A DNA stretch of 64,000 nucleotides, from the IMG/VR virus record IMGVR_UViG_3300020463_002275, positions 117,935-181,934 of that record, one strand, 5' to 3'. Shown here one piece after another: positions 1 to 64,000 of this stretch. Under the pieces are notes generated by a model that worked only from the letters and a program-made list of their open reading frames with translations, made no database searches and was not told the origin of the DNA. This stretch comes from a virus. A program made the position numbers and the translations under genes. How positions within the stretch are numbered: the stretch's first letter is position 1; each line of letters starts with the position of its first letter.

Positions 1-1
1 C

Positions 2-151
2 AGAGCATGTCAGTGTTACGAACAAATTGGTTGCGGACACTTTGTACCATACGGAACAGGTGGACCAGCGGCTAACCCATGTCCAGGTGTTAGAGATCAC
101 GGATGGCGCGGTGGTGACGGTGCTGTACGTATTAAATTCGTCGAAGGTTAA
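2..151 (+). CDS. 3' end of Cys/Gly-rich tail protein (partial)
   Basis: The reading frame is open from base 2 to the stop at 149-151 and the 5' part lies outside the window. The 49 visible residues align with the C-termini of the two Cys/Gly-rich proteins at 21837 and 22809: the pattern CxCY...CG, GTGGPAANPCPGVRDHG and a final AVRIKFVEG is shared with both. It is therefore a third family member, probably a surface-exposed tail-tip or adhesin-type protein (inference from its position beside giant fibre genes). A late promoter lies 15 nt downstream of its stop and serves the next gene. Confidence 0.8.
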   Translation, partial: RACQCYEQIGCGHFVPYGTGGPAANPCPGVRDHGWRGGDGAVRIKFVEG

Positions 152-165
152 TCCAAAAAATTCAA

Positions 166-172
166 ATAAATA
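166..172 (+). promoter_or_regulatory. T4-type late promoter (ATAAATA)
   Basis: The late box ATAAATA is followed by AC and lies 19 nt before the GTG start at 192. An AGGAGA Shine-Dalgarno site (180-185) lies between box and start, so this is a leadered late gene. Confidence 0.7.
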
Positions 173-191
173 CTGTGTCAGGAGAACATAA

Positions 192-3100
192 GTGGCACAA
201 GTAGGTAGAATATCTGGTCCGTTACTAACGGCCAATCTTGAACGTCAAGGTAAAGATCTAGATTTTAGAAATCAACAAACAAGTACACCTTTATTAAAAC
301 TTAAAGTTGGCACTAACAAAATTGGTGTCAATACAACCTCTCCTGCGTTTCCATTACATGTTAGTAATACAATAAGAAGTACTGAACTTACTACACCTAC
401 TATGAGTCCTGGAAATTTTACTATTTCAGGAAATGATATTAATGCCTTAACTGGTTCAATTAATATCAAAAGTGATGTAAGATCAGCAGGAATTGCAACA
501 CAACAACTTTTAATACGCGACAATAATATTAGCACTACAGTTACAAATGCAGAAGTTAATTTATTACCTAACGGCACAGGAACAATAGAATTACAAGCAA
601 ATACAAATGTAACAGGAAATTTACATGCTACAGGAAATATTACTTTAGATGGTAGTTTAGTTTTTGGTGATACCGGTGATGATAGTACACGACTTGCAGA
701 CACAGTAAAATTTAATGCAGATATTGATAGTAATATTATACCCGATGTAAATAATTCATTTGATCTTGGAGCAAATTATGCTAAATGGGATCAATTAAAT
801 TTTAATACAATAGAAGCAACTAATATACTAGGTAATAGTATTTTTCTTGAAAACGGATTAGTACAACCTGCGTCACGAGTAGGTAATATATTTTATGTTG
901 ATAAAAATGGTAACGATTCTAATGTAGGTGACCATCCAAATGGAGCATTTTTAACATTAACAAGAGCATTAAGTTTTGTTGACGCTAGTATTCAAGGACA
1001 GGTTGCTATACATATTTCAGCAGGAGAATATGAAGAAACATTTCCATTAACAGTTCCATCAAATGTAACAATTATTGGCGAAGACATACGTAACGTTGTT
1101 ATTAAACCAACAGTAGCAACAAATACAAACAATGCTTTCTTATTAGATGGTGAAACAACAATAGAAAATATTACTATACAAGATTATTTTAGTCCAGGAT
1201 ATGCATTTTCTTTTAAGCCTAATGCAACAGTTACAAGTAGAAGTCCTTATATTAGAAATGTAACTGTAATTACAAAAGGATCAGTTACAAGTGCAAACGA
1301 CCCAAGAGGTTACGATCAAGGAGATGCTGGTAAAGGTTTGTTGGTAGACGGAGCAAGTGTAACTAGTTCAAGTCAAGAAGCAAGCATGTTATTTCACAGC
1401 GTAACATTTATAACTCCAGGAGTTGAAAGTGTTAAATTAACAAACGGTGTTAGAGTTGAATGGTTAAACAGTTTCATTTACTTTGCACAACAAGGTATGT
1501 TACTTGAAAGAGGAACAACAGGACACCTAAGCACAGATGGATCAACTATACAATATGGCGCAGAAATGCGTTTGATAGGATCAGCAAACGTTTACGGAGA
1601 ATTTGGAATCAAAGCAGACGGTGCAGGTACAAATGCATATTTGATTAATCATAATTTTACTTACATAGGTACAGGCAAAAGCACAGCAAATGATCCTACT
1701 TTATCTATACATGCTAACGAAGTTGTAGAAATAAATTCCGGTAGAATAAACTATGCAACTGTAGACGAAACTGGTAATTTTAGAGTAGGTACTGCACTTT
1801 TTGTAGATCAACAAACTGGAAAAACAGAAATAGAATCTGCTAGTATTGACTTTACAAATGTTGATACACTACGTATTGTTACAGCAGGATCAACAGTAAC
1901 AATAGATGATACTAGGGTAAGAACAGATTTTATAAGATTAAGAGATAATAAATTAGAAAGTCTTGTAGGAAATTTAAAAATTGATTCTGCACCGTCAGCA
2001 TCTGTTAATATAAATGCAAATACAAATATTACTGGAAATTTAGATACATCTGGTAATACAACTATTGCAGGATCATTAGTTAGTTTAGGTGATGCAGACA
2101 CAGATAATATTAGTTTCAACAGTGATGTAACATCAGGCATGACTCCAAATGTAAATTTAGCGTTTGATCTAGGATCAGCAACAAAAAGTTGGAAAACTGC
2201 ATATGCAGAAAAATTAACAACAGATGCATTTGACATTGAAGGTAATAGAATTACTACAAAAGATTCTAATGCAGATTTAGTAATAGGTGCAAATCCTAAT
2301 CCACCTACTGTTACAGTAGGACCACAATTGAGTATAAACACAACAGAAAATGCTCCTAGAGGACTAACATTCAATAACGATGGTACAAAAATGTTTGTTG
2401 CTGGAACACAAGGTGATGATATTGGTGAATACACCCTTTCGGTTGCATTTGATGTTTCTTCAACAGTAACTTATGTAGATAGCCTTTCTGTAATTAACAA
2501 TCCAACAGCAGTAAAATTTAACTTAGATGGTACAAAAATGTACGTTACTGGTCCAGACACTAACTGCTTGACAGAATACAATCTCTCAACAGCATTTGAT
2601 GTTTCCACAGGAGTGTTTAGTCAAAATTCACCATCGTGGAAGTTTTTAGTTACACCTAGTGAAGATGATACTTTTGGCTTTGACTTTAACAATGACGGAA
2701 CAAAAGTTTACGTCTCAGGAAATCAAAGAGACAAGATTTACGAATTTAATTTACCTGGAGCATTTGATATATCATCAATAACATTTGTCCAAGAATTATA
2801 TGTAGGACTTATAGATATTGAACCATTTGGTATTGAGTGGAGCCCTAATGGTAAAAGGTTGTTTATTGTAGGAACAAGAGGCAACGGTATAGATGAATTT
2901 GAGTTAACCACAGCATTTGACATATCAACAGCAACACATGAAGGCTTTTATTCCATAGGTGGAAATCCTTCCGGCATACATATTTCACCAGACGGATTAA
3001 AAATGTTTGTTTTAGGTAACCAAAATGACAAAGTTAAAGAATATTCAACAAACACAGCATATAGATTTGTTGCTGGCATAAGCAAAATCAAAATGGGTGG

Positions 3101-4991
3101 TTTAACAACAGGACAAGCATTCACCCAAACAGATGTTAGTACATTAGACAGCGGTGATGTTAATTCTGATGTTGGTGTTACAGATAATATAACTGTTAAC
3201 TCTGATTCTTTTTTGAATAATGTTGTTACTCCATTTTTACAAGTTGATGGATTTGCTAACCTAGGAACAACAAGTTTTGTAGGAAATAGAATTACAACAA
3301 ACGAAAGTGATGCAGATTTAGTAATGGCACCTGCAGGCTCAGGCAAAGTAAAAATATTAGGTAATGCTTTAATCGAAAATACAATTATAGCACCTGAAGC
3401 AAACTACAGTTTTTCAAGTGCAGTAATGGAAAAAACAAGTGGTGATAGATTAATAACAAATAATTTTACCACAGCACAAATGATTGCTGGCGATATAGTA
3501 ATTGAAGGCAACGTTATAACAACAAATGTATCAAACTCTGATTTAGATTTTAGAGCAAGTGGTGCAGGAAAAGTAATATTAGACGAAAACGTTGACGTAG
3601 GAAAAAGTATTTCTGTTAATACTATAGGCGGTGTAGCACCAAATATTAACGCAGAAGATATTACAGCAGATTTTGCAACAATCAATACATTTTTCTCAGC
3701 ACCATCTGCCATAGTTGGTTCAATTAGTTTAGCAGGAAATAGAATTCAAACAATTGATAGTAATGCTGATTTAGAATTTAACGCAAGTGGAACAGGTAAA
3801 GTTGTTTTAGATGAAATTGTTACAATACCAAATTTAACTGTAGAAGGAAATACAAATATAGGTATTTCTACTGCACCATCTGCTACATTTGATAATGCAA
3901 CAGTTACAAATAATATAATTGCTCCTAGTAGAATTACTATGGAAGGTATTCAAATACTTGGAGATAAAATTAGAACAAAATCATCAGATAGTAATCTAGA
4001 GTTAGGTGCAAACGGAACTGGTGTTGTGCGTTTCAAAGAAGACACAACAGTATCTCAAAATGTTACAGTCAATGGGACACTTACTGCACACAATATTGGT
4101 ATAGCAGGAGATGTAGATTTAAATGAACTTGAAACAGATGGAAATATAGAATTCAATGACAACTATGTGACAACTACTGTTTCTAATAGTGATTTAGAAC
4201 TAAGAACATCAGGCGGTGCGTTTATAGATTTACAAGGAATGAAAGTTAGAGATAATGTTGTACAATCAGGTTCATCTGCAGATATACTTTTAGATCCTGT
4301 TACAAACTTAAAAATAGATAGTACAGATAGTGTTGTATTGCCAAAATCTTTAACTGATAGCACAAATACATTTAGTAACAACATTGGTGCTATACAATAT
4401 AATTCAGATGTAAATGAAATAGTAGGCCTTACAAACTCCTTTAAAAAAGTACTAGGTGCAGGACTATATAGTGATGATTTACAAACATCTGTAACTCCTA
4501 GACCAGGAAATAAAATAGAATTTACTGCACAAAGCGTCAATAGTATGACAACATCATATGGTGCTACAACAATGAATCGCTTGGAACTGACATCTGGTAT
4601 AGATATAGATGGCAACACAATCCAAACAAATATTACAAATAGTGATATAGTGCTTGCACCTGAAGCAGGACAAGGTAAAGTACAACTTGAAAAATTACAT
4701 GTACTTGATAATACTTTTACTGATACTAACACTAGCGGTGCATTTAGTATTGGCGTAACAGACAATGGTCGTGTTAAATTTAACCAAGATGGTGCGTTTG
4801 TTATTCCTGTAGGTACAAGTGCAAATAGACCAACTGTTGCAGAAATTGGTATGACACGATGGAACGTTGCTTTAGGGTACTTAGAAGTCTATACAGCAGG
4901 AGGCTGGACAGATGCTTCAGGATCTGGTGCTACTGTTAGTGCCGCAGATATGGACGAGATAATGAATGAATTTATTCTTATCTTTGGTTAA
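192..4991 (+). CDS. Giant tail fibre protein with beta-helix and five-bladed propeller-like repeats
   Basis: 1599 residues, GTG start after an AGGAGA site. The N-terminus (MAQVGRISGPLL) is nearly identical to that of the next gene, so it is probably a shared virion-attachment segment. Residues ~230-490 form a pectin-lyase-like right-handed beta-helix (YVDKNGNDSNVG, YEETFPLTVPSNVTIIGED). Around 520-545 is the motif ETGNFRVGTALFVDQQTG, shared by all four giant fibres here. Residues ~707-960 hold five ~50-residue repeats with a YVTN-propeller look (FNNDGTKMFVAG, FNLDGTKMYVTG and so on, each ending AFDISS-like). At least eight copies of a short repeat of type GNRITTxxSNADLxxxAxGxGKVxL are scattered through the chain. 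No catalytic residues were recognised. The likely role is host binding as a fibre; the exact T4 counterpart is unclear. Confidence 0.85.
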   Translation: MAQVGRISGPLLTANLERQGKDLDFRNQQTSTPLLKLKVGTNKIGVNTTSPAFPLHVSNTIRSTELTTPTMSPGNFTISGNDINALTGSINIKSDVRSAGIATQQLLIRDNNISTTVTNAEVNLLPNGTGTIELQANTNVTGNLHATGNITLDGSLVFGDTGDDSTRLADTVKFNADIDSNIIPDVNNSFDLGANYAKWDQLNFNTIEATNILGNSIFLENGLVQPASRVGNIFYVDKNGNDSNVGDHPNGAFLTLTRALSFVDASIQGQVAIHISAGEYEETFPLTVPSNVTIIGEDIRNVVIKPTVATNTNNAFLLDGETTIENITIQDYFSPGYAFSFKPNATVTSRSPYIRNVTVITKGSVTSANDPRGYDQGDAGKGLLVDGASVTSSSQEASMLFHSVTFITPGVESVKLTNGVRVEWLNSFIYFAQQGMLLERGTTGHLSTDGSTIQYGAEMRLIGSANVYGEFGIKADGAGTNAYLINHNFTYIGTGKSTANDPTLSIHANEVVEINSGRINYATVDETGNFRVGTALFVDQQTGKTEIESASIDFTNVDTLRIVTAGSTVTIDDTRVRTDFIRLRDNKLESLVGNLKIDSAPSASVNINANTNITGNLDTSGNTTIAGSLVSLGDADTDNISFNSDVTSGMTPNVNLAFDLGSATKSWKTAYAEKLTTDAFDIEGNRITTKDSNADLVIGANPNPPTVTVGPQLSINTTENAPRGLTFNNDGTKMFVAGTQGDDIGEYTLSVAFDVSSTVTYVDSLSVINNPTAVKFNLDGTKMYVTGPDTNCLTEYNLSTAFDVSTGVFSQNSPSWKFLVTPSEDDTFGFDFNNDGTKVYVSGNQRDKIYEFNLPGAFDISSITFVQELYVGLIDIEPFGIEWSPNGKRLFIVGTRGNGIDEFELTTAFDISTATHEGFYSIGGNPSGIHISPDGLKMFVLGNQNDKVKEYSTNTAYRFVAGISKIKMGGLTTGQAFTQTDVSTLDSGDVNSDVGVTDNITVNSDSFLNNVVTPFLQVDGFANLGTTSFVGNRITTNESDADLVMAPAGSGKVKILGNALIENTIIAPEANYSFSSAVMEKTSGDRLITNNFTTAQMIAGDIVIEGNVITTNVSNSDLDFRASGAGKVILDENVDVGKSISVNTIGGVAPNINAEDITADFATINTFFSAPSAIVGSISLAGNRIQTIDSNADLEFNASGTGKVVLDEIVTIPNLTVEGNTNIGISTAPSATFDNATVTNNIIAPSRITMEGIQILGDKIRTKSSDSNLELGANGTGVVRFKEDTTVSQNVTVNGTLTAHNIGIAGDVDLNELETDGNIEFNDNYVTTTVSNSDLELRTSGGAFIDLQGMKVRDNVVQSGSSADILLDPVTNLKIDSTDSVVLPKSLTDSTNTFSNNIGAIQYNSDVNEIVGLTNSFKKVLGAGLYSDDLQTSVTPRPGNKIEFTAQSVNSMTTSYGATTMNRLELTSGIDIDGNTIQTNITNSDIVLAPEAGQGKVQLEKLHVLDNTFTDTNTSGAFSIGVTDNGRVKFNQDGAFVIPVGTSANRPTVAEIGMTRWNVALGYLEVYTAGGWTDASGSGATVSAADMDEIMNEFILIFG

Positions 4992-5017
4992 GTTACCACT
5001 TATATTATCTATATTCA

Positions 5018-5025
5018 TATAAATA
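5018..5025 (+). promoter_or_regulatory. T4-type late promoter (TATAAATA)
   Basis: A perfect TATAAATA followed by C, 106 nt before the ATG at 5132. It gives the longest predicted late leader in the window. Confidence 0.75.
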
Positions 5026-5131
5026 CAGTATAACAAAGAATTAGACCTAAAATTCTTTTGTTATTAATACTGTGGTCAACCCGCAATGCAAGGTGGTTGG
5101 AGGGACAGGATCCCCGTGTTAAGGAGTAGAG
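5026..5131 (+). other. Long 5' leader with possible hairpins
   Basis: This non-coding leader lies between the late promoter and the fibre gene. Two hairpins can be drawn by eye: AACAAAGAATT (5032-5042) with AATTCTTTTGTT (5051-5062), one bulge, and CAACC (5078-5082) with GGTTG (5095-5099) around a GC-containing loop. The second half is much more GC-rich than its surroundings. AAGGAG (5121-5126) before the ATG is the ribosome site. No known RNA family was recognised. Confidence 0.4.
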
Positions 5132-8100
5132 ATGGCAGTAGGTCGCATATCCGGTCCGCTCTTAAAGTCAAATCTCATTAGAAATGGGATTGATTTGGCT
5201 TTTGAGACAGACCTTTTATACTTAGATGTAAATAACAACCGCATCGGTATTAATACAGCAACTCCACAACACGAATTAGACGTTGGCGGCACAATCAAAA
5301 GTACAAATGTTGTTTTAGATAAACTAACAGCAGGAAACATTGTAATTGAGAATAATGATATTACAAGTACTTCAGGAACAGTCAACTTAGGTACTGCTGA
5401 TCAAATTGTTTTCCAAAACAAATTAATAATTGATAGTTTTGAAATAAACGACAATACAATCAGAACAACTGATTCAAACGCAAATTTAGAAATTGACCCA
5501 AGCGGAACGGGTACTATTGAACTACTAGCAAATACAAATGTATCTGGTAATTTACACGCTACAGGAAATATTAGTGCAGATGGTAATATAGTATTAGGTG
5601 ATGCCGACACAGATAATATTAATTTTAATGCTGAAATTGCAAGTAATATAATACCAAATGCAAACAGCACATATAATTTAGGTACTAGTACAAAAGCATG
5701 GAATAATGTTCATGTAGAAAATGTTAACGGACAAATTATAAATGCACAAACAGCAAATATAGCAGGAATAAATTTAGGTACTAGACACGCTAATACTTTA
5801 TATGTTTCAGAAAACGGTAGCAATAATAATGCAGGTAATCATCCGCAATCACCTTATCAAACTGTTGAGAAAGCAATACAAAATGCTACAGCAGGAGATA
5901 CTATTCACATTTATCCAGGAGTATATCAAGAAAGACTGCCGTTAGTAATACCAGCAGGAGTTACAATCAAAGGACATAGCATGAGATCAGTTACTATCAA
6001 ACCTGATAGTGTTGACTCAGAAGATGTATTTCATTTAAATGGTGAAACAACTGTAGAAGATTTAACAATACAAGATTTTTACTACAACAGCGGAACTGAT
6101 GTAGGTTATGCTTTTAAATTTGCACCTAACTTTAAAGTTACATCACGTAGTCCATATATTAGAAACGTAACTGTTATTACAAAAGGTTCAGTTACAAATG
6201 CAAGTGATCCAAGAGGATTTAATCAAGGCGATGCAGGTAAAGGTGCTTTATTAGACGGAAGTGTTGCACATGCAGATTCAAAAGAGGCAAGTGTTTTATT
6301 TCATGCCGCAACATTTATTACTCCAGGTGTTGATGCGTTAACATGTAAGAACGGTGTTAGAATAGAATGGCTTAATTCATTTACTTACTTTGCTAATAGA
6401 GGATTTTATGCCACACACGGATCAACTGGATTAAAAGGTTCAGGTGAAACAGAATTTAGAGTAAGTGATGTTACAGGCACTTTTAATGCAGGTGAAACTT
6501 TTGCTGTTAACAGCATAGATGGTAGTACTGTATTAGCAAGTGGAGTCATTGACAGAAAAGATGCTGACGGAAAATTTTACATTGATGGAAATGTACAAGG
6601 AATTACAGAAGCAACAACAAGAACTGCAAAAGCAATAGCATTTAATGGTAATGCAAAATTAAGCACTACAACTAAAAAGTTTGGAACATCAAGTTTATTC
6701 TTAGTTTCAAACAGTTTTTTAAGTTTAGGTGCTCATGACGATTTTGGTTTTAGCACAAATGATTTTACTATAGAAGCGTGGATTTATTCAGGTGTTACAT
6801 CATTTCCTTTTAAAAATTCTATATTTGATTTTAGAGCAGGTATTGCAACAGATACTGCGCCTTACTTTTATTTCCAATCAGGAGCATTGAAATATAATGT
6901 TGGTGATGCTACAGTAATAAGTGCCGGAACACTATCTGATAACCAATGGCATCATGTTGCAGTAAGTAGATTTGCTGGTGGTACAAGATTATATCTTGAC
7001 GGTAATCAAGTAGGTAGCACATACGTTGACAACAACGATTATGGAACTACAAAGCCACTTAAAATAGGAACTGACTTCTCAACAACATCTTTTTATCAGA
7101 ACGGTTTTATAGACGACATAAGAATTAGTAACAGTGCAAGGTATCTTGATACAACTTATACAGTGCCTACATCACAAATTGTTGGTGACACCAACACTGT
7201 TTTTCTTACTCATTTAGATGGTGCAAATAATGCAACTGCAATTACAGAAGATGTAAAAGTAAAACAAAATTTAACATTTAGTGGCGGAGCAACTGCAAAC
7301 TTTATTGACTTATACAACACAACAGACTTTGGTGCTGAAATAAGATCAATAGGATCTGCAAACATCTACGGTAACAAAGGTGCAGTAGGTGATGGTAACG
7401 GTGTGTTAATGTATTTGATAGGACACAACTTTGCGTACATAGGAAATGGCAAAGAAGTTACCAATGATGAAACAACTGTAATACAAGCAAACGAAGTAGA
7501 AGAATTAAACAACGCAAAAGTTAGATTTACAAGTGTTGACCAAAAAGGAGACTTTAGAGTTGGAGACAAGTTTTTTGTTAATCAAGAAACAGGCGAAGTT
7601 GTTTTTGATGCTGTAAATTTAAACATCAATACACCACAAGGTATTACTTTTGGCTCAGGCGGTAATGTAACATTTATTGACGGTACTAAGATTGAAACAG
7701 GTGATTTTAGATTAAGTGGAAACACTATTGAAACACTTACACAAAACTTTGTTATTGATAGTGCAACAAATACAGTTGACATTGAAGCAGATACAAACAT
7801 AACAGGTAACTTAGCAGTTACAGGAAACTTTACACTTGGTGGCAATATCACAATAGGTGATGCAGATACAGATAGTGTTGAATTTGCTTCAGATGTAAAC
7901 AGTGATATTTTACCAAACACAGATAATACTTTTGATTTAGGTGCAACTACAAAGCGTTGGAAAAATATTTACGCTAATAATTTTGATAACGGTAATCTTA
8001 AAATTGAAGGCAATACTATATCAGCACAAGATAGCAATAGTGATTTAGAACTTGTTGCATCAGGATCAGGATCAGTAGTTGTTCCTAACAATAATGTTGA

Positions 8101-10018
8101 GATAACAGGAACATTTACTGCTAATGATACTGCAACATTTAATAATACTGTTACAGTAAATAATAATTTAAATGTTACAGGCGGAATAAATCAAACTGGT
8201 TCAACTACAACAATTAATGCAAACCTTACAGTGCGTGATGGATTGATTGTAGACAATAGTGTACAATTTGAAAACATTTTTATATCAGGTAACAAAATAC
8301 AAACAACTGATTCAAACAGCGACTTAGAACTTGATGCCGCTGGTACAGGAAGAGTAGTATTTCCAGATGCAGACTTAGAAGTTGGTGGAAACATTGTTGT
8401 AGCAGGTACTGCACAGTTTGCGAACTTAGCGGCAAGTGGTACTATAACTGCTGATACTATAACTGTTAACACAGCAACATTTAATGGTCAACTTAACTTA
8501 GAAGATATTGAATTTAATGACAACTATATTACTACAACAGAATCAAATAGTAATTTAGAATTAAGAGCCGCAGGAACAGGTAAAATTGTTTTTCCTGATA
8601 ACGATGTAGACATCACAGGTGATTTGAATGTGTCAGGTACTGTACAATTTAATAGTTTATCTGGTAATGTTTATACTACAAATTCATTAACAGTAAACAG
8701 AGAACTTAATATTAATGGCCAAGTACAATTTGAAGATATTGAAATTAATGACAATTACATTACAACAACATTATCAAACAGTGATTTAGAATTACGTGCA
8801 AACGGCTCAGGAAGTATTGCGTTCTTAAATGATGCAATAGCAAAAACTAATTTAACAGTTGACGGCACTACTACTTTTGTAGGAAATATTACTGGTACAA
8901 CAGCAACATTTGACGATGTAACTATTAATAATAATATGACTGTGCAAGGTCAAATTAATTTTGATAATATACAAATTAATGACAATACAATTACAACAAC
9001 AGAGTCAAACAGTGACTTAGAACTAGAAGCAAGTGGAACAGGTACAGTAATTATACCAAGTAACAATGTTGTTGTCGAAAAAGATCTAACTGTACAAGGT
9101 GTATTGAATGCAGACAACTTAGATGCTTTAGGTAGAGTAACAGCAAATAGTTTTAGCACTGGTGATATTTTAATTGATGATAATTTTATTACAACAACAC
9201 AATCCAACAGTGATTTAGAATTAAGAGCACATGGTACTGGTAAAGTAACATTAGATGATATTAAATTTAACAATAATATAATAAGCAGTACAGCAGATAT
9301 GGTGTTGAATCCAGGTAGCGGTGTGTTACAAATTGATAGTATTGATAGTGTAATTATACCAAAAGGTGCATCAGCAGACCGTAATAGCACACCAGTAACA
9401 GGTATGTTACGTTATAACACTGACACAAACAGTTTTGAAGGATATAACGGACAGTGGGTATCGTTGCATGATGGATTACAAGATGGCGACGGTGATACAA
9501 AAATTACACCAGAATTAATACCCGGAGCCAATGATAATGTTATAAGATTCTATAATGCAGGGGCTTTAACAGCAGATTTAACTAGCCAACGGTTTAGCAC
9601 CAACAAATTAATTGTTGATGATATAGAAATCGACGGTAATGAAATAAAAACGATAACTACTAATGCAGACTTAGTATTATCTGGAAACGGAACTGGCGGA
9701 ATTGTACTTGATCACTTCAAATTTGATGCTAATTCAATTACAAACACAGTTTCAGATAGTGTAACACTTTTCAATTCAACTGGAACAGGTTACTACAAGT
9801 TTGCAGGAACAGGTGGAGTTGTAATACCAACCGGTAACAACGTTCAGCGTCCAACAACAAGTTATGCTGAAACAGGCATGATGAGATACAATAACGAAGA
9901 CGATCGTGTTGAGATCTATGATGGAACAAACTGGGCTAGTGTTGCAGGTTCAAGCGGTGGAATAAGTAGAAATGATGCTGAAGGCATCGCACTAGAATTT
10001 GTATTAGTATTAGGATAA
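5132..10018 (+). CDS. Giant tail fibre protein, beta-helix with inserted LamG-like domain
   Basis: 1628 residues, paralogue of the protein at 192 (MAVGRISGPLL start). A beta-helix starts at ~220 (LYVSENGSNNNAG, YQERLPLVIPAGVTIKGH). It is interrupted at ~500-675 by a concanavalin/LamG-like jellyroll: AFNGNAKLSTTTKKFGTSSL, DFTIEAWIY, DNQWHHVAVSR, GTRLYLDGNQVGS, GFIDDIRISNSARY. The helix resumes at ~727 (GAEIRSIGSANIYGNKG). The common motif QKGDFRVGDKFFVNQETGE follows at ~800. The C-terminal half carries eight or nine copies of the DNYITTTxSNSDLELRAxGTGK repeat. LamG domains often bind glycans, so this copy may recognise a different surface sugar from its paralogue (inference). Confidence 0.87.
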   Translation: MAVGRISGPLLKSNLIRNGIDLAFETDLLYLDVNNNRIGINTATPQHELDVGGTIKSTNVVLDKLTAGNIVIENNDITSTSGTVNLGTADQIVFQNKLIIDSFEINDNTIRTTDSNANLEIDPSGTGTIELLANTNVSGNLHATGNISADGNIVLGDADTDNINFNAEIASNIIPNANSTYNLGTSTKAWNNVHVENVNGQIINAQTANIAGINLGTRHANTLYVSENGSNNNAGNHPQSPYQTVEKAIQNATAGDTIHIYPGVYQERLPLVIPAGVTIKGHSMRSVTIKPDSVDSEDVFHLNGETTVEDLTIQDFYYNSGTDVGYAFKFAPNFKVTSRSPYIRNVTVITKGSVTNASDPRGFNQGDAGKGALLDGSVAHADSKEASVLFHAATFITPGVDALTCKNGVRIEWLNSFTYFANRGFYATHGSTGLKGSGETEFRVSDVTGTFNAGETFAVNSIDGSTVLASGVIDRKDADGKFYIDGNVQGITEATTRTAKAIAFNGNAKLSTTTKKFGTSSLFLVSNSFLSLGAHDDFGFSTNDFTIEAWIYSGVTSFPFKNSIFDFRAGIATDTAPYFYFQSGALKYNVGDATVISAGTLSDNQWHHVAVSRFAGGTRLYLDGNQVGSTYVDNNDYGTTKPLKIGTDFSTTSFYQNGFIDDIRISNSARYLDTTYTVPTSQIVGDTNTVFLTHLDGANNATAITEDVKVKQNLTFSGGATANFIDLYNTTDFGAEIRSIGSANIYGNKGAVGDGNGVLMYLIGHNFAYIGNGKEVTNDETTVIQANEVEELNNAKVRFTSVDQKGDFRVGDKFFVNQETGEVVFDAVNLNINTPQGITFGSGGNVTFIDGTKIETGDFRLSGNTIETLTQNFVIDSATNTVDIEADTNITGNLAVTGNFTLGGNITIGDADTDSVEFASDVNSDILPNTDNTFDLGATTKRWKNIYANNFDNGNLKIEGNTISAQDSNSDLELVASGSGSVVVPNNNVEITGTFTANDTATFNNTVTVNNNLNVTGGINQTGSTTTINANLTVRDGLIVDNSVQFENIFISGNKIQTTDSNSDLELDAAGTGRVVFPDADLEVGGNIVVAGTAQFANLAASGTITADTITVNTATFNGQLNLEDIEFNDNYITTTESNSNLELRAAGTGKIVFPDNDVDITGDLNVSGTVQFNSLSGNVYTTNSLTVNRELNINGQVQFEDIEINDNYITTTLSNSDLELRANGSGSIAFLNDAIAKTNLTVDGTTTFVGNITGTTATFDDVTINNNMTVQGQINFDNIQINDNTITTTESNSDLELEASGTGTVIIPSNNVVVEKDLTVQGVLNADNLDALGRVTANSFSTGDILIDDNFITTTQSNSDLELRAHGTGKVTLDDIKFNNNIISSTADMVLNPGSGVLQIDSIDSVIIPKGASADRNSTPVTGMLRYNTDTNSFEGYNGQWVSLHDGLQDGDGDTKITPELIPGANDNVIRFYNAGALTADLTSQRFSTNKLIVDDIEIDGNEIKTITTNADLVLSGNGTGGIVLDHFKFDANSITNTVSDSVTLFNSTGTGYYKFAGTGGVVIPTGNNVQRPTTSYAETGMMRYNNEDDRVEIYDGTNWASVAGSSGGISRNDAEGIALEFVLVLG

Positions 10019-10022
10019 AGAT

Positions 10023-10352
10023 ATGGCAACGTTTTTTAGAACAAAAGTAATTAAAGACATAGGAACACAAAAGATTGTAGTGTTTGAAGTACCAGCGGCA
10101 ACTAACGCAACAGTTATCGGACTGAACTTAGCAAACATTACAGACTTTGCAGTAACAGCAAGTGTATTAATTAAAGATGACGGAAGTGTTGAAGGATTTT
10201 ATGTTAAAGATGTTATGATACCTCCCCAAACAGCATTCAAGGCAATGATTGGTGGAGAAAAAATTGTTTTGCCAACAGGACATCAATTAATAGTACAGTC
10301 TAGTTCAACTGCCAGCATTGATGCTGTTGTAAGTTATGTGGATATACAGTAA
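10023..10352 (+). CDS. Small virion-associated protein, unknown
   Basis: 109 residues, starting 4 nt after the fibre gene and 10 nt before the cupredoxin gene, so co-transcribed with both. It has no signal peptide or membrane segment. The alternating hydrophobic pattern (KIVVFEVPAATNATVIGLNL, AVTASVLIKDDGS, KIVLPTGHQLIVQSS, ASIDAVVSYVDI) suggests an all-beta sandwich. Spacing and size resemble the 106-residue product at 21148, which follows the second pair of fibres and has a comparable layout (IVLAAGQKIVCYAS, ISAVAMGIE). It may be a small structural or decoration protein. No family was recognised with confidence. Confidence 0.6.
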   Translation: MATFFRTKVIKDIGTQKIVVFEVPAATNATVIGLNLANITDFAVTASVLIKDDGSVEGFYVKDVMIPPQTAFKAMIGGEKIVLPTGHQLIVQSSSTASIDAVVSYVDIQ

Positions 10353-10362
10353 GGAGAAATAA

Positions 10363-11091
10363 ATGAGTCAATATGCAGGAAATGATGTAACAAATGTAAC
10401 TGGAAACATTGACGGTAGATATCTGTATGCACTACGCAGAACAGACCAAGGCGAATTATTTTTTACTAAAATTGATCAGATGGATTCAAACGCAAGTATA
10501 CAAATTAATAAACCTGGAGACCCACAACAAAATTACAATGATTTTGAACAAGGTATAGACTTCTACGAAGGTAGAGACCAAAATCATGAAATTGTTTATC
10601 CTAATTTAAATTACGAACAACTAAGATGGGATAATAGACATATTAATTACTATATAAATGCAGATGGAGAATTTATACTTAAATTTAACGAACATCATGA
10701 TTACTCGACAGATGTAAGCAGTGATGGATTAACAGATTACAATAAAAACTTTTATCAAGTTACTGTTGCTACTGGAACTAATTCATATGGAACAGGAAAC
10801 AAATATTATTTTAACGGAATTACAAGTCCAACATTAAATTTATATGAAGGTCAAACTTATACGTTTGGACAAAGTAATTCAACAAATTCAACTCATCCTT
10901 TGAGATTATCTACCACACCAAATGGAACACATGCTGGTGGAGTAGAATATACAAATGGTGTAACAGTATTAGGCGTTCCCGGCGTCGAAGGTAGTTATGT
11001 GAAGTTTAAGGTGCCAGTAAATGCACCAACTCTGTACTATTACTGTACTCAACATCCGGGTATGGGCGGACAAATAAATACACTTACATAA
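10363..11091 (+). CDS. Structural protein with C-terminal cupredoxin-like domain
   Basis: 242 residues with AAGGAG ahead of the start. The N-terminal half (1-~130) is polar and unassigned. Residues ~130-242 look like a cupredoxin (type I copper) beta-sandwich: LNLYEGQTYTFGQS, a histidine in STHPLRLS (H178), FKVPVNAPTLYYYC, and the end motif CTQHPGMGG supplying C228, H231 and M234. The His...Cys-x2-His-x2-Met pattern matches the ligand set of blue copper proteins, with a slightly shorter Cys-to-Met loop than plastocyanin. It sits between giant fibre genes and is probably a virion protein; electron transfer is unlikely in that setting and metal-stabilised folding or binding is plausible (inference). 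The 28700 gene has a related domain without the ligands. Confidence 0.7.
   Translation: MSQYAGNDVTNVTGNIDGRYLYALRRTDQGELFFTKIDQMDSNASIQINKPGDPQQNYNDFEQGIDFYEGRDQNHEIVYPNLNYEQLRWDNRHINYYINADGEFILKFNEHHDYSTDVSSDGLTDYNKNFYQVTVATGTNSYGTGNKYYFNGITSPTLNLYEGQTYTFGQSNSTNSTHPLRLSTTPNGTHAGGVEYTNGVTVLGVPGVEGSYVKFKVPVNAPTLYYYCTQHPGMGGQINTLT
11074..11080 (+). promoter_or_regulatory. T4-type late promoter inside the preceding gene's 3' end
   Basis: ATAAATA followed by CA, 30 nt before the ATG at 11111. It overlaps the last codons of the cupredoxin gene, so it may be a chance match, but spacing to the next start fits the other late promoters with leaders. AGGA (11100-11103) precedes the ATG. Confidence 0.5.
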
Positions 11092-11110
11092 TTAGTGGAC
11101 AGGAAAAACA

Positions 11111-14100
11111 ATGGCAGAATTTAGAATTGATAGAATTAGATTTAACTGGAAAGGTCCATGGGTTACCGGCACAGCATATAGAAAAGATGATGTTATAAGT
11201 TATGGTGGTAAAGTTTTTGTTGCTTTACAAGGACACACAGCAAGTGCAGACTTCAACACAGACTTAGACTTTCTTGTAGCAGGAGAATCAACACCTAAAT
11301 GGGAACAAATGGGTGATGGTAAAGCATGGCAAGGCGATTGGCAACCAGAAGCATTCTATAAAGTAAATGATGTTGTAAAATATAGAGGTATAATTTATGT
11401 CTGTATTGATAGTCATACAAGTGCTTCTACACTAAGTTCTGGATTAGAGAATGATGATGGTAAATGGTCTCCTTTTGCTAAAGGAACAAACTATCTTGCA
11501 TTATGGACTGCAAGTACAATTTATAAGAAAAATGATTTAATTAAATATGGTGGTCAACTTTATAGTTGTCTAGTAGACCATACAAGTAGTACAGTTGAAC
11601 AAGGTTTAGAAGCAGATCAATCTAAATGGGCAACATATAATAGAAGTGATAATTGGCAAGGTGCTTGGTTAGAAAATACAAGATACAAAGTTGATGATAT
11701 TGTACGTTACGGAGGTAATGTATATCGTTGTATTGTTGGGCATACAAGTAATAGTGATATTAGAGAAGGTATTGGTTCTGATTTAGGTGACGACTCAACA
11801 GCGGCAAAGTGGGAACTAGTTGTTGAAGGTATTGAATACAAAGGTGACTGGTCAGGAGCACAATGGTATAAAACAAATGATATTGTGAGATTTGGACCAA
11901 ACTTGTACAAAGCAAAACGCGGTATGAGTGGTACAGACACATTTAATGATACTGCTGATTGGGACATATGGTTACCAGGTTTAGGATTTGAAGAAATATG
12001 GAATCCTAACGAAGCATATCAACCAGGAGATATAGTACAGTACGGAGGATATACCTATACTGCGTTAACTATTAACATTGGTTCAAATCCAAGTGCATTT
12101 GGCTTAGAACAAGATGGCGTAGGTGCTGACTGGGAAGTACTTATACGTGGATACAAAATGAAAGGCGAATGGGATATAAGCAATAATTATGCTCCAGGTA
12201 GTGTTATACGCAAGGGCGGATACTTGTACGAAGCGTTAGTTAATATTTTAGCAAATGAAGTTATTGAACCAGGCGACCCAGATACAGATACATCATCAAA
12301 ATGGAAATTACTTGTAACAGGTATTGCTTGGAAAGGTGAATGGAAAGAATCTCAAGGCACAGGAGAAGATAGTTCATTCTTCCAATATTATCCAGGTGAA
12401 GTTGTAATGGACGAAAGTGAAACTTACATTTGTAAAAAGCAACATTACAGTAATCTATATGAATCAAGACCGAGAATTGATACAGATACACTAACTGGTA
12501 ACGATTATTACTGGACAAAATATATGGGTAATAACGAAAGTAGTGCGACAAATAACGTGCTACGTTACAGAGGTGATGTTAGAACATATGCAACTAAAGA
12601 TGATGGAAGTACATTAGGAACAGCAAGATTAGCAATAGGAAATTCAGGTGAACTGTTAAAAGTCGACGAAGATACTACATTAAAATATGAAAACTTATTT
12701 GAAATTAATAAGGTTTGGTATGTAAGTACACAAGGTGAAGATTTACCTACGTCAGGTAAAAACCCAGCAACACCTTTTAAAACAATTAAGTATGCACTAC
12801 AATTTTTACAAGGTAATTTAGCAGAAAGAACTCCTGCTACAGTATTTGTTGGAACTGGTGCATATAAAGAATTACTGCCAATGGTTATTCCAAAAGACGT
12901 TGCTGTTGTTGGTGACGAATTGCGTTCAACTGTTGTAATGCCGGCAGATGGATATGAATTAGACAACATGTTTTACATGCACAACGGTTCGGGATTACGT
13001 AATTTGACATTACAAGGTCTAACAGGAACACTAGGCCAACCAAATGATAATTTAACAAGAAGACCAACAGCAGGTGCTTATGTTTCATTAGATCCAGCAA
13101 CTGGTCCTGCTGATACTTATGCACATATATCAACAAAATCACCATATGTACAAAACGTTACAACTTTTGGAACAGGGTGCATAGGAATGAAAGTTGATGG
13201 AGACTTACACAGCACAGGAAACAAATCAATTGTTGCTAACGACTTTACACAAATCTTAAGTGATGGTATAGGTTATTGGGCAAACGGTGATGGTAAATCA
13301 GAACTTGTGTCTGTGTTTACTTACTATTGTCATATTGGATATCTTGCAACTGCTGGTGGTAAAGTTCGTGCATTGAATGGTAACAACTCATACGGAGAGT
13401 ATGGTTGTGTTGCTGAAGGATACGACATTGACGAAGTTCCTATTACCGGAACAGTAAACAACAGAAGTAAAGAAGCACAAGTTTATCAAACTTATACAGA
13501 CAATAATGAAGTGCATGGTGTTGCGTATACACACGCAGGTGAAGGTTATACAAATGCAACAATGACAGTAACAGGAAATGGTCAAGGAGCAAGTGCAATT
13601 TTTAATGAATTTAGAAATGGTGCAGTAAGACAAGTATTTGTTACAGAAGAAGATTCAAACTTTATTGGTGGTAGTAATTATACATTTAAAGCAAACAAAG
13701 CACAAATTGGTACTACAACTACGTTAACACTTAGTGGAGCAGAAGATACAACTGATCCTGCAGATTACATCGGACAACGATTGTTTATATATGCAGGTAA
13801 AGGTGCTGGACAATATGGTAGAATTTCCGACTACAATACTGTTAGTAAAATTGCTTCTGTAGAAAAAGAAGTAAACGGAGAACCAGGCTGGGAACATGTT
13901 GTTGGTCAACCTATACAATCATCATTAAATGATACATCTCGTTATTACATTGAGCCAAGAGCAGTAATTTCAGAACCTTCTTATCAAATACAAACACTAG
14001 GTTTAGGTGGAACAACACCGGCTTGGAACGATATTATTAGAGGAACGTATAGCGGTCAAGATATTTGGGTAGCAGGTCATCCTGATGGTGTTAGTATTAG

Positions 14101-16024
14101 TACAGACGGAAATGGTTGGTCTCATACAGATAGAACTGGTAAAGGCGGATTTGTTGCTATTGGTTCCGGTGCTATTGCATTAGTTAACCCAGATGGAAAT
14201 GTAAACACAGGTTCTCAAAGTTCAGACGGTGGTGCTACTTGGAATGATACAACTTGTGGTCTAAGTGCAACAAACACACTTACAGGACTAGCAGGACAAG
14301 ATACTGTAAGTACCTTTATGGTAGGTACATATATCGACTCAGGAGGTCCATCAACTGGTGTAATTAGATCAACAGATGGTGGTAACAGTTGGGGTGCAGG
14401 CGGAACTTTACCAAACGCTGATTATTATACAGACGTTACTTATGGTAATGGAAAATTTGTAGCCATTGCAGGTACAGCGGCTAATCCAAGTAATAATGCG
14501 GCATATTCGACAGACGATGGTTCAAATTGGACAGCAGTAACTCTTCCAGCAACAAGTGCTTGGTCAAAAATTATATATGCTAAAGATAGATTTGTTGCAA
14601 TGACAGCAAAAACAGATAGTAGTACAGCAGAAACAGCAGTAAGTCATGACGGTATTACGTGGCATGCAGGAAGTATAGAACCAGGTGAATGGACTGGATT
14701 AGGATATGCACAAGGAACATTCTGTGCAGTCAAAAGTGATACAGGATCTCAATCAGATGTTGTTGCGTTTAGTAGAGACGGATATCATTGGAAAACAAAA
14801 TTATTACCAGCAGGGTTTGAAACTCGTGCAGGTGTAGCAGGTGCAAGCACATCAAGTGATTGGATTGTTTTAACATCAGGTGAATCAAACGCTGATAAAA
14901 TTACATATGGTACACAAGCACTTTGTAGACCAATTGTTGGTAGCGGAAGAATTGGAACATTTGTTTTGCATGAGCCAGGTGCTGGTTATACTGGCAATCC
15001 TACTGTAATTGTACATGATAATAAAAATGCATTAGATGTAACAACACGAGCAGAAGTTGCAAATGGAGTATTACCTCAACCCACTATGCAGAACAAAGGT
15101 ACTGGTTACTTTAGATCATCAGCAGAAGTAACAGCAGGTGATGGTTATGCGGAAATTTTACAAATTGCAGATGAACTAATTTTAGAAAATATTAGTAAAG
15201 TTCCAGGACCTGGAGATAATATTAGTATTACAGGAATTGACGGAGTAACGTACTTTGTTGTTAAAATAAAAGAACAGACAGGTATTCTAGGAAATTACAA
15301 TTTAAAATTACAAATTAGTCCAAACTTAGGACGACAAGAAGCACCAGTGCATGGTGAAAGTATAATTATTAGACAACAATATAGTCAAATACGTCTAACA
15401 GGACATGATTTCTTAGACATAGGTACTGGTAACTTTAGTAGAACAAATTATCCAGGACTCTATGTATTTGGTTATAATCCAGATGAAAATGCAGAGCCAA
15501 AACAATTTAACGAAGTTTTACAATACGATGGCGGTCGTGTTTTCTACACAAGTACTGACCAAGATGGTAACTTTAGAGTAGGTGAACTATTTGAAGTTGA
15601 ACAGTCAACAGGTACAATTAGCATTAATGCTAGTTTCTTTGAACTTGACGGTCTTGAAGAACTTAGACTTGGTGGTGTTGTATTAGGTGGTACAGGAGCA
15701 GTTATTAGAGAATTTAGTACAGATCCAACATTTGCGGCAAATTCTAACAATATTGTACCAACACAGAGAGCAATCGGCAAATATGTAACAGCAAGAGTAT
15801 CATCAGGTGGATCAGATCTTAAAGTTAACAGGCTAAATGCTGGTAATATTAGTTTTGAAGGTAACAAAATCTTTAAACCTTTAGGCGGAACTATTACATT
15901 TAATGCCCCAGTAAGTATTCAGGGCGGAGCAGGAACAGTTGGTGGTGATATGGCGGCACAAGCATACTTTTCAGCAGGTAGTCCTGATGCACCAGGTGGA
16001 TTTCCGGGAATGGGCGATGATTAA
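11111..16024 (+). CDS. Giant tail fibre protein: eight CBM5/12-like repeats, beta-helix, Asp-box propeller
   Basis: 1637 residues. Residues ~8-475 contain eight carbohydrate-binding CBM5/12-like repeats of ~50-60 residues, each with W..W....YxxxDxVxYGGxxYxxxxxHTS (for example WQGDWQPEAFYKVNDVVKY and YKVDDIVRYGGNVYRC). Residues ~535-770 form a beta-helix (WYVSTQGEDLP, YKELLPMVIPKDVAVVGDE, SPYVQNVTTFGTGCIG). Residues ~970-1265 hold five Asp-box-like motifs (SSDGGATW, STDGGNSW, STDDGSNW, SHDGITW, SRDGYHW) typical of BNR/sialidase-type propellers. Near the C-terminus is STDQDGNFRVGELFEVEQSTG, shared with the other giant fibres. The architecture implies glycan binding. No hydrolase active site is evident, so enzymatic activity is not claimed. 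Confidence 0.87.
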   Translation: MAEFRIDRIRFNWKGPWVTGTAYRKDDVISYGGKVFVALQGHTASADFNTDLDFLVAGESTPKWEQMGDGKAWQGDWQPEAFYKVNDVVKYRGIIYVCIDSHTSASTLSSGLENDDGKWSPFAKGTNYLALWTASTIYKKNDLIKYGGQLYSCLVDHTSSTVEQGLEADQSKWATYNRSDNWQGAWLENTRYKVDDIVRYGGNVYRCIVGHTSNSDIREGIGSDLGDDSTAAKWELVVEGIEYKGDWSGAQWYKTNDIVRFGPNLYKAKRGMSGTDTFNDTADWDIWLPGLGFEEIWNPNEAYQPGDIVQYGGYTYTALTINIGSNPSAFGLEQDGVGADWEVLIRGYKMKGEWDISNNYAPGSVIRKGGYLYEALVNILANEVIEPGDPDTDTSSKWKLLVTGIAWKGEWKESQGTGEDSSFFQYYPGEVVMDESETYICKKQHYSNLYESRPRIDTDTLTGNDYYWTKYMGNNESSATNNVLRYRGDVRTYATKDDGSTLGTARLAIGNSGELLKVDEDTTLKYENLFEINKVWYVSTQGEDLPTSGKNPATPFKTIKYALQFLQGNLAERTPATVFVGTGAYKELLPMVIPKDVAVVGDELRSTVVMPADGYELDNMFYMHNGSGLRNLTLQGLTGTLGQPNDNLTRRPTAGAYVSLDPATGPADTYAHISTKSPYVQNVTTFGTGCIGMKVDGDLHSTGNKSIVANDFTQILSDGIGYWANGDGKSELVSVFTYYCHIGYLATAGGKVRALNGNNSYGEYGCVAEGYDIDEVPITGTVNNRSKEAQVYQTYTDNNEVHGVAYTHAGEGYTNATMTVTGNGQGASAIFNEFRNGAVRQVFVTEEDSNFIGGSNYTFKANKAQIGTTTTLTLSGAEDTTDPADYIGQRLFIYAGKGAGQYGRISDYNTVSKIASVEKEVNGEPGWEHVVGQPIQSSLNDTSRYYIEPRAVISEPSYQIQTLGLGGTTPAWNDIIRGTYSGQDIWVAGHPDGVSISTDGNGWSHTDRTGKGGFVAIGSGAIALVNPDGNVNTGSQSSDGGATWNDTTCGLSATNTLTGLAGQDTVSTFMVGTYIDSGGPSTGVIRSTDGGNSWGAGGTLPNADYYTDVTYGNGKFVAIAGTAANPSNNAAYSTDDGSNWTAVTLPATSAWSKIIYAKDRFVAMTAKTDSSTAETAVSHDGITWHAGSIEPGEWTGLGYAQGTFCAVKSDTGSQSDVVAFSRDGYHWKTKLLPAGFETRAGVAGASTSSDWIVLTSGESNADKITYGTQALCRPIVGSGRIGTFVLHEPGAGYTGNPTVIVHDNKNALDVTTRAEVANGVLPQPTMQNKGTGYFRSSAEVTAGDGYAEILQIADELILENISKVPGPGDNISITGIDGVTYFVVKIKEQTGILGNYNLKLQISPNLGRQEAPVHGESIIIRQQYSQIRLTGHDFLDIGTGNFSRTNYPGLYVFGYNPDENAEPKQFNEVLQYDGGRVFYTSTDQDGNFRVGELFEVEQSTGTISINASFFELDGLEELRLGGVVLGGTGAVIREFSTDPTFAANSNNIVPTQRAIGKYVTARVSSGGSDLKVNRLNAGNISFEGNKIFKPLGGTITFNAPVSIQGGAGTVGGDMAAQAYFSAGSPDAPGGFPGMGDD

Positions 16025-16032
16025 AGATAATG

Positions 16033-16039
16033 ATAAATA
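16033..16039 (+). promoter_or_regulatory. T4-type late promoter (GATAAATA)
   Basis: ATAAATA preceded by G, 23 nt before the ATG at 16063, with GGAG at 16052-16055 as the ribosome site. Confidence 0.7.
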
Positions 16040-16062
16040 TAACGTATACGGTGGAGTAACCA

Positions 16063-19000
16063 ATGGCAGAATTTAAATTAGGTAGAATTAGATTTATTTG
16101 GAAAGACGAATGGTCTGAAGCAACCACTTACTACAAAGATGACGTGGTAAGATATGGCGGTAAAACGTTTATGTGTGTAGTAGGACACATAGCCCAAACT
16201 GACTTTATGTTGGATTTAAATAATTCTACACCTAAGTGGCAACAGTTTGCAGACGGTCAAACTTGGAGAGGTGACTGGGCAACTGGTGCAGTTTATAGAA
16301 TTAATGATATTGTAAAATATGGCGGACAACTTTACATTTGTAACACAGGACACATTTCAGACGCAAGTGCCATTGGCGGTTTGGAAAGTAATCTAGGTGA
16401 TGATAGTACTGCAACATTTTGGGATTTATACGGTGAGGGCTTCGACTACAAAGGCAACTGGGCAATCAACACACGTTATAAAGTAAATGATATTGTAAAA
16501 TATGGATCTAGAATTTATATTTGTACAACTTTTCATGTAAGTGCTCCGAACACTACATCAGGATTAGAATTAAATCAAGCATCATGGGATATTATCAGTG
16601 ATGGCTTCATGTGGAAAACAGATTGGACAACTGGTACACGTTACATAGTAGGCGACTTAGTTAAATATGGCGGACAAGTTTATTCATGTAATACTGGACA
16701 TACTTCAGCGGCAACAGGTACAATTGGACTTGAAGCAGATCAAGCAAAGTGGGATTATTTCCATAAAGGTATTGAATACTTAGGCGAGTGGGCAAGCGGA
16801 TATAGATATAAAATTAATGACGTTGTAAAAGATTCCGGTGGATTATGGATTTGTACAACTTATCATACTTCAACTGTTGCGGCAGATTTAAAAACTGATG
16901 AAGCAAACTGGGCACAATTTGTTCCAGGATTAGAATTTGAAGATAGTTGGGGACCTTATTCAGACTATCAACCAGGTGACATTGTAACATACGGTGGATA
17001 CACTTATGTTGCAAAAACAAATAACACAGAAAAACATCCAACAGATAATCCAAGTGACTGGGACGTATTTGCAACTGGATTCAATTTAAGAGGCGACTAT
17101 GGAGATGATAGTGCAAACCAAGATTATAGAACAGGTGATGTAGTTAGAGTAGGTGGATTTACTTATCTTGCTATTGCAAATTCAAACGGTGTTAGACCGC
17201 CTAATACAACATATTGGGAAAAATTAAATGAAGGTGCAAATTGGAGAAACACTTGGACTGACGCAACATATTATGACTTAGGCGATACTGTTCAACAAGG
17301 TGTGAATAGTTATATTGCAATACAATCACATACTTCAAGCAATGGAGTAAATGATCCTGCTAACGACACAGGCGGATTATTTTGGAACTTTATGAGTGGT
17401 GGTGCTGAATCAGGCAACTTAACAACTGTTGGTGACATTGTTTACTACGGTGGTTCAGGTCCAGTAAGGTTACCAGTTGGTAAACCAGGACAAGTTTTAA
17501 AAGTTAACGATGCACAAACTGCACCTGAATGGACATACTTTGGATCAGTAAATCATGTTTATTATGTAGATACAGCAAGTGGTGTAGACGGTAAAACTCC
17601 AAACAGAGGTATTACATTAGACAGACCATTCAAGACAGTACGCTTTGCAACAGAACAAATTAGAGATGGCTCTGTGTATCAAAATGATAGAATTTTATTA
17701 GAAGCAAATAGATCTTTCTTACAAGCAGAAGCAACAGAATGGGTAACATATCAAATAGCAAATTCTATTGCACCGTTTGCAGGTTATACACACGATAAAG
17801 CAAAATGTGTAAGAGATATGGGACAACAAATAGATGCCGCCGCGTGGGATTTATCACATGGTGGTAATGTAAGATCACGTGAAGCGGCTCTTTCATATTT
17901 CAAAGGTGATGGTTCTAGTTATATTGCAGGACAAACAGGTCAAACTGTTGCAACAATCAACTACATGCTAAGTATTATACCAAACATTCTTGCAAAAACA
18001 GATCCTGCGGCAAATTACCAAGCACTAAACAGTGTTGCATCGCCAATTACACAACAAAAATTAACAGCATACGATCAAACACCAGGTACTGCTACGATTG
18101 TTGAAAACTTAATAAAACTTACAACAGCGGCAATTACAGCAGGAAACATAACTGGTGTTCCAGCAGAACTTCATGCACAAAAAACAATATTTGTAAAAAC
18201 TGGAGAATATGAAGAAGTACTTCCAATTATTATTCCAGAAGATGTTGCTATTGTTGGCGACGAATTACGTTCAACTAGAATTAAACCAGCACCAAGTCAA
18301 ACAAGTGCGGCAGACGTTCCAAAAAGTATTGCGGCTATAACAAGAATAGAGGCTGTAGTAAGTAATATCGTACAAAACGTAGCAATTACAAAATCAACAG
18401 GTAACAGTGCAACACAAGTTACAACAAGACCAGCAGGAAATGCAAGTGCAGGTACAGCAACAGCAGGCTTGTTTAGAGAACTTGCTGATTATATTGATTG
18501 GGGTGTTAACGGTGTTAGTGGAGATAGTTCAGAACCTGCAGTGCGTGGTACAAACACACCAGAAACATCAACAGGATATACATATGCTGTTGAAGTATTA
18601 GAAGCAAACAGAGACTTTATTATTGCAGAAGTACATGCTTATATTGCAGTAACTTATCCAAGTTACACATATACACTAGCGGCTTGTGCAAGAGATGTTA
18701 ACGCATATATTGATGGCGTCAAACATGATTTAATTTACAGTGGTAATTATAGAACATTACTAAACGGAAAATATTATGTACACTCAGTAGAAGGTAACTT
18801 GTTAAAAGATATGTTCTATGCACGTAACGGAACAGGTTTAAGAAACATGACATTTACAGGTTTAACTGGAACACTTAGTGGTGCTAATAGTTATGGAACT
18901 AAACGTCCTTCATCAGGTGCGTATGTTTCATTAGACCCAGGTTGGGGACCAGCACATACAGATGCATGGATTACTAACAAGTCACCTTACGTACAAAACG

Positions 19001-21135
19001 TAACTACATTCGGTACAGCATGTATTGGATTGAAAGTTGATGGTGATTTACATGATGGTGGTAATGATTCAATTGTTGCTAATGACTTTACACAAATTTT
19101 AAGTGACGGTATTGGTTATTGGGTTACAAACTTAGGTAGATCAGAACTTGTTTCTGTGTTTACATATTATAACCATATTGGTTACCTGGCAGAAAACGGT
19201 GGTAAGATTCGTGCTACAAACGGAAACAACTCATACGGAGACTTTGGTTCAGTTGCTGAAGGTATTGATATTACAGAAACACCAGTATTAGGTGTTGTTG
19301 ATAACCAACAACTTGAAGCACAAATTTCAAATGTTGTTACAGATGGCGCAAATGAAATATTACAACTAGAATATTCAAATGCTGGTACAGGATATACAAC
19401 GGAAGCAACTACTGCAATTCTAACACTTACTAATATTATTAATAATGATCCTCTTAGAAAAGCAGGAACATACAAAGGTATTACAGGGTCAAGTGCAGGT
19501 TCAGGTTCAGGACAAGAATTCGATATTGAAATAACTTCAGTTGGTGGTGTTGTACCAACAGTAATCAAAGGCGGTACTGGACATGCAATCAATGATACAA
19601 TAACAGTTAACGATTCACTACTAGGCGGTGGTGGCGCGGCTAACGTAACATTTGATGTTGAAACAATTGGTGCGGCAACAAGATATACGCTTGCAGGTGA
19701 AGGTTTTGGAGCGGCAGTAAATACACCAGTTGTACGTAATGGCGGTGTGTTTGAAGTACAACTTGATTCAGATTCAAGTGTATACGGCGGTGCTGGATTT
19801 GTTACTATTGCTTCTAATGCACAAGCAGGAAACACTACACAAATTACACTAGCGGCTACTGATATTAATCCAACAGGCACATACAACGGCATGATGATTT
19901 ATCTTTTAAGTGGACTAGGTGCAGGACAATATGGTGTTATTTCAGCATTTAACGCGGCAACAAAAATTGCAACTATTGTAAAAGAGTCAGATGGTACAGC
20001 GGGCTTTGAACATATTAAAGGTTCATCGATTGCGGCCACACTAGATGCAACAACAGCATATGATATTACTCCAAGAGTAATATTTACAGCACCTACAAGT
20101 GGAACACGAGCAAGAGGTAGAGCAAGAGTTGCAGATGAAAAAGTTGTTGAAGTTAAAATTATTGAACCAGGTAGCGGTTATACTGTTGCACCACAAATGA
20201 CAATAGTTGATCCAAGTCACACAATTATGGTACCACACTCAGTTAGAATTGGTAACGGTGTGTTAGCACAACCTACTTACTCCAATAGGGGTACAGGATT
20301 TATTACTGCGGCGGCAGAAGTTGTAGGTGATGGATTTGCAGATATTAGACAAAGTGGCACAAAAATTAGAATGGATGGCTTAGACGCTGTTCCTCAAAAA
20401 GGATCAAATGTAGAATTTGCAAGTTTACCAAACAGATGGTTCAAACTTGTAAGTGTTACAAATTTATTAGGTAATAGTCCATATAGTGCATTGCTACAAA
20501 TTAGTCCAGCATTATTAGCATCAGAAAGACCACCACACGATGACGTAATTACTATTAGAAGACGGTATTCACAGGTGCGTTTGACAGGACACGATTTCTT
20601 AGATATTGGTACAGGTAACTTTGCAAATACAAATTATCCAGGAACACCTTTAGTAGACCCACAACCAACATATGAAACTAATGATTTTGGTGGAGGAAGA
20701 GTGTTCTACACAAGTACAGACCAAGATGGTAACTTTAGAGTAGGTGGACTGTTTAACGTTGAGCAGGCTACTGGTATTGCAACATTGAATGTTGAAGCGT
20801 TTAATATTTCAGGATTGAACGAATTACAACTAGGTAGTGTTGCACTTGGTGGTGCAGGAGCAGTTATTACTGAATTTAGTACAGATGGTACGTTTAGTGC
20901 TGATAGTGATAATGTTGTTCCAACACAAAAAGCAATCAAAACATATATTACATCACAAATTGGTGGTGGTGTTGCTACACTTAACGTTAACAGTGTAACA
21001 GCAGGTGTGATTGAAGTAACTCAAAACCAAATATCAACGACAGACGGCGGTAGGATAAATATACTTAACGCAGTAAACTTTAAAGGCGGAATAGACGGTG
21101 CTCCAGTAGCATTAAGTATGTTCCTAAACAATTAA
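16063..21135 (+). CDS. Giant tail fibre protein: eight CBM5/12-like repeats and beta-helix with helical insertions
   Basis: 1690 residues, paralogue of the gene at 11111 (both start MAEF.L/I.RIRF.WK). Residues ~8-450 carry eight CBM5/12-like repeats (WRGDWATGAVYRINDIVKYG, YKGNWAINTRYKVNDIVKYG and others). The beta-helix starts at ~499 (YYVDTASGVDGKTPNRG). It is interrupted twice by Ala-rich helical segments (~543-701 and ~750-910) containing LLEANRSFLQAE and AKCVRDMGQQIDAAAWDL, and VLEANRDFIIAE and AACARDVNAYIDGVKHDL. It then continues with SPYVQNVTTFGTACIGLKVD. Instead of the Asp-box region it has Gly-rich beta segments (~1100-1230). The C-terminal STDQDGNFRVGGLFNVEQATG is common to all four giant fibres. 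Likely role: glycan-binding fibre. Confidence 0.86.
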   Translation: MAEFKLGRIRFIWKDEWSEATTYYKDDVVRYGGKTFMCVVGHIAQTDFMLDLNNSTPKWQQFADGQTWRGDWATGAVYRINDIVKYGGQLYICNTGHISDASAIGGLESNLGDDSTATFWDLYGEGFDYKGNWAINTRYKVNDIVKYGSRIYICTTFHVSAPNTTSGLELNQASWDIISDGFMWKTDWTTGTRYIVGDLVKYGGQVYSCNTGHTSAATGTIGLEADQAKWDYFHKGIEYLGEWASGYRYKINDVVKDSGGLWICTTYHTSTVAADLKTDEANWAQFVPGLEFEDSWGPYSDYQPGDIVTYGGYTYVAKTNNTEKHPTDNPSDWDVFATGFNLRGDYGDDSANQDYRTGDVVRVGGFTYLAIANSNGVRPPNTTYWEKLNEGANWRNTWTDATYYDLGDTVQQGVNSYIAIQSHTSSNGVNDPANDTGGLFWNFMSGGAESGNLTTVGDIVYYGGSGPVRLPVGKPGQVLKVNDAQTAPEWTYFGSVNHVYYVDTASGVDGKTPNRGITLDRPFKTVRFATEQIRDGSVYQNDRILLEANRSFLQAEATEWVTYQIANSIAPFAGYTHDKAKCVRDMGQQIDAAAWDLSHGGNVRSREAALSYFKGDGSSYIAGQTGQTVATINYMLSIIPNILAKTDPAANYQALNSVASPITQQKLTAYDQTPGTATIVENLIKLTTAAITAGNITGVPAELHAQKTIFVKTGEYEEVLPIIIPEDVAIVGDELRSTRIKPAPSQTSAADVPKSIAAITRIEAVVSNIVQNVAITKSTGNSATQVTTRPAGNASAGTATAGLFRELADYIDWGVNGVSGDSSEPAVRGTNTPETSTGYTYAVEVLEANRDFIIAEVHAYIAVTYPSYTYTLAACARDVNAYIDGVKHDLIYSGNYRTLLNGKYYVHSVEGNLLKDMFYARNGTGLRNMTFTGLTGTLSGANSYGTKRPSSGAYVSLDPGWGPAHTDAWITNKSPYVQNVTTFGTACIGLKVDGDLHDGGNDSIVANDFTQILSDGIGYWVTNLGRSELVSVFTYYNHIGYLAENGGKIRATNGNNSYGDFGSVAEGIDITETPVLGVVDNQQLEAQISNVVTDGANEILQLEYSNAGTGYTTEATTAILTLTNIINNDPLRKAGTYKGITGSSAGSGSGQEFDIEITSVGGVVPTVIKGGTGHAINDTITVNDSLLGGGGAANVTFDVETIGAATRYTLAGEGFGAAVNTPVVRNGGVFEVQLDSDSSVYGGAGFVTIASNAQAGNTTQITLAATDINPTGTYNGMMIYLLSGLGAGQYGVISAFNAATKIATIVKESDGTAGFEHIKGSSIAATLDATTAYDITPRVIFTAPTSGTRARGRARVADEKVVEVKIIEPGSGYTVAPQMTIVDPSHTIMVPHSVRIGNGVLAQPTYSNRGTGFITAAAEVVGDGFADIRQSGTKIRMDGLDAVPQKGSNVEFASLPNRWFKLVSVTNLLGNSPYSALLQISPALLASERPPHDDVITIRRRYSQVRLTGHDFLDIGTGNFANTNYPGTPLVDPQPTYETNDFGGGRVFYTSTDQDGNFRVGGLFNVEQATGIATLNVEAFNISGLNELQLGSVALGGAGAVITEFSTDGTFSADSDNVVPTQKAIKTYITSQIGGGVATLNVNSVTAGVIEVTQNQISTTDGGRINILNAVNFKGGIDGAPVALSMFLNN

Positions 21136-21147
21136 CGGAGAAAGTAA

Positions 21148-21468
21148 ATGGCAACAGGAAGAATAGGCGCATCAGATTTATCAGGAGGAGCAAATACTAC
21201 AGTGTATACGTGTCCTACAGATAACTATGCGGTTGCAAGTATAAACCTTTGCAACAGAGGAAACCAGGCAACGTCAATAAGAATTGCTGTTGCCGCTTTG
21301 GATACACCAGTAAATGGTGAATACATTGAGTACGACACTGAATTACTGTCCAAAGGTGTCCTAGAACGAACAGGTATCGTGCTAGCCGCAGGACAAAAAA
21401 TTGTATGTTACGCTTCAGGGGCTAACATATCAGCAGTCGCTATGGGCATTGAAACGTCTACAGCATAA
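21148..21468 (+). CDS. Small virion-associated protein, unknown
   Basis: 106 residues starting 12 nt after the fibre gene with GGAG upstream. Predicted all-beta from the pattern YAVASINLCNRG, SIRIAVAAL, GIVLAAGQKIVCYAS. It resembles in size, position and strand pattern the 109-residue product at 10023. The last codons overlap a late promoter for the next gene (21465-21471). It is probably a small structural or fibre-associated protein, with no assigned family. Confidence 0.55.
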   Translation: MATGRIGASDLSGGANTTVYTCPTDNYAVASINLCNRGNQATSIRIAVAALDTPVNGEYIEYDTELLSKGVLERTGIVLAAGQKIVCYASGANISAVAMGIETSTA

Positions 21469-21471
21469 ATA
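21465..21471 (+). promoter_or_regulatory. T4-type late promoter overlapping a stop codon
   Basis: ATAAATA followed by C includes the TAA stop of the preceding gene and lies 20 nt before the ATG at 21492. AGGAGAAGG (21475-21483) is the ribosome site. Confidence 0.65.
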
Positions 21472-21491
21472 CATAGGAGAAGGATAAAACC

Positions 21492-21824
21492 ATGGGAAGA
21501 TATATAACAACAATAGGTACTGCTGGTGCTACTACTAAAGAAGTTAGTACAACATTCAGTGCCACGGTAAATGATAGAATATTAGCAAATACTGCTAGTA
21601 GTGCATACACTATTACATTACCAGCCAACGCTTCGTTGTTAGATGGCGATATAGTACAAATTATTGACATCTCAAACAATGCGGCAAGTAATAATCTTAC
21701 TATAGGTAGAAACGGAAGTTTAATGAACGGTGCCGCAGAAAATCTAACTATTGACGTTAGTGGCGCTATCGTAACTTTAATTTACTCAGGTTCTACATAT
21801 GGTTGGATAATTGGCTCGGTATAA
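21492..21824 (+). CDS. Small beta-rich structural protein, unknown
   Basis: 110 residues. It contains SAYTITLPANASLLDGDIVQ, IIDISNNAASNNLTI and IVTLIYSGSTYGWIIGS. This strand-rich pattern, in which a TITLPA strand is followed by a GD turn and a nucleating NNLTI strand, is common at the ends of phage fibre domains. It lies between a small beta protein and the Cys/Gly-rich pair, with GGAG ahead of each following gene, so it belongs to the same late transcript. A fibre-tip or connector role is a guess from context. Confidence 0.55.
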   Translation: MGRYITTIGTAGATTKEVSTTFSATVNDRILANTASSAYTITLPANASLLDGDIVQIIDISNNAASNNLTIGRNGSLMNGAAENLTIDVSGAIVTLIYSGSTYGWIIGSV

Positions 21825-21836
21825 TAGGAGAAGTAC

Positions 21837-22793
21837 ATGGCATCATTAGAAGCATTAATCAAAGCGAAATCACCTAGTTCAGCAGAGGACAACTTAGAAA
21901 CAGGTAGAATTTACAGTTTCACTGAAGGTAATACTTACACCAAGTTTTGTAAGTGTTCATGCTGGTGTCCATGTTCAAACGGTACTGCAATAATTGAAGT
22001 TTGGGGCGCAGGCGGCTCAGGCGCAAAGATGTGTTGCTGTGGTAATGGATTACCAGGTAACTCAGGCGCATATTCAAAAACAACAAAAGTAATGACAACA
22101 TCAGATTACATGTACGGTTGTACAGGGTTTGCATGTGGTAACTCAGACGCACTATGTTTTAGAGGTTGCTCAGAACCAACAGCGGTTTGTATGGTAGCGG
22201 CCGCAGGAAACAGTTGTATGTGTGCCAGAGGCGGCAAAGGTGGAGTAAGTATTTGCTCAACATCACCAAGCATGTACTGTTGCTTTAGAGCAAACGGATT
22301 TTGTTATACTAACACAGGACCAAACTGTGGTACAATATGTAATCAGTGTAGCGGACAATGGGACGCTATTGCATATGGTGGAGATTTAAACAGATGTGGA
22401 AACATATCATGCATGGGCTTTCATGGTTGCTATCCGTCATGTGTATGTTTATTTAGAGGCATGGTTGCGTTTCCTCCAGGAATGATTGCAGAGTGCGGTG
22501 GAGTTGTACAATACGGTATGTCAGATGACTCATCACACTCACGTTGGTCAGGAATGGGACAATTTGAAGCAACTGCCGCAATTAACGGTACAGGTAGATC
22601 ACCAGGTCAAGGGTTAACATGGAAAGCATGTTACCAAGGTGATACTAGTTGTGGTTGTTATAATACAAACGGTTGTCAAAGTACAATGCCATATGGCGTA
22701 GGTGGTCCAGGACCTCAACCTTGTCCAGGCGTGAGAGATCACGCAACACGTGGTGGTATGGGTGCAATTAGAATTAAGTTTATAGAAAGTTAG
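21837..22793 (+). CDS. Cys/Gly-rich tail protein
   Basis: 318 residues with about 33 cysteines, many in CxC, CC and CCC groups (KCSCWCPC, KMCCCGNG), plus about 55 glycines. The segment AIIEVWGAGGSG matches the start of the Gly-rich domain found in many phage tail proteins. Paralogous to the 22809 product and to the fragment at the window start. GGAG lies ahead of the ATG. There is no signal peptide. The Cys content is too high to be incidental; it suggests either metal binding or disulphide locking after release from the cell (inference). The Gly-rich sections recall T4-like adhesin tips, but the family is not established. Confidence 0.7.
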   Translation: MASLEALIKAKSPSSAEDNLETGRIYSFTEGNTYTKFCKCSCWCPCSNGTAIIEVWGAGGSGAKMCCCGNGLPGNSGAYSKTTKVMTTSDYMYGCTGFACGNSDALCFRGCSEPTAVCMVAAAGNSCMCARGGKGGVSICSTSPSMYCCFRANGFCYTNTGPNCGTICNQCSGQWDAIAYGGDLNRCGNISCMGFHGCYPSCVCLFRGMVAFPPGMIAECGGVVQYGMSDDSSHSRWSGMGQFEATAAINGTGRSPGQGLTWKACYQGDTSCGCYNTNGCQSTMPYGVGGPGPQPCPGVRDHATRGGMGAIRIKFIES

Positions 22794-22808
22794 GAACAGG
22801 AGTAGAAT

Positions 22809-23765
22809 ATGCCAGGATTAAAAGCATTATTAGCAAGCAGAGCGTCCCCGTTCACTGAGACAAACCTTGAAAAAGGTAAGGTATGGTCGTACTCTAACAT
22901 TGCTACATATTCAACGTATCCAGGTTGCTTTTGTTGGATATCACCAGGATCAGGAGCAGTTACATTAGAAGTATGGGGTGCAGGCGGAGGCGGTTCGAGA
23001 ATGTGTTGTTGTTCAGCAACAATATCAGGTAACTCAGGCGCATACGCAAGAAAAGAACTTACAGTAGCATCAGGCTGTTGGATCTGCGGACACGCAGGCA
23101 AAAGTTGTCGAAATGGTAGTCTCTGTCATAGAGGCTGTTCAGAACCAGGCAAAGTTTGTTGGACAGGTAACAGCGGATCAAATGGCTGTATGTGTGCTCA
23201 GGGCGGTTGGTCAGGAGCAAGTTGGTGTACAACAGGAACTGCACGTAGATGTTGTTTCTCAGCAAACAGTTGGTGCTATACAGGATACAGTGGCTATTGT
23301 GGTCTTGTATGTAATGCATGTAACAACAGTTGGAAAAACAGTGCATACGGCGGAGATATCAATCGAGGCGGTGTAAACAGTTGTGTAACTTTTTGGCATT
23401 GTTATCCAAACTGTAACTGTTCAACTATCCATCACACTGCATTGCCACCAGGCATGTTTAGTGAATGTGGCGGTGTTGCATCTTATAGTTTAGATGATGA
23501 TAACGGTCACGGTAGATGGTCTGGACAGGCACTAAATGGTTACCAATCGGCACTAAATTCTCTGTCAAGAATGCCAGGCGGTGGTACATATTGGTCAAAC
23601 TGTTGGAACGGTGTTCGAGCATGTGGTTGTTATGATACGCAGGGTTGTTCAATGTATGTGCCACACGGTTCAGGTGGTCCAGCGGCGACTCCATGTTCGG
23701 GTGTTAGAGATAACGGCTGGGCAGGTGGCGATGCCTTAATTAGAATCAAATACTTAGAATCTTAA
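22809..23765 (+). CDS. Cys/Gly-rich tail protein, paralogue
   Basis: 318 residues, the same length as its upstream neighbour, with about 30 cysteines. Shared landmarks are TLEVWGAGGGG, RMCCCS, HRGCSEPGKVC, GCMCAQGG, PPGMFSECGG, CGCYDTQGC, a conserved final GVRDNGWAGGDALIRIKYLES-like end, and an N-terminal amphipathic LKALLASRASPFTETNLEKG. The interior diverges, with many Trp/Ser/Asn substitutions where the neighbour has other residues, as expected for adhesin diversification after tandem duplication. Starts 15 nt after its neighbour with AGGAG upstream. Confidence 0.7.
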   Translation: MPGLKALLASRASPFTETNLEKGKVWSYSNIATYSTYPGCFCWISPGSGAVTLEVWGAGGGGSRMCCCSATISGNSGAYARKELTVASGCWICGHAGKSCRNGSLCHRGCSEPGKVCWTGNSGSNGCMCAQGGWSGASWCTTGTARRCCFSANSWCYTGYSGYCGLVCNACNNSWKNSAYGGDINRGGVNSCVTFWHCYPNCNCSTIHHTALPPGMFSECGGVASYSLDDDNGHGRWSGQALNGYQSALNSLSRMPGGGTYWSNCWNGVRACGCYDTQGCSMYVPHGSGGPAATPCSGVRDNGWAGGDALIRIKYLES

Positions 23766-23776
23766 TGGAAATCTTA

Positions 23777-23783
23777 ATAAATA
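23777..23783 (+). promoter_or_regulatory. T4-type late promoter (AATAAATA)
   Basis: ATAAATA in an A-rich context, 21 nt before the ATG at 23805; GGAG at 23793-23796 serves as ribosome site. Confidence 0.6.
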
Positions 23784-23804
23784 AAGAGTAATGGAGATAT
23801 AGAA

Positions 23805-24500
23805 ATGAACAAAACTTTTACAGTAACTTACGCAGATGAGCCGTATAAAACGACCACTGCGAAAGGAAATACGTTTGAATGTACGTATACAGGTCCAAGA
23901 TGGATCTTAGCACAAGTCGACAAAGATGACGACCAAGTTAGAGAAGCAGGACGTAGTGATTCGTCAGCAGACGATACAGCGTTAGATGCATCTGGTTACG
24001 AGCCAGATGAATATGATTACATCGTAATGGATGCTAACGAAAGCGACGATATGGCTATGCGTTGTGCATTTATTACAGATGAATACACACACCCAGATGT
24101 AGCAGATTATTCAGAAGAAATCACTGATGCAGATGGCGTCAAGTACACATGGGAACATGTATATGAAGGTACAACTGGCATGTTAGCACACATTTATGTA
24201 AGTGACAGCCTATTATACAATCATGAATCAAAAACTTGGAGAAATCCGGTTTTACGTGAGCATAACAACGCAAGAGATGATACATTGGCTACATGGGCCG
24301 CAATGGCCGCAGGTATTAGACGTGCATTATCATCAGCAGGTGACGCACACAATAACTTAACAGATGCCGAAAAGAAAACATTAGGTGATCATGCTACATG
24401 GTTAGAGTCTATTCCAACAAAATATGCAGATATTAATCATTGGAAAATTCCTTATCCAGATACAGTATTACCAAATTATGTAGATCCAGCGGATCAATAA
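23805..24500 (+). CDS. Possible tail-fibre assembly chaperone-like protein
   Basis: 231 residues, acidic. The N-terminal part is polar and beta-rich (FTVTYADEPYKTT, EYDYIVMDANES). The C-terminal ~60 residues, with DAEKKTLGDHATWLESIP, HWKIPYPD and PNYVDP, resemble the Trp/Pro-rich ends of phage tail-fibre assembly chaperones (patterns of the type W...L..IP.....WP.P). That and its place immediately after the fibre/adhesin genes support a chaperone or assembly role, but the match is by eye only. A strong terminator follows the gene. Confidence 0.45.
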   Translation: MNKTFTVTYADEPYKTTTAKGNTFECTYTGPRWILAQVDKDDDQVREAGRSDSSADDTALDASGYEPDEYDYIVMDANESDDMAMRCAFITDEYTHPDVADYSEEITDADGVKYTWEHVYEGTTGMLAHIYVSDSLLYNHESKTWRNPVLREHNNARDDTLATWAAMAAGIRRALSSAGDAHNNLTDAEKKTLGDHATWLESIPTKYADINHWKIPYPDTVLPNYVDPADQ

Positions 24501-24527
24501 AAACTAAAATTTCTATATCCAATCTTA

Positions 24528-24576
24528 ATCGGATTCAACAGTATTTTTTATAACTATTGTTGAGTCCGATTTTTTT
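24528..24576 (+). terminator. Rho-independent terminator after the adhesion region
   Basis: ATCGGATTCAACA (24528-24540) pairs with TGTTGAGTCCGAT over 13 positions with one G-U pair, followed by six T. It closes the fibre/adhesin late unit before the glycosyltransferase gene. Confidence 0.85.
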
Positions 24577-24592
24577 ATGGAGACAATTATAG

Positions 24593-25561
24593 ATGACTAG
24601 AAGTAAAGCATTTTTTCTAAACGGTGGCGCAGGACGTATGCTATGTTCAATACCTGCACTTGAATTATATGAACAAAAGTCAGGTGATAAAGATTTTGTA
24701 ATAGTATGTGAAGGCGGTACTGACATGTTTAAAGGTCATCCTAAATTACATAAACGTGCATACGATCCTTGGCACAAAAACTTATTTGAAGATATTATCA
24801 AGCATAGACAGGTAGTAAATCCAGAACCATATCAAGTATGGGAATATTACAATCAAAAATGTAATTTATCACAAGCATTTGATATATTACTAAATGATAA
24901 GGGTGTAAGAAAATTAGATAAACCTTATATTAATTTAAGCAAAGACGAAATGCTAGTTGGAAGAAAACTAGTAAACGAAGTTAAAGAAAAAATTAAAAAA
25001 GAAAAAGTAATTGTAGTTCAGCCGTTTGGACGAGGAATCGAAATAATGGACGATACTCCAATTGACACTACTGCACGTAGTTTTGAATTCAAAGATTTAA
25101 AATCATTACTTAAAAAATTAGAAAAAGATTATGCTATTGTAATGATGAGTGAAATGAAAATGGAACTAAAAGGCGAAGGTATTAAACAAGAAGTAGCAAT
25201 GCCTGAAGGACTGTCGTTACGCCAGTGGGCAGGAATGATAAAATTTTGCGATCATTTTTTAGGTTGTGACAGTGTAGGACAACATTTAGCATATGCAGTT
25301 GGTACTCCAACCACAGCAGTAATTGGTGCAACTTTTCCTAGCAACGTAAGTTATCCAGGTAAAGAAGGAATCAAAGTTATTGACTTAGGAATGAATGATA
25401 GATTATATGATCCTATTAGAATTACAGTAGATGAAACTGTTAACAGACATAACGAAAAACTTATGCAAATGGATGATGCTATTCAAGATTATGTAATTGG
25501 TGTAATTAAAGGCGAAATTGATCCAGACGCAGAGGAAAAAACTGCTGAAGCAAAAAAATGA
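24593..25561 (+). CDS. GT9-type (heptosyltransferase-like) glycosyltransferase
   Basis: 322 residues, GGAG upstream. The N-terminal Rossmann start FFLNGGAGRMLCSIPALELY and the C-terminal donor half with KVIVVQPFGRG and HFLGCDSVGQHLAYAVGTPTTAVIG fit the GT9/ADP-heptose:LPS heptosyltransferase pattern (in which D.GPMH.A.ALG.P is typical; here D-S-V-G-Q-H). The usual N-terminal heptosyltransferase signature is weaker than in host enzymes, so the donor may not be heptose. Overlaps the next gene by 4 nt (ATGA). Its likely role is transfer of a sugar to LPS or a phage glycan. The presence of ADP-heptose synthesis genes 13 kb away makes heptose a reasonable donor (inference). Confidence 0.7.
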   Translation: MTRSKAFFLNGGAGRMLCSIPALELYEQKSGDKDFVIVCEGGTDMFKGHPKLHKRAYDPWHKNLFEDIIKHRQVVNPEPYQVWEYYNQKCNLSQAFDILLNDKGVRKLDKPYINLSKDEMLVGRKLVNEVKEKIKKEKVIVVQPFGRGIEIMDDTPIDTTARSFEFKDLKSLLKKLEKDYAIVMMSEMKMELKGEGIKQEVAMPEGLSLRQWAGMIKFCDHFLGCDSVGQHLAYAVGTPTTAVIGATFPSNVSYPGKEGIKVIDLGMNDRLYDPIRITVDETVNRHNEKLMQMDDAIQDYVIGVIKGEIDPDAEEKTAEAKK

Positions 25562-26418
25562 CCCGACTATACGTTTTAGGTTGTTCGTTTACTAATTATG
25601 CTTGGCCTACTTGGGCAGACATGCTAGGCTTAGAATTTGATGAATGGGAAAATTGGGCATTTCCGGGATTAGGAAACAGAGCAATAGCAGAACGTGTTGC
25701 CGAAATTCACGCAAAAAATAATTTAACAAAAGACGATACTGTTATAATACAGTGGACCAGTCATTTAAGACATGACTGGCATGCAACTGATACCAGACAT
25801 CAAGACAATGCAGGCTGGAAAACTTCAGGAAGTTTGTTTAACTATATCAATCAAGAAATATTTGATGAAAAATGGATTAAAACTTTTTGGTCTGAACCTA
25901 GTTATATGATGCATACATTTAACAATATACTATTAACACAAGAATTTTTAAACGGTATAGGATGTAATTGGCGAATGACAAGTATGGGATATATTAATAA
26001 AATGAATAGTGATTATCCTGATGGAGAACACGGAGAACAAACTTCGGATATTGATGTGTGGGACAGTCATCCTAATTTACAAGTGTATAAAAAAGTTTTT
26101 AAAGATAAATCAAAATGGATTAAACCAGTAGGAACATTTGCTTGGAATCATAAATCAAAGCCGTATAAATTTAAATCTATGCAAGATCAAGCAGTGTTTG
26201 CATTAGACAGGCATCCTACTATTACACAACATAAAGACTATTTAAACAAACATATTTTACCTAGTCTAGGTATAAGCCAAAAACAAACCGAAAAAGTAGA
26301 TTATTGGATAGATACTGTTAGTAATGCATATGAAACTAGTCATAGGGATTTTGATTTGTTTTGTGAAACACTTGATAAAGAAATAAGTGATCGTAATAAC
26401 CATTACAGAGGATTTTAA
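25558..26418 (+). CDS. SGNH/GDSL-type hydrolase-like protein
   Basis: 286 residues. An N-terminal YVLGCSFTNYAWP gives the nucleophile Ser in the GCSFT block. FPGLGNRAIAERV supplies the Gly/Asn block. VIIQWTSHLRHDW resembles the third block. FALDRHPTITQHKDYLNKHI near 218-235 supplies the D-x-H-P catalytic pair. Order and spacing agree with SGNH esterases or acyltransferases. Overlaps the glycosyltransferase by 4 nt and is followed after 3 nt by the carbamoyltransferase. It may remove or add an acyl group on the same glycan. The active site is inferred from motifs only. Confidence 0.65.
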   Translation: MTRLYVLGCSFTNYAWPTWADMLGLEFDEWENWAFPGLGNRAIAERVAEIHAKNNLTKDDTVIIQWTSHLRHDWHATDTRHQDNAGWKTSGSLFNYINQEIFDEKWIKTFWSEPSYMMHTFNNILLTQEFLNGIGCNWRMTSMGYINKMNSDYPDGEHGEQTSDIDVWDSHPNLQVYKKVFKDKSKWIKPVGTFAWNHKSKPYKFKSMQDQAVFALDRHPTITQHKDYLNKHILPSLGISQKQTEKVDYWIDTVSNAYETSHRDFDLFCETLDKEISDRNNHYRGF

Positions 26419-26421
26419 ATT

Positions 26422-28224
26422 ATGAGTAAACCAGTTTGGATAGCAGGTATAGCAAGAGGACATAACGCAGGCGTATGTTTATTAAAAGACGGCGAAGTAA
26501 TATTTGCTGTTGAAGAAGAACGTTTAAGCAGACAAAAATACGACGGTGGACCATTTGCAAGTATAGTGAAAATACTTGAATATACAGATAAGTTAGATTA
26601 TCTTGTTGTTGCCCATACACAAAAATTACAAGAAACAGCAGGTAGAGTTGATTATAGTGGTGATGATGTTTACACAGGATTAGCACGTAAATTAGGTTTG
26701 ATTGATAAAAAGAAAAATGCAACAACATATGAGCATCCACAAGTAATTGACCTTGCATTTATGCATCACAAACTTCATAGTGCTTGTGCATTTTATCGTT
26801 CAGGATTTGATAGTGCAGTAAGTGTTATTGTAGACGGAGCAGGAACTTTTGTTCCTATTGGCGTTAATAATGAACAAGTAATGAGTTGGGAAGTAGAAAG
26901 TATTATTGATTGTGATTATCCGGCTACATTTAATACTATGCATAAAGTTTACGGTACAAGAGACCCTATACCAGGCGGCGTTGTTCAAATGGACAGTACA
27001 CAGTTTGGTGAGAACGGACGTACACACTCAGCAATAGTAAGTGATAGAGCAGGTATTGTTAAAGCATATGAAGCGGCAACTATGTACTGCGGATGGCAAA
27101 GTATTGAAGCAGGAAAAACTATGGGACTATTTCCATACGGAAAACCTAACGATAAATTTCCAAAACTTTTTGATGACACAACAGATTATCCATTAACAAA
27201 TAGAAATATTGTTGTTCCAAATTATCCTAATGGTGCAATGATTAATGCAGGGTTATATGGAGAACTTGCACAATCAGGAAAGTCACCAGAAGATGATTTA
27301 ACTCTATTGCAGAATAGAAGAGATATTGCATATGCTGTACAAACAGAAACACAAGAACAAGTAACTGCTTTAATTAGAAATGCTGTAGAACTATCAGGTA
27401 AAAAAAATGTAGTAATTAGTGGAGGTTATGGACTTAATTGTGTTGCTAACTATCACTACCTAGAACAATTAAAAGATGAAGGTATTAAAATTTATGTTGA
27501 ACCTGTAAGTAATGATGCCGGCACAGCAATGGGTGCCGCTATGATGTTTTGGTATGGATTAGAAGACGAAACTGAAACACGTCAAACACAAACATTATAT
27601 CTTGGACCGCACAACAATTATACAAAAGAAGATATTATAACAAAAGCAGAAGAAGCAGGTGTAGAATTAACAGATGCAACTCATAAAGATGTTGTAAAAT
27701 TAATTACTGATAGAAATATTGTAACAATTTTCCAAGGACAAAGTGAAAATGGTCCTAGAGCATTAGGTAATAGAAGTGTTTTATATGATCCAACAGATCC
27801 AGATGGTAAGGATCATGTTAACAAAGTTAAACATAGAGAATACTTCCGTCCATTTGCAGGTAGTATACTACAAGATGATGTACATGAATGGTTTGATTTA
27901 CGCGGCATGGAAGATAGTCCTAGCATGATGTATGCTGTTAACTGTCAACCAGGCGTGGAAGAAAAAATTCCTGCTATTATCCATGTTGATGGAACATGTA
28001 GAATTCAAACTGTAACACAAGAACAAAACAAACATTACTATGATTTGATTAAAGAATTCAAAAATCAAACAGGTTGCCCAATTATTTTCAATACTAGTTT
28101 TAATTTAGGAGGAGAACCACTAGTTGAAACAGTTGAAGATGCTATTTGGACCTTACAAAATAGTGATATTGAATACCTTTACCTACCAGAATTTAATAAA
28201 TTAATTACGGTTAAAAACACATAG
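26422..28224 (+). CDS. NodU/CmcH-family O-carbamoyltransferase
   Basis: 600 residues, full length for the family. The N-terminal YrdC/Kae1-like ASKHA domain is visible as WIAGIARGHNAGVCLLKDGE, FAVEEERLSRQKYDGG, the metal-site HHKLHSACAFYRSGF, SVIVDGAGT, VVISGGYGLNCVANY and SNDAGTAMGAAM. The C-terminal carbamoyltransferase domain has GENGPRALGNRSVLYDP, REYFRPFAGSIL and IIFNTSFNLGGEPLVETVEDA. These enzymes move carbamoyl from carbamoyl phosphate via carbamoyl-adenylate to a hydroxyl of a sugar or natural product. As the third gene of a cluster with a glycosyltransferase and SGNH protein, its substrate is probably a sugar on LPS or a virion glycan. Confidence 0.92.
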   Translation: MSKPVWIAGIARGHNAGVCLLKDGEVIFAVEEERLSRQKYDGGPFASIVKILEYTDKLDYLVVAHTQKLQETAGRVDYSGDDVYTGLARKLGLIDKKKNATTYEHPQVIDLAFMHHKLHSACAFYRSGFDSAVSVIVDGAGTFVPIGVNNEQVMSWEVESIIDCDYPATFNTMHKVYGTRDPIPGGVVQMDSTQFGENGRTHSAIVSDRAGIVKAYEAATMYCGWQSIEAGKTMGLFPYGKPNDKFPKLFDDTTDYPLTNRNIVVPNYPNGAMINAGLYGELAQSGKSPEDDLTLLQNRRDIAYAVQTETQEQVTALIRNAVELSGKKNVVISGGYGLNCVANYHYLEQLKDEGIKIYVEPVSNDAGTAMGAAMMFWYGLEDETETRQTQTLYLGPHNNYTKEDIITKAEEAGVELTDATHKDVVKLITDRNIVTIFQGQSENGPRALGNRSVLYDPTDPDGKDHVNKVKHREYFRPFAGSILQDDVHEWFDLRGMEDSPSMMYAVNCQPGVEEKIPAIIHVDGTCRIQTVTQEQNKHYYDLIKEFKNQTGCPIIFNTSFNLGGEPLVETVEDAIWTLQNSDIEYLYLPEFNKLITVKNT

Positions 28225-28234
28225 TTGCCTTTTA

Positions 28235-28268
28235 TCAAACTCCGATAAATACTATAAAGCGAGTTTGA
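28235..28268. repeat. 8-bp perfect inverted repeat flanking a late promoter
   Basis: TCAAACTC at 28235-28242 and its exact reverse complement GAGTTTGA at 28261-28268 enclose 18 nt containing the late box ATAAATA (28245-28251). It could be a protein-binding site, a hairpin in readthrough RNA or a weak terminator of the carbamoyltransferase transcript. It has no T-run. Confidence 0.55.
28245..28251 (+). promoter_or_regulatory. T4-type late promoter (GATAAATAC)
   Basis: ATAAATA preceded by CG and followed by CT, 23 nt before the ATG at 28275. It sits inside the loop of an inverted repeat. Confidence 0.7.
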
Positions 28269-28274
28269 ATCATT

Positions 28275-28661
28275 ATGGATATACTAAAATACTTAAAACA
28301 AGGTTTGCGTGGTACTATAAATGTGTACGACAGTCATTTTTCTTACGGTAGCACTTGGCAAGCAGTAGAGAGTGCTTTACCACTAGATAGATGGTATCAA
28401 GGTGATTTTGCTAGTGCGGAATACACCATTAGCATTGAACTTGGTACAGATAAAAAAGAAATTATAAAATGTTTATTGACGGCTTCACCGAATGAAGCAA
28501 GCGTAGTAGTGTATGGTAGAGCAAGCACAACTACTGATTTAGTTAGTGTAACTGCACAGGTTACTAATTCTTATGTTGAACTAATATTAAGTCCTAAAAC
28601 TGATGCTCAAAAGGGCTGTAAAGCATCATTTAGCGCCACATATTTTAAGAGTCATACCTAA
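28275..28661 (+). CDS. Small beta-rich structural protein, unknown
   Basis: 128 residues. Strand-rich stretches include EYTISIELGTDKKEIIKCLL, SVVVYGRASTT and VELILSP. There is no signal peptide, membrane segment or catalytic motif. It has its own late promoter and is followed after 38 nt by another late promoter and a structural gene. By context it is probably a virion component of the fibre/baseplate region. The family was not recognised. Confidence 0.55.
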   Translation: MDILKYLKQGLRGTINVYDSHFSYGSTWQAVESALPLDRWYQGDFASAEYTISIELGTDKKEIIKCLLTASPNEASVVVYGRASTTTDLVSVTAQVTNSYVELILSPKTDAQKGCKASFSATYFKSHT

Positions 28662-28672
28662 ATCATTGTTAG

Positions 28673-28679
28673 ATAAATA
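28673..28679 (+). promoter_or_regulatory. T4-type late promoter (GATAAATAT)
   Basis: ATAAATA preceded by G, 20 nt before the GTG at 28700; CTGGAGTG (28687-28694) includes the ribosome site. Confidence 0.7.
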
Positions 28680-28699
28680 TATAAAACTGGAGTGCTAAA

Positions 28700-29632
28700 G
28701 TGGCCGTAGAAGAACGTCAATTTGAATCAGAATTTGGGTTTAAAAGTCCTGGATTTACTGTAGATAAATTAGGTAATATAACTGCAACATCTATCAATGC
28801 GGCAGGAGCAGGTGGCGGAGGAAGTGCATCAGGCGACTTTTCTGTTGCTGAAAGTGGCGGAAATTTCATAGTTACAAGTAATACAGTTATTGTAGGTAGT
28901 GGTGCTAATCCTACACTTGCATTTGTGCGTGGACAAGAATATAGTTTTACACTAAATTTATCTGCCGCACCAATTTCATTTAATATTTTAGATTCAACAG
29001 GCTTAGTAAGATACAACGACGGAATACAACATCAGGCAGAAGATGGTACAACATCAACCGGTGCGGCGGCACAAGGTTTTTCATCAGGTAAAGTTGTGTT
29101 TACTGTTCCTAATACTGCACCAGATACATTGTATTATGGTAATTCTAGTGGAAGTGTTAGAGGAGTTATAAACATTGCCGATCCACTTGCAGTTGATGCA
29201 ACATTTGCTAATCTTACAGCAACAGGAACGACAAGTTTACAAACCTTAACAACAACAGCACTTACATTAAATGGCAATGGTACTGTTACAGGTGACTTAG
29301 CAGTACAAGGAAAGTTGACAGGAGATTCATTAAGTGTAAATGGATTAGGTGTTGCAGAATTTAATGCAGGAACAAATATTGTTTTACGTGCAGGAAACAA
29401 ATTAGATTTTATAATAAATGATGCTATTGTAGGAAAAATAGACAGTAACGGATCAACTGTTGCAGTAGTTGATACAACAGTTAACAATACAACTATTGGT
29501 GCTACTACAGCATCAACAGGAGCATTTACTTCTGGAACCGTTGCTAGCCAACCAACAACAGCAAATGGCATAAGTAATAAGAAGTATGTAGATAACACAT
29601 CAACAGCATTAGCGATTGCACTTGGGGTATAA
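28700..29632 (+). CDS. Structural protein with degenerate cupredoxin-like domain and fibre repeat
   Basis: 310 residues, GTG start. The first 25 residues (ERQFESEFGFKSPGFTV) look like a virion-attachment peptide. Residues ~57-160 resemble the cupredoxin domain of the 10363 product (LAFVRGQEYSFTLNLS, KVVFTVPNTAPDTLYYGNSS), but the Cys-x2-His-x2-Met ligand loop is replaced by GNSSGSVRGVINI and the upstream ligand His is absent. The C-terminal half has fibre-type beta repeats (TATGTTSLQTLTTTALTLNG, LTGDSLSVNGLGVAEFNAG). The end VASQPTTANGISNKKYVDNT resembles trimeric fibre termini. Starts a two-gene unit with the 2475-residue protein, 3 nt downstream. Confidence 0.65.
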   Translation: MAVEERQFESEFGFKSPGFTVDKLGNITATSINAAGAGGGGSASGDFSVAESGGNFIVTSNTVIVGSGANPTLAFVRGQEYSFTLNLSAAPISFNILDSTGLVRYNDGIQHQAEDGTTSTGAAAQGFSSGKVVFTVPNTAPDTLYYGNSSGSVRGVINIADPLAVDATFANLTATGTTSLQTLTTTALTLNGNGTVTGDLAVQGKLTGDSLSVNGLGVAEFNAGTNIVLRAGNKLDFIINDAIVGKIDSNGSTVAVVDTTVNNTTIGATTASTGAFTSGTVASQPTTANGISNKKYVDNTSTALAIALGV

Positions 29633-29635
29633 TTA

Positions 29636-32600
29636 ATGGCAAAGAAAAAGATTAATAATTATAAGTTTAAACCAGGAATAGGTTATGTAGAGAACCTATA
29701 TCCAAACGCTTATGCACTTTTAAATTCAAACAAAACATTTTTACAAGCAGAAACAGGACAGTTTATAACTTCTAGAGTAAGTGATGCTACAGCATTTCAA
29801 GCAGACCTTGTTTCAATGATTGACGACCTAGAACAAGAAATGGTTTTAGGAACTACTGCTACACAAAGACTTTGGGGATATATTGAAAGTCAAAAAAGTA
29901 TTAACCAAAAAACAACACGTAAAAGAACTATACAAAGATTAAAAACAGGGTTAACTGCATTAAGTAATGTTACAGGTACTTACCAAACAGCAATAGAAAC
30001 TGCTATAGACGAAATAGTAGATATTGCAGTTAATGGATTTGCAAGTGCGGCAGTAGATTTAACAACTTCAGAGCGTACAGGCGAAACAGAAGTTAATATT
30101 GGCTATGCTGTTGCTAGAATGAAAAGTAACAGAGCATTTATGATTTCTGAAACAAAAGCATTTATGGATGCAGATACTCCTGGTAATACTGTAACTACAG
30201 CGGCAACTTTTGAAACTGAATTAGGTATTTTAATTGATTGTATTTGTCAAGACGTATCAACAACAGCAAATAATTTAACTAAAACAATTAATGAAGAAAT
30301 TTATGTAAACACCACACCAGGAAATAGATCACTTTTAAGTGACGGTATGACTAGACTAGCAACTGTTATGAAACAAATTGCTGAAGGTGCTACAGTTGCA
30401 CGTACAACAGGAAATTCTTTAACACAAGACACAAGCGGAACTAGTGCAAACACAGTATTAGGTGATAGATGTAGACAACATATATTAGATACACAATCAG
30501 TAGTTGCTAACGGTACAACATCAAGTTTACCTACACCAGTATATCCAAATTATAGTGATGAACCAGCACAAGGACAATCAGCCGCTACAGATTTAGAAAA
30601 TAATAAAACTACTGTTGCTACAAATATTAATGCTTTTTATAACTATACATTTAATCAAGCAAAATGTGAAAGAGATACAGGATTAATTATTAAATCGTAT
30701 TTGTTTGATTTAAGATACGGTGGTAATCAAAAAACATATGAATATGCAAGTAAGTATTGGGAACAAGATGTAGCACAAATTGACGGCACACGCTATCCTG
30801 AAACAGATACACATACTTGGCTAACAGAACTTATTAGAGATTATGTTTTTAATAAAACAACATATCCAAATGAACAAACAGCAACAACACAAACAATTAC
30901 AGGAACAGACGCAGAAGCAGGCGCAGATACACCAATTACAGATTTAGGTTCTTTAGTAGTAACTACTATTGAAGGTGGATTAAGTGCAAGACCAGCATTT
31001 GTTGACACTGGAGCAGGTTATATTAAATTTCCTGGAAATTATGATTCTAGCGATATATTATTAATTACAAACACTACAGACAACGAAGTTATATACTCGT
31101 TCAATGATGTAAATAGTGGAGGTGTTACAGAACTTGCTACATCATTTGTTAGTACGAATGATTATGCATACACAGAAGATGAAGACTTCCCTGCATATCT
31201 GCAAACAACAGATGCAATTACAAAAGTTTATTTAAACAAGAATACTGCAAGTATGCTTGCAGAAGACAAGTTACAAATTTATGTTGATACAGATGAATTA
31301 ATTATTAGACCATTTGAATTTGGTACAGATGCTATTGAAAGAAATAGAACTGCTGAACCACAGTCAATGCTAGACGCTGACTTTGAGTACGGACTACAGC
31401 CTACTAAATGGAGTGCTATTGCAACGATGCGAGGTTATCCATCAGTTTACGAAGTTCCAGGAACTGAAACAAGTGTTATATCAATCATTTCAGACAGTAG
31501 TGCAGGCACAGCAGGAGTTGGTAGTTCATTAATTACAGTAACAACAGCAGGTGCTCACGGATTTGAACTTGGTGATGCAATTACAATAAAAGGTTTAAAA
31601 CAAGACGTACAAGGTTACAGTAGAGCAGAAGGTGCATTTATAATAATTTCAGTACCTAATGCAATTAGTTTTCAATATTATGCAAAAGCAAAAGTTGGTA
31701 CAAGTGGAAATGTAAACATTGAAGCAGAAGCAACACAACTTAGACAAGCAGGATTTTATACAGGTGCTAGTATTGGTGTTCCGGCATTTAGCGTTGAAAG
31801 TAATGGTAGTTCAGGTACAATAAGACCAGCACTGACTGTTGGATCAGGCGAAGACGTAATACCATTTACTGTTACAGTAGGCTTAGCACCAGAGATTGGT
31901 GCTCCTTTAACAGCATCATCAGGAATTGCTTTAGGTACACAGGTCACAGGTAGAGTTGGTACAGGAGGAGTTGCAGTAACTCCAGTTGTAACAGCAGACT
32001 ATGGTCCGGGATCAACACAAGTTGATGTTCAATCTACTTCAGGCATTCAACAAAATATGGCGGCTAACAAAGGTGACGGAACAGCAACACTAGTCAATAC
32101 TGTTGTAGGAAACACAATTACATTAAGCGATGCTACAACAAATGATATTAAAGGTAACTATGTTAATTACACAGCAGTTGAAGGACAAAATATTGTTAGT
32201 TTAGGGTTTGGTGCTACGTTTGATGTTAGTAGAGCAGGCGGTAACTACACAATTGATGCTATTGTTAATTCAGGTCAAGACTATTCGCCCAATGATGTGT
32301 TAATAATTCAAGGTGAATTTTTAGGTGGTGTTACACCAACAAACGATTTAACGATTACAGTATCTAGTGTAGATACAGGTGGAGAAATTTTAACTACTTC
32401 TGTAAGTGGTACAGCATTTAATGGTACAGGAAACTTTGGTAATGTTACTGGTACATATTTAAATGGTAACGGTACAGGCGGTCTTTGGAACATAGGATAT
32501 ACAAACGGAGTGTTTAACAATGTTACACTAAGTAATCCAAGTTTCCCTTCACAAAACGGAACAGTTAGTGGCGGTGCTGGTACTGGTGTATTACTTGATT

Positions 32601-35600
32601 TTGTTGTTACAAACAATACATATGCAGTAACAGTAGATCCAGCAACAGCAGGTGTTACAGGTTATAGTGTGTATGATATTATTCAAGTTTCAGGTAATAA
32701 CTTAGGTGGTACTTCACCTAACAATGATGCACAAGTTACTGTAACAAATGTTGATAGTACTGGATATCCAACCGGAGTAAGTGTAACAGGTAACGGTGGC
32801 AATGCGACAAACAATTTTACTAATGTAACTTATAGCACAAATAATTCAGGTATTGGTGCAAATTTAAATATCCAAACTAATGGTACAACTTATACTCCAG
32901 TGTTTACTGTTACTGGTACAGGATTTGCACAGAATGATACAGTCACAGTATTAGGTACACAAGTTGGCGGATTAAGTCCTGCAAACGATATTACAATTAC
33001 AATAGATACAGTTGATACTGGTGGAGAAATTTTAACATTTACTACAACAGGTACAGCAGTTAATAGTCATTCATATAGTGGTATTGGTAATGGAATAAAC
33101 TTAGTTGGTAGTGGAGCGGACTTTAATGTTACAATTAACGGACTAAATGAAACTTACGGAGTTACAGTTGGCAATGCAGGTAATAATTATGCACCTAATC
33201 AAACAATTACAATTCCAGGCACACAATTAGGTGGTGCTACTCCAGACAATGATTTAACAATTACAGTAACAGATGTTGATAACGATTCAACTCTCACAGT
33301 AGGTGGTATATTAACCGTTAATGCTACAGGTACAGCAGTTAAATCAACTTCAGGTTATGCAATTGGTGACAGATTAAAAATAAACGGTAGTTCCTTTACA
33401 GGAGGAGCAGATACAACTAACGATGCAATTATTGAAGTTACATCAGTAGACGGTACAGGCGGTATTACTAACTATACAACAACTGGTACAGCACCAGACG
33501 GAGTACAAACTTATACAGCAGTAACAGGCACAGCAAGTTTAAGCGGTACAAATGCTTCATTTGATGTAACACGTACTGGGTCAACATATACAGCAGTTTT
33601 AAACTTAGCAGGTGCTAACTTTGTTCAAAACGAAACTATTGTAATCTTAGGTACAGATTTAGGCGGTGCTACAACAGCAAACGATTGTACAATTACAGTT
33701 GATAGTGTCGACGGTAGCGGAGCAATCCAAACACTTACGCCAACAGGTACTGCGGCAAATGTAGGATTGCTGTCTGAACAATCAGCAGGTAGTATTGTAG
33801 GTAATGGTGCAACGTTTAATGTTGCGTTAGCCGCAGGAAGTTATACAACTACACTTGCACAAGCAGGTCAAGAATATTATCCTGGACAAAAATTCCTAGT
33901 AACTGGTAATCTATTAGCAGGTGCTACACCAACAAATGACTTAACAATTACTATTTCAACTGTAAATGCAACTGGAGGTATATTAACAGTTTCAGACTCA
34001 GGTTCAGCAAGTACAGATGTTGCTAGTTTTGCAAACGTTTCTGCAAACGTAGCAAGTTCAACAGGTAACGGATTTAGTTTAGATATTTTAAGAGATGGTA
34101 CTACTGCTGATAGTAGTGTAGGAACATATACATTTAGTTTAAATCAAGGTGGAAGTAATTATCAAATAAGTGATAAGATAAAAATTGGTGGAGAAAATTT
34201 AGGAGGCCAAGGCAGTATACATGATGTACAAATTGTTGTAGATAGTATAGATAGTGCAGGAGCAGTGCTAACATTTACAGCAACAGGAGATGCTTTTGCA
34301 GGTACTTCGTTTGACTTATACAGTACAGTTACAGTTGATACTCCAACTACCGGCCAACTAGCAACTTCATTAGACATATCATTTAGTGCATTGGCTACAT
34401 TACGAATTAACTTTGATTCAGCACATGGTTTAGTACCAGGTGATACATTTATTACTACGGTTGATTCAGACGATGGCAGTAACAATCATGATTTAGCGGC
34501 AGGTTCGTTTATTGCAACAGCAATACCAAGTGCAACATCACTTACATTTACTGCTAGAGCGGCAGGAACTATTGATGCTACAAGCGATAATATTAACGGT
34601 ACGGTTTATCCAAGACCAGATTCATTCTTTATTCACAGACCATTTGACGGTGGTGTGCAATTAGGTACTGGCGGTCCACAACATGGCGCACAAGCAATAC
34701 GTCAAAGTAAAAAATATATTAGATACCAATCAGGTAAAGGCATCATGTACACAACAGGTGCGTTGTTTGCTCCAAGTTATGACTTGAGAAGTATAACAGC
34801 AAGTGGTGTAGAAATTGGTGCAACAATTACTGTAACTTGTGATGATAATGATCATGGTTTACAGATTGGTTCAAGCATAAAATTAATTGGCATTGAAACT
34901 GTAGGATATAACGGAACATATACAGTTAATGATGTAATTGATGAGCGTACATTTGAAGTAATTAACACCCTCAACAGACTAGGTAACACTACTGCGGTTT
35001 TAAGTTTTGGTGCTCAAATGTCAACATATCAGTGGCACGGTGCAACTGTACGTTCGGGTGTGTTTGATGATCAAAACGGCATTTATTGGGAATATGATGG
35101 CACAAACTTATTATGCTGTCAGCGTACTTCAACTAAACAAATTTCAGGCACAGGGGCAATAACACCAGATACAAACACCGTTACTGGAACAAACACAAGA
35201 TTTAGAGATCAATTAAAAGCAGGTGATAGAATTGTTATACGTGGTATGACCCATGTTGTAAGTGCAGTTACTACACAAACACAAATGACAGTAACACCAG
35301 ACTATAGAGGTGTAAACACAGCAGTAGGTACTAAAATATGTTTAGTTGCTGATAAAAAAGTTAGACAAAAAGACTGGAACCTAGATAGAATGGACGGCAC
35401 TGGTCCAAGTGGTTATAATTTTGATCCTGCTAAAATGCAGATGATAGGAATTGAATATTCATGGTATGGTGCTGGTTTTATTGATTATATGGTGCGTGGT
35501 GCAGACGGTAACTTTGTATATGGACATAGAATTAGAAATTCAAATGTCAATACTGAAGCATATATGCGTTCAGGTAACTTGCCTGTGCGTTATGAAATTA

Positions 35601-37063
35601 CCAACGAAGGTCAAAATGGTAAATTAAAAACAGATATTGATGCAACACAAACAACCATACCGTTAGAAACAGTTGACTTCTTTCCAACTTCAGGTACAGT
35701 TTATATTGACAACGAACTTATAAGTTTTACAGGTACAGACACAGCAACTAATAGCATTACAGGTTGTACAAGACAGGCAACACTTACAAACTTCCAAGCA
35801 GGTGCGGCACGTAGTTACACAGCAGGAAATCCGGCGTCACATGATGCTAGAACAGGTGTAATTTTAATTAGTAATACAACAACACCACTAATATCACATT
35901 GGGGATCGGCGTTTATTACAGATGGCGGCTTTGATGAAGATCGTGGTTACATTTTCTCTTACACAGAACAAGCACTAACAGTTACAAATGTTAGACAAAC
36001 AGCATTTATGATAAGACTAGCACCTAGTGTATCAAACGCTATTATTGGTGACTTAGGAGATAGAGAATTACTTAACAGAGCACAATTACTACTAAGTTCT
36101 CTAGAAGTTACATCAGAAGCAAACTCAACAGGTTCTATTGTTATTGAAGGTATCCTAAATCCGCAAAACTATCCTACTAACCCAGCGTTGATTAGTTGGA
36201 CAGGATTAAGTGGACTTGCACAAGGTGGACAACCAAGTTTTGCACAGATTGCATCAGGTGGTGGTATTACATGGTCAACTGGTGCTACTACAACTACATC
36301 AAATATTACTGCACAAGCAGGAGTAAATGCTGTACTAGATTCAGGAATATATAGATCAAGAAACGGAAGTAGATATATCTATGTAAATGGTTCAGACTAT
36401 AGAGCAACATTTGGAACAGATAGTACAGATCCAGTATTAGGTAAAACAATTACAGGTAACAACATAAGATCCAATACAAGAGTTGACGGTGGTTATATTT
36501 CTGCAAGTGGAACTTATGGTTACTTATTCTTATCCCAGACACTTAGTGGAAACATTACTCAGAATACATCAAATGCAATGACAATTACATCACATGGGAC
36601 AGTAGAAAATGCTAACTTTGCATACATTCAAAAAGCAAGTTGGGAAGCAAGTGGTGGTAGAGATGGTACAGCAGTAAGCCCAACAAGTTCATCACCAACT
36701 TGGCCTGCTAACACAGTTATTAACAAAATTGAATTGGTAGACTTTGCTGGTACTGAATATTATTTGATTGAATTTAACAACGCCGCTAGTGGAGATTTAG
36801 TAGCAGGTAGTGGTACTATTACACTTGAATTTAGTTCACCACCCTACGGACAACCAGGTGAAACAGTTCTATCATTTATTGCACAGCCAGGTTCTCGTGC
36901 TGACTTAGATCTAAGTCAATTGAAAGAACTTACAAATACTACATTAGGTGGTAGAGGTACTTTTCCAAACGGTCCAGACGTATTAGCGATTAACGTGTTT
37001 AAAACAACAGGCACTGATGTTGAAGCCAACATTATTCTACGTTGGTCAGAGGCTCAAGCGTAA
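29636..37063 (+). CDS. 2475-residue structural protein with helical head and eight beta repeats
   Basis: The longest gene in the window. Residues 1-~420 are helix-rich and contain several units also found in the 16063 product (LLNSNKTFLQAE, MKSNRAFMISETKAFM, AKCERDTGLIIKSYLFDLRYGGN). Residues ~855-1555 carry eight repeats of roughly 85 residues with the core LGGxTPxNDLTITVxxVDxxGxIL (LGGVTPTNDLTITVSSVD, VGGLSPANDITITIDTVD, LAGATPTNDLTITISTVN and others). Later regions hold Ig-like or beta-sandwich segments and a short KTDIDATQTTIPLETVDFFP section. No enzyme motif was found. It is probably a very long baseplate or tail-fibre element. The 3' end overlaps the convergent 2OG oxygenase gene by 10 nt. 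Confidence 0.75.
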   Translation: MAKKKINNYKFKPGIGYVENLYPNAYALLNSNKTFLQAETGQFITSRVSDATAFQADLVSMIDDLEQEMVLGTTATQRLWGYIESQKSINQKTTRKRTIQRLKTGLTALSNVTGTYQTAIETAIDEIVDIAVNGFASAAVDLTTSERTGETEVNIGYAVARMKSNRAFMISETKAFMDADTPGNTVTTAATFETELGILIDCICQDVSTTANNLTKTINEEIYVNTTPGNRSLLSDGMTRLATVMKQIAEGATVARTTGNSLTQDTSGTSANTVLGDRCRQHILDTQSVVANGTTSSLPTPVYPNYSDEPAQGQSAATDLENNKTTVATNINAFYNYTFNQAKCERDTGLIIKSYLFDLRYGGNQKTYEYASKYWEQDVAQIDGTRYPETDTHTWLTELIRDYVFNKTTYPNEQTATTQTITGTDAEAGADTPITDLGSLVVTTIEGGLSARPAFVDTGAGYIKFPGNYDSSDILLITNTTDNEVIYSFNDVNSGGVTELATSFVSTNDYAYTEDEDFPAYLQTTDAITKVYLNKNTASMLAEDKLQIYVDTDELIIRPFEFGTDAIERNRTAEPQSMLDADFEYGLQPTKWSAIATMRGYPSVYEVPGTETSVISIISDSSAGTAGVGSSLITVTTAGAHGFELGDAITIKGLKQDVQGYSRAEGAFIIISVPNAISFQYYAKAKVGTSGNVNIEAEATQLRQAGFYTGASIGVPAFSVESNGSSGTIRPALTVGSGEDVIPFTVTVGLAPEIGAPLTASSGIALGTQVTGRVGTGGVAVTPVVTADYGPGSTQVDVQSTSGIQQNMAANKGDGTATLVNTVVGNTITLSDATTNDIKGNYVNYTAVEGQNIVSLGFGATFDVSRAGGNYTIDAIVNSGQDYSPNDVLIIQGEFLGGVTPTNDLTITVSSVDTGGEILTTSVSGTAFNGTGNFGNVTGTYLNGNGTGGLWNIGYTNGVFNNVTLSNPSFPSQNGTVSGGAGTGVLLDFVVTNNTYAVTVDPATAGVTGYSVYDIIQVSGNNLGGTSPNNDAQVTVTNVDSTGYPTGVSVTGNGGNATNNFTNVTYSTNNSGIGANLNIQTNGTTYTPVFTVTGTGFAQNDTVTVLGTQVGGLSPANDITITIDTVDTGGEILTFTTTGTAVNSHSYSGIGNGINLVGSGADFNVTINGLNETYGVTVGNAGNNYAPNQTITIPGTQLGGATPDNDLTITVTDVDNDSTLTVGGILTVNATGTAVKSTSGYAIGDRLKINGSSFTGGADTTNDAIIEVTSVDGTGGITNYTTTGTAPDGVQTYTAVTGTASLSGTNASFDVTRTGSTYTAVLNLAGANFVQNETIVILGTDLGGATTANDCTITVDSVDGSGAIQTLTPTGTAANVGLLSEQSAGSIVGNGATFNVALAAGSYTTTLAQAGQEYYPGQKFLVTGNLLAGATPTNDLTITISTVNATGGILTVSDSGSASTDVASFANVSANVASSTGNGFSLDILRDGTTADSSVGTYTFSLNQGGSNYQISDKIKIGGENLGGQGSIHDVQIVVDSIDSAGAVLTFTATGDAFAGTSFDLYSTVTVDTPTTGQLATSLDISFSALATLRINFDSAHGLVPGDTFITTVDSDDGSNNHDLAAGSFIATAIPSATSLTFTARAAGTIDATSDNINGTVYPRPDSFFIHRPFDGGVQLGTGGPQHGAQAIRQSKKYIRYQSGKGIMYTTGALFAPSYDLRSITASGVEIGATITVTCDDNDHGLQIGSSIKLIGIETVGYNGTYTVNDVIDERTFEVINTLNRLGNTTAVLSFGAQMSTYQWHGATVRSGVFDDQNGIYWEYDGTNLLCCQRTSTKQISGTGAITPDTNTVTGTNTRFRDQLKAGDRIVIRGMTHVVSAVTTQTQMTVTPDYRGVNTAVGTKICLVADKKVRQKDWNLDRMDGTGPSGYNFDPAKMQMIGIEYSWYGAGFIDYMVRGADGNFVYGHRIRNSNVNTEAYMRSGNLPVRYEITNEGQNGKLKTDIDATQTTIPLETVDFFPTSGTVYIDNELISFTGTDTATNSITGCTRQATLTNFQAGAARSYTAGNPASHDARTGVILISNTTTPLISHWGSAFITDGGFDEDRGYIFSYTEQALTVTNVRQTAFMIRLAPSVSNAIIGDLGDRELLNRAQLLLSSLEVTSEANSTGSIVIEGILNPQNYPTNPALISWTGLSGLAQGGQPSFAQIASGGGITWSTGATTTTSNITAQAGVNAVLDSGIYRSRNGSRYIYVNGSDYRATFGTDSTDPVLGKTITGNNIRSNTRVDGGYISASGTYGYLFLSQTLSGNITQNTSNAMTITSHGTVENANFAYIQKASWEASGGRDGTAVSPTSSSPTWPANTVINKIELVDFAGTEYYLIEFNNAASGDLVAGSGTITLEFSSPPYGQPGETVLSFIAQPGSRADLDLSQLKELTNTTLGGRGTFPNGPDVLAINVFKTTGTDVEANIILRWSEAQA

Positions 37064-37581
37064 ATATTAAAATTTACTATACAACGAGGATTATCAGTTG
37101 GAAATCCACCTGAGTGTAAAGTTTCTCCGTCAAATAAAACTATACGTCCTTTTTTAGGAGTAACTTTTTCTATTACTTTTTCTTTTTCAAAGAATACAGT
37201 ATCACCGTCACTATCATTTACATAATAAATTAAACCTAAATGTTTTTCAGGTCGATCTGTATGAGGAGCATAAAAGTCAAGTTTAGTTTTATGCGGCACT
37301 GTAATAAAAAGTCTTGCGGCAATGATATCAATAAAATCAATGTTTAATTCTGCAAAAACAGTTTGCGGTATTTTTGAAAAATTGCCATAGTGTTCAGTAA
37401 GTTTTGTACTACTCTTTAATACATGTTCAAAACTTACAGGTATGTTACCACCATCAAATGCAGTTGGCTCATATTTACAAACTAAAGGTAGTGTTGCATT
37501 AATTTTTGTACTACCAAAAACAAGTGTGTGATAGTAATCCTGTAATTCTTGTGGTATAAGATTATCTTTAACTATTATCAT
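37054..37581 (-). CDS. 2OG-Fe(II) oxygenase
   Basis: 175 residues. The double-stranded beta-helix signature is present: AARLFITVPHKTKLDFYAPH followed by TD gives the HxD iron ligands (PHTD), TLHSGGFPTDNPR gives the distal His, and the Arg before CIVNFNIYA would bind 2-oxoglutarate. It is the last gene of the minus-strand heptose operon and overlaps the gmhB-like gene by 14 nt, so a sugar or a lipid-linked sugar is a possible substrate (inference). T4-like marine phages carry many such oxygenases of unknown substrate. Confidence 0.82.
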   Translation of the reverse strand: MIIVKDNLIPQELQDYYHTLVFGSTKINATLPLVCKYEPTAFDGGNIPVSFEHVLKSSTKLTEHYGNFSKIPQTVFAELNIDFIDIIAARLFITVPHKTKLDFYAPHTDRPEKHLGLIYYVNDSDGDTVFFEKEKVIEKVTPKKGRIVLFDGETLHSGGFPTDNPRCIVNFNIYA

Positions 37582-38203
37582 CTAGCATATCAACAAACGA
37601 AGAAAGGTTATCAAATACTCTTGTTGCTTTCCTAATATTTCTGTATGTAAATCTTTTGTTAATTAATTCTTCTGTTTCTTTCCCGTATCCTGTGCGAACT
37701 AATACAGGTCTTGCTCCCATCTTAAGAGCGGCTTTTAGATCTGATATTTTATCTCCAACAAAATATCCTTTATTAAATTTAACATGTTTTACTTCTTGTT
37801 CGCAACGCTTAAACATTCCTGTGTTAGGTTTTGCAAACATATCTTTTTTTGAACTACTTGCACTATAGTATAATCCGTCTATACTAGGACATCCTGCTAA
37901 TCCTAATTGTTGAAACATATGTTCGTGTACTTTTTCAACATCTTCTTGTTTGTAAATGCCCTTTTCAATACCGCCTTGGTTGGTAATAATAACAATTTTG
38001 TGACCTAGTTTACGTAGTTTTACTATTGCCTCTAAACTACCTTCTTCAAATTCCCAATCATCTACTTTATAAACATAATCGCCAATGTCTTTATTAATTA
38101 CACCGTCTCTGTCTAAACCAACTACACACTTAGGTGCAACATAATCTGGTCTATAGACGTCGATGTTAACATCATCACTCCATACTATCTTCGGGTCGCT
38201 CAT
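37568..38203 (-). CDS. gmhB: GmhB-like HAD phosphatase (heptose bisphosphate phosphatase)
   Basis: 211 residues. HAD motif I is GLDRDGVINKD (nucleophile and acid Asp of DxDG), motif II is IIITNQGGIEKG-like (VIITNQGG), and motifs III/IV are KPNTGMFKR and FVGDKISDLKAALKMGARP. This is the layout of D-glycero-D-manno-heptose-1,7-bisphosphate 7-phosphatase and its HisB-N relatives. The Cys/His zinc loop seen before the KPxxGM motif in E. coli-type GmhB is replaced by YYSASSSKKDMFA. In the pathway it would act between the HldE kinase and nucleotidyltransferase steps. Overlaps the cupin gene by 29 nt. Confidence 0.82.
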   Translation of the reverse strand: MSDPKIVWSDDVNIDVYRPDYVAPKCVVGLDRDGVINKDIGDYVYKVDDWEFEEGSLEAIVKLRKLGHKIVIITNQGGIEKGIYKQEDVEKVHEHMFQQLGLAGCPSIDGLYYSASSSKKDMFAKPNTGMFKRCEQEVKHVKFNKGYFVGDKISDLKAALKMGARPVLVRTGYGKETEELINKRFTYRNIRKATRVFDNLSSFVDMLDDNS

Positions 38204-38600
38204 CTGCTACTTTTCCTTTTAACTCTTCTAACAAACCTTCTTGGCTATCACCTGGAATAAGCCTATAATTATCTTCTACACTATCAGCAGTACTTACTTC
38301 TGTGATGCTACTGTTATCTTCTAATGCTTCTAACTGATGCGGCAATAATGGTTTATTACGCCACGTCATTCCTTGTGTTAATGTTTGACTGAATAATGTT
38401 GCAGTCTTTGTATCAATCCATCGTACAATAAAACTACCTTCATTTACAAACCAACTTTCATCTTTTTCTTTATGAAAATGCATACTAAATTTATTTCCTT
38501 TTTTAGTAAACACCATCATTTTGCCACAATATAAATCATTGGTAGCCCAAATTATTTCATAGCCCCAACCTTTATCTACTTTACCTTCTAATCTTGCCAT
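38175..38600 (-). CDS. Cupin-domain protein (sugar isomerase-like)
   Basis: 141 residues from the preferred ATG at 38600. CCTCC at 38614-38618 (GGAGG on the coding strand) lies 13 nt before it and only 1 nt before the alternative ATG at 38612. The cupin core is WGYEIIWATNDLYCGKMMVF, KFSMHFHKEKDESWFVNEG and LLPHQLEALED: two His and a Glu in the HxH...E motif plus a distal His. It resembles the C-terminal cupin of mannose-6-phosphate isomerase/GDP-mannose pyrophosphorylase enzymes and WxcM-like proteins. Located between hldD and gmhB, it could be a sugar epimerase, isomerase or sensor in the same pathway. A GmhA-type sedoheptulose-7-phosphate isomerase is not in the window, and a cupin would not be homologous to it. 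Confidence 0.7.
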   Translation of the reverse strand: MARLEGKVDKGWGYEIIWATNDLYCGKMMVFTKKGNKFSMHFHKEKDESWFVNEGSFIVRWIDTKTATLFSQTLTQGMTWRNKPLLPHQLEALEDNSSITEVSTADSVEDNYRLIPGDSQEGLLEELKGKVADERPEDSME

Positions 38601-39529
38601 GTTTCTATCCATTCCTCCGGTTTGGTAAATTTAAACTCACCTATTGTTTTAATTAACTTTGTATTATCACTACAAGTATACTTTTGATATTGACTAACCA
38701 AATTATCAGGCATTGGTATAGGTTCTACTTTTGCATTATATTTGTTTGCAATACTATGTGCAATAGTTGTAAAACTTGTTGTTTCGCCTGTACCTACATT
38801 CCATATACCCATTTCATCAATGTTCATCATTTTTTCAATAATTTTACATACATCTCCTACGTATATAAAATCTCTTAAAAATTCACTACTGCCTACAAAT
38901 GGATGTACTTTGCCTGTTTCTTTTGCTTGGGCTTTAAACTTATGGAATACACTCATTTGATCACCTTTGTGTTCTTCGTGTTCTCCATATACATTAAAAA
39001 AGCGTAACCCTTTAATATTACATTTATAATCTTCCCATTTAATCATTTCTACACCACGATCAAATAAATATTTTGACCATGAATAAGGACTTTGTGGTTG
39101 CTTAGGTGCATCTTCTTGAAAATTTGTACCATCACCATATATACTAGCACTTGATGCATATATTAAATCAACTCCTTGCATGTCGCAAACTTGCATTAAT
39201 CTATGACTGAAATCTAAGTTTTGTTTTAAAACTTTTTCAACATCACGTTCTGTTGTGCTTGATATTGCACCCATATGTAAAACTTTATCAAATTGACTGC
39301 AATCAGGAACTACATTTTCAATAAATTCATACTCTGCTATACCGTGGCCTTTGCTCATGAGATACTTTTTTAAATTTTTTCCGATAAATCCATCGGCTCC
39401 TGTAATTAATATTTTTAATTTATTCTTATTCATGCTTCTTTCTTTGTTATTCCTACGTGATGCTTCTAAACTCATTTTTAATTCTTGTTCTTCCTTTGGC
39501 CACTCTTCATGAAAATATTTTTTATTCAT
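38588..39529 (-). CDS. hldD: HldD-like NAD(P)-dependent sugar-nucleotide epimerase
   Basis: 313 residues. An extended SDR: the Rossmann GxxGxxG is ITGADGFIGKNL (~residue 40), VLHMGAISSTTE follows, the catalytic Ser is in YASSASIYGDG, and the catalytic YxxxK is SPYSWSKYLFD. GLRFFNVYGEHEEHKGDQMS and FLRDFIYVGDVCKI are typical of ADP-L-glycero-D-manno-heptose 6-epimerase. The ATG at 39529 overlaps the hldE stop by 8 nt. It adds ~32 polar residues before the Rossmann fold, so the ATG at 39433 (MNKNKLKILITG) is a possible alternative start. The role is the last step of ADP-heptose synthesis. Confidence 0.85.
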   Translation of the reverse strand: MNKKYFHEEWPKEEQELKMSLEASRRNNKERSMNKNKLKILITGADGFIGKNLKKYLMSKGHGIAEYEFIENVVPDCSQFDKVLHMGAISSTTERDVEKVLKQNLDFSHRLMQVCDMQGVDLIYASSASIYGDGTNFQEDAPKQPQSPYSWSKYLFDRGVEMIKWEDYKCNIKGLRFFNVYGEHEEHKGDQMSVFHKFKAQAKETGKVHPFVGSSEFLRDFIYVGDVCKIIEKMMNIDEMGIWNVGTGETTSFTTIAHSIANKYNAKVEPIPMPDNLVSQYQKYTCSDNTKLIKTIGEFKFTKPEEWIETWQD

Positions 39530-40664
39530 TTATTTTCTCTAATATATTTGTTGTTGAAAAATCTTCAACTGTAGGCACAATATAAACGCTAGTTAAATCA
39601 TGTCCTACTACTTCATTAACTTTGTAATCACCACCTTTAACGATTAGGTTAGGCTTTATTGACTTGATTAAATCATATGGTGTATCTTCACTGAATACAA
39701 TAACTTCATCTACCCAAGGTAATATTTCTAATTGTTTCTTACGTGTTTCTACAGGATTAATTGGACGATTATCTCCTTTTAATCTCCTTACACTACGATC
39801 ATCATTTAATCCTACAATAAGTTTGTCGCCTTTTTCTTTGGCGGCTTTTAATAATTCAAAATGACCAGTATGCAATATATCAAAACATCCATTTGTAAAA
39901 ACAACAGTGCTTTCTAAATCTTCTTTTTTTAATTTATATGTGCCACTATGTTTAACACTTTCAGTTGAACCTCTTATAGCAATTTCTAAGCATTTTTTAT
40001 AATCATAACCTTTTACCAAACCAAAAACAAGTCCTGCTAAGAAACAATCTCCTGCTCCTGTTACATCTGATACTTCTACATTTTCTACAGGTATATTATA
40101 ATCTACACCGTCAATATTAGCAATTACTTCTTTACCTGCATTAGTTGTTATAATATTTCCTTGCCACTTGTCAAATCCAAATTTGTAAAATTCGTTATAG
40201 TTTGGTTTTACTAGCCATGCACCTTCGTATTCACTTGCATTACGCTTAGGATCAACAATTATTTTACAGCCAAATTTATTAATATGATTTATTATTTTTT
40301 GTGTATGATCTAATGCACCTTTATTGTAATCACTTAGTATCACATAATCATATGGTGCAAAATCACTTTGCAGTATTTGTTCTAAAACAGCATCTGCATC
40401 AGCATGTTCATCTTCGTCTAATCTAGTTATATAATGTCCATCTGATATTATTCTTGTTTTAGTACTTCTATTTTGATTATTATGTACAAGTGTTGCATCT
40501 ATATCTAAATTTTTTAAATTTTCTAATACAAGTCCTGCACCGCCTAGCGAAGTTGATACTTTATCAATATTAACTATAGGCACTGGTGCCTCTGGACTAA
40601 TTCTTGAACTAGTGCCATACACATATTTGTCTACAATAACATCGCCGAATACTAAGACTTTCAT
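39522..40664 (-). CDS. hldE: HldE-like bifunctional heptose kinase/ADP-heptose synthase
   Basis: 380 residues, compared with ~477 for the E. coli enzyme. Residues 1-~245 form a compact ribokinase-type kinase (VLVFGDVIVDKYVYG, STSLGGAGLVLENL, and the anion hole DVTGAGDCFLAGL). Residues ~247-380 form a cytidylyltransferase-like domain: VFTNGCFDILHTGHFELL with the HxGH motif, GLNDDRSVRRLKGDNRPI and IVKGGDY. This is the RfaE/HldE order, which converts heptose-7-phosphate to the 1,7-bisphosphate and, after GmhB, heptose-1-phosphate to ADP-heptose. It has its own consensus sigma70 promoter, with the ATG 5 nt after the -10. First gene of a five-gene overlapping operon. Confidence 0.92.
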   Translation of the reverse strand: MKVLVFGDVIVDKYVYGTSSRISPEAPVPIVNIDKVSTSLGGAGLVLENLKNLDIDATLVHNNQNRSTKTRIISDGHYITRLDEDEHADADAVLEQILQSDFAPYDYVILSDYNKGALDHTQKIINHINKFGCKIIVDPKRNASEYEGAWLVKPNYNEFYKFGFDKWQGNIITTNAGKEVIANIDGVDYNIPVENVEVSDVTGAGDCFLAGLVFGLVKGYDYKKCLEIAIRGSTESVKHSGTYKLKKEDLESTVVFTNGCFDILHTGHFELLKAAKEKGDKLIVGLNDDRSVRRLKGDNRPINPVETRKKQLEILPWVDEVIVFSEDTPYDLIKSIKPNLIVKGGDYKVNEVVGHDLTSVYIVPTVEDFSTTNILEKINE

Positions 40665-40669
40665 ACTAT

Positions 40670-40698
40670 ATAATAACTTACTTACTAAGGTTTGTCAA
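40670..40698 (-). promoter_or_regulatory. Sigma70 promoter for the hldE operon
   Basis: On the minus strand: TTGACA (40698-40693), a 17-nt spacer, TATTAT (40675-40670), then 5 nt to the ATG at 40664. The -35 lies in the 3' end of the Nudix gene. The predicted start of transcription is at or beside the A of the ATG. Confidence 0.82.
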
Positions 40699-41125
40699 GT
40701 AAATTCAAAACTTTTGTTACAGTTTCTAATTTACTTTGATTAATTTTACTTTGCAATGTATTACGCAATCCGTGATGTAAAGGTTTAGGCCAACTTCCGC
40801 TCTTAACCCAAGCGTATCCATCATGTTCTCCGTTTAGAATAGGAATAAATTCTTCTTTCACTGCACACAAATAAGTATGAAATTGAAATTGATGGTCAGT
40901 TGATATAAAAGTTTCAAGAGGAATAGTCTTTTCAATCTTTGGATTAAATCCTACTTCTTCTTTTATCTCACGCTTTAGTACTTCCCAAGGTGTTTCTTTG
41001 CCTTCACCTGTACCTCCAACTAAACCCCATAAGTTCTTAGTTTTACCTTTAGTACGATGTAATAGTAAAAAGCGTTGTGTTTTTAGACTGTAGAACAGAG
41101 TTCCACTACAAATTATCTTGTTCAT
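40685..41125 (-). CDS. Nudix hydrolase
   Basis: 146 residues. The Nudix box GX5EX7REUXEEXGU is complete: G-TGEGK-E-TPWEVLK-REIKEEVGF. The N-terminal FYSLKTQRFLLLHRTKGKTKN and LWGLVGG are typical of nucleoside-diphosphate-X hydrolases. It starts 8 nt after the gp15 stop on the same strand and so is probably read with gp14-gp15. Its 3' end carries the -35 of the hldE promoter. The substrate is unknown; the adjacent ADP-heptose operon makes a sugar nucleotide one option, a modified dNTP or capped RNA others. Confidence 0.88.
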   Translation of the reverse strand: MNKIICSGTLFYSLKTQRFLLLHRTKGKTKNLWGLVGGTGEGKETPWEVLKREIKEEVGFNPKIEKTIPLETFISTDHQFQFHTYLCAVKEEFIPILNGEHDGYAWVKSGSWPKPLHHGLRNTLQSKINQSKLETVTKVLNLLDKP

Positions 41126-41133
41126 AAAAATAA

Positions 41134-42573
41134 TTAGCCGTTGAGAGCGATCCGCCAGGTCCCTCCTGGATATAGACCTTCAACACTTAATAGCCATTCT
41201 TCGCCGTCCCAGCGATATTGAATGCCTGTTTTAAGGTTTGTTACGTATGTAACTTCTTTGCTAGTAGCCGCTTCAAATACAACTACAAATTTAGTACCGT
41301 CCCATTCAACAATATCATTGCGTTTTGCAACAAAGTCAACTCCGCCTGCTGATTTCCATGCATCTGGACCATCGTTATTCGATGCGTCACCTATGTCATT
41401 AAGCAATAGTATTCTACCACCTAATCCTTTCATTACATTTGTAGGAACAGTTTTTTGTGGATCAATAATATAATCTATAGTAGTCCATTGGTTATTATTT
41501 CTTACAGGACCTGAAATAACGCTATTACTTGGGAATGTATCTGTGTCCCAATTAATTATTAATTGTGTTTCGTCCATAGAGTTTACACTTATAGTACCAG
41601 TAATTTCGTGTGTAGTTTCGTTTAATTTTGTAAAGTAAATTCGACTAATATCATCTTGATACTGTCCTGGATGACTTTCTAGTATTTGTCTCCAACTAGT
41701 TGAGCCAACCATACCTTTACTTTCTATTTGTGCTAGTGTGCCTGTTACGTAGACTCCATAATCTTGGTAATTAGTACCTACTACATGCTGAACTGATGTT
41801 GTTTCTACATTACGATTGCCGTCTTTATCTGCAACGCCTCTAACAATACTATCATCATATGCATTTAATTCTGGCATACTTAATCCTAAGTCTAATGTTC
41901 CTCTTTCCTCATCAAATATACTTGTTATAATGTTTGTAATAACACCAAGCCTTTTTACTTTGACAGGTGGACTAATATAAATTGGTGTTGTAAATGTCAA
42001 TGTTGACACATCAATTTCGCTATCAACACCAACTGGCACACTACGTGAACTCCATGTTACACTATCTAACATCACATGTGTTAAACTTGTCCAGTCTATA
42101 TAGTTGTCAGTTGTTTGTACTTCTAAACTAGGATTGAATAATACTAATATTTGCTCTAATATTTGCAACTTCATATCAGTATTAGTTGACCAAATATCTG
42201 CATTAAAAGTTAGTTTATATGGAGTAGGCATTAATCTTTCTACAGTATAATTTTTACCTTCGTAGTTTAGATATTCTTTACCTGCTCCATCATAAGCACG
42301 TTCTCTAATGTTAACTTTACTAACATAACTAGCATCTGCTGTGCGTTCTCTATCAATTTCCATTCCTGTAACATGTACAGCAATACGTGGCGCACTTGGT
42401 ATTTTGTTTTCTGTATTATCTCTTATAATGTTTGCAACCTGACGTGTTAGGTCTCCATAAGTAACAGGTATTTGTGTTAGTTTTCCTTTACCGTCTTTGA
42501 CTGAAAAATTACTCATTAGTCTTACCATTTGAGTAACGTATCTTCTTACTTGTCCGTCATAAAAATGTTGCAT
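41134..42573 (-). CDS. 15: gp15-like tail sheath stabiliser/completion protein
   Basis: 479 residues; T4 gp15 is 272. The N-terminus FYDGQVRRYVTQMVRLMSNF matches the T4 pattern FYNSSFRRYATLMGDLFSNI, and further core similarity follows (PRIAVHVTGMEI, PTPYKLTFNADIWSTNTDMK, QILEQILVLFNPSLE, TFTTPIYISPPVK). Residues ~270-479 are an extension not in T4. It has two short tryptophan modules near the end (NDIVEWDGTKFVVVFEA, GIQYRWDGEEWLLSVEG). It shares one base with gp14 (TAATG). The role is the terminator of the tail tube and sheath that joins the tail to the neck. Confidence 0.85.
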   Translation of the reverse strand: MQHFYDGQVRRYVTQMVRLMSNFSVKDGKGKLTQIPVTYGDLTRQVANIIRDNTENKIPSAPRIAVHVTGMEIDRERTADASYVSKVNIRERAYDGAGKEYLNYEGKNYTVERLMPTPYKLTFNADIWSTNTDMKLQILEQILVLFNPSLEVQTTDNYIDWTSLTHVMLDSVTWSSRSVPVGVDSEIDVSTLTFTTPIYISPPVKVKRLGVITNIITSIFDEERGTLDLGLSMPELNAYDDSIVRGVADKDGNRNVETTSVQHVVGTNYQDYGVYVTGTLAQIESKGMVGSTSWRQILESHPGQYQDDISRIYFTKLNETTHEITGTISVNSMDETQLIINWDTDTFPSNSVISGPVRNNNQWTTIDYIIDPQKTVPTNVMKGLGGRILLLNDIGDASNNDGPDAWKSAGGVDFVAKRNDIVEWDGTKFVVVFEAATSKEVTYVTNLKTGIQYRWDGEEWLLSVEGLYPGGTWRIALNG

Positions 42574-43727
42574 TAATTATCTGCCTTAGGTCTAAGTGCT
42601 TTTGATAGACTCTGTTTTTCTTTAACAGTTTCACCACCGATTTGGTCTGTGTTAGTATTGTTAATAAACGTAGTCTTTTGTGTATTACGTGTATCAGTAT
42701 TTGATAAATCTACTCTTACGCCATCTTGTAATTTTATCCAACGATTGCCATCATATCTAAATAACCTTTTAGGTGAAAAGTCTGTTCTCAAAAAATAATC
42801 TCCATCTTCTGGCACTGTTGGAAAACTTATACCCATACCATAAGGCGATCCATTGTTACCTTCAACGCCCAATAAGTAACCTTGATATCCTGCTCTATCA
42901 GGACGGTCGTTAATCATATCGGTTGTTGTACCTATATTACTTGCATCTATATCTGTTTCATCTGCGGTTTTCAGTGCAACAGTACCATCTGCATTTGTTG
43001 CTAAAGTATAGTAATGACTTATATCGTAACCTGACTTTTTAGAATCTGCTTCTGCTTGAGCAAGTACAGAGTTATTAATATTCATTTCTTTTTCATAAGT
43101 TGATAACACATCTCTTAATGTTTCAGTTGTTCCTTCTTGTGCAGGTAAATCAAGTATTTCTTTAAATTCTTGTGAATCAACAATCTGTTTTAATTTAATT
43201 CTGTATAAATGCGGATACCATGTAGGTGAAAATCCTTCTGCGGCTCTGTTTACATCTTCAACTACATAAAATCTTTTTAGTGCATACGAATAATCATTAG
43301 CCGCATATTCGTCCTTCAAATGTGGCAGTTCAATAACATCACCACTCATAATTTTTCTACCAAGTGTCTTTACACTATTATTAATATGTATTGTCATAAA
43401 CAATGTATCATTTTGTAAAAACAAACCAAATTGACTCATATCAAAGTCAATATCTTGTACATTATAAATTCCACGCATCATGTAAATGTCAGGATCGTAT
43501 TTGCGATCTCTATTTTCTAAGAATAACATGTCTTGAATGTTTGTTTCTTTTACAGCATCGTAACGTGGCTGGTCAGCAGTTGCATCTGCTTCATCAGGAT
43601 TATTTGGGCCTAAATACTTGTGTACGAATATATCAGTTCCGCCCACAGTAAACATTTCATGGATTTGCTTGTCCATAAATGCGTAATCATTGCCCTTTTC
43701 TGGTTTATATAAGGATAGTCTTGGCAT
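42573..43727 (-). CDS. 14: gp14-like neck protein
   Basis: 384 residues from the chosen ATG at 43727 (MPRLSLYKPEKGN). This start lies 5 nt after a minus-strand late box, exactly the spacing of three other late genes. ATG at 43733 and TTG at 43751 are upstream in-frame options that overlap the promoter. The T4 gp14 core can be followed as QIHEMFTVGGTDIFVHKYLG, NIQDMLFLENRDRKYDPDIY, DMSQFGLFLQNDTLFMTI and SGDVIELPHL. The C-terminal part adds a module PEDGDYFLRTDFSPKRLFRY plus DGNRWIKLQ. Head-neck completion protein acting with gp13. Confidence 0.82.
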   Translation of the reverse strand: MPRLSLYKPEKGNDYAFMDKQIHEMFTVGGTDIFVHKYLGPNNPDEADATADQPRYDAVKETNIQDMLFLENRDRKYDPDIYMMRGIYNVQDIDFDMSQFGLFLQNDTLFMTIHINNSVKTLGRKIMSGDVIELPHLKDEYAANDYSYALKRFYVVEDVNRAAEGFSPTWYPHLYRIKLKQIVDSQEFKEILDLPAQEGTTETLRDVLSTYEKEMNINNSVLAQAEADSKKSGYDISHYYTLATNADGTVALKTADETDIDASNIGTTTDMINDRPDRAGYQGYLLGVEGNNGSPYGMGISFPTVPEDGDYFLRTDFSPKRLFRYDGNRWIKLQDGVRVDLSNTDTRNTQKTTFINNTNTDQIGGETVKEKQSLSKALRPKADN

Positions 43728-43732
43728 ACACA

Positions 43733-43739
43733 TATTTAT
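43733..43739 (-). promoter_or_regulatory. Late promoter for gp14-gp15, start codon 5 nt downstream
   Basis: GATAAATA on the minus strand, then TGTGT and ATG at 43727. No Shine-Dalgarno site can be placed between box and ATG, so the transcript should be leaderless. Confidence 0.72.
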
Positions 43740-43757
43740 CGTAAGAGACAACTATCG

Positions 43758-43764
43758 ATAAATA
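43758..43764 (+). promoter_or_regulatory. Late promoter for gp13
   Basis: GATAAATAC, 18 nt before the ATG at 43783, with GTGGAG (43768-43773) as the ribosome site. Diverges from the gp14 late promoter, box-to-box distance 18 nt. Confidence 0.72.
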
Positions 43765-43782
43765 CTAGTGGAGACTTTACAT

Positions 43783-44541
43783 ATGGCTACATTAGCAACC
43801 AAAAAACAAGAAGTATACGATTACGTCTATGCACTTTTAGGCGGAGGCATGGTAGATGTTGAACTAGATCCGGTTCATTATGAAACTGCACTTGGCAAAG
43901 CCTTATCAAAATTTAGACAACGTAGTGATAATTCAGTAGAAGAATCTTACATGTTCATGCCAACAGTTGAAGATCAAAATACATATGTATTACCAGAAAA
44001 TGTTATTGAAGTGAGAAGAATATTTAGACGTTCAATAGGATCACGTTCAGGTGGTGGTGATGGCGGTACATTGTTTGAACCATTTAATATGGCATACACA
44101 AATACCTATTTGTTAAGTTCATCTAATATGGGCGGATTAGCAACTTATGATATGTTCAGTCAATATCAAGAATTAGTAGGTAGAATGTTTGGTTCATATA
44201 TTGAATTTAAATGGAATACTACTACAAAAGAACTTACAATGTTACAACGTCCAAGAACACAAGAAACATTACTATTACTTGCATATAATTACAGACCCGA
44301 TGAACAATTATTATCAGACTACTTAGCAAGTCAGTGGATAAAAGATTATACTGTAGCAACTTGTAAATTTATGCTAGGAGAAGCACGTAGTAAGTTTGCA
44401 CAAATAGCAGGACCACAAGGTGGTAGTTCTTTAAACGGTGATGCACTAAAAGCAGAAGCAACAGCAGAGTTAGAAAAACTTGAAATGGATGTATCACAAC
44501 AAGTAGCAGGCGGTATGGGCTACGGCTTTACAATAGGCTAA
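43783..44541 (+). CDS. 13: gp13-like neck protein
   Basis: 252 residues from ATG 43783. A GTG five codons upstream is in frame but lies within the Shine-Dalgarno GTGGAG. Similar to T4 gp13 in its N-terminal helix and MVDVELDPVHYETALGKALS, followed by YVLPENVIEVRRIFRRS, FGSYIEFKWNTTTKELTML and WIKDYTVATCKFMLGEARSK. It ends in a Gly-rich tail. Forms the neck with gp14, whose gene is divergently transcribed here rather than directly downstream as in the T4 order. Confidence 0.85.
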   Translation: MATLATKKQEVYDYVYALLGGGMVDVELDPVHYETALGKALSKFRQRSDNSVEESYMFMPTVEDQNTYVLPENVIEVRRIFRRSIGSRSGGGDGGTLFEPFNMAYTNTYLLSSSNMGGLATYDMFSQYQELVGRMFGSYIEFKWNTTTKELTMLQRPRTQETLLLLAYNYRPDEQLLSDYLASQWIKDYTVATCKFMLGEARSKFAQIAGPQGGSSLNGDALKAEATAELEKLEMDVSQQVAGGMGYGFTIG

Positions 44542-44550
44542 AAATAATTC

Positions 44551-44579
44551 TTGACAAAATGGAATATTGATAGTATTAT
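44551..44579 (+). promoter_or_regulatory. Sigma70 promoter for the oxygenase/kinase operon
   Basis: TTGACA (44551-44556), a 17-nt spacer, TATTAT (44574-44579), then 6 nt to the ATG at 44586. The expected transcription start coincides with the start codon, and no Shine-Dalgarno is present. Confidence 0.82.
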
Positions 44580-44585
44580 TATACT

Positions 44586-45230
44586 ATGCATTATGAAGTC
44601 ACACCCCTATTCTCTACACCTTTATTGAAAACACATATCGGCCCATTAGATCCAATTACACTTGCTTGGTTAAAGCGTTTAGAATGTCCTGATAGTTCTG
44701 TAGCACAATATGGCAATGAAGACCACTTACCAGCGTCAGAGCGAGGATTTGATGTGTTAAACCAGCCAAAATTAAGCAACTTACAAACACTTATAAAAAA
44801 AGCAGTAGATCATTTTACGTACAATGTATTAGATGTAACTGATGATACTGAATTTGTTTTAACTACTAGTTGGATTAACAAAATGAATACAGGTAGCGAT
44901 ATAGGATTGCATAATCATGCAAATTCTTTGATAAGTGGAGTATATTATCCTGAAGTAGGAGAGCAATCTAATCCTATTACGTTTAGAAAAAATAGGCAAC
45001 ATTTAAATTCATTTCCAGAACATCTACGCCCTAATACTAAAGAAAATTGGAGCCAATATACTGTAGGAGCATGGACAGTAAAACCCATGACAGGAGACTG
45101 TTTAATTTTTCCTAGCCACTTAGAGCATGAGGTTGCACTCAGTAATGATAAACACAATAGATATAGTTTGGCTTTTAATTATTTTCCTAAAGGCAAACTA
45201 GGAAAAAACTCAGTTAGGGTAAACATATGA
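44586..45230 (+). CDS. Putative 2OG-Fe(II) oxygenase (TIGR02466-type)
   Basis: 214 residues. The N-terminal YEVTPLFSTPLLKTHIG is the usual opening of this family. SWINKMNTGSDIGLHNHANS followed by LISGVYYPE gives the first iron-ligand region, and GDCLIFPSHLEHEV with NRYSLAFNYFP gives the distal His and the 2OG-binding Arg. First gene of a 4-nt-overlap operon (ATGA) with its paralogue and a dNMP kinase. An early sigma70 promoter with leaderless geometry precedes it. The substrate is unknown. Confidence 0.8.
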   Translation: MHYEVTPLFSTPLLKTHIGPLDPITLAWLKRLECPDSSVAQYGNEDHLPASERGFDVLNQPKLSNLQTLIKKAVDHFTYNVLDVTDDTEFVLTTSWINKMNTGSDIGLHNHANSLISGVYYPEVGEQSNPITFRKNRQHLNSFPEHLRPNTKENWSQYTVGAWTVKPMTGDCLIFPSHLEHEVALSNDKHNRYSLAFNYFPKGKLGKNSVRVNI

Positions 45231-45844
45231 AATATCAAACCACACCTTTATTTTCAATTCCTTTATTTTATGCAAATATAGGAACAGTAGATCCTGCAAC
45301 AATGGCATGGATTGAAAATTTAGATTATCCTGATGAGGCGGCCGGGCATGATCATACATCAGACAAGTATGTATTAAACAATCCAAAATTAACATCACTA
45401 AAAGAGGACATACAAAATGCTTGTGATATTTTTGTAAAAGACGAACTTAAGGTAAATGACGATGTACATTTTGAAATGCAAAACAGTTGGATTAATAAAC
45501 ATTCAGCAAATGAACAAAACACATTACACTGGCATAGTAATGCTATGATTAGTGGAGTATACTATATTCAAAATGAACCTAATGCAGGAGATATTGTTTT
45601 CCAAAAATCACACTTATATTACAATTTATTTCATGATACTGTTAGAGTGTCTTTTAAAGAACCTACTCAATATAACACAAATGAATTTTACATATCACCC
45701 AAGTCAGGAGACTTAGTTATGTTTCCTAGTCATTTGGAACACATGGTTACCCCAAATCAAACAACAACTCCACGATACAGTTTGGCATTTAATTTCTTTG
45801 CTAGGGGGACTGTAGGCGGAGGTACATCGGAACTTAAATTATGA
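45227..45844 (+). CDS. Putative 2OG-Fe(II) oxygenase (TIGR02466-type), tandem paralogue
   Basis: 205 residues. Same order of motifs as the preceding gene: YQTTPLFSIPLFYANIG, SWINKHSANEQNTLHWHSNA followed by MISGVYY, then GDLVMFPSHLEHMV and PRYSLAFNFF. Overlaps its neighbours by 4 nt on each side. The two copies are clearly diverged, so the duplication is old, and each keeps the iron and 2OG residues, so both are probably active. Confidence 0.8.
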   Translation: MKYQTTPLFSIPLFYANIGTVDPATMAWIENLDYPDEAAGHDHTSDKYVLNNPKLTSLKEDIQNACDIFVKDELKVNDDVHFEMQNSWINKHSANEQNTLHWHSNAMISGVYYIQNEPNAGDIVFQKSHLYYNLFHDTVRVSFKEPTQYNTNEFYISPKSGDLVMFPSHLEHMVTPNQTTTPRYSLAFNFFARGTVGGGTSELKL

Positions 45845-46452
45845 TAATTGGAATATGCGGCTTAATAGGCTGTGGTAAAGGAACAGTAGGCGATATCTTA
45901 GTTGAAAATCACGGATTTACAAAACTAAGTTTTGCTGACAAATTAAAAGATGGTGTTGCAACAGTATTCAATTGGGATCGTGCTATGCTTGAAGGAGATA
46001 CAGTAGAAAGTAGAGAATGGCGTGAAACACAAGATGACTTTTGGACTAAAGAGACAGGTAGAACAATTACTCCAAGATTAGTATTACAAGAATTTGGTAC
46101 TGATTGTATGCGTAATGGATTTGATAACGGTATTTGGGTAAGTTTAGTAAAGCAAGAACTTGTTAGATATCCAAATAAAAACTTTGTTATTCCTGATGTA
46201 AGATTTCCAAATGAAGCAAATATGATCAAAAGCATACATGGAGAAGTATGGCGTGTTAGGCGTGGACAAGATCCTGTATGGATGCGTATGTACCAAGATA
46301 TTGGCGTTGAACCTAAAGATGTACATGAATCTGAATGGCGTTGGGCTAAAGTAGACTTTAACCATGTAATATATAATGACTTAGGAATAGAGGAACTTAG
46401 AAGTCAGGTAAAAGGTCTCCTTGCTTCCAACGAACACCTTGTTTCTGCATAA
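45841..46452 (+). CDS. 1: Deoxynucleoside monophosphate kinase (T4 gp1-like)
   Basis: 203 residues. P-loop at the N-terminus: IIGICGLIGCGKGTVGDIL. LQEFGTDCMRNGFDNGIWVS, NFVIPDVRFPNEANMIKSIH and VWRVRRGQDP match the phage dNMP kinase family (T4 gp1 is ~241 residues). It would phosphorylate dNMPs to dNDPs for phage DNA synthesis, in keeping with an early operon. The last 56 nt overlap the convergent HNH gene. Confidence 0.85.
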   Translation: MIIGICGLIGCGKGTVGDILVENHGFTKLSFADKLKDGVATVFNWDRAMLEGDTVESREWRETQDDFWTKETGRTITPRLVLQEFGTDCMRNGFDNGIWVSLVKQELVRYPNKNFVIPDVRFPNEANMIKSIHGEVWRVRRGQDPVWMRMYQDIGVEPKDVHESEWRWAKVDFNHVIYNDLGIEELRSQVKGLLASNEHLVSA

Positions 46453-46732
46453 TACGTTGACAGTTTGCACATATAGTTTTTATATTCATTATACTGCAAT
46501 TATCTAAATTACCATCTATATGATATACATTAAATTGCTCATTATGTTTGCTTTGAAATCCACACTTTTCACAACTGTCTTTTTTAACATATCCCCTTTG
46601 CTTCCATTTAGGCACTCCATGCTTTGGACCGTTGCGTAGGCATGCTTCACATTTTTTTCTGTAGTACGTCCGACCATTCTTTTTATAGTTTATAGCCGCA
46701 GGTCTCAGTTTACAATCACATAAAGGTCTCAT
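46397..46732 (-). CDS. HNH endonuclease
   Basis: 111 residues. A treble-clef/HNH pattern: CEACLRNG, DSCEKCGFQSKHNEQFNVYH followed by IDGNLDNCSIMN and KTICANCQ. That gives two CxxC pairs, the H of the YHIDGN loop, Asn and a third Cys pair. It is probably a free-standing homing-type or packaging-associated nuclease; HNH genes near the terminase/sheath region occur in T4-like phages. Convergent with and overlapping the dNMP kinase. Upstream on its strand is a weak late-like GGTAAATA (around 46738-46745) and no convincing sigma70 promoter. Confidence 0.78.
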   Translation of the reverse strand: MRPLCDCKLRPAAINYKKNGRTYYRKKCEACLRNGPKHGVPKWKQRGYVKKDSCEKCGFQSKHNEQFNVYHIDGNLDNCSIMNIKTICANCQRIMQKQGVRWKQGDLLPDF

Positions 46733-46800
46733 GCTGTATTTACCACACCTTTTTGGTCCCTTTTTCTGGTGGTATTATAAGCATTTTAATTTCAATACGC

Positions 46801-46807
46801 ATAAATA
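46801..46807 (+). promoter_or_regulatory. Late promoter for the tail sheath gene
   Basis: GCATAAATAC, 30 nt before the ATG at 46838, with AAGGAG (46825-46830) as ribosome site. Confidence 0.72.
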
Positions 46808-46837
46808 CTACGAACACTTTTATTAAGGAGAAACATT

Positions 46838-49800
46838 ATGGCATTATCATCACCAGGTGTTGAGGTTAAAGTAATTGACGAGAGTTTTTACACCCCATCG
46901 GAACCAGGCACCGTACCAATGATATTTGTTGCTACTGCCCAGGATAAACAAAATGGGGCAGGTACTGGTACAGCACCAGGAACGACGGCGGCAAATGCAG
47001 GTAAACCTTTCTTGGTTACCTCACAAAGAGATTTAGTAGAAACATTCGGAGAACCAACATTTTATACGGATACAAATAATAATCCGATACATGCAGGTGA
47101 ACTTAATGAATATGGTCTACAAGCGGCTTACTCACTATTAGGCGTAAGTAACAGAGCATATGTTGTTAGAGCAGGAATTGATCTTGCAGGACTAACAGCA
47201 AGTGCAGACGCTCCAACAAGCGATCCAGCAAACGGCACATATTGGGTAGATACAGCAAGTACTATCTATGGTATGTTTGAATGGAATTCAGCGGCAGTAA
47301 CTACAACAGGCGGACAGTCATTTAGTTACAAGGCTCCAACAGTAATTACTGACACAACACAATTATTTGGTGAAGTTGCAACAGGCGCACCAAAAACATC
47401 AGTAGGCGCAGTTGGCGACTATGCTATAACAGCGGCAAGTACACTACACAAACTATACTACAAAAATGAAAGTGGTACATGGGTTGAAGTAGGAACTGGC
47501 GCATGGAAAGCAAGTTGGTCTACAGTATCAGGTACTGCTGGTGCTACAACAACTTCAGGTTTGAACTTTACTTTGAACAGTACAACAATAACAGCAAACG
47601 CAACATCCGCAACAGCATTGGCGGCAGTAATTAACGCTTTGAGTATTTCAGGTGTTACTGCAACAGTTGAAGCGGCTAACGATATATTAAGATTACACTC
47701 AACAGGTGTTAATATTGTACTTGCAGAAGGCACAGGCGCATTAAGTGATATGGGTCTTACAGCAGGAACATATGCGGCACCGGCGTTGAATATTGCCCCT
47801 CATACAAGTGTTCCCGAGTTTGGTTCAGGCGATACAACTCCACGTCCAACAGGAAGTATTTGGGCTAAAACTACATCACCTAATAAAGGTGCTAAATGGG
47901 CAATCAAAGTTTGGAATAGTGCTACAAAATTATGGGACACTAAAGATGTTCCGATCTTTAGTACAAACCAATCAGCACTTGCTACATTAGACAAAACAGG
48001 CGGTGGCGTAAATCTTTCAACTGATTCACTTTACATCAAATCTAATGATGCAGAAGCAAGTGATTTAGTTGCTAACTTCAAAGTGTACAAACGTAGTGCA
48101 ACAGGCGCAACTACCGTTACTTCTAGTGCAGTAACAACACAAGCATCTAGTGGCACAGCATCATTTACTCTTCAAGAGTCAATTGTAGGCAGTGCAACAC
48201 TAGCAAGTGCAGTTACAATTTCACAAGCAGTTGATGGTGATGCAGGTGATGCAGATCATATTGCAGGTGCTATTAACTCAGCAGGACTTACAAATGTAAG
48301 TGCAAGCGTTGATAGTTCCAACAGAGTTGTAATTTCACACTCAAAAGGTGGCGACATTAGAATTAAAGACACAAGTGGACACTTAGTACAAATTGGTTTT
48401 AGTACATCAGATACTGCAAACTTATATACTGCTCCAGCAGGCGATACAAGTGCAGACTTTATTGCTACAAACTGGAAAGTGTTATCAGCAACTAATGGAC
48501 CAACTGCTCCTACAGCATTAGCAGTGAATAATACATTATGGTATAATTCAGTTGTTGATGAAGCAGATATTATGATACATAATGGTACTACTTGGGTAGG
48601 TTACCAAGATTCATCTAGCCCTTACTATGCAGTAGGTGCAGGTGATAAGACTGACCCTGCAGGACCAATTGTAAGTGCAACTGAGCCAGTAGCGGCAACA
48701 GGACAGTCAGATGGAACTGGTCTAAAAGATGGTGACATTTGGATTAATACAACAAACATTGACAAGTATCCAGAGATTTATCGCTGGTCACATGCTAAAC
48801 AAGTTTGGGAATTATTAGATTCAAGTGATCAAACAACTCAAGACGGTGTTCTATTTGCAGATGCACGTTGGTCGACAGCAGGTGCAAACAGCAAAGAAGC
48901 AACTATTATTGAGTTACTTACAAGTAACTTCTTAGACTTTGATGCTCCAGATCCTGCACTATATCCAAAAGGCATGATTTTGTTCAATACACGTAGAAGC
49001 GGTTTCAATGTTAAGAAATTTGTACGTAACTACATTGACTTAACAGCAGATAACGGACGTGATGGCGATGCACCAATGAGCGGATACTATCCACACAGAT
49101 GGATTACTGAGTCAGCAAACAACGCAGATGGTTCAGGTAAATTTGGTCAATCAGCACAGAGAGCAGTTGTTGTACAAGCAATGCAATCAATGATTAACAG
49201 CAACCAAGATATTAGAGATGACGAATCAAGAATCTTTAACTTAATGGCGGCACCAGGTTATCCAGAACTAATTGGCGAAATGATTTCATTAAACTATGAC
49301 AGAGGCTTAACAGCATTTGTTGTAGGTGATTCACCAGCAACACTAGATTCAAGTGCTACTGCACTTAACGAATGGGGCACAAACGTTGCTCTTGCAGTTG
49401 AAGACAATAGCGATGGTTTAGTAAGTAGAGATGAATACTTAGGTGTTTATTATCCATGGGGATTCACAAGTGACAACGCTGGTAACAACATTGTTGTTCC
49501 ACCAAGTCACATGATGCTAAGAACTATTGCATTAAGTGATCAAGTTTCGTTTCCATGGTTTGCTCCAGCAGGAACAAGACGTGGTGGAGTTACTAACGCA
49601 ACTGCAACAGGATACATTGATAAGGAAGGCGAATTTGTTTCGATTGCACTAAATGAAGGACAGCGTGATACGCTATTTGGAATTAGTGTTAACCCTATTA
49701 CATTTATTACAGGCGCAGGACTTGTTTGTTTCGGACAGAAAACAAGAGCAAGAAATGCAAGTGCATTAGATAGAGTAAATGTTGCTAGACTTGTAATTTA

Positions 49801-50086
49801 CATGCGTAGTCAACTTAATAAACTTGCTAAACCTTACATCTTTGAGCCAAATGATAAGATCACACGTGATGAAATCAAACAAGCGGCTGAAAGTTTAATG
49901 TTAGAATTAGTAGGTAGTAGAGCACTATATGACTACATAGTGGTTTGTGACGAATCAAACAATACACCAAGTAGAATTGATAGAAACGAACTATACTTAG
50001 ATATAGCAATTGAACCAGTAAAGGCTGTGGAATTCATTTATATTCCATTAAGACTTAAAAATACAGGGGAGATTGCAGGATTATAA
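46838..50086 (+). CDS. 18: Tail sheath protein gp18, greatly enlarged
   Basis: 1082 residues; T4 gp18 is 659. The conserved N-terminus (SSPGVEVKVIDES, TVPMIFVATAQDKQNG, LVETFGEPTFY, RAYVVRAGIDL) and the conserved C-terminal half from ~690 (LSDQVSFPWFAPAGTRRGGV, SRALYDYIVVCDESNNTPSR, VKAVEFIYIPLRLKNTGEI) identify the contractile sheath. Residues ~125-670 are an insertion with two copies of a hook-IN-like module (~243-310 and ~443-530) and four short Trp-rich modules (~125-150, 330-375, 555-600, 620-665, for example DGDIWINTTNIDKYPEIYRW). The insert probably decorates the outer surface of the tail. A terminator follows the gene. Confidence 0.94.
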   Translation: MALSSPGVEVKVIDESFYTPSEPGTVPMIFVATAQDKQNGAGTGTAPGTTAANAGKPFLVTSQRDLVETFGEPTFYTDTNNNPIHAGELNEYGLQAAYSLLGVSNRAYVVRAGIDLAGLTASADAPTSDPANGTYWVDTASTIYGMFEWNSAAVTTTGGQSFSYKAPTVITDTTQLFGEVATGAPKTSVGAVGDYAITAASTLHKLYYKNESGTWVEVGTGAWKASWSTVSGTAGATTTSGLNFTLNSTTITANATSATALAAVINALSISGVTATVEAANDILRLHSTGVNIVLAEGTGALSDMGLTAGTYAAPALNIAPHTSVPEFGSGDTTPRPTGSIWAKTTSPNKGAKWAIKVWNSATKLWDTKDVPIFSTNQSALATLDKTGGGVNLSTDSLYIKSNDAEASDLVANFKVYKRSATGATTVTSSAVTTQASSGTASFTLQESIVGSATLASAVTISQAVDGDAGDADHIAGAINSAGLTNVSASVDSSNRVVISHSKGGDIRIKDTSGHLVQIGFSTSDTANLYTAPAGDTSADFIATNWKVLSATNGPTAPTALAVNNTLWYNSVVDEADIMIHNGTTWVGYQDSSSPYYAVGAGDKTDPAGPIVSATEPVAATGQSDGTGLKDGDIWINTTNIDKYPEIYRWSHAKQVWELLDSSDQTTQDGVLFADARWSTAGANSKEATIIELLTSNFLDFDAPDPALYPKGMILFNTRRSGFNVKKFVRNYIDLTADNGRDGDAPMSGYYPHRWITESANNADGSGKFGQSAQRAVVVQAMQSMINSNQDIRDDESRIFNLMAAPGYPELIGEMISLNYDRGLTAFVVGDSPATLDSSATALNEWGTNVALAVEDNSDGLVSRDEYLGVYYPWGFTSDNAGNNIVVPPSHMMLRTIALSDQVSFPWFAPAGTRRGGVTNATATGYIDKEGEFVSIALNEGQRDTLFGISVNPITFITGAGLVCFGQKTRARNASALDRVNVARLVIYMRSQLNKLAKPYIFEPNDKITRDEIKQAAESLMLELVGSRALYDYIVVCDESNNTPSRIDRNELYLDIAIEPVKAVEFIYIPLRLKNTGEIAGL

Positions 50087-50094
50087 TTCATAAA

Positions 50095-50121
50095 ATGAGC
50101 CCCTGCAATATGGGGCTCGTT
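50095..50121 (+). terminator. Hairpin terminator after the sheath gene
   Basis: GAGCCCC (50097-50103) pairs with GGGGCTC (50112-50118) around an 8-nt loop. The T-run is short, so termination may be partial. A new late promoter follows at once. Confidence 0.65.
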
Positions 50122-50125
50122 AATG

Positions 50126-50132
50126 ATAAATA
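50126..50132 (+). promoter_or_regulatory. Late promoter for the tail tube gene
   Basis: GATAAATAC, 22 nt before the ATG at 50155, with AGGAG at 50141-50145. Confidence 0.75.
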
Positions 50133-50154
50133 CTTGTAACAGGAGTAAAACATT

Positions 50155-50784
50155 ATGGCAATTTCAACACTCTCAAAAATTACAGTACCACTAGCGAGCG
50201 ACGCGAGTTCATCAACACAAGGTTTGTTGATGCCAAAACTACAGTATCGCTTTAGAGTGACACTTGAGAACTTTGGTGTATCAACACCAACAACAGAACT
50301 AACAAAACAGGTAATTGATGTAACACGCCCTACAGTAAACTTTGAGGAATTAGAAATTCCAGTTTACAACAGTAGAGCATACCTAGCAGGACGTCCTGTT
50401 TGGGAACCAATTACATTAAACTTAAGAGAAGATGTTAACAACAGTGTACAAAAACTAGTTGGCGAACAACTTCAGAAACAATTTGACTTTTTCGAACAGT
50501 CAAGTGCGGCATCAGGTATTGATTACAAATACACAACACGTATTGAAATCTTAGATGGTGGTAACGGTGCTAACACACCAAACGTACTAGAAACATTCGA
50601 GTTATACGGTTGCTTTATCCAAAATGCAAACTATAACACACTAGCATATAGTTCAAATGAACCAGTAACTATTGCATTAGCAATGCGTTATGACAACGCT
50701 ATCCAAACACCACAAGGTGATGGAATAGGTACAGCAGTTGGTAGAACTATTAACAGCCTAGTAACAGGTGGTGGCGGACTATAA
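50155..50784 (+). CDS. 19: Tail tube protein gp19
   Basis: 209 residues; T4 gp19 is 163. A tube-fold pattern: MPKLQYRFRVTLENFG, VIDVTRPTVNFEELEIPVYN, WEPITLNLREDVNNSV and EPVTIALAMRYDNAIQ. It is directly downstream of the sheath gene, as in T4 and its relatives, but with its own promoter and terminator, so tube and sheath levels can be set separately. A strong terminator follows at 50814. Confidence 0.9.
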   Translation: MAISTLSKITVPLASDASSSTQGLLMPKLQYRFRVTLENFGVSTPTTELTKQVIDVTRPTVNFEELEIPVYNSRAYLAGRPVWEPITLNLREDVNNSVQKLVGEQLQKQFDFFEQSSAASGIDYKYTTRIEILDGGNGANTPNVLETFELYGCFIQNANYNTLAYSSNEPVTIALAMRYDNAIQTPQGDGIGTAVGRTINSLVTGGGGL

Positions 50785-50813
50785 TAGACCGTACAATATT
50801 GCCATAGTATTAT

Positions 50814-50840
50814 AAAAGGGTGGCTTAGGTCACCCTTTTT
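50814..50840 (+). terminator. Rho-independent terminator after the tube gene
   Basis: AAAAGGGTG (50814-50822) pairs with CACCCTTTT (50831-50839) with an 8-nt loop and a run of T. It separates the tube gene from the next late unit. Confidence 0.85.
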
Positions 50841-50867
50841 CATTTTATACGCACTTTTCTTTTAAGG

Positions 50868-50874
50868 ATAAATA
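50868..50874 (+). promoter_or_regulatory. Late promoter with start codon 5 nt downstream
   Basis: ATAAATA followed by TTTGT and the ATG at 50880. An AAGGA sequence (50864-50868) lies upstream of the expected transcription start, so it cannot act as a ribosome site in this transcript. Confidence 0.72.
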
Positions 50875-50879
50875 TTTGT

Positions 50880-52136
50880 ATGGCAAACATACTTAACGGA
50901 TTTTTAAACAACGTTTTCCAGGGAGCATTAAATCCTGGAGGTAATTTAAAAGATTACCAACATGCTTCACGACTATTTGTTGATGATGGTATGCGCCTTG
51001 CACCCAAGACAAAGTTCTTATATCATTGTGTATTCGAACTAAGCGATGAAGCACAAAAAGTTATTCCACAACTAGATCAAAGACACAAGCAAGAAATAAA
51101 CATGCTTGTTAAGTCAGTAGATTTACCTAAGTTTAGTATACAAACAGCAACTAAAAATATGTACAATCGAAAAAAGAACTTACAAACTAGTATTGAATAT
51201 GATCCAGTGAACATTACTTTCCATGACGATAATATGGGATTGACCACAACACTCATGGAAGCATACTATAGGTTCTATTTTAGAGACGGCAATCATCGTA
51301 GCGAAGGAGTAAATCCGCCATATAATCCTAGAAATACATATGGTAATTCAATTCAACAAAATTATAGATACGGTTTAGACAACGATCATAAAACACCTTT
51401 CTTTAATAAAATAACAATCTATCAAATGGCTAGACATGAATACTTAGGATATACATTAGTTAATCCTATGATTACTGGTCTTACACACGACCAAATGGAT
51501 AGTGCAGATAATAACACACCCTCACAAAACCAAATTAGTATTGCTTATGAAGCAGTATTTTACAGCAGAGGACCAGTAGGAGAAAATAGTCCTAAAGGAT
51601 TTGCTACAGCACATTACGATAAAACACCTAGTCCATTAACAATTGGTGGTGGCGGTACTAGCAGTTTATTTGGAGGCGGCGGAGTAATTGGCGGCATTAG
51701 TGACGTTCTTGGAGATATTGCTGGTGGTACATTTAATTTAGGTACAGCATTAACAGCATTTAATACATTTAAAAACGCAAAGTCATTATCAAAAGAAGGA
51801 CTGCGTGAAGAAGGATTTAATATTTTAAAAGGTGCAATCACAAACATAGGTAAAGAGAACGTTGGCGGATTAAGTAATATTAATATACCTAAATCATCAG
51901 GTAACGGAGGTAGTGCGTCAGTGACAAATACAAACGGTGGAACAGTTGATACAAGTTCGTTAATATATGGACAGAGAATAAACCAAGCGGCCGCTAATAA
52001 TAATACATCTGCAGGTGTTAATTCAAGTAGTAGTTCTTTAGATGCTTTTGGCGGTGCTGGAGCGAATGTAGGTACTTCTACATCAGTTGGTTCTAGTTCA
52101 GGATCAACATTACAAGCAGAAAGAAATGGACCATAA
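50880..52136 (+). CDS. Tail tube-fold protein (tube-associated or baseplate initiator-like)
   Basis: 418 residues. Residues ~25-240 follow the gp19-type pattern: YQHASRLFVDDGMRLAPKTK, FLYHCVFEL, NMLVKSVDLPKFSI, YDPVNITFHDDNMG, ISIAYEAVFYSRG. From ~250 to the end the chain is Gly/Ser/Asn-rich and low in complexity (GGGGTSSLFGGGGVIGGI, SSSSLDAFGGAG). It might be the T4 gp48/gp54-type tube cap or initiator, but that could not be settled by eye. The late promoter box stands 5 nt before the ATG. Shares one base with the next gene. Confidence 0.65.
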   Translation: MANILNGFLNNVFQGALNPGGNLKDYQHASRLFVDDGMRLAPKTKFLYHCVFELSDEAQKVIPQLDQRHKQEINMLVKSVDLPKFSIQTATKNMYNRKKNLQTSIEYDPVNITFHDDNMGLTTTLMEAYYRFYFRDGNHRSEGVNPPYNPRNTYGNSIQQNYRYGLDNDHKTPFFNKITIYQMARHEYLGYTLVNPMITGLTHDQMDSADNNTPSQNQISIAYEAVFYSRGPVGENSPKGFATAHYDKTPSPLTIGGGGTSSLFGGGGVIGGISDVLGDIAGGTFNLGTALTAFNTFKNAKSLSKEGLREEGFNILKGAITNIGKENVGGLSNINIPKSSGNGGSASVTNTNGGTVDTSSLIYGQRINQAAANNNTSAGVNSSSSSLDAFGGAGANVGTSTSVGSSSGSTLQAERNGP

Positions 52137-52504
52137 TGGCAAATGGCAGTTACAAATTAGAACCTAGCGATAGTTCATCAGAAGTAAAAGAATTTTTTGA
52201 CAAATACTTTACAGATCCAATATCTTACAGTGCAACACAAGTTGATTCAGTAGTAGGTTTTTTTCTTAAAAGAGGATTTGAAGAAAGTTCAGCAACTGGC
52301 GTTGCAACGGTTTTATTACAACAAGCAAAAATAGATAATGTAAATGTTTACACTTTGCTTGACACACTAAAAGGTTTAGATGATGTAAAAATTAGTGGGT
52401 TAGTTGGAGAAATTGTTAACTACAATAGATCTAAAGTTAGTGTAATAGGATTCAAAACAGATAACACTATAACTAGACAAGAATCACGCAACATAGTGGT
52501 ATAG
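52136..52504 (+). CDS. Virion-associated protein of unknown function
   Basis: 122 residues, acidic to neutral and mainly helical (SEVKEFFDKYFTDP, VDSVVGFFLKRGFEESSATG, VATVLLQQAKIDNVNVYTLL). The last 25 residues end in a polar strand region. It starts on the base shared with the tube-fold gene (TAATG) and is followed after 4 nt by gp4. A structural or assembly role is suggested by the late operon. The family was not recognised. Confidence 0.6.
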   Translation: MANGSYKLEPSDSSSEVKEFFDKYFTDPISYSATQVDSVVGFFLKRGFEESSATGVATVLLQQAKIDNVNVYTLLDTLKGLDDVKISGLVGEIVNYNRSKVSVIGFKTDNTITRQESRNIVV

Positions 52505-52508
52505 ATCC

Positions 52509-52946
52509 ATGGGACGCTTTGCTCAAGGAAAATATAACCTTAAAAATCCAGACAAGTATATAGGCAATAGAACTCCTACTTATAGAAGTAGTTGGGAATT
52601 TGCTTTTATGAAAATGTGTGATGAACATGCTTATATTCAAGCATGGGCTAGTGAAGCAGTAAAAATTCCTTATAGAAATCCATTAACAGGCAAGCATACA
52701 ATATATGTGCCAGATTTTTTTATTGCATATGCAAACAAAAATGGTAGTAGAAAAGTTGAAATAATAGAAGTCAAGCCAGAAAATCAAACACTAAAAGAAA
52801 AACTAGGACGTAGTAAACATAACCAAGCATCTTGGATTGTAAACCAAGCAAAATGGGAAGCCGCTAGAGCATGGTGTAAACAAAAAGGAATGTATTTTAG
52901 AATAGTTACCGAGCAAGATATCTTCCATAGCGGAAGGAGACGATAA
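52509..52946 (+). CDS. 4: Head completion protein gp4 (TnsA-like nuclease fold)
   Basis: 145 residues; T4 gp4 is 150. FAQGKYNLKNPDKYIGNRTP, YRSSWEFAFMKMCDEHAYIQ, WASEAVKIPYRNPLTGK, YVPDFFIAY and KVEIIEVKPENQT match the T4 order (YRSSWE..FM, W.SE...PY.NP..GK, PDF). The PDF...E-x-K triad (Asp, Glu, Lys) is that of a restriction/TnsA-type nuclease. gp4 acts at the end of head filling, possibly trimming DNA before neck attachment. Shares one base with the next gene. Confidence 0.88.
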   Translation: MGRFAQGKYNLKNPDKYIGNRTPTYRSSWEFAFMKMCDEHAYIQAWASEAVKIPYRNPLTGKHTIYVPDFFIAYANKNGSRKVEIIEVKPENQTLKEKLGRSKHNQASWIVNQAKWEAARAWCKQKGMYFRIVTEQDIFHSGRRR

Positions 52947-53575
52947 TGAATTTAGCAGAATACAAATCAAAAATGTTTGATATAGCAAACCGTCATCACA
53001 AAAAAGCAAGGGGTGCAAAATATATTAGACAATGGGATATACACTATCCAGAAAAAGAATACATGGTTAAAAAAGCAGAAGAGTTTGGTATGCTGAAAGA
53101 TGTAAAGACAGCAGTTGATATAGGTACTGGTGTAGGAATGTTGCCATACTTGCTCATGCAAAAAGGTATACATGTTGAAGCAACTGATGTCGACGAAGAA
53201 CAAACAGGTCCAATGTACAAACAATGCTGTGATATCATAAATTTGAAAAGACACCATTTGTGGATTGACAATGGTAAGCCTATGGACTTTCCGGGCAAAT
53301 ATGATTTGTTTATTGCTAGTAGGACATGCTTTGATAGAGAGTGTTTACCACCAGGAGAACTATTTGACTGGAAGTTTTTCTTTAATGATGTATTTCAATA
53401 TGTAGATAAAGTGTTTATCAAAACAAATAATGCAGGAAGTGGTAAAGGATATCCTGAGTACTTACTTCCTTATTTGTACAATCCAGCAGGCGAAGGACTA
53501 GGCAAACCATTCAGAGCATGGTATATACACATAACTAAAGAAAAATGGGAGCAAGACCCTAACTCTGCTAAATAA
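52946..53575 (+). CDS. Class I SAM-dependent methyltransferase-like protein
   Basis: 209 residues. Motif I is AVDIGTGVGMLPYLLMQKG and the acidic residue of motif II is in HVEATDVDEEQTG. A later YDLFIASRTCFDRECLPPGE fits motif IV, without an NPPY-type nucleobase motif. It is placed between gp4 and the terminase small subunit, and overlaps gp4 by one base. The substrate (protein, small molecule or sugar) cannot be told from the sequence. A second methyltransferase-like gene lies at 63377. Confidence 0.75.
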   Translation: MNLAEYKSKMFDIANRHHKKARGAKYIRQWDIHYPEKEYMVKKAEEFGMLKDVKTAVDIGTGVGMLPYLLMQKGIHVEATDVDEEQTGPMYKQCCDIINLKRHHLWIDNGKPMDFPGKYDLFIASRTCFDRECLPPGELFDWKFFFNDVFQYVDKVFIKTNNAGSGKGYPEYLLPYLYNPAGEGLGKPFRAWYIHITKEKWEQDPNSAK

Positions 53576-53600
53576 TAGTAGCAGTTAATGTGAGCATATA

Positions 53601-54104
53601 ATGACAAAGAAATTACAAGATTTATTAGATTTGCCCGATTCTAAAGAAATAATAGACGAAGCATCAGAGCAACAAAAGCAACAGAAAAAATATGAAGTTG
53701 CTGAACAAAAAGAAACTATGCGTGATATTGCAGAGTTTGATAAAATTGCTAGTGCTTTGCCCAGCGTAAAAGGCCTGGGTGAAAAAGCAGATTCTGAACT
53801 TAATGAGATTGCAGATAAAGCAATGCAAAGTTATGAAGATTTAATGGATCTAGGAATGAATGTAGAAAGCAGATATTCTGGTAGAGTATTTGAAGTTGCA
53901 GGTAGTATGCTTAAGACAACATTAGATGCAAAAGTTGCTAAAATGGATAAAAAGTTGAAAATGATTGAATTACAACTCAAAAAAGAGAAATTAGACAAGG
54001 ATTCACCAATAGAAGAAGGTGGAATAGTTAATGGACAAGGTGCTATTGTAACTGATAGGAACAGTCTATTAGCGAAGTTAAAAGACTTGGATAAAGATAA
54101 ATAG
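53601..54104 (+). CDS. 16: Small terminase subunit gp16-like
   Basis: 167 residues; T4 gp16 is 164. It opens with KLQDLLDLPDSKEIIDEAS, similar to the LLDISDLPG start of T4 gp16. A central helix pair (RDIAEFDKIASALPSVKG, ELNEIADKAMQSYEDLMDLG, VFEVAGSMLKTTLDAKVAKM) resembles the oligomerising core, and the charged coiled-coil tail contains KKLKMIELQLKKEKLDKDS. It recognises or primes DNA for packaging with gp17, whose gene is 2 kb downstream. Confidence 0.82.
   Translation: MTKKLQDLLDLPDSKEIIDEASEQQKQQKKYEVAEQKETMRDIAEFDKIASALPSVKGLGEKADSELNEIADKAMQSYEDLMDLGMNVESRYSGRVFEVAGSMLKTTLDAKVAKMDKKLKMIELQLKKEKLDKDSPIEEGGIVNGQGAIVTDRNSLLAKLKDLDKDK
54097..54103 (+). promoter_or_regulatory. Late promoter overlapping the 3' end of gp16
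   Basis: GATAAATAG, 19 nt before the preferred ATG at 54123; AGAGG (54109-54113) is the ribosome site for that start. Confidence 0.55.
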
Positions 54105-54122
54105 TAGTAGAGGATGACCGTC

Positions 54123-54686
54123 ATGAAAACATTTACACAAATATTAACAGAGTCAAAAAAGACTTATGAATTCAAAATTGGAGTGGCAGGCGAAAGAGAA
54201 GAAGGTTTTGAAGAAGCACTTGAAACTTGCTTGAAAAAATTTGACTTAATTAATATGTCAAATGGTAAAAAAACGCCAATACAAGAAAGACCACTAGATT
54301 TTCCACAATTACAAAACATGGAAGTAACATACTATGATGCAGAAGTTGGATATCCAACTACACCACAAGTATTACAAGAATACATTCCAAAATGTTGTCA
54401 TTGTTTACAGAGTCATCTAATTGTAAGAAATGCTAATGATCCAAGAGAAGAATATCAAGCACCAAAAAGCGGTGAACCTTACGAATCAAAACTTGATACT
54501 TTAGAAATGGAACAAGCAGATCCGAAAGCACAAGATCATGTTGCTGGTAACAGAGTAATGGACTTACTCAAAGAGTTAGAAGTAGCAAGAAAAGAACGTA
54601 ACACAGATCCGATGGAAGCGGCGCCTAGAGGCGAAAGTGCTGACATTGATTCATCAGAAAATACTAAAGCAGTTATAGGAGGCTAA
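54123..54686 (+). CDS. Head-assembly associated protein, unknown
   Basis: 187 residues from ATG 54123, chosen because AGAGG lies 9 nt upstream; the in-frame ATG at 54114 is directly adjacent to the AGAGG. The N-terminus MKTFTQILTESKKTYEFKIG recalls the start of T4-like prohead core/scaffold proteins. EEALETCLKKFDLINMSNGK and EVTYYDAEVGYPTTPQVLQE follow, then a CCHC cluster (PKCCHCLQSH), and a charged C-terminus. Possible relation to gp68-type prohead core protein; not certain. Confidence 0.5.
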   Translation: MKTFTQILTESKKTYEFKIGVAGEREEGFEEALETCLKKFDLINMSNGKKTPIQERPLDFPQLQNMEVTYYDAEVGYPTTPQVLQEYIPKCCHCLQSHLIVRNANDPREEYQAPKSGEPYESKLDTLEMEQADPKAQDHVAGNRVMDLLKELEVARKERNTDPMEAAPRGESADIDSSENTKAVIGG

Positions 54687-54687
54687 T

Positions 54688-55599
54688 ATGAAAGATCTAT
54701 TACAGAAACTTACGGACCTAGAGAACACTTTAGATTCTATGGATCCAACACCAAAAGAAGTCAAACAAATTAATGAAGCGGCTTCAATGAGTATTAATAT
54801 GTCAGGTGATACAGCAGATGATGTAGCACGCCTAGCACAAATCATGCGTGACGGCGGAGCACCAGATGCAGGCGAAATGAAGCCAGATATGATGCCACCA
54901 ATGGGACCACCAGAAATGGGAAAAATGCGTGACCTTGTTAAGTTAGCACCACCAATGGACATGGACGGAATGGACGGACCACCAGATATGCCAAGCATGG
55001 GCAAACCAGACATGGATAAAGATGATAAAGATAAACTAATGGGCATGGGTATGGAAGACGATGTTGAAGAAGCAGGATACGACAACTCACCAGAAGAAGA
55101 GTATAAAGATCATCAATACATGACAAGAGACTTATCAGGCGGATTAAATCGTGAGAAGCAACAATATGCAAAAGCACAAGATGGTGATAATGCAATGGCT
55201 GTAGAAGAATTACAAGCCGCTCTAAGAGATGCATTAATCAACAAAATGTCTGAAGGTAAAGAAGTAAAATTACCAAGTGGAAAAGAAATTAAAAAATGTT
55301 CAGATGACGGAATGAGCAAAGCAGATATTGTTAAGAAGTACACAGAAATGGGTTGCAATAAAGAAGAGATAGAAGAACTTTATGCGGCACATTGTATGGG
55401 CGAATCTGTATCAGAAGGCAAATACAAAAAAACTGGTAAAGACGGCGACGGTTCATTTGATGAATCAGGTTGCGTAGGCGAAATGAAAAAACTTAAAGCA
55501 AGCGGATGTAGCAAAACAGAAATGTTTCAAAAAGTACAAGACGGCTACGGTTGCGGCAAAGATAAGTTTGAAAAACTATTCGCGGCACATTGCGGTTAA
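54688..55599 (+). CDS. Acidic Met/Pro-rich virion-associated protein with repeated Cys helices
   Basis: 303 residues. Starts one base after the previous stop, with AGGAGG in the end of that gene. The order is an N-terminal helix (LLQKLTDLENTLDSMDP), ADDVARLAQIMRDGG, then a Met/Pro/Asp-rich linker (~65-125; MMPPMGPPEMGKM, MDMDGMDGPPDMPSMG). Next comes YKDHQYMTRDLSGGLNREKQ followed by GDNAMAVEELQAAL, a motif set I associate with marine T4-like phage proteins of unknown function. It ends with two ~40-residue Cys repeats ending LYAAHC and LFAAHC. No assigned function. Confidence 0.55.
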   Translation: MKDLLQKLTDLENTLDSMDPTPKEVKQINEAASMSINMSGDTADDVARLAQIMRDGGAPDAGEMKPDMMPPMGPPEMGKMRDLVKLAPPMDMDGMDGPPDMPSMGKPDMDKDDKDKLMGMGMEDDVEEAGYDNSPEEEYKDHQYMTRDLSGGLNREKQQYAKAQDGDNAMAVEELQAALRDALINKMSEGKEVKLPSGKEIKKCSDDGMSKADIVKKYTEMGCNKEEIEELYAAHCMGESVSEGKYKKTGKDGDGSFDESGCVGEMKKLKASGCSKTEMFQKVQDGYGCGKDKFEKLFAAHCG

Positions 55600-55618
55600 C
55601 GATATAAGGAGATAAGAT

Positions 55619-56014
55619 ATGCCAATAGTAACAGGAGTAGGAGCAAGACGAGTAACATCAATGGCCAACACAGTTGGCATAATGTATCAACCTAATGCGT
55701 ATTGCTATAAAGTAACAATAGAAAATGCCGCAAACTCAGCAAGAGATTTACGTGCAGAAGACGATGCTGTAGATGAAGCGGCAGAAGCAATTATAAAAGA
55801 ATTAAATCCATTAGCATATTTTATTGTTAATGATGCCAGTGGTGTTATCCATTTAGTAATGGATGCAAGTTATAGTAGTGCTAGTGAACTACAAGCAAGA
55901 ATAAGAATGATTGGTAAAGATCCAGACCCAGCAACTACAACGTCAATTGGACCTAATGACATTGACATTTCAGGTTCTGATGTAGTAGCGGCATCAAGCA
56001 TTACAGTTGCTTAA
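55619..56014 (+). CDS. Small structural protein, unknown
   Basis: 131 residues, AAGGAG upstream. It contains helical ARDLRAEDDAVDEAAEAII and a beta segment LAYFIVNDASGVIHLVMDAS, then YSSASELQARIRMIGKDPDP. Predicted alpha/beta; no active-site motif. Lies between the acidic protein and gp17 and ends just before a strong terminator, closing the gp16-containing transcription unit. Confidence 0.55.
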   Translation: MPIVTGVGARRVTSMANTVGIMYQPNAYCYKVTIENAANSARDLRAEDDAVDEAAEAIIKELNPLAYFIVNDASGVIHLVMDASYSSASELQARIRMIGKDPDPATTTSIGPNDIDISGSDVVAASSITVA

Positions 56015-56028
56015 CCCCCCAACTATTC

Positions 56029-56055
56029 AATAGGGCCTAAGGGCCCTATTTTTTT
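56029..56055 (+). terminator. Rho-independent terminator before gp17
   Basis: AATAGGGCC (56029-56037) pairs perfectly with GGCCCTATT (56042-56050) over a 4-nt loop, followed by seven T. It ends the upstream unit 15 nt before gp17. Confidence 0.92.
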
Positions 56056-56056
56056 C

Positions 56057-56064
56057 ACTAAATA
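56057..56064 (+). promoter_or_regulatory. Variant late promoter for gp17, start codon 5 nt downstream
   Basis: ACTAAATA (T4-type with C at the second position) is followed by TTACT and the ATG at 56070. No Shine-Dalgarno site is present, and the box immediately follows a terminator, so an independent leaderless transcript is expected. Confidence 0.65.
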
Positions 56065-56069
56065 TTACT

Positions 56070-57650
56070 ATGAGCAAATCACTTGACGGCGTTTTAATTA
56101 AAAAAGCCAATAAAAGAGAAACATTTACAAATGAGCAAGTTGAGCAACTATTAAAATGTAGCGACAAAGAAAGAGGCTACGATTTTTTTGCTAGAAACTT
56201 TGCGTATATACAGCATCCTGTAAGAGGCAAATTGCTGTTCGATCCATATGAATATCAAACAAGATTGCTTCAAAGTTATCATGACCATAGATTCAATGTT
56301 AACATGTTGCCTAGACAAACAGGAAAAACTACTTGTGCCGCAATTTATTTGTTGTGGTTTGCTATGTTTGTTCCTGATCAAACTATATTAATTGCCGCAC
56401 ACAAATATACAGGTGCTCAAGAAATTATGCAACGTATTAGATACGGATATGAAATGTGTGCAGATCATATTCGAGCAGGAGTTACAAACTACAATAAAGG
56501 CTCAATAGAATTTGAAAATGGTTCACGTATTGTAAGTGCTACAACAACAGGCAATACAGGACGTGGTATGAGTATATCATTATTATACTGTGACGAGTTT
56601 GCATTTGTGCAACCTAATGTTGCTACAGATTTTTGGACTTCTATATCTCCAACACTAGCAACTGGTGGTCGTGCAATTCTTACAAGCACTCCTAACTCAG
56701 ACGAAGATACATTTGCTACCATATGGAAACAAGCAGAAGATAAATTTGACGAGCATGGCAACGAACAAGAATTAGGTAAAAACGGATTTCATAGTTTTCG
56801 AAGTTACTGGCAAGAACATCCTGACAGAGATGACGTTTGGAAAAAAGAAGAATTAGGACGCATAGGTGAAGAACGGTTCCGACGTGAATACGAATGTGAA
56901 TTTTTAGTTTATGACGAAACATTAATTAATGCAATAAAACTTGCGGCAATGGAAGGTGGTAATCCTATTATTAATATGGGACAAACACGTTGGTATAAAA
57001 AACCTAGTCCAGAGTTTACATATGCAGTAGCACTTGATCCTAGTATGGGAACAGGTGGAGACAATGCCGCTATACAAGTTTTTGAACTACCAAGTTATGA
57101 GCAAATTGCAGAATGGCAACACAATACTACAGCAATTCCAGCACAAATAAGAATAATGACAGATATATGCAAACACATAGAAAAAGAAACAGGCGATCCA
57201 AATACAATTTATTGGAGTGTTGAAAACAACGGATTAGGGGAAGCGGCCTTAATTGTTATAAACGACTTTGGCGAAGAGAATATACCAGGATTGTTTGTGA
57301 GTGAACCTATAAGAAAAGGGCATGTAAGAAAGTTTCGTAAAGGATTTAATACCACACATAGTTCAAAAGTTACTGCTTGTAGTAGACTTAAAACTATGAT
57401 CGAAAATGATAAAATGATATTACACAGCAAACCTTTCATTACTGAACTTAAAAATTACGTAGCAACTGGTTCAAGTTACCAAGCAAAACTAGGGCAAACA
57501 GACGATCTTATAAGTGCAACGCTGTTAGCCATAAGAATGATGGATGTATTAAAGGATTGGGATCCTAGAATCTATGATACTTTTAATCAAGCAGAGCAAC
57601 ATGGTGACTATGTTGAGCCAATGCCAATCTTCGTTACTAACAATTATTGA
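56070..57650 (+). CDS. 17: Large terminase subunit gp17
   Basis: 526 residues; T4 gp17 is 610. The ATPase domain has Walker A LPRQTGKTT (~80-88) and Walker B LLYCDE (~172-177), followed by the coupling motif TSTPN. The RNase H-like nuclease domain begins at YAVALDPSMGTGGDNAA (~320) with catalytic Asp, then VENNGLGEAALIVINDFGE and QTDDLISATLLAIRMM, which supplies the C-terminal acidic residues. Packages DNA into proheads with gp16 and the portal. Its stop TGA overlaps the late promoter of the next gene. Confidence 0.97.
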   Translation: MSKSLDGVLIKKANKRETFTNEQVEQLLKCSDKERGYDFFARNFAYIQHPVRGKLLFDPYEYQTRLLQSYHDHRFNVNMLPRQTGKTTCAAIYLLWFAMFVPDQTILIAAHKYTGAQEIMQRIRYGYEMCADHIRAGVTNYNKGSIEFENGSRIVSATTTGNTGRGMSISLLYCDEFAFVQPNVATDFWTSISPTLATGGRAILTSTPNSDEDTFATIWKQAEDKFDEHGNEQELGKNGFHSFRSYWQEHPDRDDVWKKEELGRIGEERFRREYECEFLVYDETLINAIKLAAMEGGNPIINMGQTRWYKKPSPEFTYAVALDPSMGTGGDNAAIQVFELPSYEQIAEWQHNTTAIPAQIRIMTDICKHIEKETGDPNTIYWSVENNGLGEAALIVINDFGEENIPGLFVSEPIRKGHVRKFRKGFNTTHSSKVTACSRLKTMIENDKMILHSKPFITELKNYVATGSSYQAKLGQTDDLISATLLAIRMMDVLKDWDPRIYDTFNQAEQHGDYVEPMPIFVTNNY

Positions 57651-57656
57651 TAAATA
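57650..57656 (+). promoter_or_regulatory. Late promoter with start codon 5 nt downstream
   Basis: GATAAATA, whose G, A and T are also part of the gp17 TGA stop region, then TTAGC and the ATG at 57662. No Shine-Dalgarno site can be placed after the predicted transcription start. Confidence 0.72.
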
Positions 57657-57661
57657 TTAGC

Positions 57662-59581
57662 ATGAAAGACTTAAATAAAATTGGCGAAGAACTGTTTTCT
57701 AAACTACGTGGTAGGTTCAAAAATATCACGATAGGCAATGAAGAAGGTATTACTACTAATATGCCAGCAGAATCACGTTTTTATGAATTTACATATGGTG
57801 ATCAAGGTGGTAAAGTAAGTGTTAGTTTAGATGAAGATAGTGTTGTTGTAATGTATAGTGAAGACTTATTTGACTCTAACAACGCATCAATGAAAACAAA
57901 ATGGTACGATTTTTTAAAAGAAATGAGAGTATTTGCCAAGAAAAGAATGTTAAACTTTGAAGTAAGAGACATACAAAAGTCTAACTTAGAAAAGAGAGAT
58001 TACAAATTCTTATCTAATAAGAACGGAGATAACACCATGACAGAATCAACGATGTATGGAACTAGCAAAACTAGTTACCAGAATATAGCAGATGCAAGAA
58101 TTTGTGTCAAGCATAGCGAAAACATAAACCAAGAACTAGCAGGCGGACGCTCACAAAAGATTGGAAGCATTTATATTGAAAGTGCAAACGGCGAACGTTT
58201 TAAATATCCATACAAACATTTGAATGGTGCTAGAGCGATGGCAATGCACGTAGCAGAAGGCGGCAACATGTACGATGACTTTGGCAAGCACATTGTTGGG
58301 TTATCAGAAGAAATGAACAAACTACGTAAGTTCAAAACATATATGTCAAGAAGCAGTGTCATGGCTGAAGGTCTTGCAGATTATATGGATGTTGTAAACG
58401 AGCGTATTGATACAGTTAAAAACACAGTAGCAAAATTACAAAATAAAAAATATTACAAAGAAGCAACTGACAATTTCCAAAGTGTTGTACTTGAAGAAGT
58501 TCCAGAAGATGTTGCTACAGATTGGACTGCACAACTTACAATCAAACAGTTCAATGAAGAACTTAAAAGTGTGTTCCCTTACATATATAAATTAGTAAGT
58601 GAAGCAAACAAAGTAAAAGAATTAGGACCAGAAGATTTATTAGGTGAAGAACTTAAAGATAAAGAAGATTACATGGCTAAGAAAAAAGCATTGCAAGATA
58701 TTCAAATGAATCCTAACACACACAAAGATAAAAAATTAACGAAAGAACTTATGCGTAAAAAAGCAGAACTAGACGACCAAGGAAAATCCGCAGGATATAA
58801 AGAAGCAGACTCTATGGGAATGAACAAGTATGGACTTGCGGCAGAGAAAAAAGGCGATAAGTTTATCTCATATAGAAACGGTGAAAAAACAGGCGAGTTC
58901 GATTCTATGGAAGAACTTTCAAAACACCAACATGATTTAATTGCAGATGAATCAACTATTCCAACAGAAGCAGACATTGATGCAGGCTTTGAAAACATGA
59001 TGGGCCAATTTGCTGAGAAATCAAAACCAGACTATATTGATATTGACAATGATGGTGACGAAGAAGAGCCTATGACAAAAGCAATTGATGACAAAGAAAA
59101 TGATGACGATGAAGAAGCAGAAGAAGGCAATGCATTTGCTCATGCAGTACGCAAAGCAAAAATGGACGGTAAGAAAAAAGGTGATAAAATAGATCATCCA
59201 GATGATGACGAAGAAGATATCACACTAGAAAAAGAACAAAAAATGCCGTTACCAGAAAAGATTTTATCATTGTTTGATAGAGAAACAGGTGCTTTTCCAA
59301 AAGGCGAAACAGCAGTATTAACAATGGTTGAAAAAGACTATGGTGAAAACTTTATTGAGCCAGCAAAGCAGTTTATTGAAAAAATTATGCAAAAGTATGA
59401 AGATGTAATTACTGGTCCAGCAGTGCAAGAAATGGAAGCAGAGCATGAGCCAGAAAAAGTTACATTGGCTGTTACAGCAGATATAAACGCTTTAAAAAGA
59501 GCGGCAGGCATCGAAGAAACCAAAAGAACGGTATCTACCAACAAAGATTTGTTAAATATCAAAGCATTAGCAGGACTATAA
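57662..59581 (+). CDS. Large acidic virion/prohead-associated protein, unknown
   Basis: 639 residues from ATG 57662 (MKDLNKIGEELF). The upstream TTG at 57647 lies within the late promoter and was rejected. Residues 1-~110 form an alpha/beta domain (VSVSLDEDSVVVMYSEDL, WYDFLKEMRVFAKKRM), followed by a second segment with SENINQELAGGRSQKIGSIY. The rest is highly charged and helical. Around 458 is DYIDIDNDGDEEEPM, an EF-hand/dockerin-like DxDxDGDxxE acidic loop. The C-terminus is KDLLNIKALAGL. It sits between gp17 and gp32 and was not matched to a T4 gene. Confidence 0.6.
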   Translation: MKDLNKIGEELFSKLRGRFKNITIGNEEGITTNMPAESRFYEFTYGDQGGKVSVSLDEDSVVVMYSEDLFDSNNASMKTKWYDFLKEMRVFAKKRMLNFEVRDIQKSNLEKRDYKFLSNKNGDNTMTESTMYGTSKTSYQNIADARICVKHSENINQELAGGRSQKIGSIYIESANGERFKYPYKHLNGARAMAMHVAEGGNMYDDFGKHIVGLSEEMNKLRKFKTYMSRSSVMAEGLADYMDVVNERIDTVKNTVAKLQNKKYYKEATDNFQSVVLEEVPEDVATDWTAQLTIKQFNEELKSVFPYIYKLVSEANKVKELGPEDLLGEELKDKEDYMAKKKALQDIQMNPNTHKDKKLTKELMRKKAELDDQGKSAGYKEADSMGMNKYGLAAEKKGDKFISYRNGEKTGEFDSMEELSKHQHDLIADESTIPTEADIDAGFENMMGQFAEKSKPDYIDIDNDGDEEEPMTKAIDDKENDDDEEAEEGNAFAHAVRKAKMDGKKKGDKIDHPDDDEEDITLEKEQKMPLPEKILSLFDRETGAFPKGETAVLTMVEKDYGENFIEPAKQFIEKIMQKYEDVITGPAVQEMEAEHEPEKVTLAVTADINALKRAAGIEETKRTVSTNKDLLNIKALAGL

Positions 59582-59623
59582 AGGTCCTACTATAAGTTTT
59601 TTAAGTTTTTCTTCAAAAAAGAC

Positions 59624-59652
59624 TTGACATTGTTAGCAGTTTAGTATATAAT
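59624..59652 (+). promoter_or_regulatory. Perfect consensus sigma70 promoter for gp32
   Basis: TTGACA (59624-59629), 17-nt spacer, TATAAT (59647-59652). The leader to the ATG at 59718 is about 60 nt and ends in CAGGAGGC (Shine-Dalgarno). It is the strongest early-type promoter in the window. Confidence 0.92.
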
Positions 59653-59675
59653 AACAACTGTGCTACTAACAAATT

Positions 59676-59699
59676 AAGGCACAAAGGCTATAAGGCAAA
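59676..59699 (+). repeat. Three tandem octamers in the gp32 leader
   Basis: AAGGC begins at 59676, 59684 and 59692, so three consecutive 8-nt units (AAGGCACA, AAGGCTAT, AAGGCAAA) lie between promoter and Shine-Dalgarno. T4 gp32 represses its own translation by cooperative binding to its leader RNA, so this might be an equivalent operator (inference). Confidence 0.5.
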
Positions 59700-59717
59700 C
59701 TACAGGAGGCATATATT

Positions 59718-60719
59718 ATGGCATCATTAGCAGAGATCAGAGCAAAACTGAAAGAACAAGAATCACGCACAGGTGGTTCTCAAAGCGGCGGCGGCGATAA
59801 CGCAATTTACCCATTTTGGAATATGAAGGAAGGCGAGAGTGCAACACTACGTTTTCTTCCTGATGGCAACGAAAACAATACGTTTTTCTGGACAGAAAGA
59901 CTTATGATTAAATTGCCTTTTCCAAGTGTGAAAGGTGAAGCAGGTAGTAAGCCTGTTCAAGTACAAGTACCATGTATGGAAATGTATGGCGATACTTGTA
60001 ATATCCTAAACGAAGTTCGTGGTTGGTTTAAAGATCCAAGTCTTGAAGACATGGGTAGAAAGTATTGGAAAAAGCGTTCATACGTATTCCAAGGTTTCGT
60101 AACTGAGAATCCAATTGGCGAAGATTCAACTCCAGAAAATCCAATTAGACGTTTTATTATTGGTCCACAAATTTTCCAAATTATTAAGCAGGCGCTTATG
60201 GATCCGGATATGGAAGAATTACCAACAGATTATACTGCTGGTGTAGACTTCCGTCTTAACAAAACATCAAAAGGTGGGTACGCTGACTACTCAACATCTA
60301 ACTGGGCACGTAGAGATCGTCCATTAGGTGATGCAGAAATGAATGCCGTGAATAAAAATGGTTTATTCAATCTTAGTGACTTCCTTCCTAAGAAGCCAGA
60401 CGAAATGGGTGTCAAAGTAATGCATGAGATGTTTGAAGCATCTGTTGACGGACAACCATATGATGCAGATCGTTGGTCACAATATTTCCGTCCATCAGGT
60501 ATGGCGGCAAGAACTGGTGATCCAAACGTAGCACCAAGTCCTAATGCAACGGCTGTAAGTCAAAGTGCTCCGGCAGAAACTGCTCCAGCACCTCAAGCAA
60601 CTCCTGCTCCAGTAGCAGAAACTGCTCCAGTGGCTCCGGCAACACCAGCGGCAGATGCACCTGCTGAAGGCAATGCAAGTGACATTTTGGCAATGATTCG
60701 CTCAAGGCAGAATCAATAA
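59718..60719 (+). CDS. 32: Single-stranded DNA-binding protein gp32
   Basis: 333 residues; T4 gp32 is 301. The N-terminal LAEIRAKLKEQESRTGG is the basic cooperativity segment. The core OB-fold region has YPFWNMKEGESATLRFLPDG, LPFPSVKG, RKYWKKRSYVFQGFV and FIIGPQIFQIIKQALMD, followed by TDYTAGVDFRLNKTSKGGYA. Only two cysteines are seen where T4 has its zinc site (VPCMEMYGDTCNI, C-x7-C); the T4 CxxC pair is absent. The C-terminal tail is Ala/Pro-rich (QATPAPVAETAPVAP) and ends in a short acidic/helical stretch for partner binding. Immediately upstream of uvsX. Confidence 0.93.
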   Translation: MASLAEIRAKLKEQESRTGGSQSGGGDNAIYPFWNMKEGESATLRFLPDGNENNTFFWTERLMIKLPFPSVKGEAGSKPVQVQVPCMEMYGDTCNILNEVRGWFKDPSLEDMGRKYWKKRSYVFQGFVTENPIGEDSTPENPIRRFIIGPQIFQIIKQALMDPDMEELPTDYTAGVDFRLNKTSKGGYADYSTSNWARRDRPLGDAEMNAVNKNGLFNLSDFLPKKPDEMGVKVMHEMFEASVDGQPYDADRWSQYFRPSGMAARTGDPNVAPSPNATAVSQSAPAETAPAPQATPAPVAETAPVAPATPAADAPAEGNASDILAMIRSRQNQ

Positions 60720-60728
60720 GAAATAATA

Positions 60729-60789
60729 CCCAGTGCGAAACCGGAATAGAGATTCATGGTTTACCTGTCAACATTCCAAAAGCACTGGG
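60729..60789 (+). ncRNA. Structured RNA element between gp32 and uvsX
   Basis: A perfect 8-bp stem joins CCCAGTGC (60729-60736) and GCACTGGG (60782-60789). Inside, AAACC (60738-60742) can pair with GGTTT (60758-60762) around a GAAT-AGAG-ATTC mini-hairpin. Alternatively GGAAT (60743-60747) pairs with ATTCC (60773-60777), which together with AAACC/GGTTT would form a pseudoknot. The uvsX Shine-Dalgarno AAGGA (60801-60805) follows the stem. No known riboswitch class was recognised; it may be a regulatory element or processing site. It does not end in a T-run. Confidence 0.55.
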
Positions 60790-60811
60790 ATAACTTTAAC
60801 AAGGAAAAACT

Positions 60812-61906
60812 ATGGCTAAATCATTCGACGTTAGTAAGTTCCGCAAGGACTTAACTAAATCTATCTCAGGCATGAGTAGTGGCTTTAATGATCCTACAGA
60901 TTGGATTTCAACAGGCTCGTATGCACTAAACTATCTAGTATCAGGCGACTTTAATAAAGGTGTGCCACTAGGTAAAGTAACAGTGTTTGCAGGTGAATCA
61001 GGCGCAGGTAAATCTTACTTTTGCTCTGGTAACATTGTAAAACACGCACAAGATCAAGGTATCTTTGTTGTATTAATTGACTCAGAGAATGCACTTGATG
61101 AAAGTTGGTTACAAGCATTAAACGTTGACACAAGTGAAGAGAAACTTCTCAAACTAAACATGTCAATGATTGATGATGTAGCAAAAACTATATCAACATT
61201 TATGGATGACTACAAAGCAATGACGGAAGAAGACCGTCCTAAGGTATTGTTTGTAGTTGATTCGTTAGGTATGTTACTAACACCTACTGATATCGATCAG
61301 TTTAACAAAGGTGATATGAAAGGTGATATGGGTCGTAAACCTAAGCAGTTGACCGCACTTGTTCGTAACACAGTTAATATGATTGGTTCACATAACGTAG
61401 GCTTAGTATGTACTAACCACACTTATGCATCACAGGATATGTTTGATCCAGATGATAAGATTAGTGGCGGTCAAGGCTTTATCTATGCATCAAGTATTGT
61501 TGTTGCAATGAAAAAACTTAAATTAAAAGAAGACGAAGCCGGTAACAAGATATCAGAAGTACGTGGTATTAGAGCAGGCTGTAAAGTAATGAAGACACGT
61601 TACAGTAAGCCATTCGAAGGCGTACAAGTAAAGATTCCATATGAAACAGGTATGAATCCTTATAGTGGTCTTGTTGAATTATTTGAGAAAAAAGGCTTGT
61701 TAGAAAAACAAGGTAATAGACTCAAGTACATTGATATGAAAGGTGAAGAACATATCGACTATCGTAAAGCATGGATAGGCGAAAAACTCGATTTGATTAT
61801 GTCGGAATATGCTGAAAAAACAGCACCTGTGGTAAATACCGAAGAAGATGATGCGGTTCTAGCAGAAACTGAAAATCAAATTGAGGAACTTTCTACACAT
61901 GAATGA
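60812..61906 (+). CDS. uvsX: UvsX RecA-like recombinase
   Basis: 364 residues. Walker A is GESGAGKS (61-68). Walker B is KVLFVVDSLGML (~145-156). Further RecA-core features include LIDSENALDESWLQ, LVCTNHTYAS, KISGGQGFIYASSIVVAMKK and ETGMNPYSGLVELFEKKGL. The acidic C-terminus (NTEEDDAVLAETENQIEELS) is also typical. Strand-exchange protein for recombination-dependent replication, working with gp32 and a UvsY mediator. The last 8 nt overlap the next gene. Confidence 0.97.
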   Translation: MAKSFDVSKFRKDLTKSISGMSSGFNDPTDWISTGSYALNYLVSGDFNKGVPLGKVTVFAGESGAGKSYFCSGNIVKHAQDQGIFVVLIDSENALDESWLQALNVDTSEEKLLKLNMSMIDDVAKTISTFMDDYKAMTEEDRPKVLFVVDSLGMLLTPTDIDQFNKGDMKGDMGRKPKQLTALVRNTVNMIGSHNVGLVCTNHTYASQDMFDPDDKISGGQGFIYASSIVVAMKKLKLKEDEAGNKISEVRGIRAGCKVMKTRYSKPFEGVQVKIPYETGMNPYSGLVELFEKKGLLEKQGNRLKYIDMKGEEHIDYRKAWIGEKLDLIMSEYAEKTAPVVNTEEDDAVLAETENQIEELSTHE

Positions 61907-62135
61907 AGAACAAATACAGGAAGTCTGGACGTTATTTAAAGAATATCTAGATAAAAAACATATCGAAACTGCGGCAGAACGTTATGTAGATCTGTTAGCG
62001 GATATGGGAACGCAAGATAACACATTCAATGAATCAATGGGATCTTGTGAAATACTTGATAATGCAATTAGGTATTACTTAGACGATGACGAAGAGGTAT
62101 ACGATGATGAAGATGGATTTAATTGGGATGAATAA
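61899..62135 (+). CDS. Small acidic protein in the uvsX operon
   Basis: 78 residues from ATG 61899. A TTG at 61881 is further upstream in frame but inside uvsX. Helical N-terminus (EEQIQEVWTLFKEYLDKKHI, AAERYVDLLADMG) and a very acidic tail (YLDDDEEVYDDEDGFNWDE). Overlaps uvsX by 8 nt and the next gene by 1 nt, so it is translationally coupled. It may bind a protein partner of the recombination machinery, such as a DNA mimic might; that is inference from charge and position. Confidence 0.65.
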   Translation: MNEEQIQEVWTLFKEYLDKKHIETAAERYVDLLADMGTQDNTFNESMGSCEILDNAIRYYLDDDEEVYDDEDGFNWDE

Positions 62136-62587
62136 TGTGGTATAGTGAAGTATCTAGAAACATAAACAGGATACCTGATGCAGTTGCATACTTTGAATCA
62201 GAACTAAATGATGCAAAGAATGAAGTAAAACTTAAAGGTAATGTTGAACGTGCTTCTAGTGCAATGCCAGGTATTGTTGAACATAGATTCAACCAACTTC
62301 AAGAAATTGAAGCAATCTTAAATTATTTGAATATCGAACTACGTAGATTGCGTAGTTCGTATTTCAAAAAATATCTTGAAAATTATCAACGTGCTTTGTC
62401 TAGCAGAGATGTTGAGAAGTATGTCGACGGAGAAGCAGATGTCGTTGACTATGAAAAAATTATAAATGAATTCGCCCTCATGCGTAACAAATGGTTAGGA
62501 GTCTTAAAAGGCCTTGACCAGAAGCAGTGGCAGATAACTAATATTGTAAAGTTAAGAGTCGCTGGCATGGAGGACGCATCTGTTTAA
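62135..62587 (+). CDS. uvsY: UvsY-like recombination mediator
   Basis: 150 residues; T4 UvsY is 137. The chain is almost entirely helical: LNDAKNEVKLKGNVERASSA, FNQLQEIEAILNYLNIELRR, YFKKYLENYQRALSSRDVEK. The C-terminal pattern ALSSRDVEKYVDGEADVV...WLGVLKGLDQKQWQITNIVK parallels the end of T4 UvsY (VLSADKDVLKVD...AIKSRGFAIKHIQDMR). Its place two genes after uvsX supports the call. It would load UvsX onto gp32-coated DNA. Similarity was judged by eye, so moderate confidence. Confidence 0.72.
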   Translation: MWYSEVSRNINRIPDAVAYFESELNDAKNEVKLKGNVERASSAMPGIVEHRFNQLQEIEAILNYLNIELRRLRSSYFKKYLENYQRALSSRDVEKYVDGEADVVDYEKIINEFALMRNKWLGVLKGLDQKQWQITNIVKLRVAGMEDASV

Positions 62588-63384
62588 TGTACACATTTGT
62601 TACTAGCCTAAACAAGGCATATTGGAATTCAACTTCCAAAATTAATATTAATAGTTGGGTAGAATGTTTACCTGACGATGTAAACATTGTAATTTACAGT
62701 GAAGAAGATATCGACATTGGTATTTTTCCAGAGCCACGTGTAAGTTTAAAGCCACTATACAACTGCAAACCATTATTAGAGTTCATGAATAAACATAAAG
62801 ATGATCCGCATTATAATGGACAAATTGGCTGTAAGTTAGAAGGTAGTAGTAAATCATTTAAATGGAAGGGCATAAAATTTGCACACAAAACATTTGCAAT
62901 CTTTGAAGAAGCAAAACATTTAGAAAAAGGAAAACTTTTTTGGTTAGATGCAGATGTATTAATGCATAATACTATTGATCATGAATATTTAGATTATCTA
63001 TTACCTGATACAAAAGCAATATCATACTTAGGACGTCCAAAAGAATATGACGAATGCGGGCTTATGGGATATAATTTAAACACTACATTTGCAAAAGATT
63101 TTTTAAAAAGATATGAAAATGAATACGAAGGTGGCTTAGAACATCTTCGAGAAACACACGATAGTTGGATATTCTTTCAATTAAGATTAGGTTATGAAGA
63201 TCAAACACCTTTCTTAAATTTAAATCCTACACCTAAAGACAACAAAAGCCCATTTAATAATAGTGGGATTAATAGTCATATGGTACATACAAAAGGTAAA
63301 AGCAAAGAAAGATTACAACAAAAATTCCTTAAACGTTTTGCATTACAAAAGGCAAGAGAACAACGAGAACTATTAAATGGCTAA
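62587..63384 (+). CDS. GT-A-type glycosyltransferase-like protein
   Basis: 265 residues. A DxD-like metal/nucleotide-sugar motif in LFWLDADVLMHNTID (~117-131) preceded by AHKTFAIFEEAKHLEKGK, and an N-terminal TFVTSLNKAYWNSTSKININ that opens a Rossmann-like fold, fit GT-A enzymes of the kind that act on cell-surface or protein glycans. A later GLMGYNLNTTFAKDFL and HDSWIFFQLRLGYED are consistent with an acceptor side. It starts on the last base of the uvsY-like gene and overlaps the methyltransferase by 8 nt. The substrate is unknown. Confidence 0.72.
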   Translation: MYTFVTSLNKAYWNSTSKININSWVECLPDDVNIVIYSEEDIDIGIFPEPRVSLKPLYNCKPLLEFMNKHKDDPHYNGQIGCKLEGSSKSFKWKGIKFAHKTFAIFEEAKHLEKGKLFWLDADVLMHNTIDHEYLDYLLPDTKAISYLGRPKEYDECGLMGYNLNTTFAKDFLKRYENEYEGGLEHLRETHDSWIFFQLRLGYEDQTPFLNLNPTPKDNKSPFNNSGINSHMVHTKGKSKERLQQKFLKRFALQKAREQRELLNG

Positions 63385-63964
63385 AGGACGTATTAATCCA
63401 AATATTCCTATACATCTAGGAGGACATGCAGATAAAACACATAAAGATAGAGGAACACTATGTTGGGCTATTGAAAAACTTCAAGTACAATCTTTATTAG
63501 ATGTTGGGTGTGGCCCAGGAGGCATGGTCGAACTTGCTGACAAATTAGGTGTTAGTGCTTATGGTATCGATGGAGATTATACTCTTGAAAGATACAATGA
63601 ATCAAAATTTATGATACACGACTTTACAAAAGGACCTGCTCCTGTAAGTGGTAATTATGATTTAGCATGGAGTGTTGAATTTGTAGAACATGTGTACGAA
63701 GAATATATACCTAACTATATACAGGCAATGCAAAAGTGTAAATTTTTAATTATGACTTATGCACCTGTAGGACAAGGCGGGCATCATCATGTGAATGAAA
63801 ATACAGAAGAGTATTGGATAAAGACTATGTCTAATTATGGTTTCAAATACCTTAAAGACTTGAGCGAAGAAATGCGTAGGCATTCTACAATGGGTACAAA
63901 AAAGAAACATAGATTTCTTGCAAGAACAGGATTACTTTTCAAAAATGAACGTAGTAGCAATTAA
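63377..63964 (+). CDS. Class I SAM-dependent methyltransferase
   Basis: 195 residues. Motif I is SLLDVGCGPGGMVELADKLG and the motif II acid is in AYGIDGDYTLERY. YDLAWSVEFVEHVYEEYIPN follows as the motif IV/V region, of the type found in small-molecule and sugar methyltransferases rather than DNA MTases (no PPY motif). GQGGHHHVNENTEEYW follows. It is coupled to the preceding glycosyltransferase by an 8-nt overlap, so a shared glycan target is likely (inference). Confidence 0.82.
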   Translation: MAKGRINPNIPIHLGGHADKTHKDRGTLCWAIEKLQVQSLLDVGCGPGGMVELADKLGVSAYGIDGDYTLERYNESKFMIHDFTKGPAPVSGNYDLAWSVEFVEHVYEEYIPNYIQAMQKCKFLIMTYAPVGQGGHHHVNENTEEYWIKTMSNYGFKYLKDLSEEMRRHSTMGTKKKHRFLARTGLLFKNERSSN

Positions 63965-64000
63965 AGAATTACTATGGAGTTGGCATCCTTTACCTAGCAC
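63945..64000 (+). CDS. Start of a further gene (partial)
   Basis: An ATG at 63945 opens a frame (MNVVAIKELLWSWHPLP) that runs to the end of the window and overlaps the methyltransferase by 20 nt. The other genes in this operon overlap in the same manner. Only 18 codons are visible, so no function can be given. Confidence 0.4.
   Translation, partial: MNVVAIKELLWSWHPLPS

Follow-up and report, generated by a model that had tools for sequence, protein, structure and literature searches.

Heptose genes have been described in phages before. Cyanophages carry kinase, nucleotidyltransferase, and epimerase heptose genes, and T4-GC 304, 305, 307, and 308 were noted among their LPS gene clusters in 2010, with function left open (PMC3037559). 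In pelagimyophages, rfaE has been reported, and a cyanophage genome announcement lists heptose genes, including one named “phosphoheptose isomerase.” Tang et al. (2024) surveyed heptose enzymes and, according to two commentaries, extended them to viruses, with virus-encoded heptose nucleotidyltransferases but reportedly no viral phosphatase (PMC11461863, PMC11573728).

Here, we analyzed a window made up of the final 64,000 nucleotides of a virus record of 181,934 bp. The source is a marine T4-like virus, with a terminase closest to those of Pseudomonas PA5oct-like phages (54%). A search of the virus record for host clues did not find psbA.

Operon layout and heptose enzymes

The original prediction was of five overlapping minus-strand genes for ADP-heptose synthesis. 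All five ORFs were present between 37054 and 40664, with mutual overlaps of 8, 25, 29, and 14 nt, and profile searches upheld the identities proposed for each. The features considered here, and what identifies them, are as follows:

40685 to 41125, minus strand: Nudix hydrolase (PF00293, E 6e-15)
39522 to 40664, minus strand: HldE-like fusion, 380 aa (profiles, model, motifs)
38588 to 39529, minus strand: HldD-like ADP-heptose 6-epimerase, SDR family (profile, PDB match, catalytic residues)
38175 to 38612, minus strand: cupin, proposed non-orthologous replacement of GmhA (metal site, fold, genome context)
37568 to 38203, minus strand: GmhB-like HAD-IIIA phosphatase (profiles, PDB matches, HAD motifs)
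37054 to 37581, minus strand: 2OG-Fe(II) oxygenase (PF13640, phrog_274)
24593 to 25561, plus strand: possible GT9-like (heptosyltransferase family) protein (PF01075, E 1.7e-4)
26422 to 28224, plus strand: NolO-like carbamoyltransferase (phrog_1601, E 1e-169)

The Nudix ORF, which was not part of the original prediction, lies upstream of HldE on the same strand after a 20-nt gap. It belongs to the heptose unit and stands ahead of HldE in almost all related loci. The 2OG oxygenase (PF13640, E 2e-7; phrog_274, E 2e-27), whose stop overlaps a converging tail-fibre ORF by 10 nt, is an optional member, present in some related loci and lacking in others. Across 80 loci examined, Nudix-HldE-HldD-cupin-GmhB was the usual order, and some of these IMG/VR contigs had no GmhB within reach.

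This arrangement is not due to chance, since it recurs in dozens of IMG/VR viral contigs at ~60–98% protein identity. Sullivan et al. (2010) raised the possibility that cyanophage LPS genes are cargo without function, there to bulk out the genome for headful packaging (PMC3037559). For the heptose genes, we consider this highly improbable given the conserved order, the overlapping intact ORFs, and the catalytic residues that are invariant over dozens of contigs.

The HldE-like protein joined a PfkB-type heptose-7-phosphate kinase domain (residues 1–252) to a heptose-1-phosphate adenylyltransferase domain (residues 249–380). It matched PRK11316 (E 4e-88), TIGR02198 (E 3e-53), and TIGR02199 (E 3e-49), and although it scored below the equivalog cut-offs, these were its best and specific family. 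The motifs SRISPEAPVP, DVTGAGD, HTGH, KGGDY, and STT were all present, with HxGH at 265–268. The best PDB fold for its AlphaFold model (pLDDT 85) was Burkholderia cenocepacia HldA (4e8z/4e8y, E 3e-20), with ribokinases behind (8e-13), and a PDB sequence search returned HldC/HldA-type relatives. The kinase domain was shorter than the 315-position bacterial domain, with a segment missing near its N-terminal half. Heptose nucleotidyltransferases that are promiscuous for NTPs are recognized by STTR5, an arginine at position 5 of (F/L)XXGXSTT. This arginine was absent both from the protein in the window (TVEDFSTT) and from its relatives (KGYSTT, KGHSTT, and DDYSTT), which suggests that the product would be ADP-linked rather than CDP- or UDP-linked.

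The HldD-like protein matched TIGR02197 (E 1e-69), and E. coli HldD (1eq2, E 4e-40) ranked first among its PDB matches. Its Y149, K153, and K188 are the equivalents of Y140, K144, and K178, so both catalytic bases of an HldD 6-epimerase were in place. The true start may be a later in-frame ATG, ~32 codons downstream.

The GmhB-like protein matched PRK08942 (E 5e-40), TIGR00213 (E 8e-28), and the GmhB structures 4pnh and 2gmw. The HAD motifs of a GmhB 7-phosphatase were retained (DRDG at 31, TNQ at 74, K at 125, and GDKISD at 150), and the zinc-loop cysteines were missing, a loss that extended across the phage homologues displayed. We ruled out HisB-N as an identity because HisB-N (E 3e-14) and HisB (E 1e-15) fell well behind PRK08942. 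Closer matches to HisB-N or other sugar families would have spoken against the original prediction, and instead GmhB prevailed over HisB-N and TIGR02197 claimed the epimerase. Profiles, structure comparison, and active-site residues agreed for HldE, HldD, and GmhB, supporting an ADP-heptose-type operon with relatives of all three.

All three proteins scored under the NCBIfam equivalog cut-offs and are therefore divergent family members. Together with the shortened kinase domain and the loss of the GmhB zinc-loop cysteines, this divergence could indicate that the operon makes another activated sugar, either a hexose or a different heptose, and that the likeness to HldE, HldD, and GmhB is merely ancestral. 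Such an outcome seems improbable to us, as three separate heptose-specific families sit in one operon, the closest PDB relatives are HldA, HldD, and GmhB, and both the HldD catalytic bases and SRISPEAPVP are conserved.

Pathway sets had been expected to be unusual in phages, and this holds only in part. Split kinase and nucleotidyltransferase genes with cupin and HldD relatives are known in cyanophages, and our HldE scan of viral contigs confirmed at least 590 viral stretches. By contrast, a GmhB-type phosphatase was found in 7 of 50,697 phage records and seems rare among them. Cyanophage clusters instead encode a ~112-aa protein (GC306), annotated “phosphoheptose isomerase,” with the motifs DxDGT, an FTARG-like motif II, GKP, and DDKG and only weak HAD-type Pfam matches. 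We rejected it as a true isomerase based on these HAD motifs and the lack of any SIS_2 match in those genomes. This small HAD-type protein is probably the cyanophage phosphatase, which would correct its database name. Of the loci with kinase and cupin, 35 contained GmhB and 5 the small HAD, with no overlap between the two sets.

The cupin and the absent GmhA

The original prediction placed no GmhA in the window, and no SIS_2/GmhA domain was found anywhere in the 181,934-bp record. SIS_2 was likewise not found in five complete cyanophages or 12 related IMG/VR contigs. The original prediction is supported for the HldE, HldD, and GmhB relatives but not for an absent isomerase step. The cupin, to which it gave no step in the pathway, is best explained as the isomerase, based on the archaeal fusions, exclusivity, kinase tree, and gene order presented below.

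In the GmhA step, a ketose (sedoheptulose-7-phosphate) is isomerised to an aldose of manno configuration (D-glycero-D-manno-heptose-7-phosphate), and cupin phosphomannose isomerase performs chemistry of this kind. The phage cupin has the barrel metal site of cupin sugar isomerases. Its metal set H45, H47, E52, and H92 (His-His-Glu-His) was invariant over phage and archaeal homologues, which share ~30% identity, as were K31, K50, E105, D114, and one or more threonines. Fold matches to its model (pLDDT 88) in the PDB included D-lyxose isomerase with D-fructose or D-mannose as well as the phosphomannose isomerase of Thermococcus kodakarensis (TM 0.81 by target). The best matches, however, were quercetinase and oxalate decarboxylase, and generic cupins ranked equal to or above the isomerases. 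The PHROG name for this family, cysteine dioxygenase, is a family-level name, and we rejected that plain identity because all four metal residues are kept and sugar isomerase folds are matched.

Cupin and GmhA alternate among archaeal genomes

Cellular homologues emerged when genomes were scanned with the cupin profile. In Woesearchaeota-type archaea, the cupin was either fused to the heptose kinase or sitting in the GmhA slot. It was fused C-terminally to the kinase in loci L141, L143, L144, and L147 and formed the middle domain of a GmhB-cupin-nucleotidyltransferase fusion in L145, with TIGR02198/TIGR02199 identities checked on L141 and L145. SIS_2 was not found in the genomes bearing these fusions. 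Other homologues occurred beside a GDP-mannose 4,6-dehydratase in Binatota and as orphans in Marinoscillum, so the family is not exclusively linked to heptose.

We then took a draw of 371 genomes from the phylum to which one of these archaea belongs and found a heptose kinase above 200 bits in 79 of them. Among these, the profile hits separated cleanly. At strict limits (cupin >100 bits, SIS_2 >80 bits), fixed after the scores were seen, 21 of these MAGs of unstated completeness had the cupin, 40 had GmhA, 18 had neither, and none had both (Fisher p=8e-9, a value inflated by relatedness). Exclusivity persisted (p=7e-7) when we dropped the six genomes that had originally come from the cupin scan. 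Because the limits were set after seeing scores, we also applied looser ones, under which 5 of the 79 genomes had a cupin plus some SIS protein (p=1e-5); in each of the five, at least one of the two was not beside the kinase. Because relatedness inflates these p-values, we also built a kinase tree, on which isomerase type changed 9 times, with at least 4 changes forced by well-supported branches. The order cupin-HldD-kinase occurred in 6 loci and GmhA-HldD-kinase in 9, while kinase-cupin occurred in 9 and kinase-GmhA in 4. This shows that cupin and GmhA occupy one and the same gene slot.

In viruses, the cupin accompanied HldE and HldD in nearly every related locus whose length allowed it to be seen. 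All 29 listed phage records with kinase and nucleotidyltransferase (≥80% cover), a count that excludes one Salmonella contig, were among the 35 cupin records.

A phage without GmhA could also rely on host GmhA for the isomerase step while its cupin has another role, for instance as an epimerase or other modifier of the completed nucleotide sugar. Cupins do include sugar epimerases as well as ketoisomerases, and some homologues of this one sit in other sugar loci. Still, we judge this unlikely: a downstream modifier should coexist with GmhA, which never happens at strict scores, and in cellular genomes the cupin swaps with GmhA while kinase, slots, and fusion position stay the same. Archaeal fusions, mutual exclusion, tree, and gene slots are best explained if the cupin is the isomerase of the GmhA step. 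Extending this, it is likely that sedoheptulose-7-phosphate isomerases arose a second time, independently, as this cupin family, which took over from GmhA on several occasions in archaea and serves as the standard entry enzyme to viral ADP-heptose synthesis, making the viral pathway complete.

Proposed pathway and comparison with known systems

Taken as a whole, the operon quite probably encodes a complete ADP-heptose pathway in which a cupin replaces GmhA and the product is used for decoration. The cupin would convert sedoheptulose-7-phosphate to D-glycero-D-manno-heptose-7-phosphate, which the HldE kinase domain would phosphorylate to the heptose 1,7-bisphosphate. The GmhB-like HAD protein would then take off the 7-phosphate, the HldE nucleotidyltransferase domain would attach AMP, and HldD would epimerise C6. 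We infer that flux through these steps would supply a phage or host glycosyltransferase, which probably decorates the cell surface or the virion with the product.

The GT9-like protein is a tentative candidate user of ADP-heptose. Its Pfam score was just under the cut-off (21.4 bits vs 22) and a PDB profile search found nothing, so we did not accept it as a firm heptosyltransferase. The gene was accompanied by the NolO-like carbamoyltransferase in 80 of 80 loci, and heptose genes lay within 4 kb of this pair in only a few. Cyanophage homologues of the GT9-like gene (44–52%) directly precede carbamoyltransferase and heptose genes. In P-SSM2 and S-CAM1, the heptose genes follow immediately on the homologues of both genes, which makes (carbamoyl-)heptose a reasonable candidate for decorating LPS or the virion. 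Of the uses originally suggested, glycosylation of the host surface or virion is plausible, and an immune-signalling role for the phage genes finds no support here.

If our reading is correct, the gap at the start of viral ADP-heptose synthesis would be closed, and a cupin family annotated “cysteine dioxygenase” in phages would gain a testable function. GmhA-based searches would also miss many heptose-making organisms and viruses. This carries weight, as ADP-heptose acts as an innate-immune agonist in vertebrates. The joint travel of T4-GCs 304, 305, 307, and 308 in cyanophages, open since 2010, would be explained as well (PMC3037559).

Cyanophage clusters (P-SSM2, S-CAM1, S-T4, P-TIM68, and S-SSM7; T4-GC 304–308) likewise join nucleotidyltransferase, kinase, cupin, and HldD relatives. 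They differ in having separate kinase and nucleotidyltransferase genes, another gene order, and the ~112-aa HAD-type protein in place of GmhB. Compared to the viral enzymes of Tang et al., our operon includes a GmhB relative, where a phosphatase was reportedly absent, and a cupin, which the two commentaries do not mention (PMC11461863, PMC11573728). Our literature search found no link between cupins and phosphoheptose isomerase. The phage protein resembles the cupin aldose-ketose isomerases (phosphomannose and D-lyxose isomerase) in fold, in having a metal site of four residues, and in the chemistry expected of it, but it forms a different sequence subfamily whose substrate we infer only from genome context. 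Relative to the bacterial GmhA-HldE-GmhB-HldD pathway, the kinase/adenylyltransferase, phosphatase, and epimerase are homologous with their catalytic motifs kept, whereas the viral set is virus-encoded, has a shortened kinase and a GmhB without the zinc loop, and carries a conserved cupin and no GmhA. Phage heptose genes were thus already known, and the new part is the cupin as a proposed stand-in for GmhA.

Relatives of the cupin and of the operon

An isolate of Marinoscillum and a MAG from Rickettsiales (L092:7989-8372 and L093:7986-8372) carry lone cupins with 71-75% identity to the phage cupin (the proposed GmhA replacement); the neighbours there are radical SAM and methyltransferase genes. 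Stretches L101-L120 hold Binatota-type cupin relatives; at L101, a GDP-mannose 4,6-dehydratase gene adjoins the cupin, hinting at a phosphomannose-isomerase-like role there.

Two contigs of one Neomarinimicrobiota MAG (L094 and L095) carry the complete phage operon, and these are probably viral contigs binned into that MAG.

Other genes of the virus and further stretches

Additional features
L086:7650-10213 (virus record 7.6-10.2 kb), same virus as the window: second nucleotide-sugar cluster, with a cytidylyltransferase, a phosphomannomutase-type HAD protein and an SDR
L088:905-10824 (virus record about 41-51 kb), minus: several radical SAM proteins in a run
Window 21837-22793 and 22809-23765: tandem paralogue pair, cysteine-rich, 318 aa each, adjoining the tail-fibre region
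L089:6240-19835, minus: ORF of 4531 aa

The cyanophage GC306 protein

Cyanophage GC306 genes labelled 'phosphoheptose isomerase' (~112 aa, HAD-type)
L001:10113-10457
L002:10083-10406
L003:11924-12271
L004:11272-11610
L005:11097-11432

The isomerase label on cyanophage GC306 is apparently a misannotation, and the protein is probably a heptose bisphosphate phosphatase.
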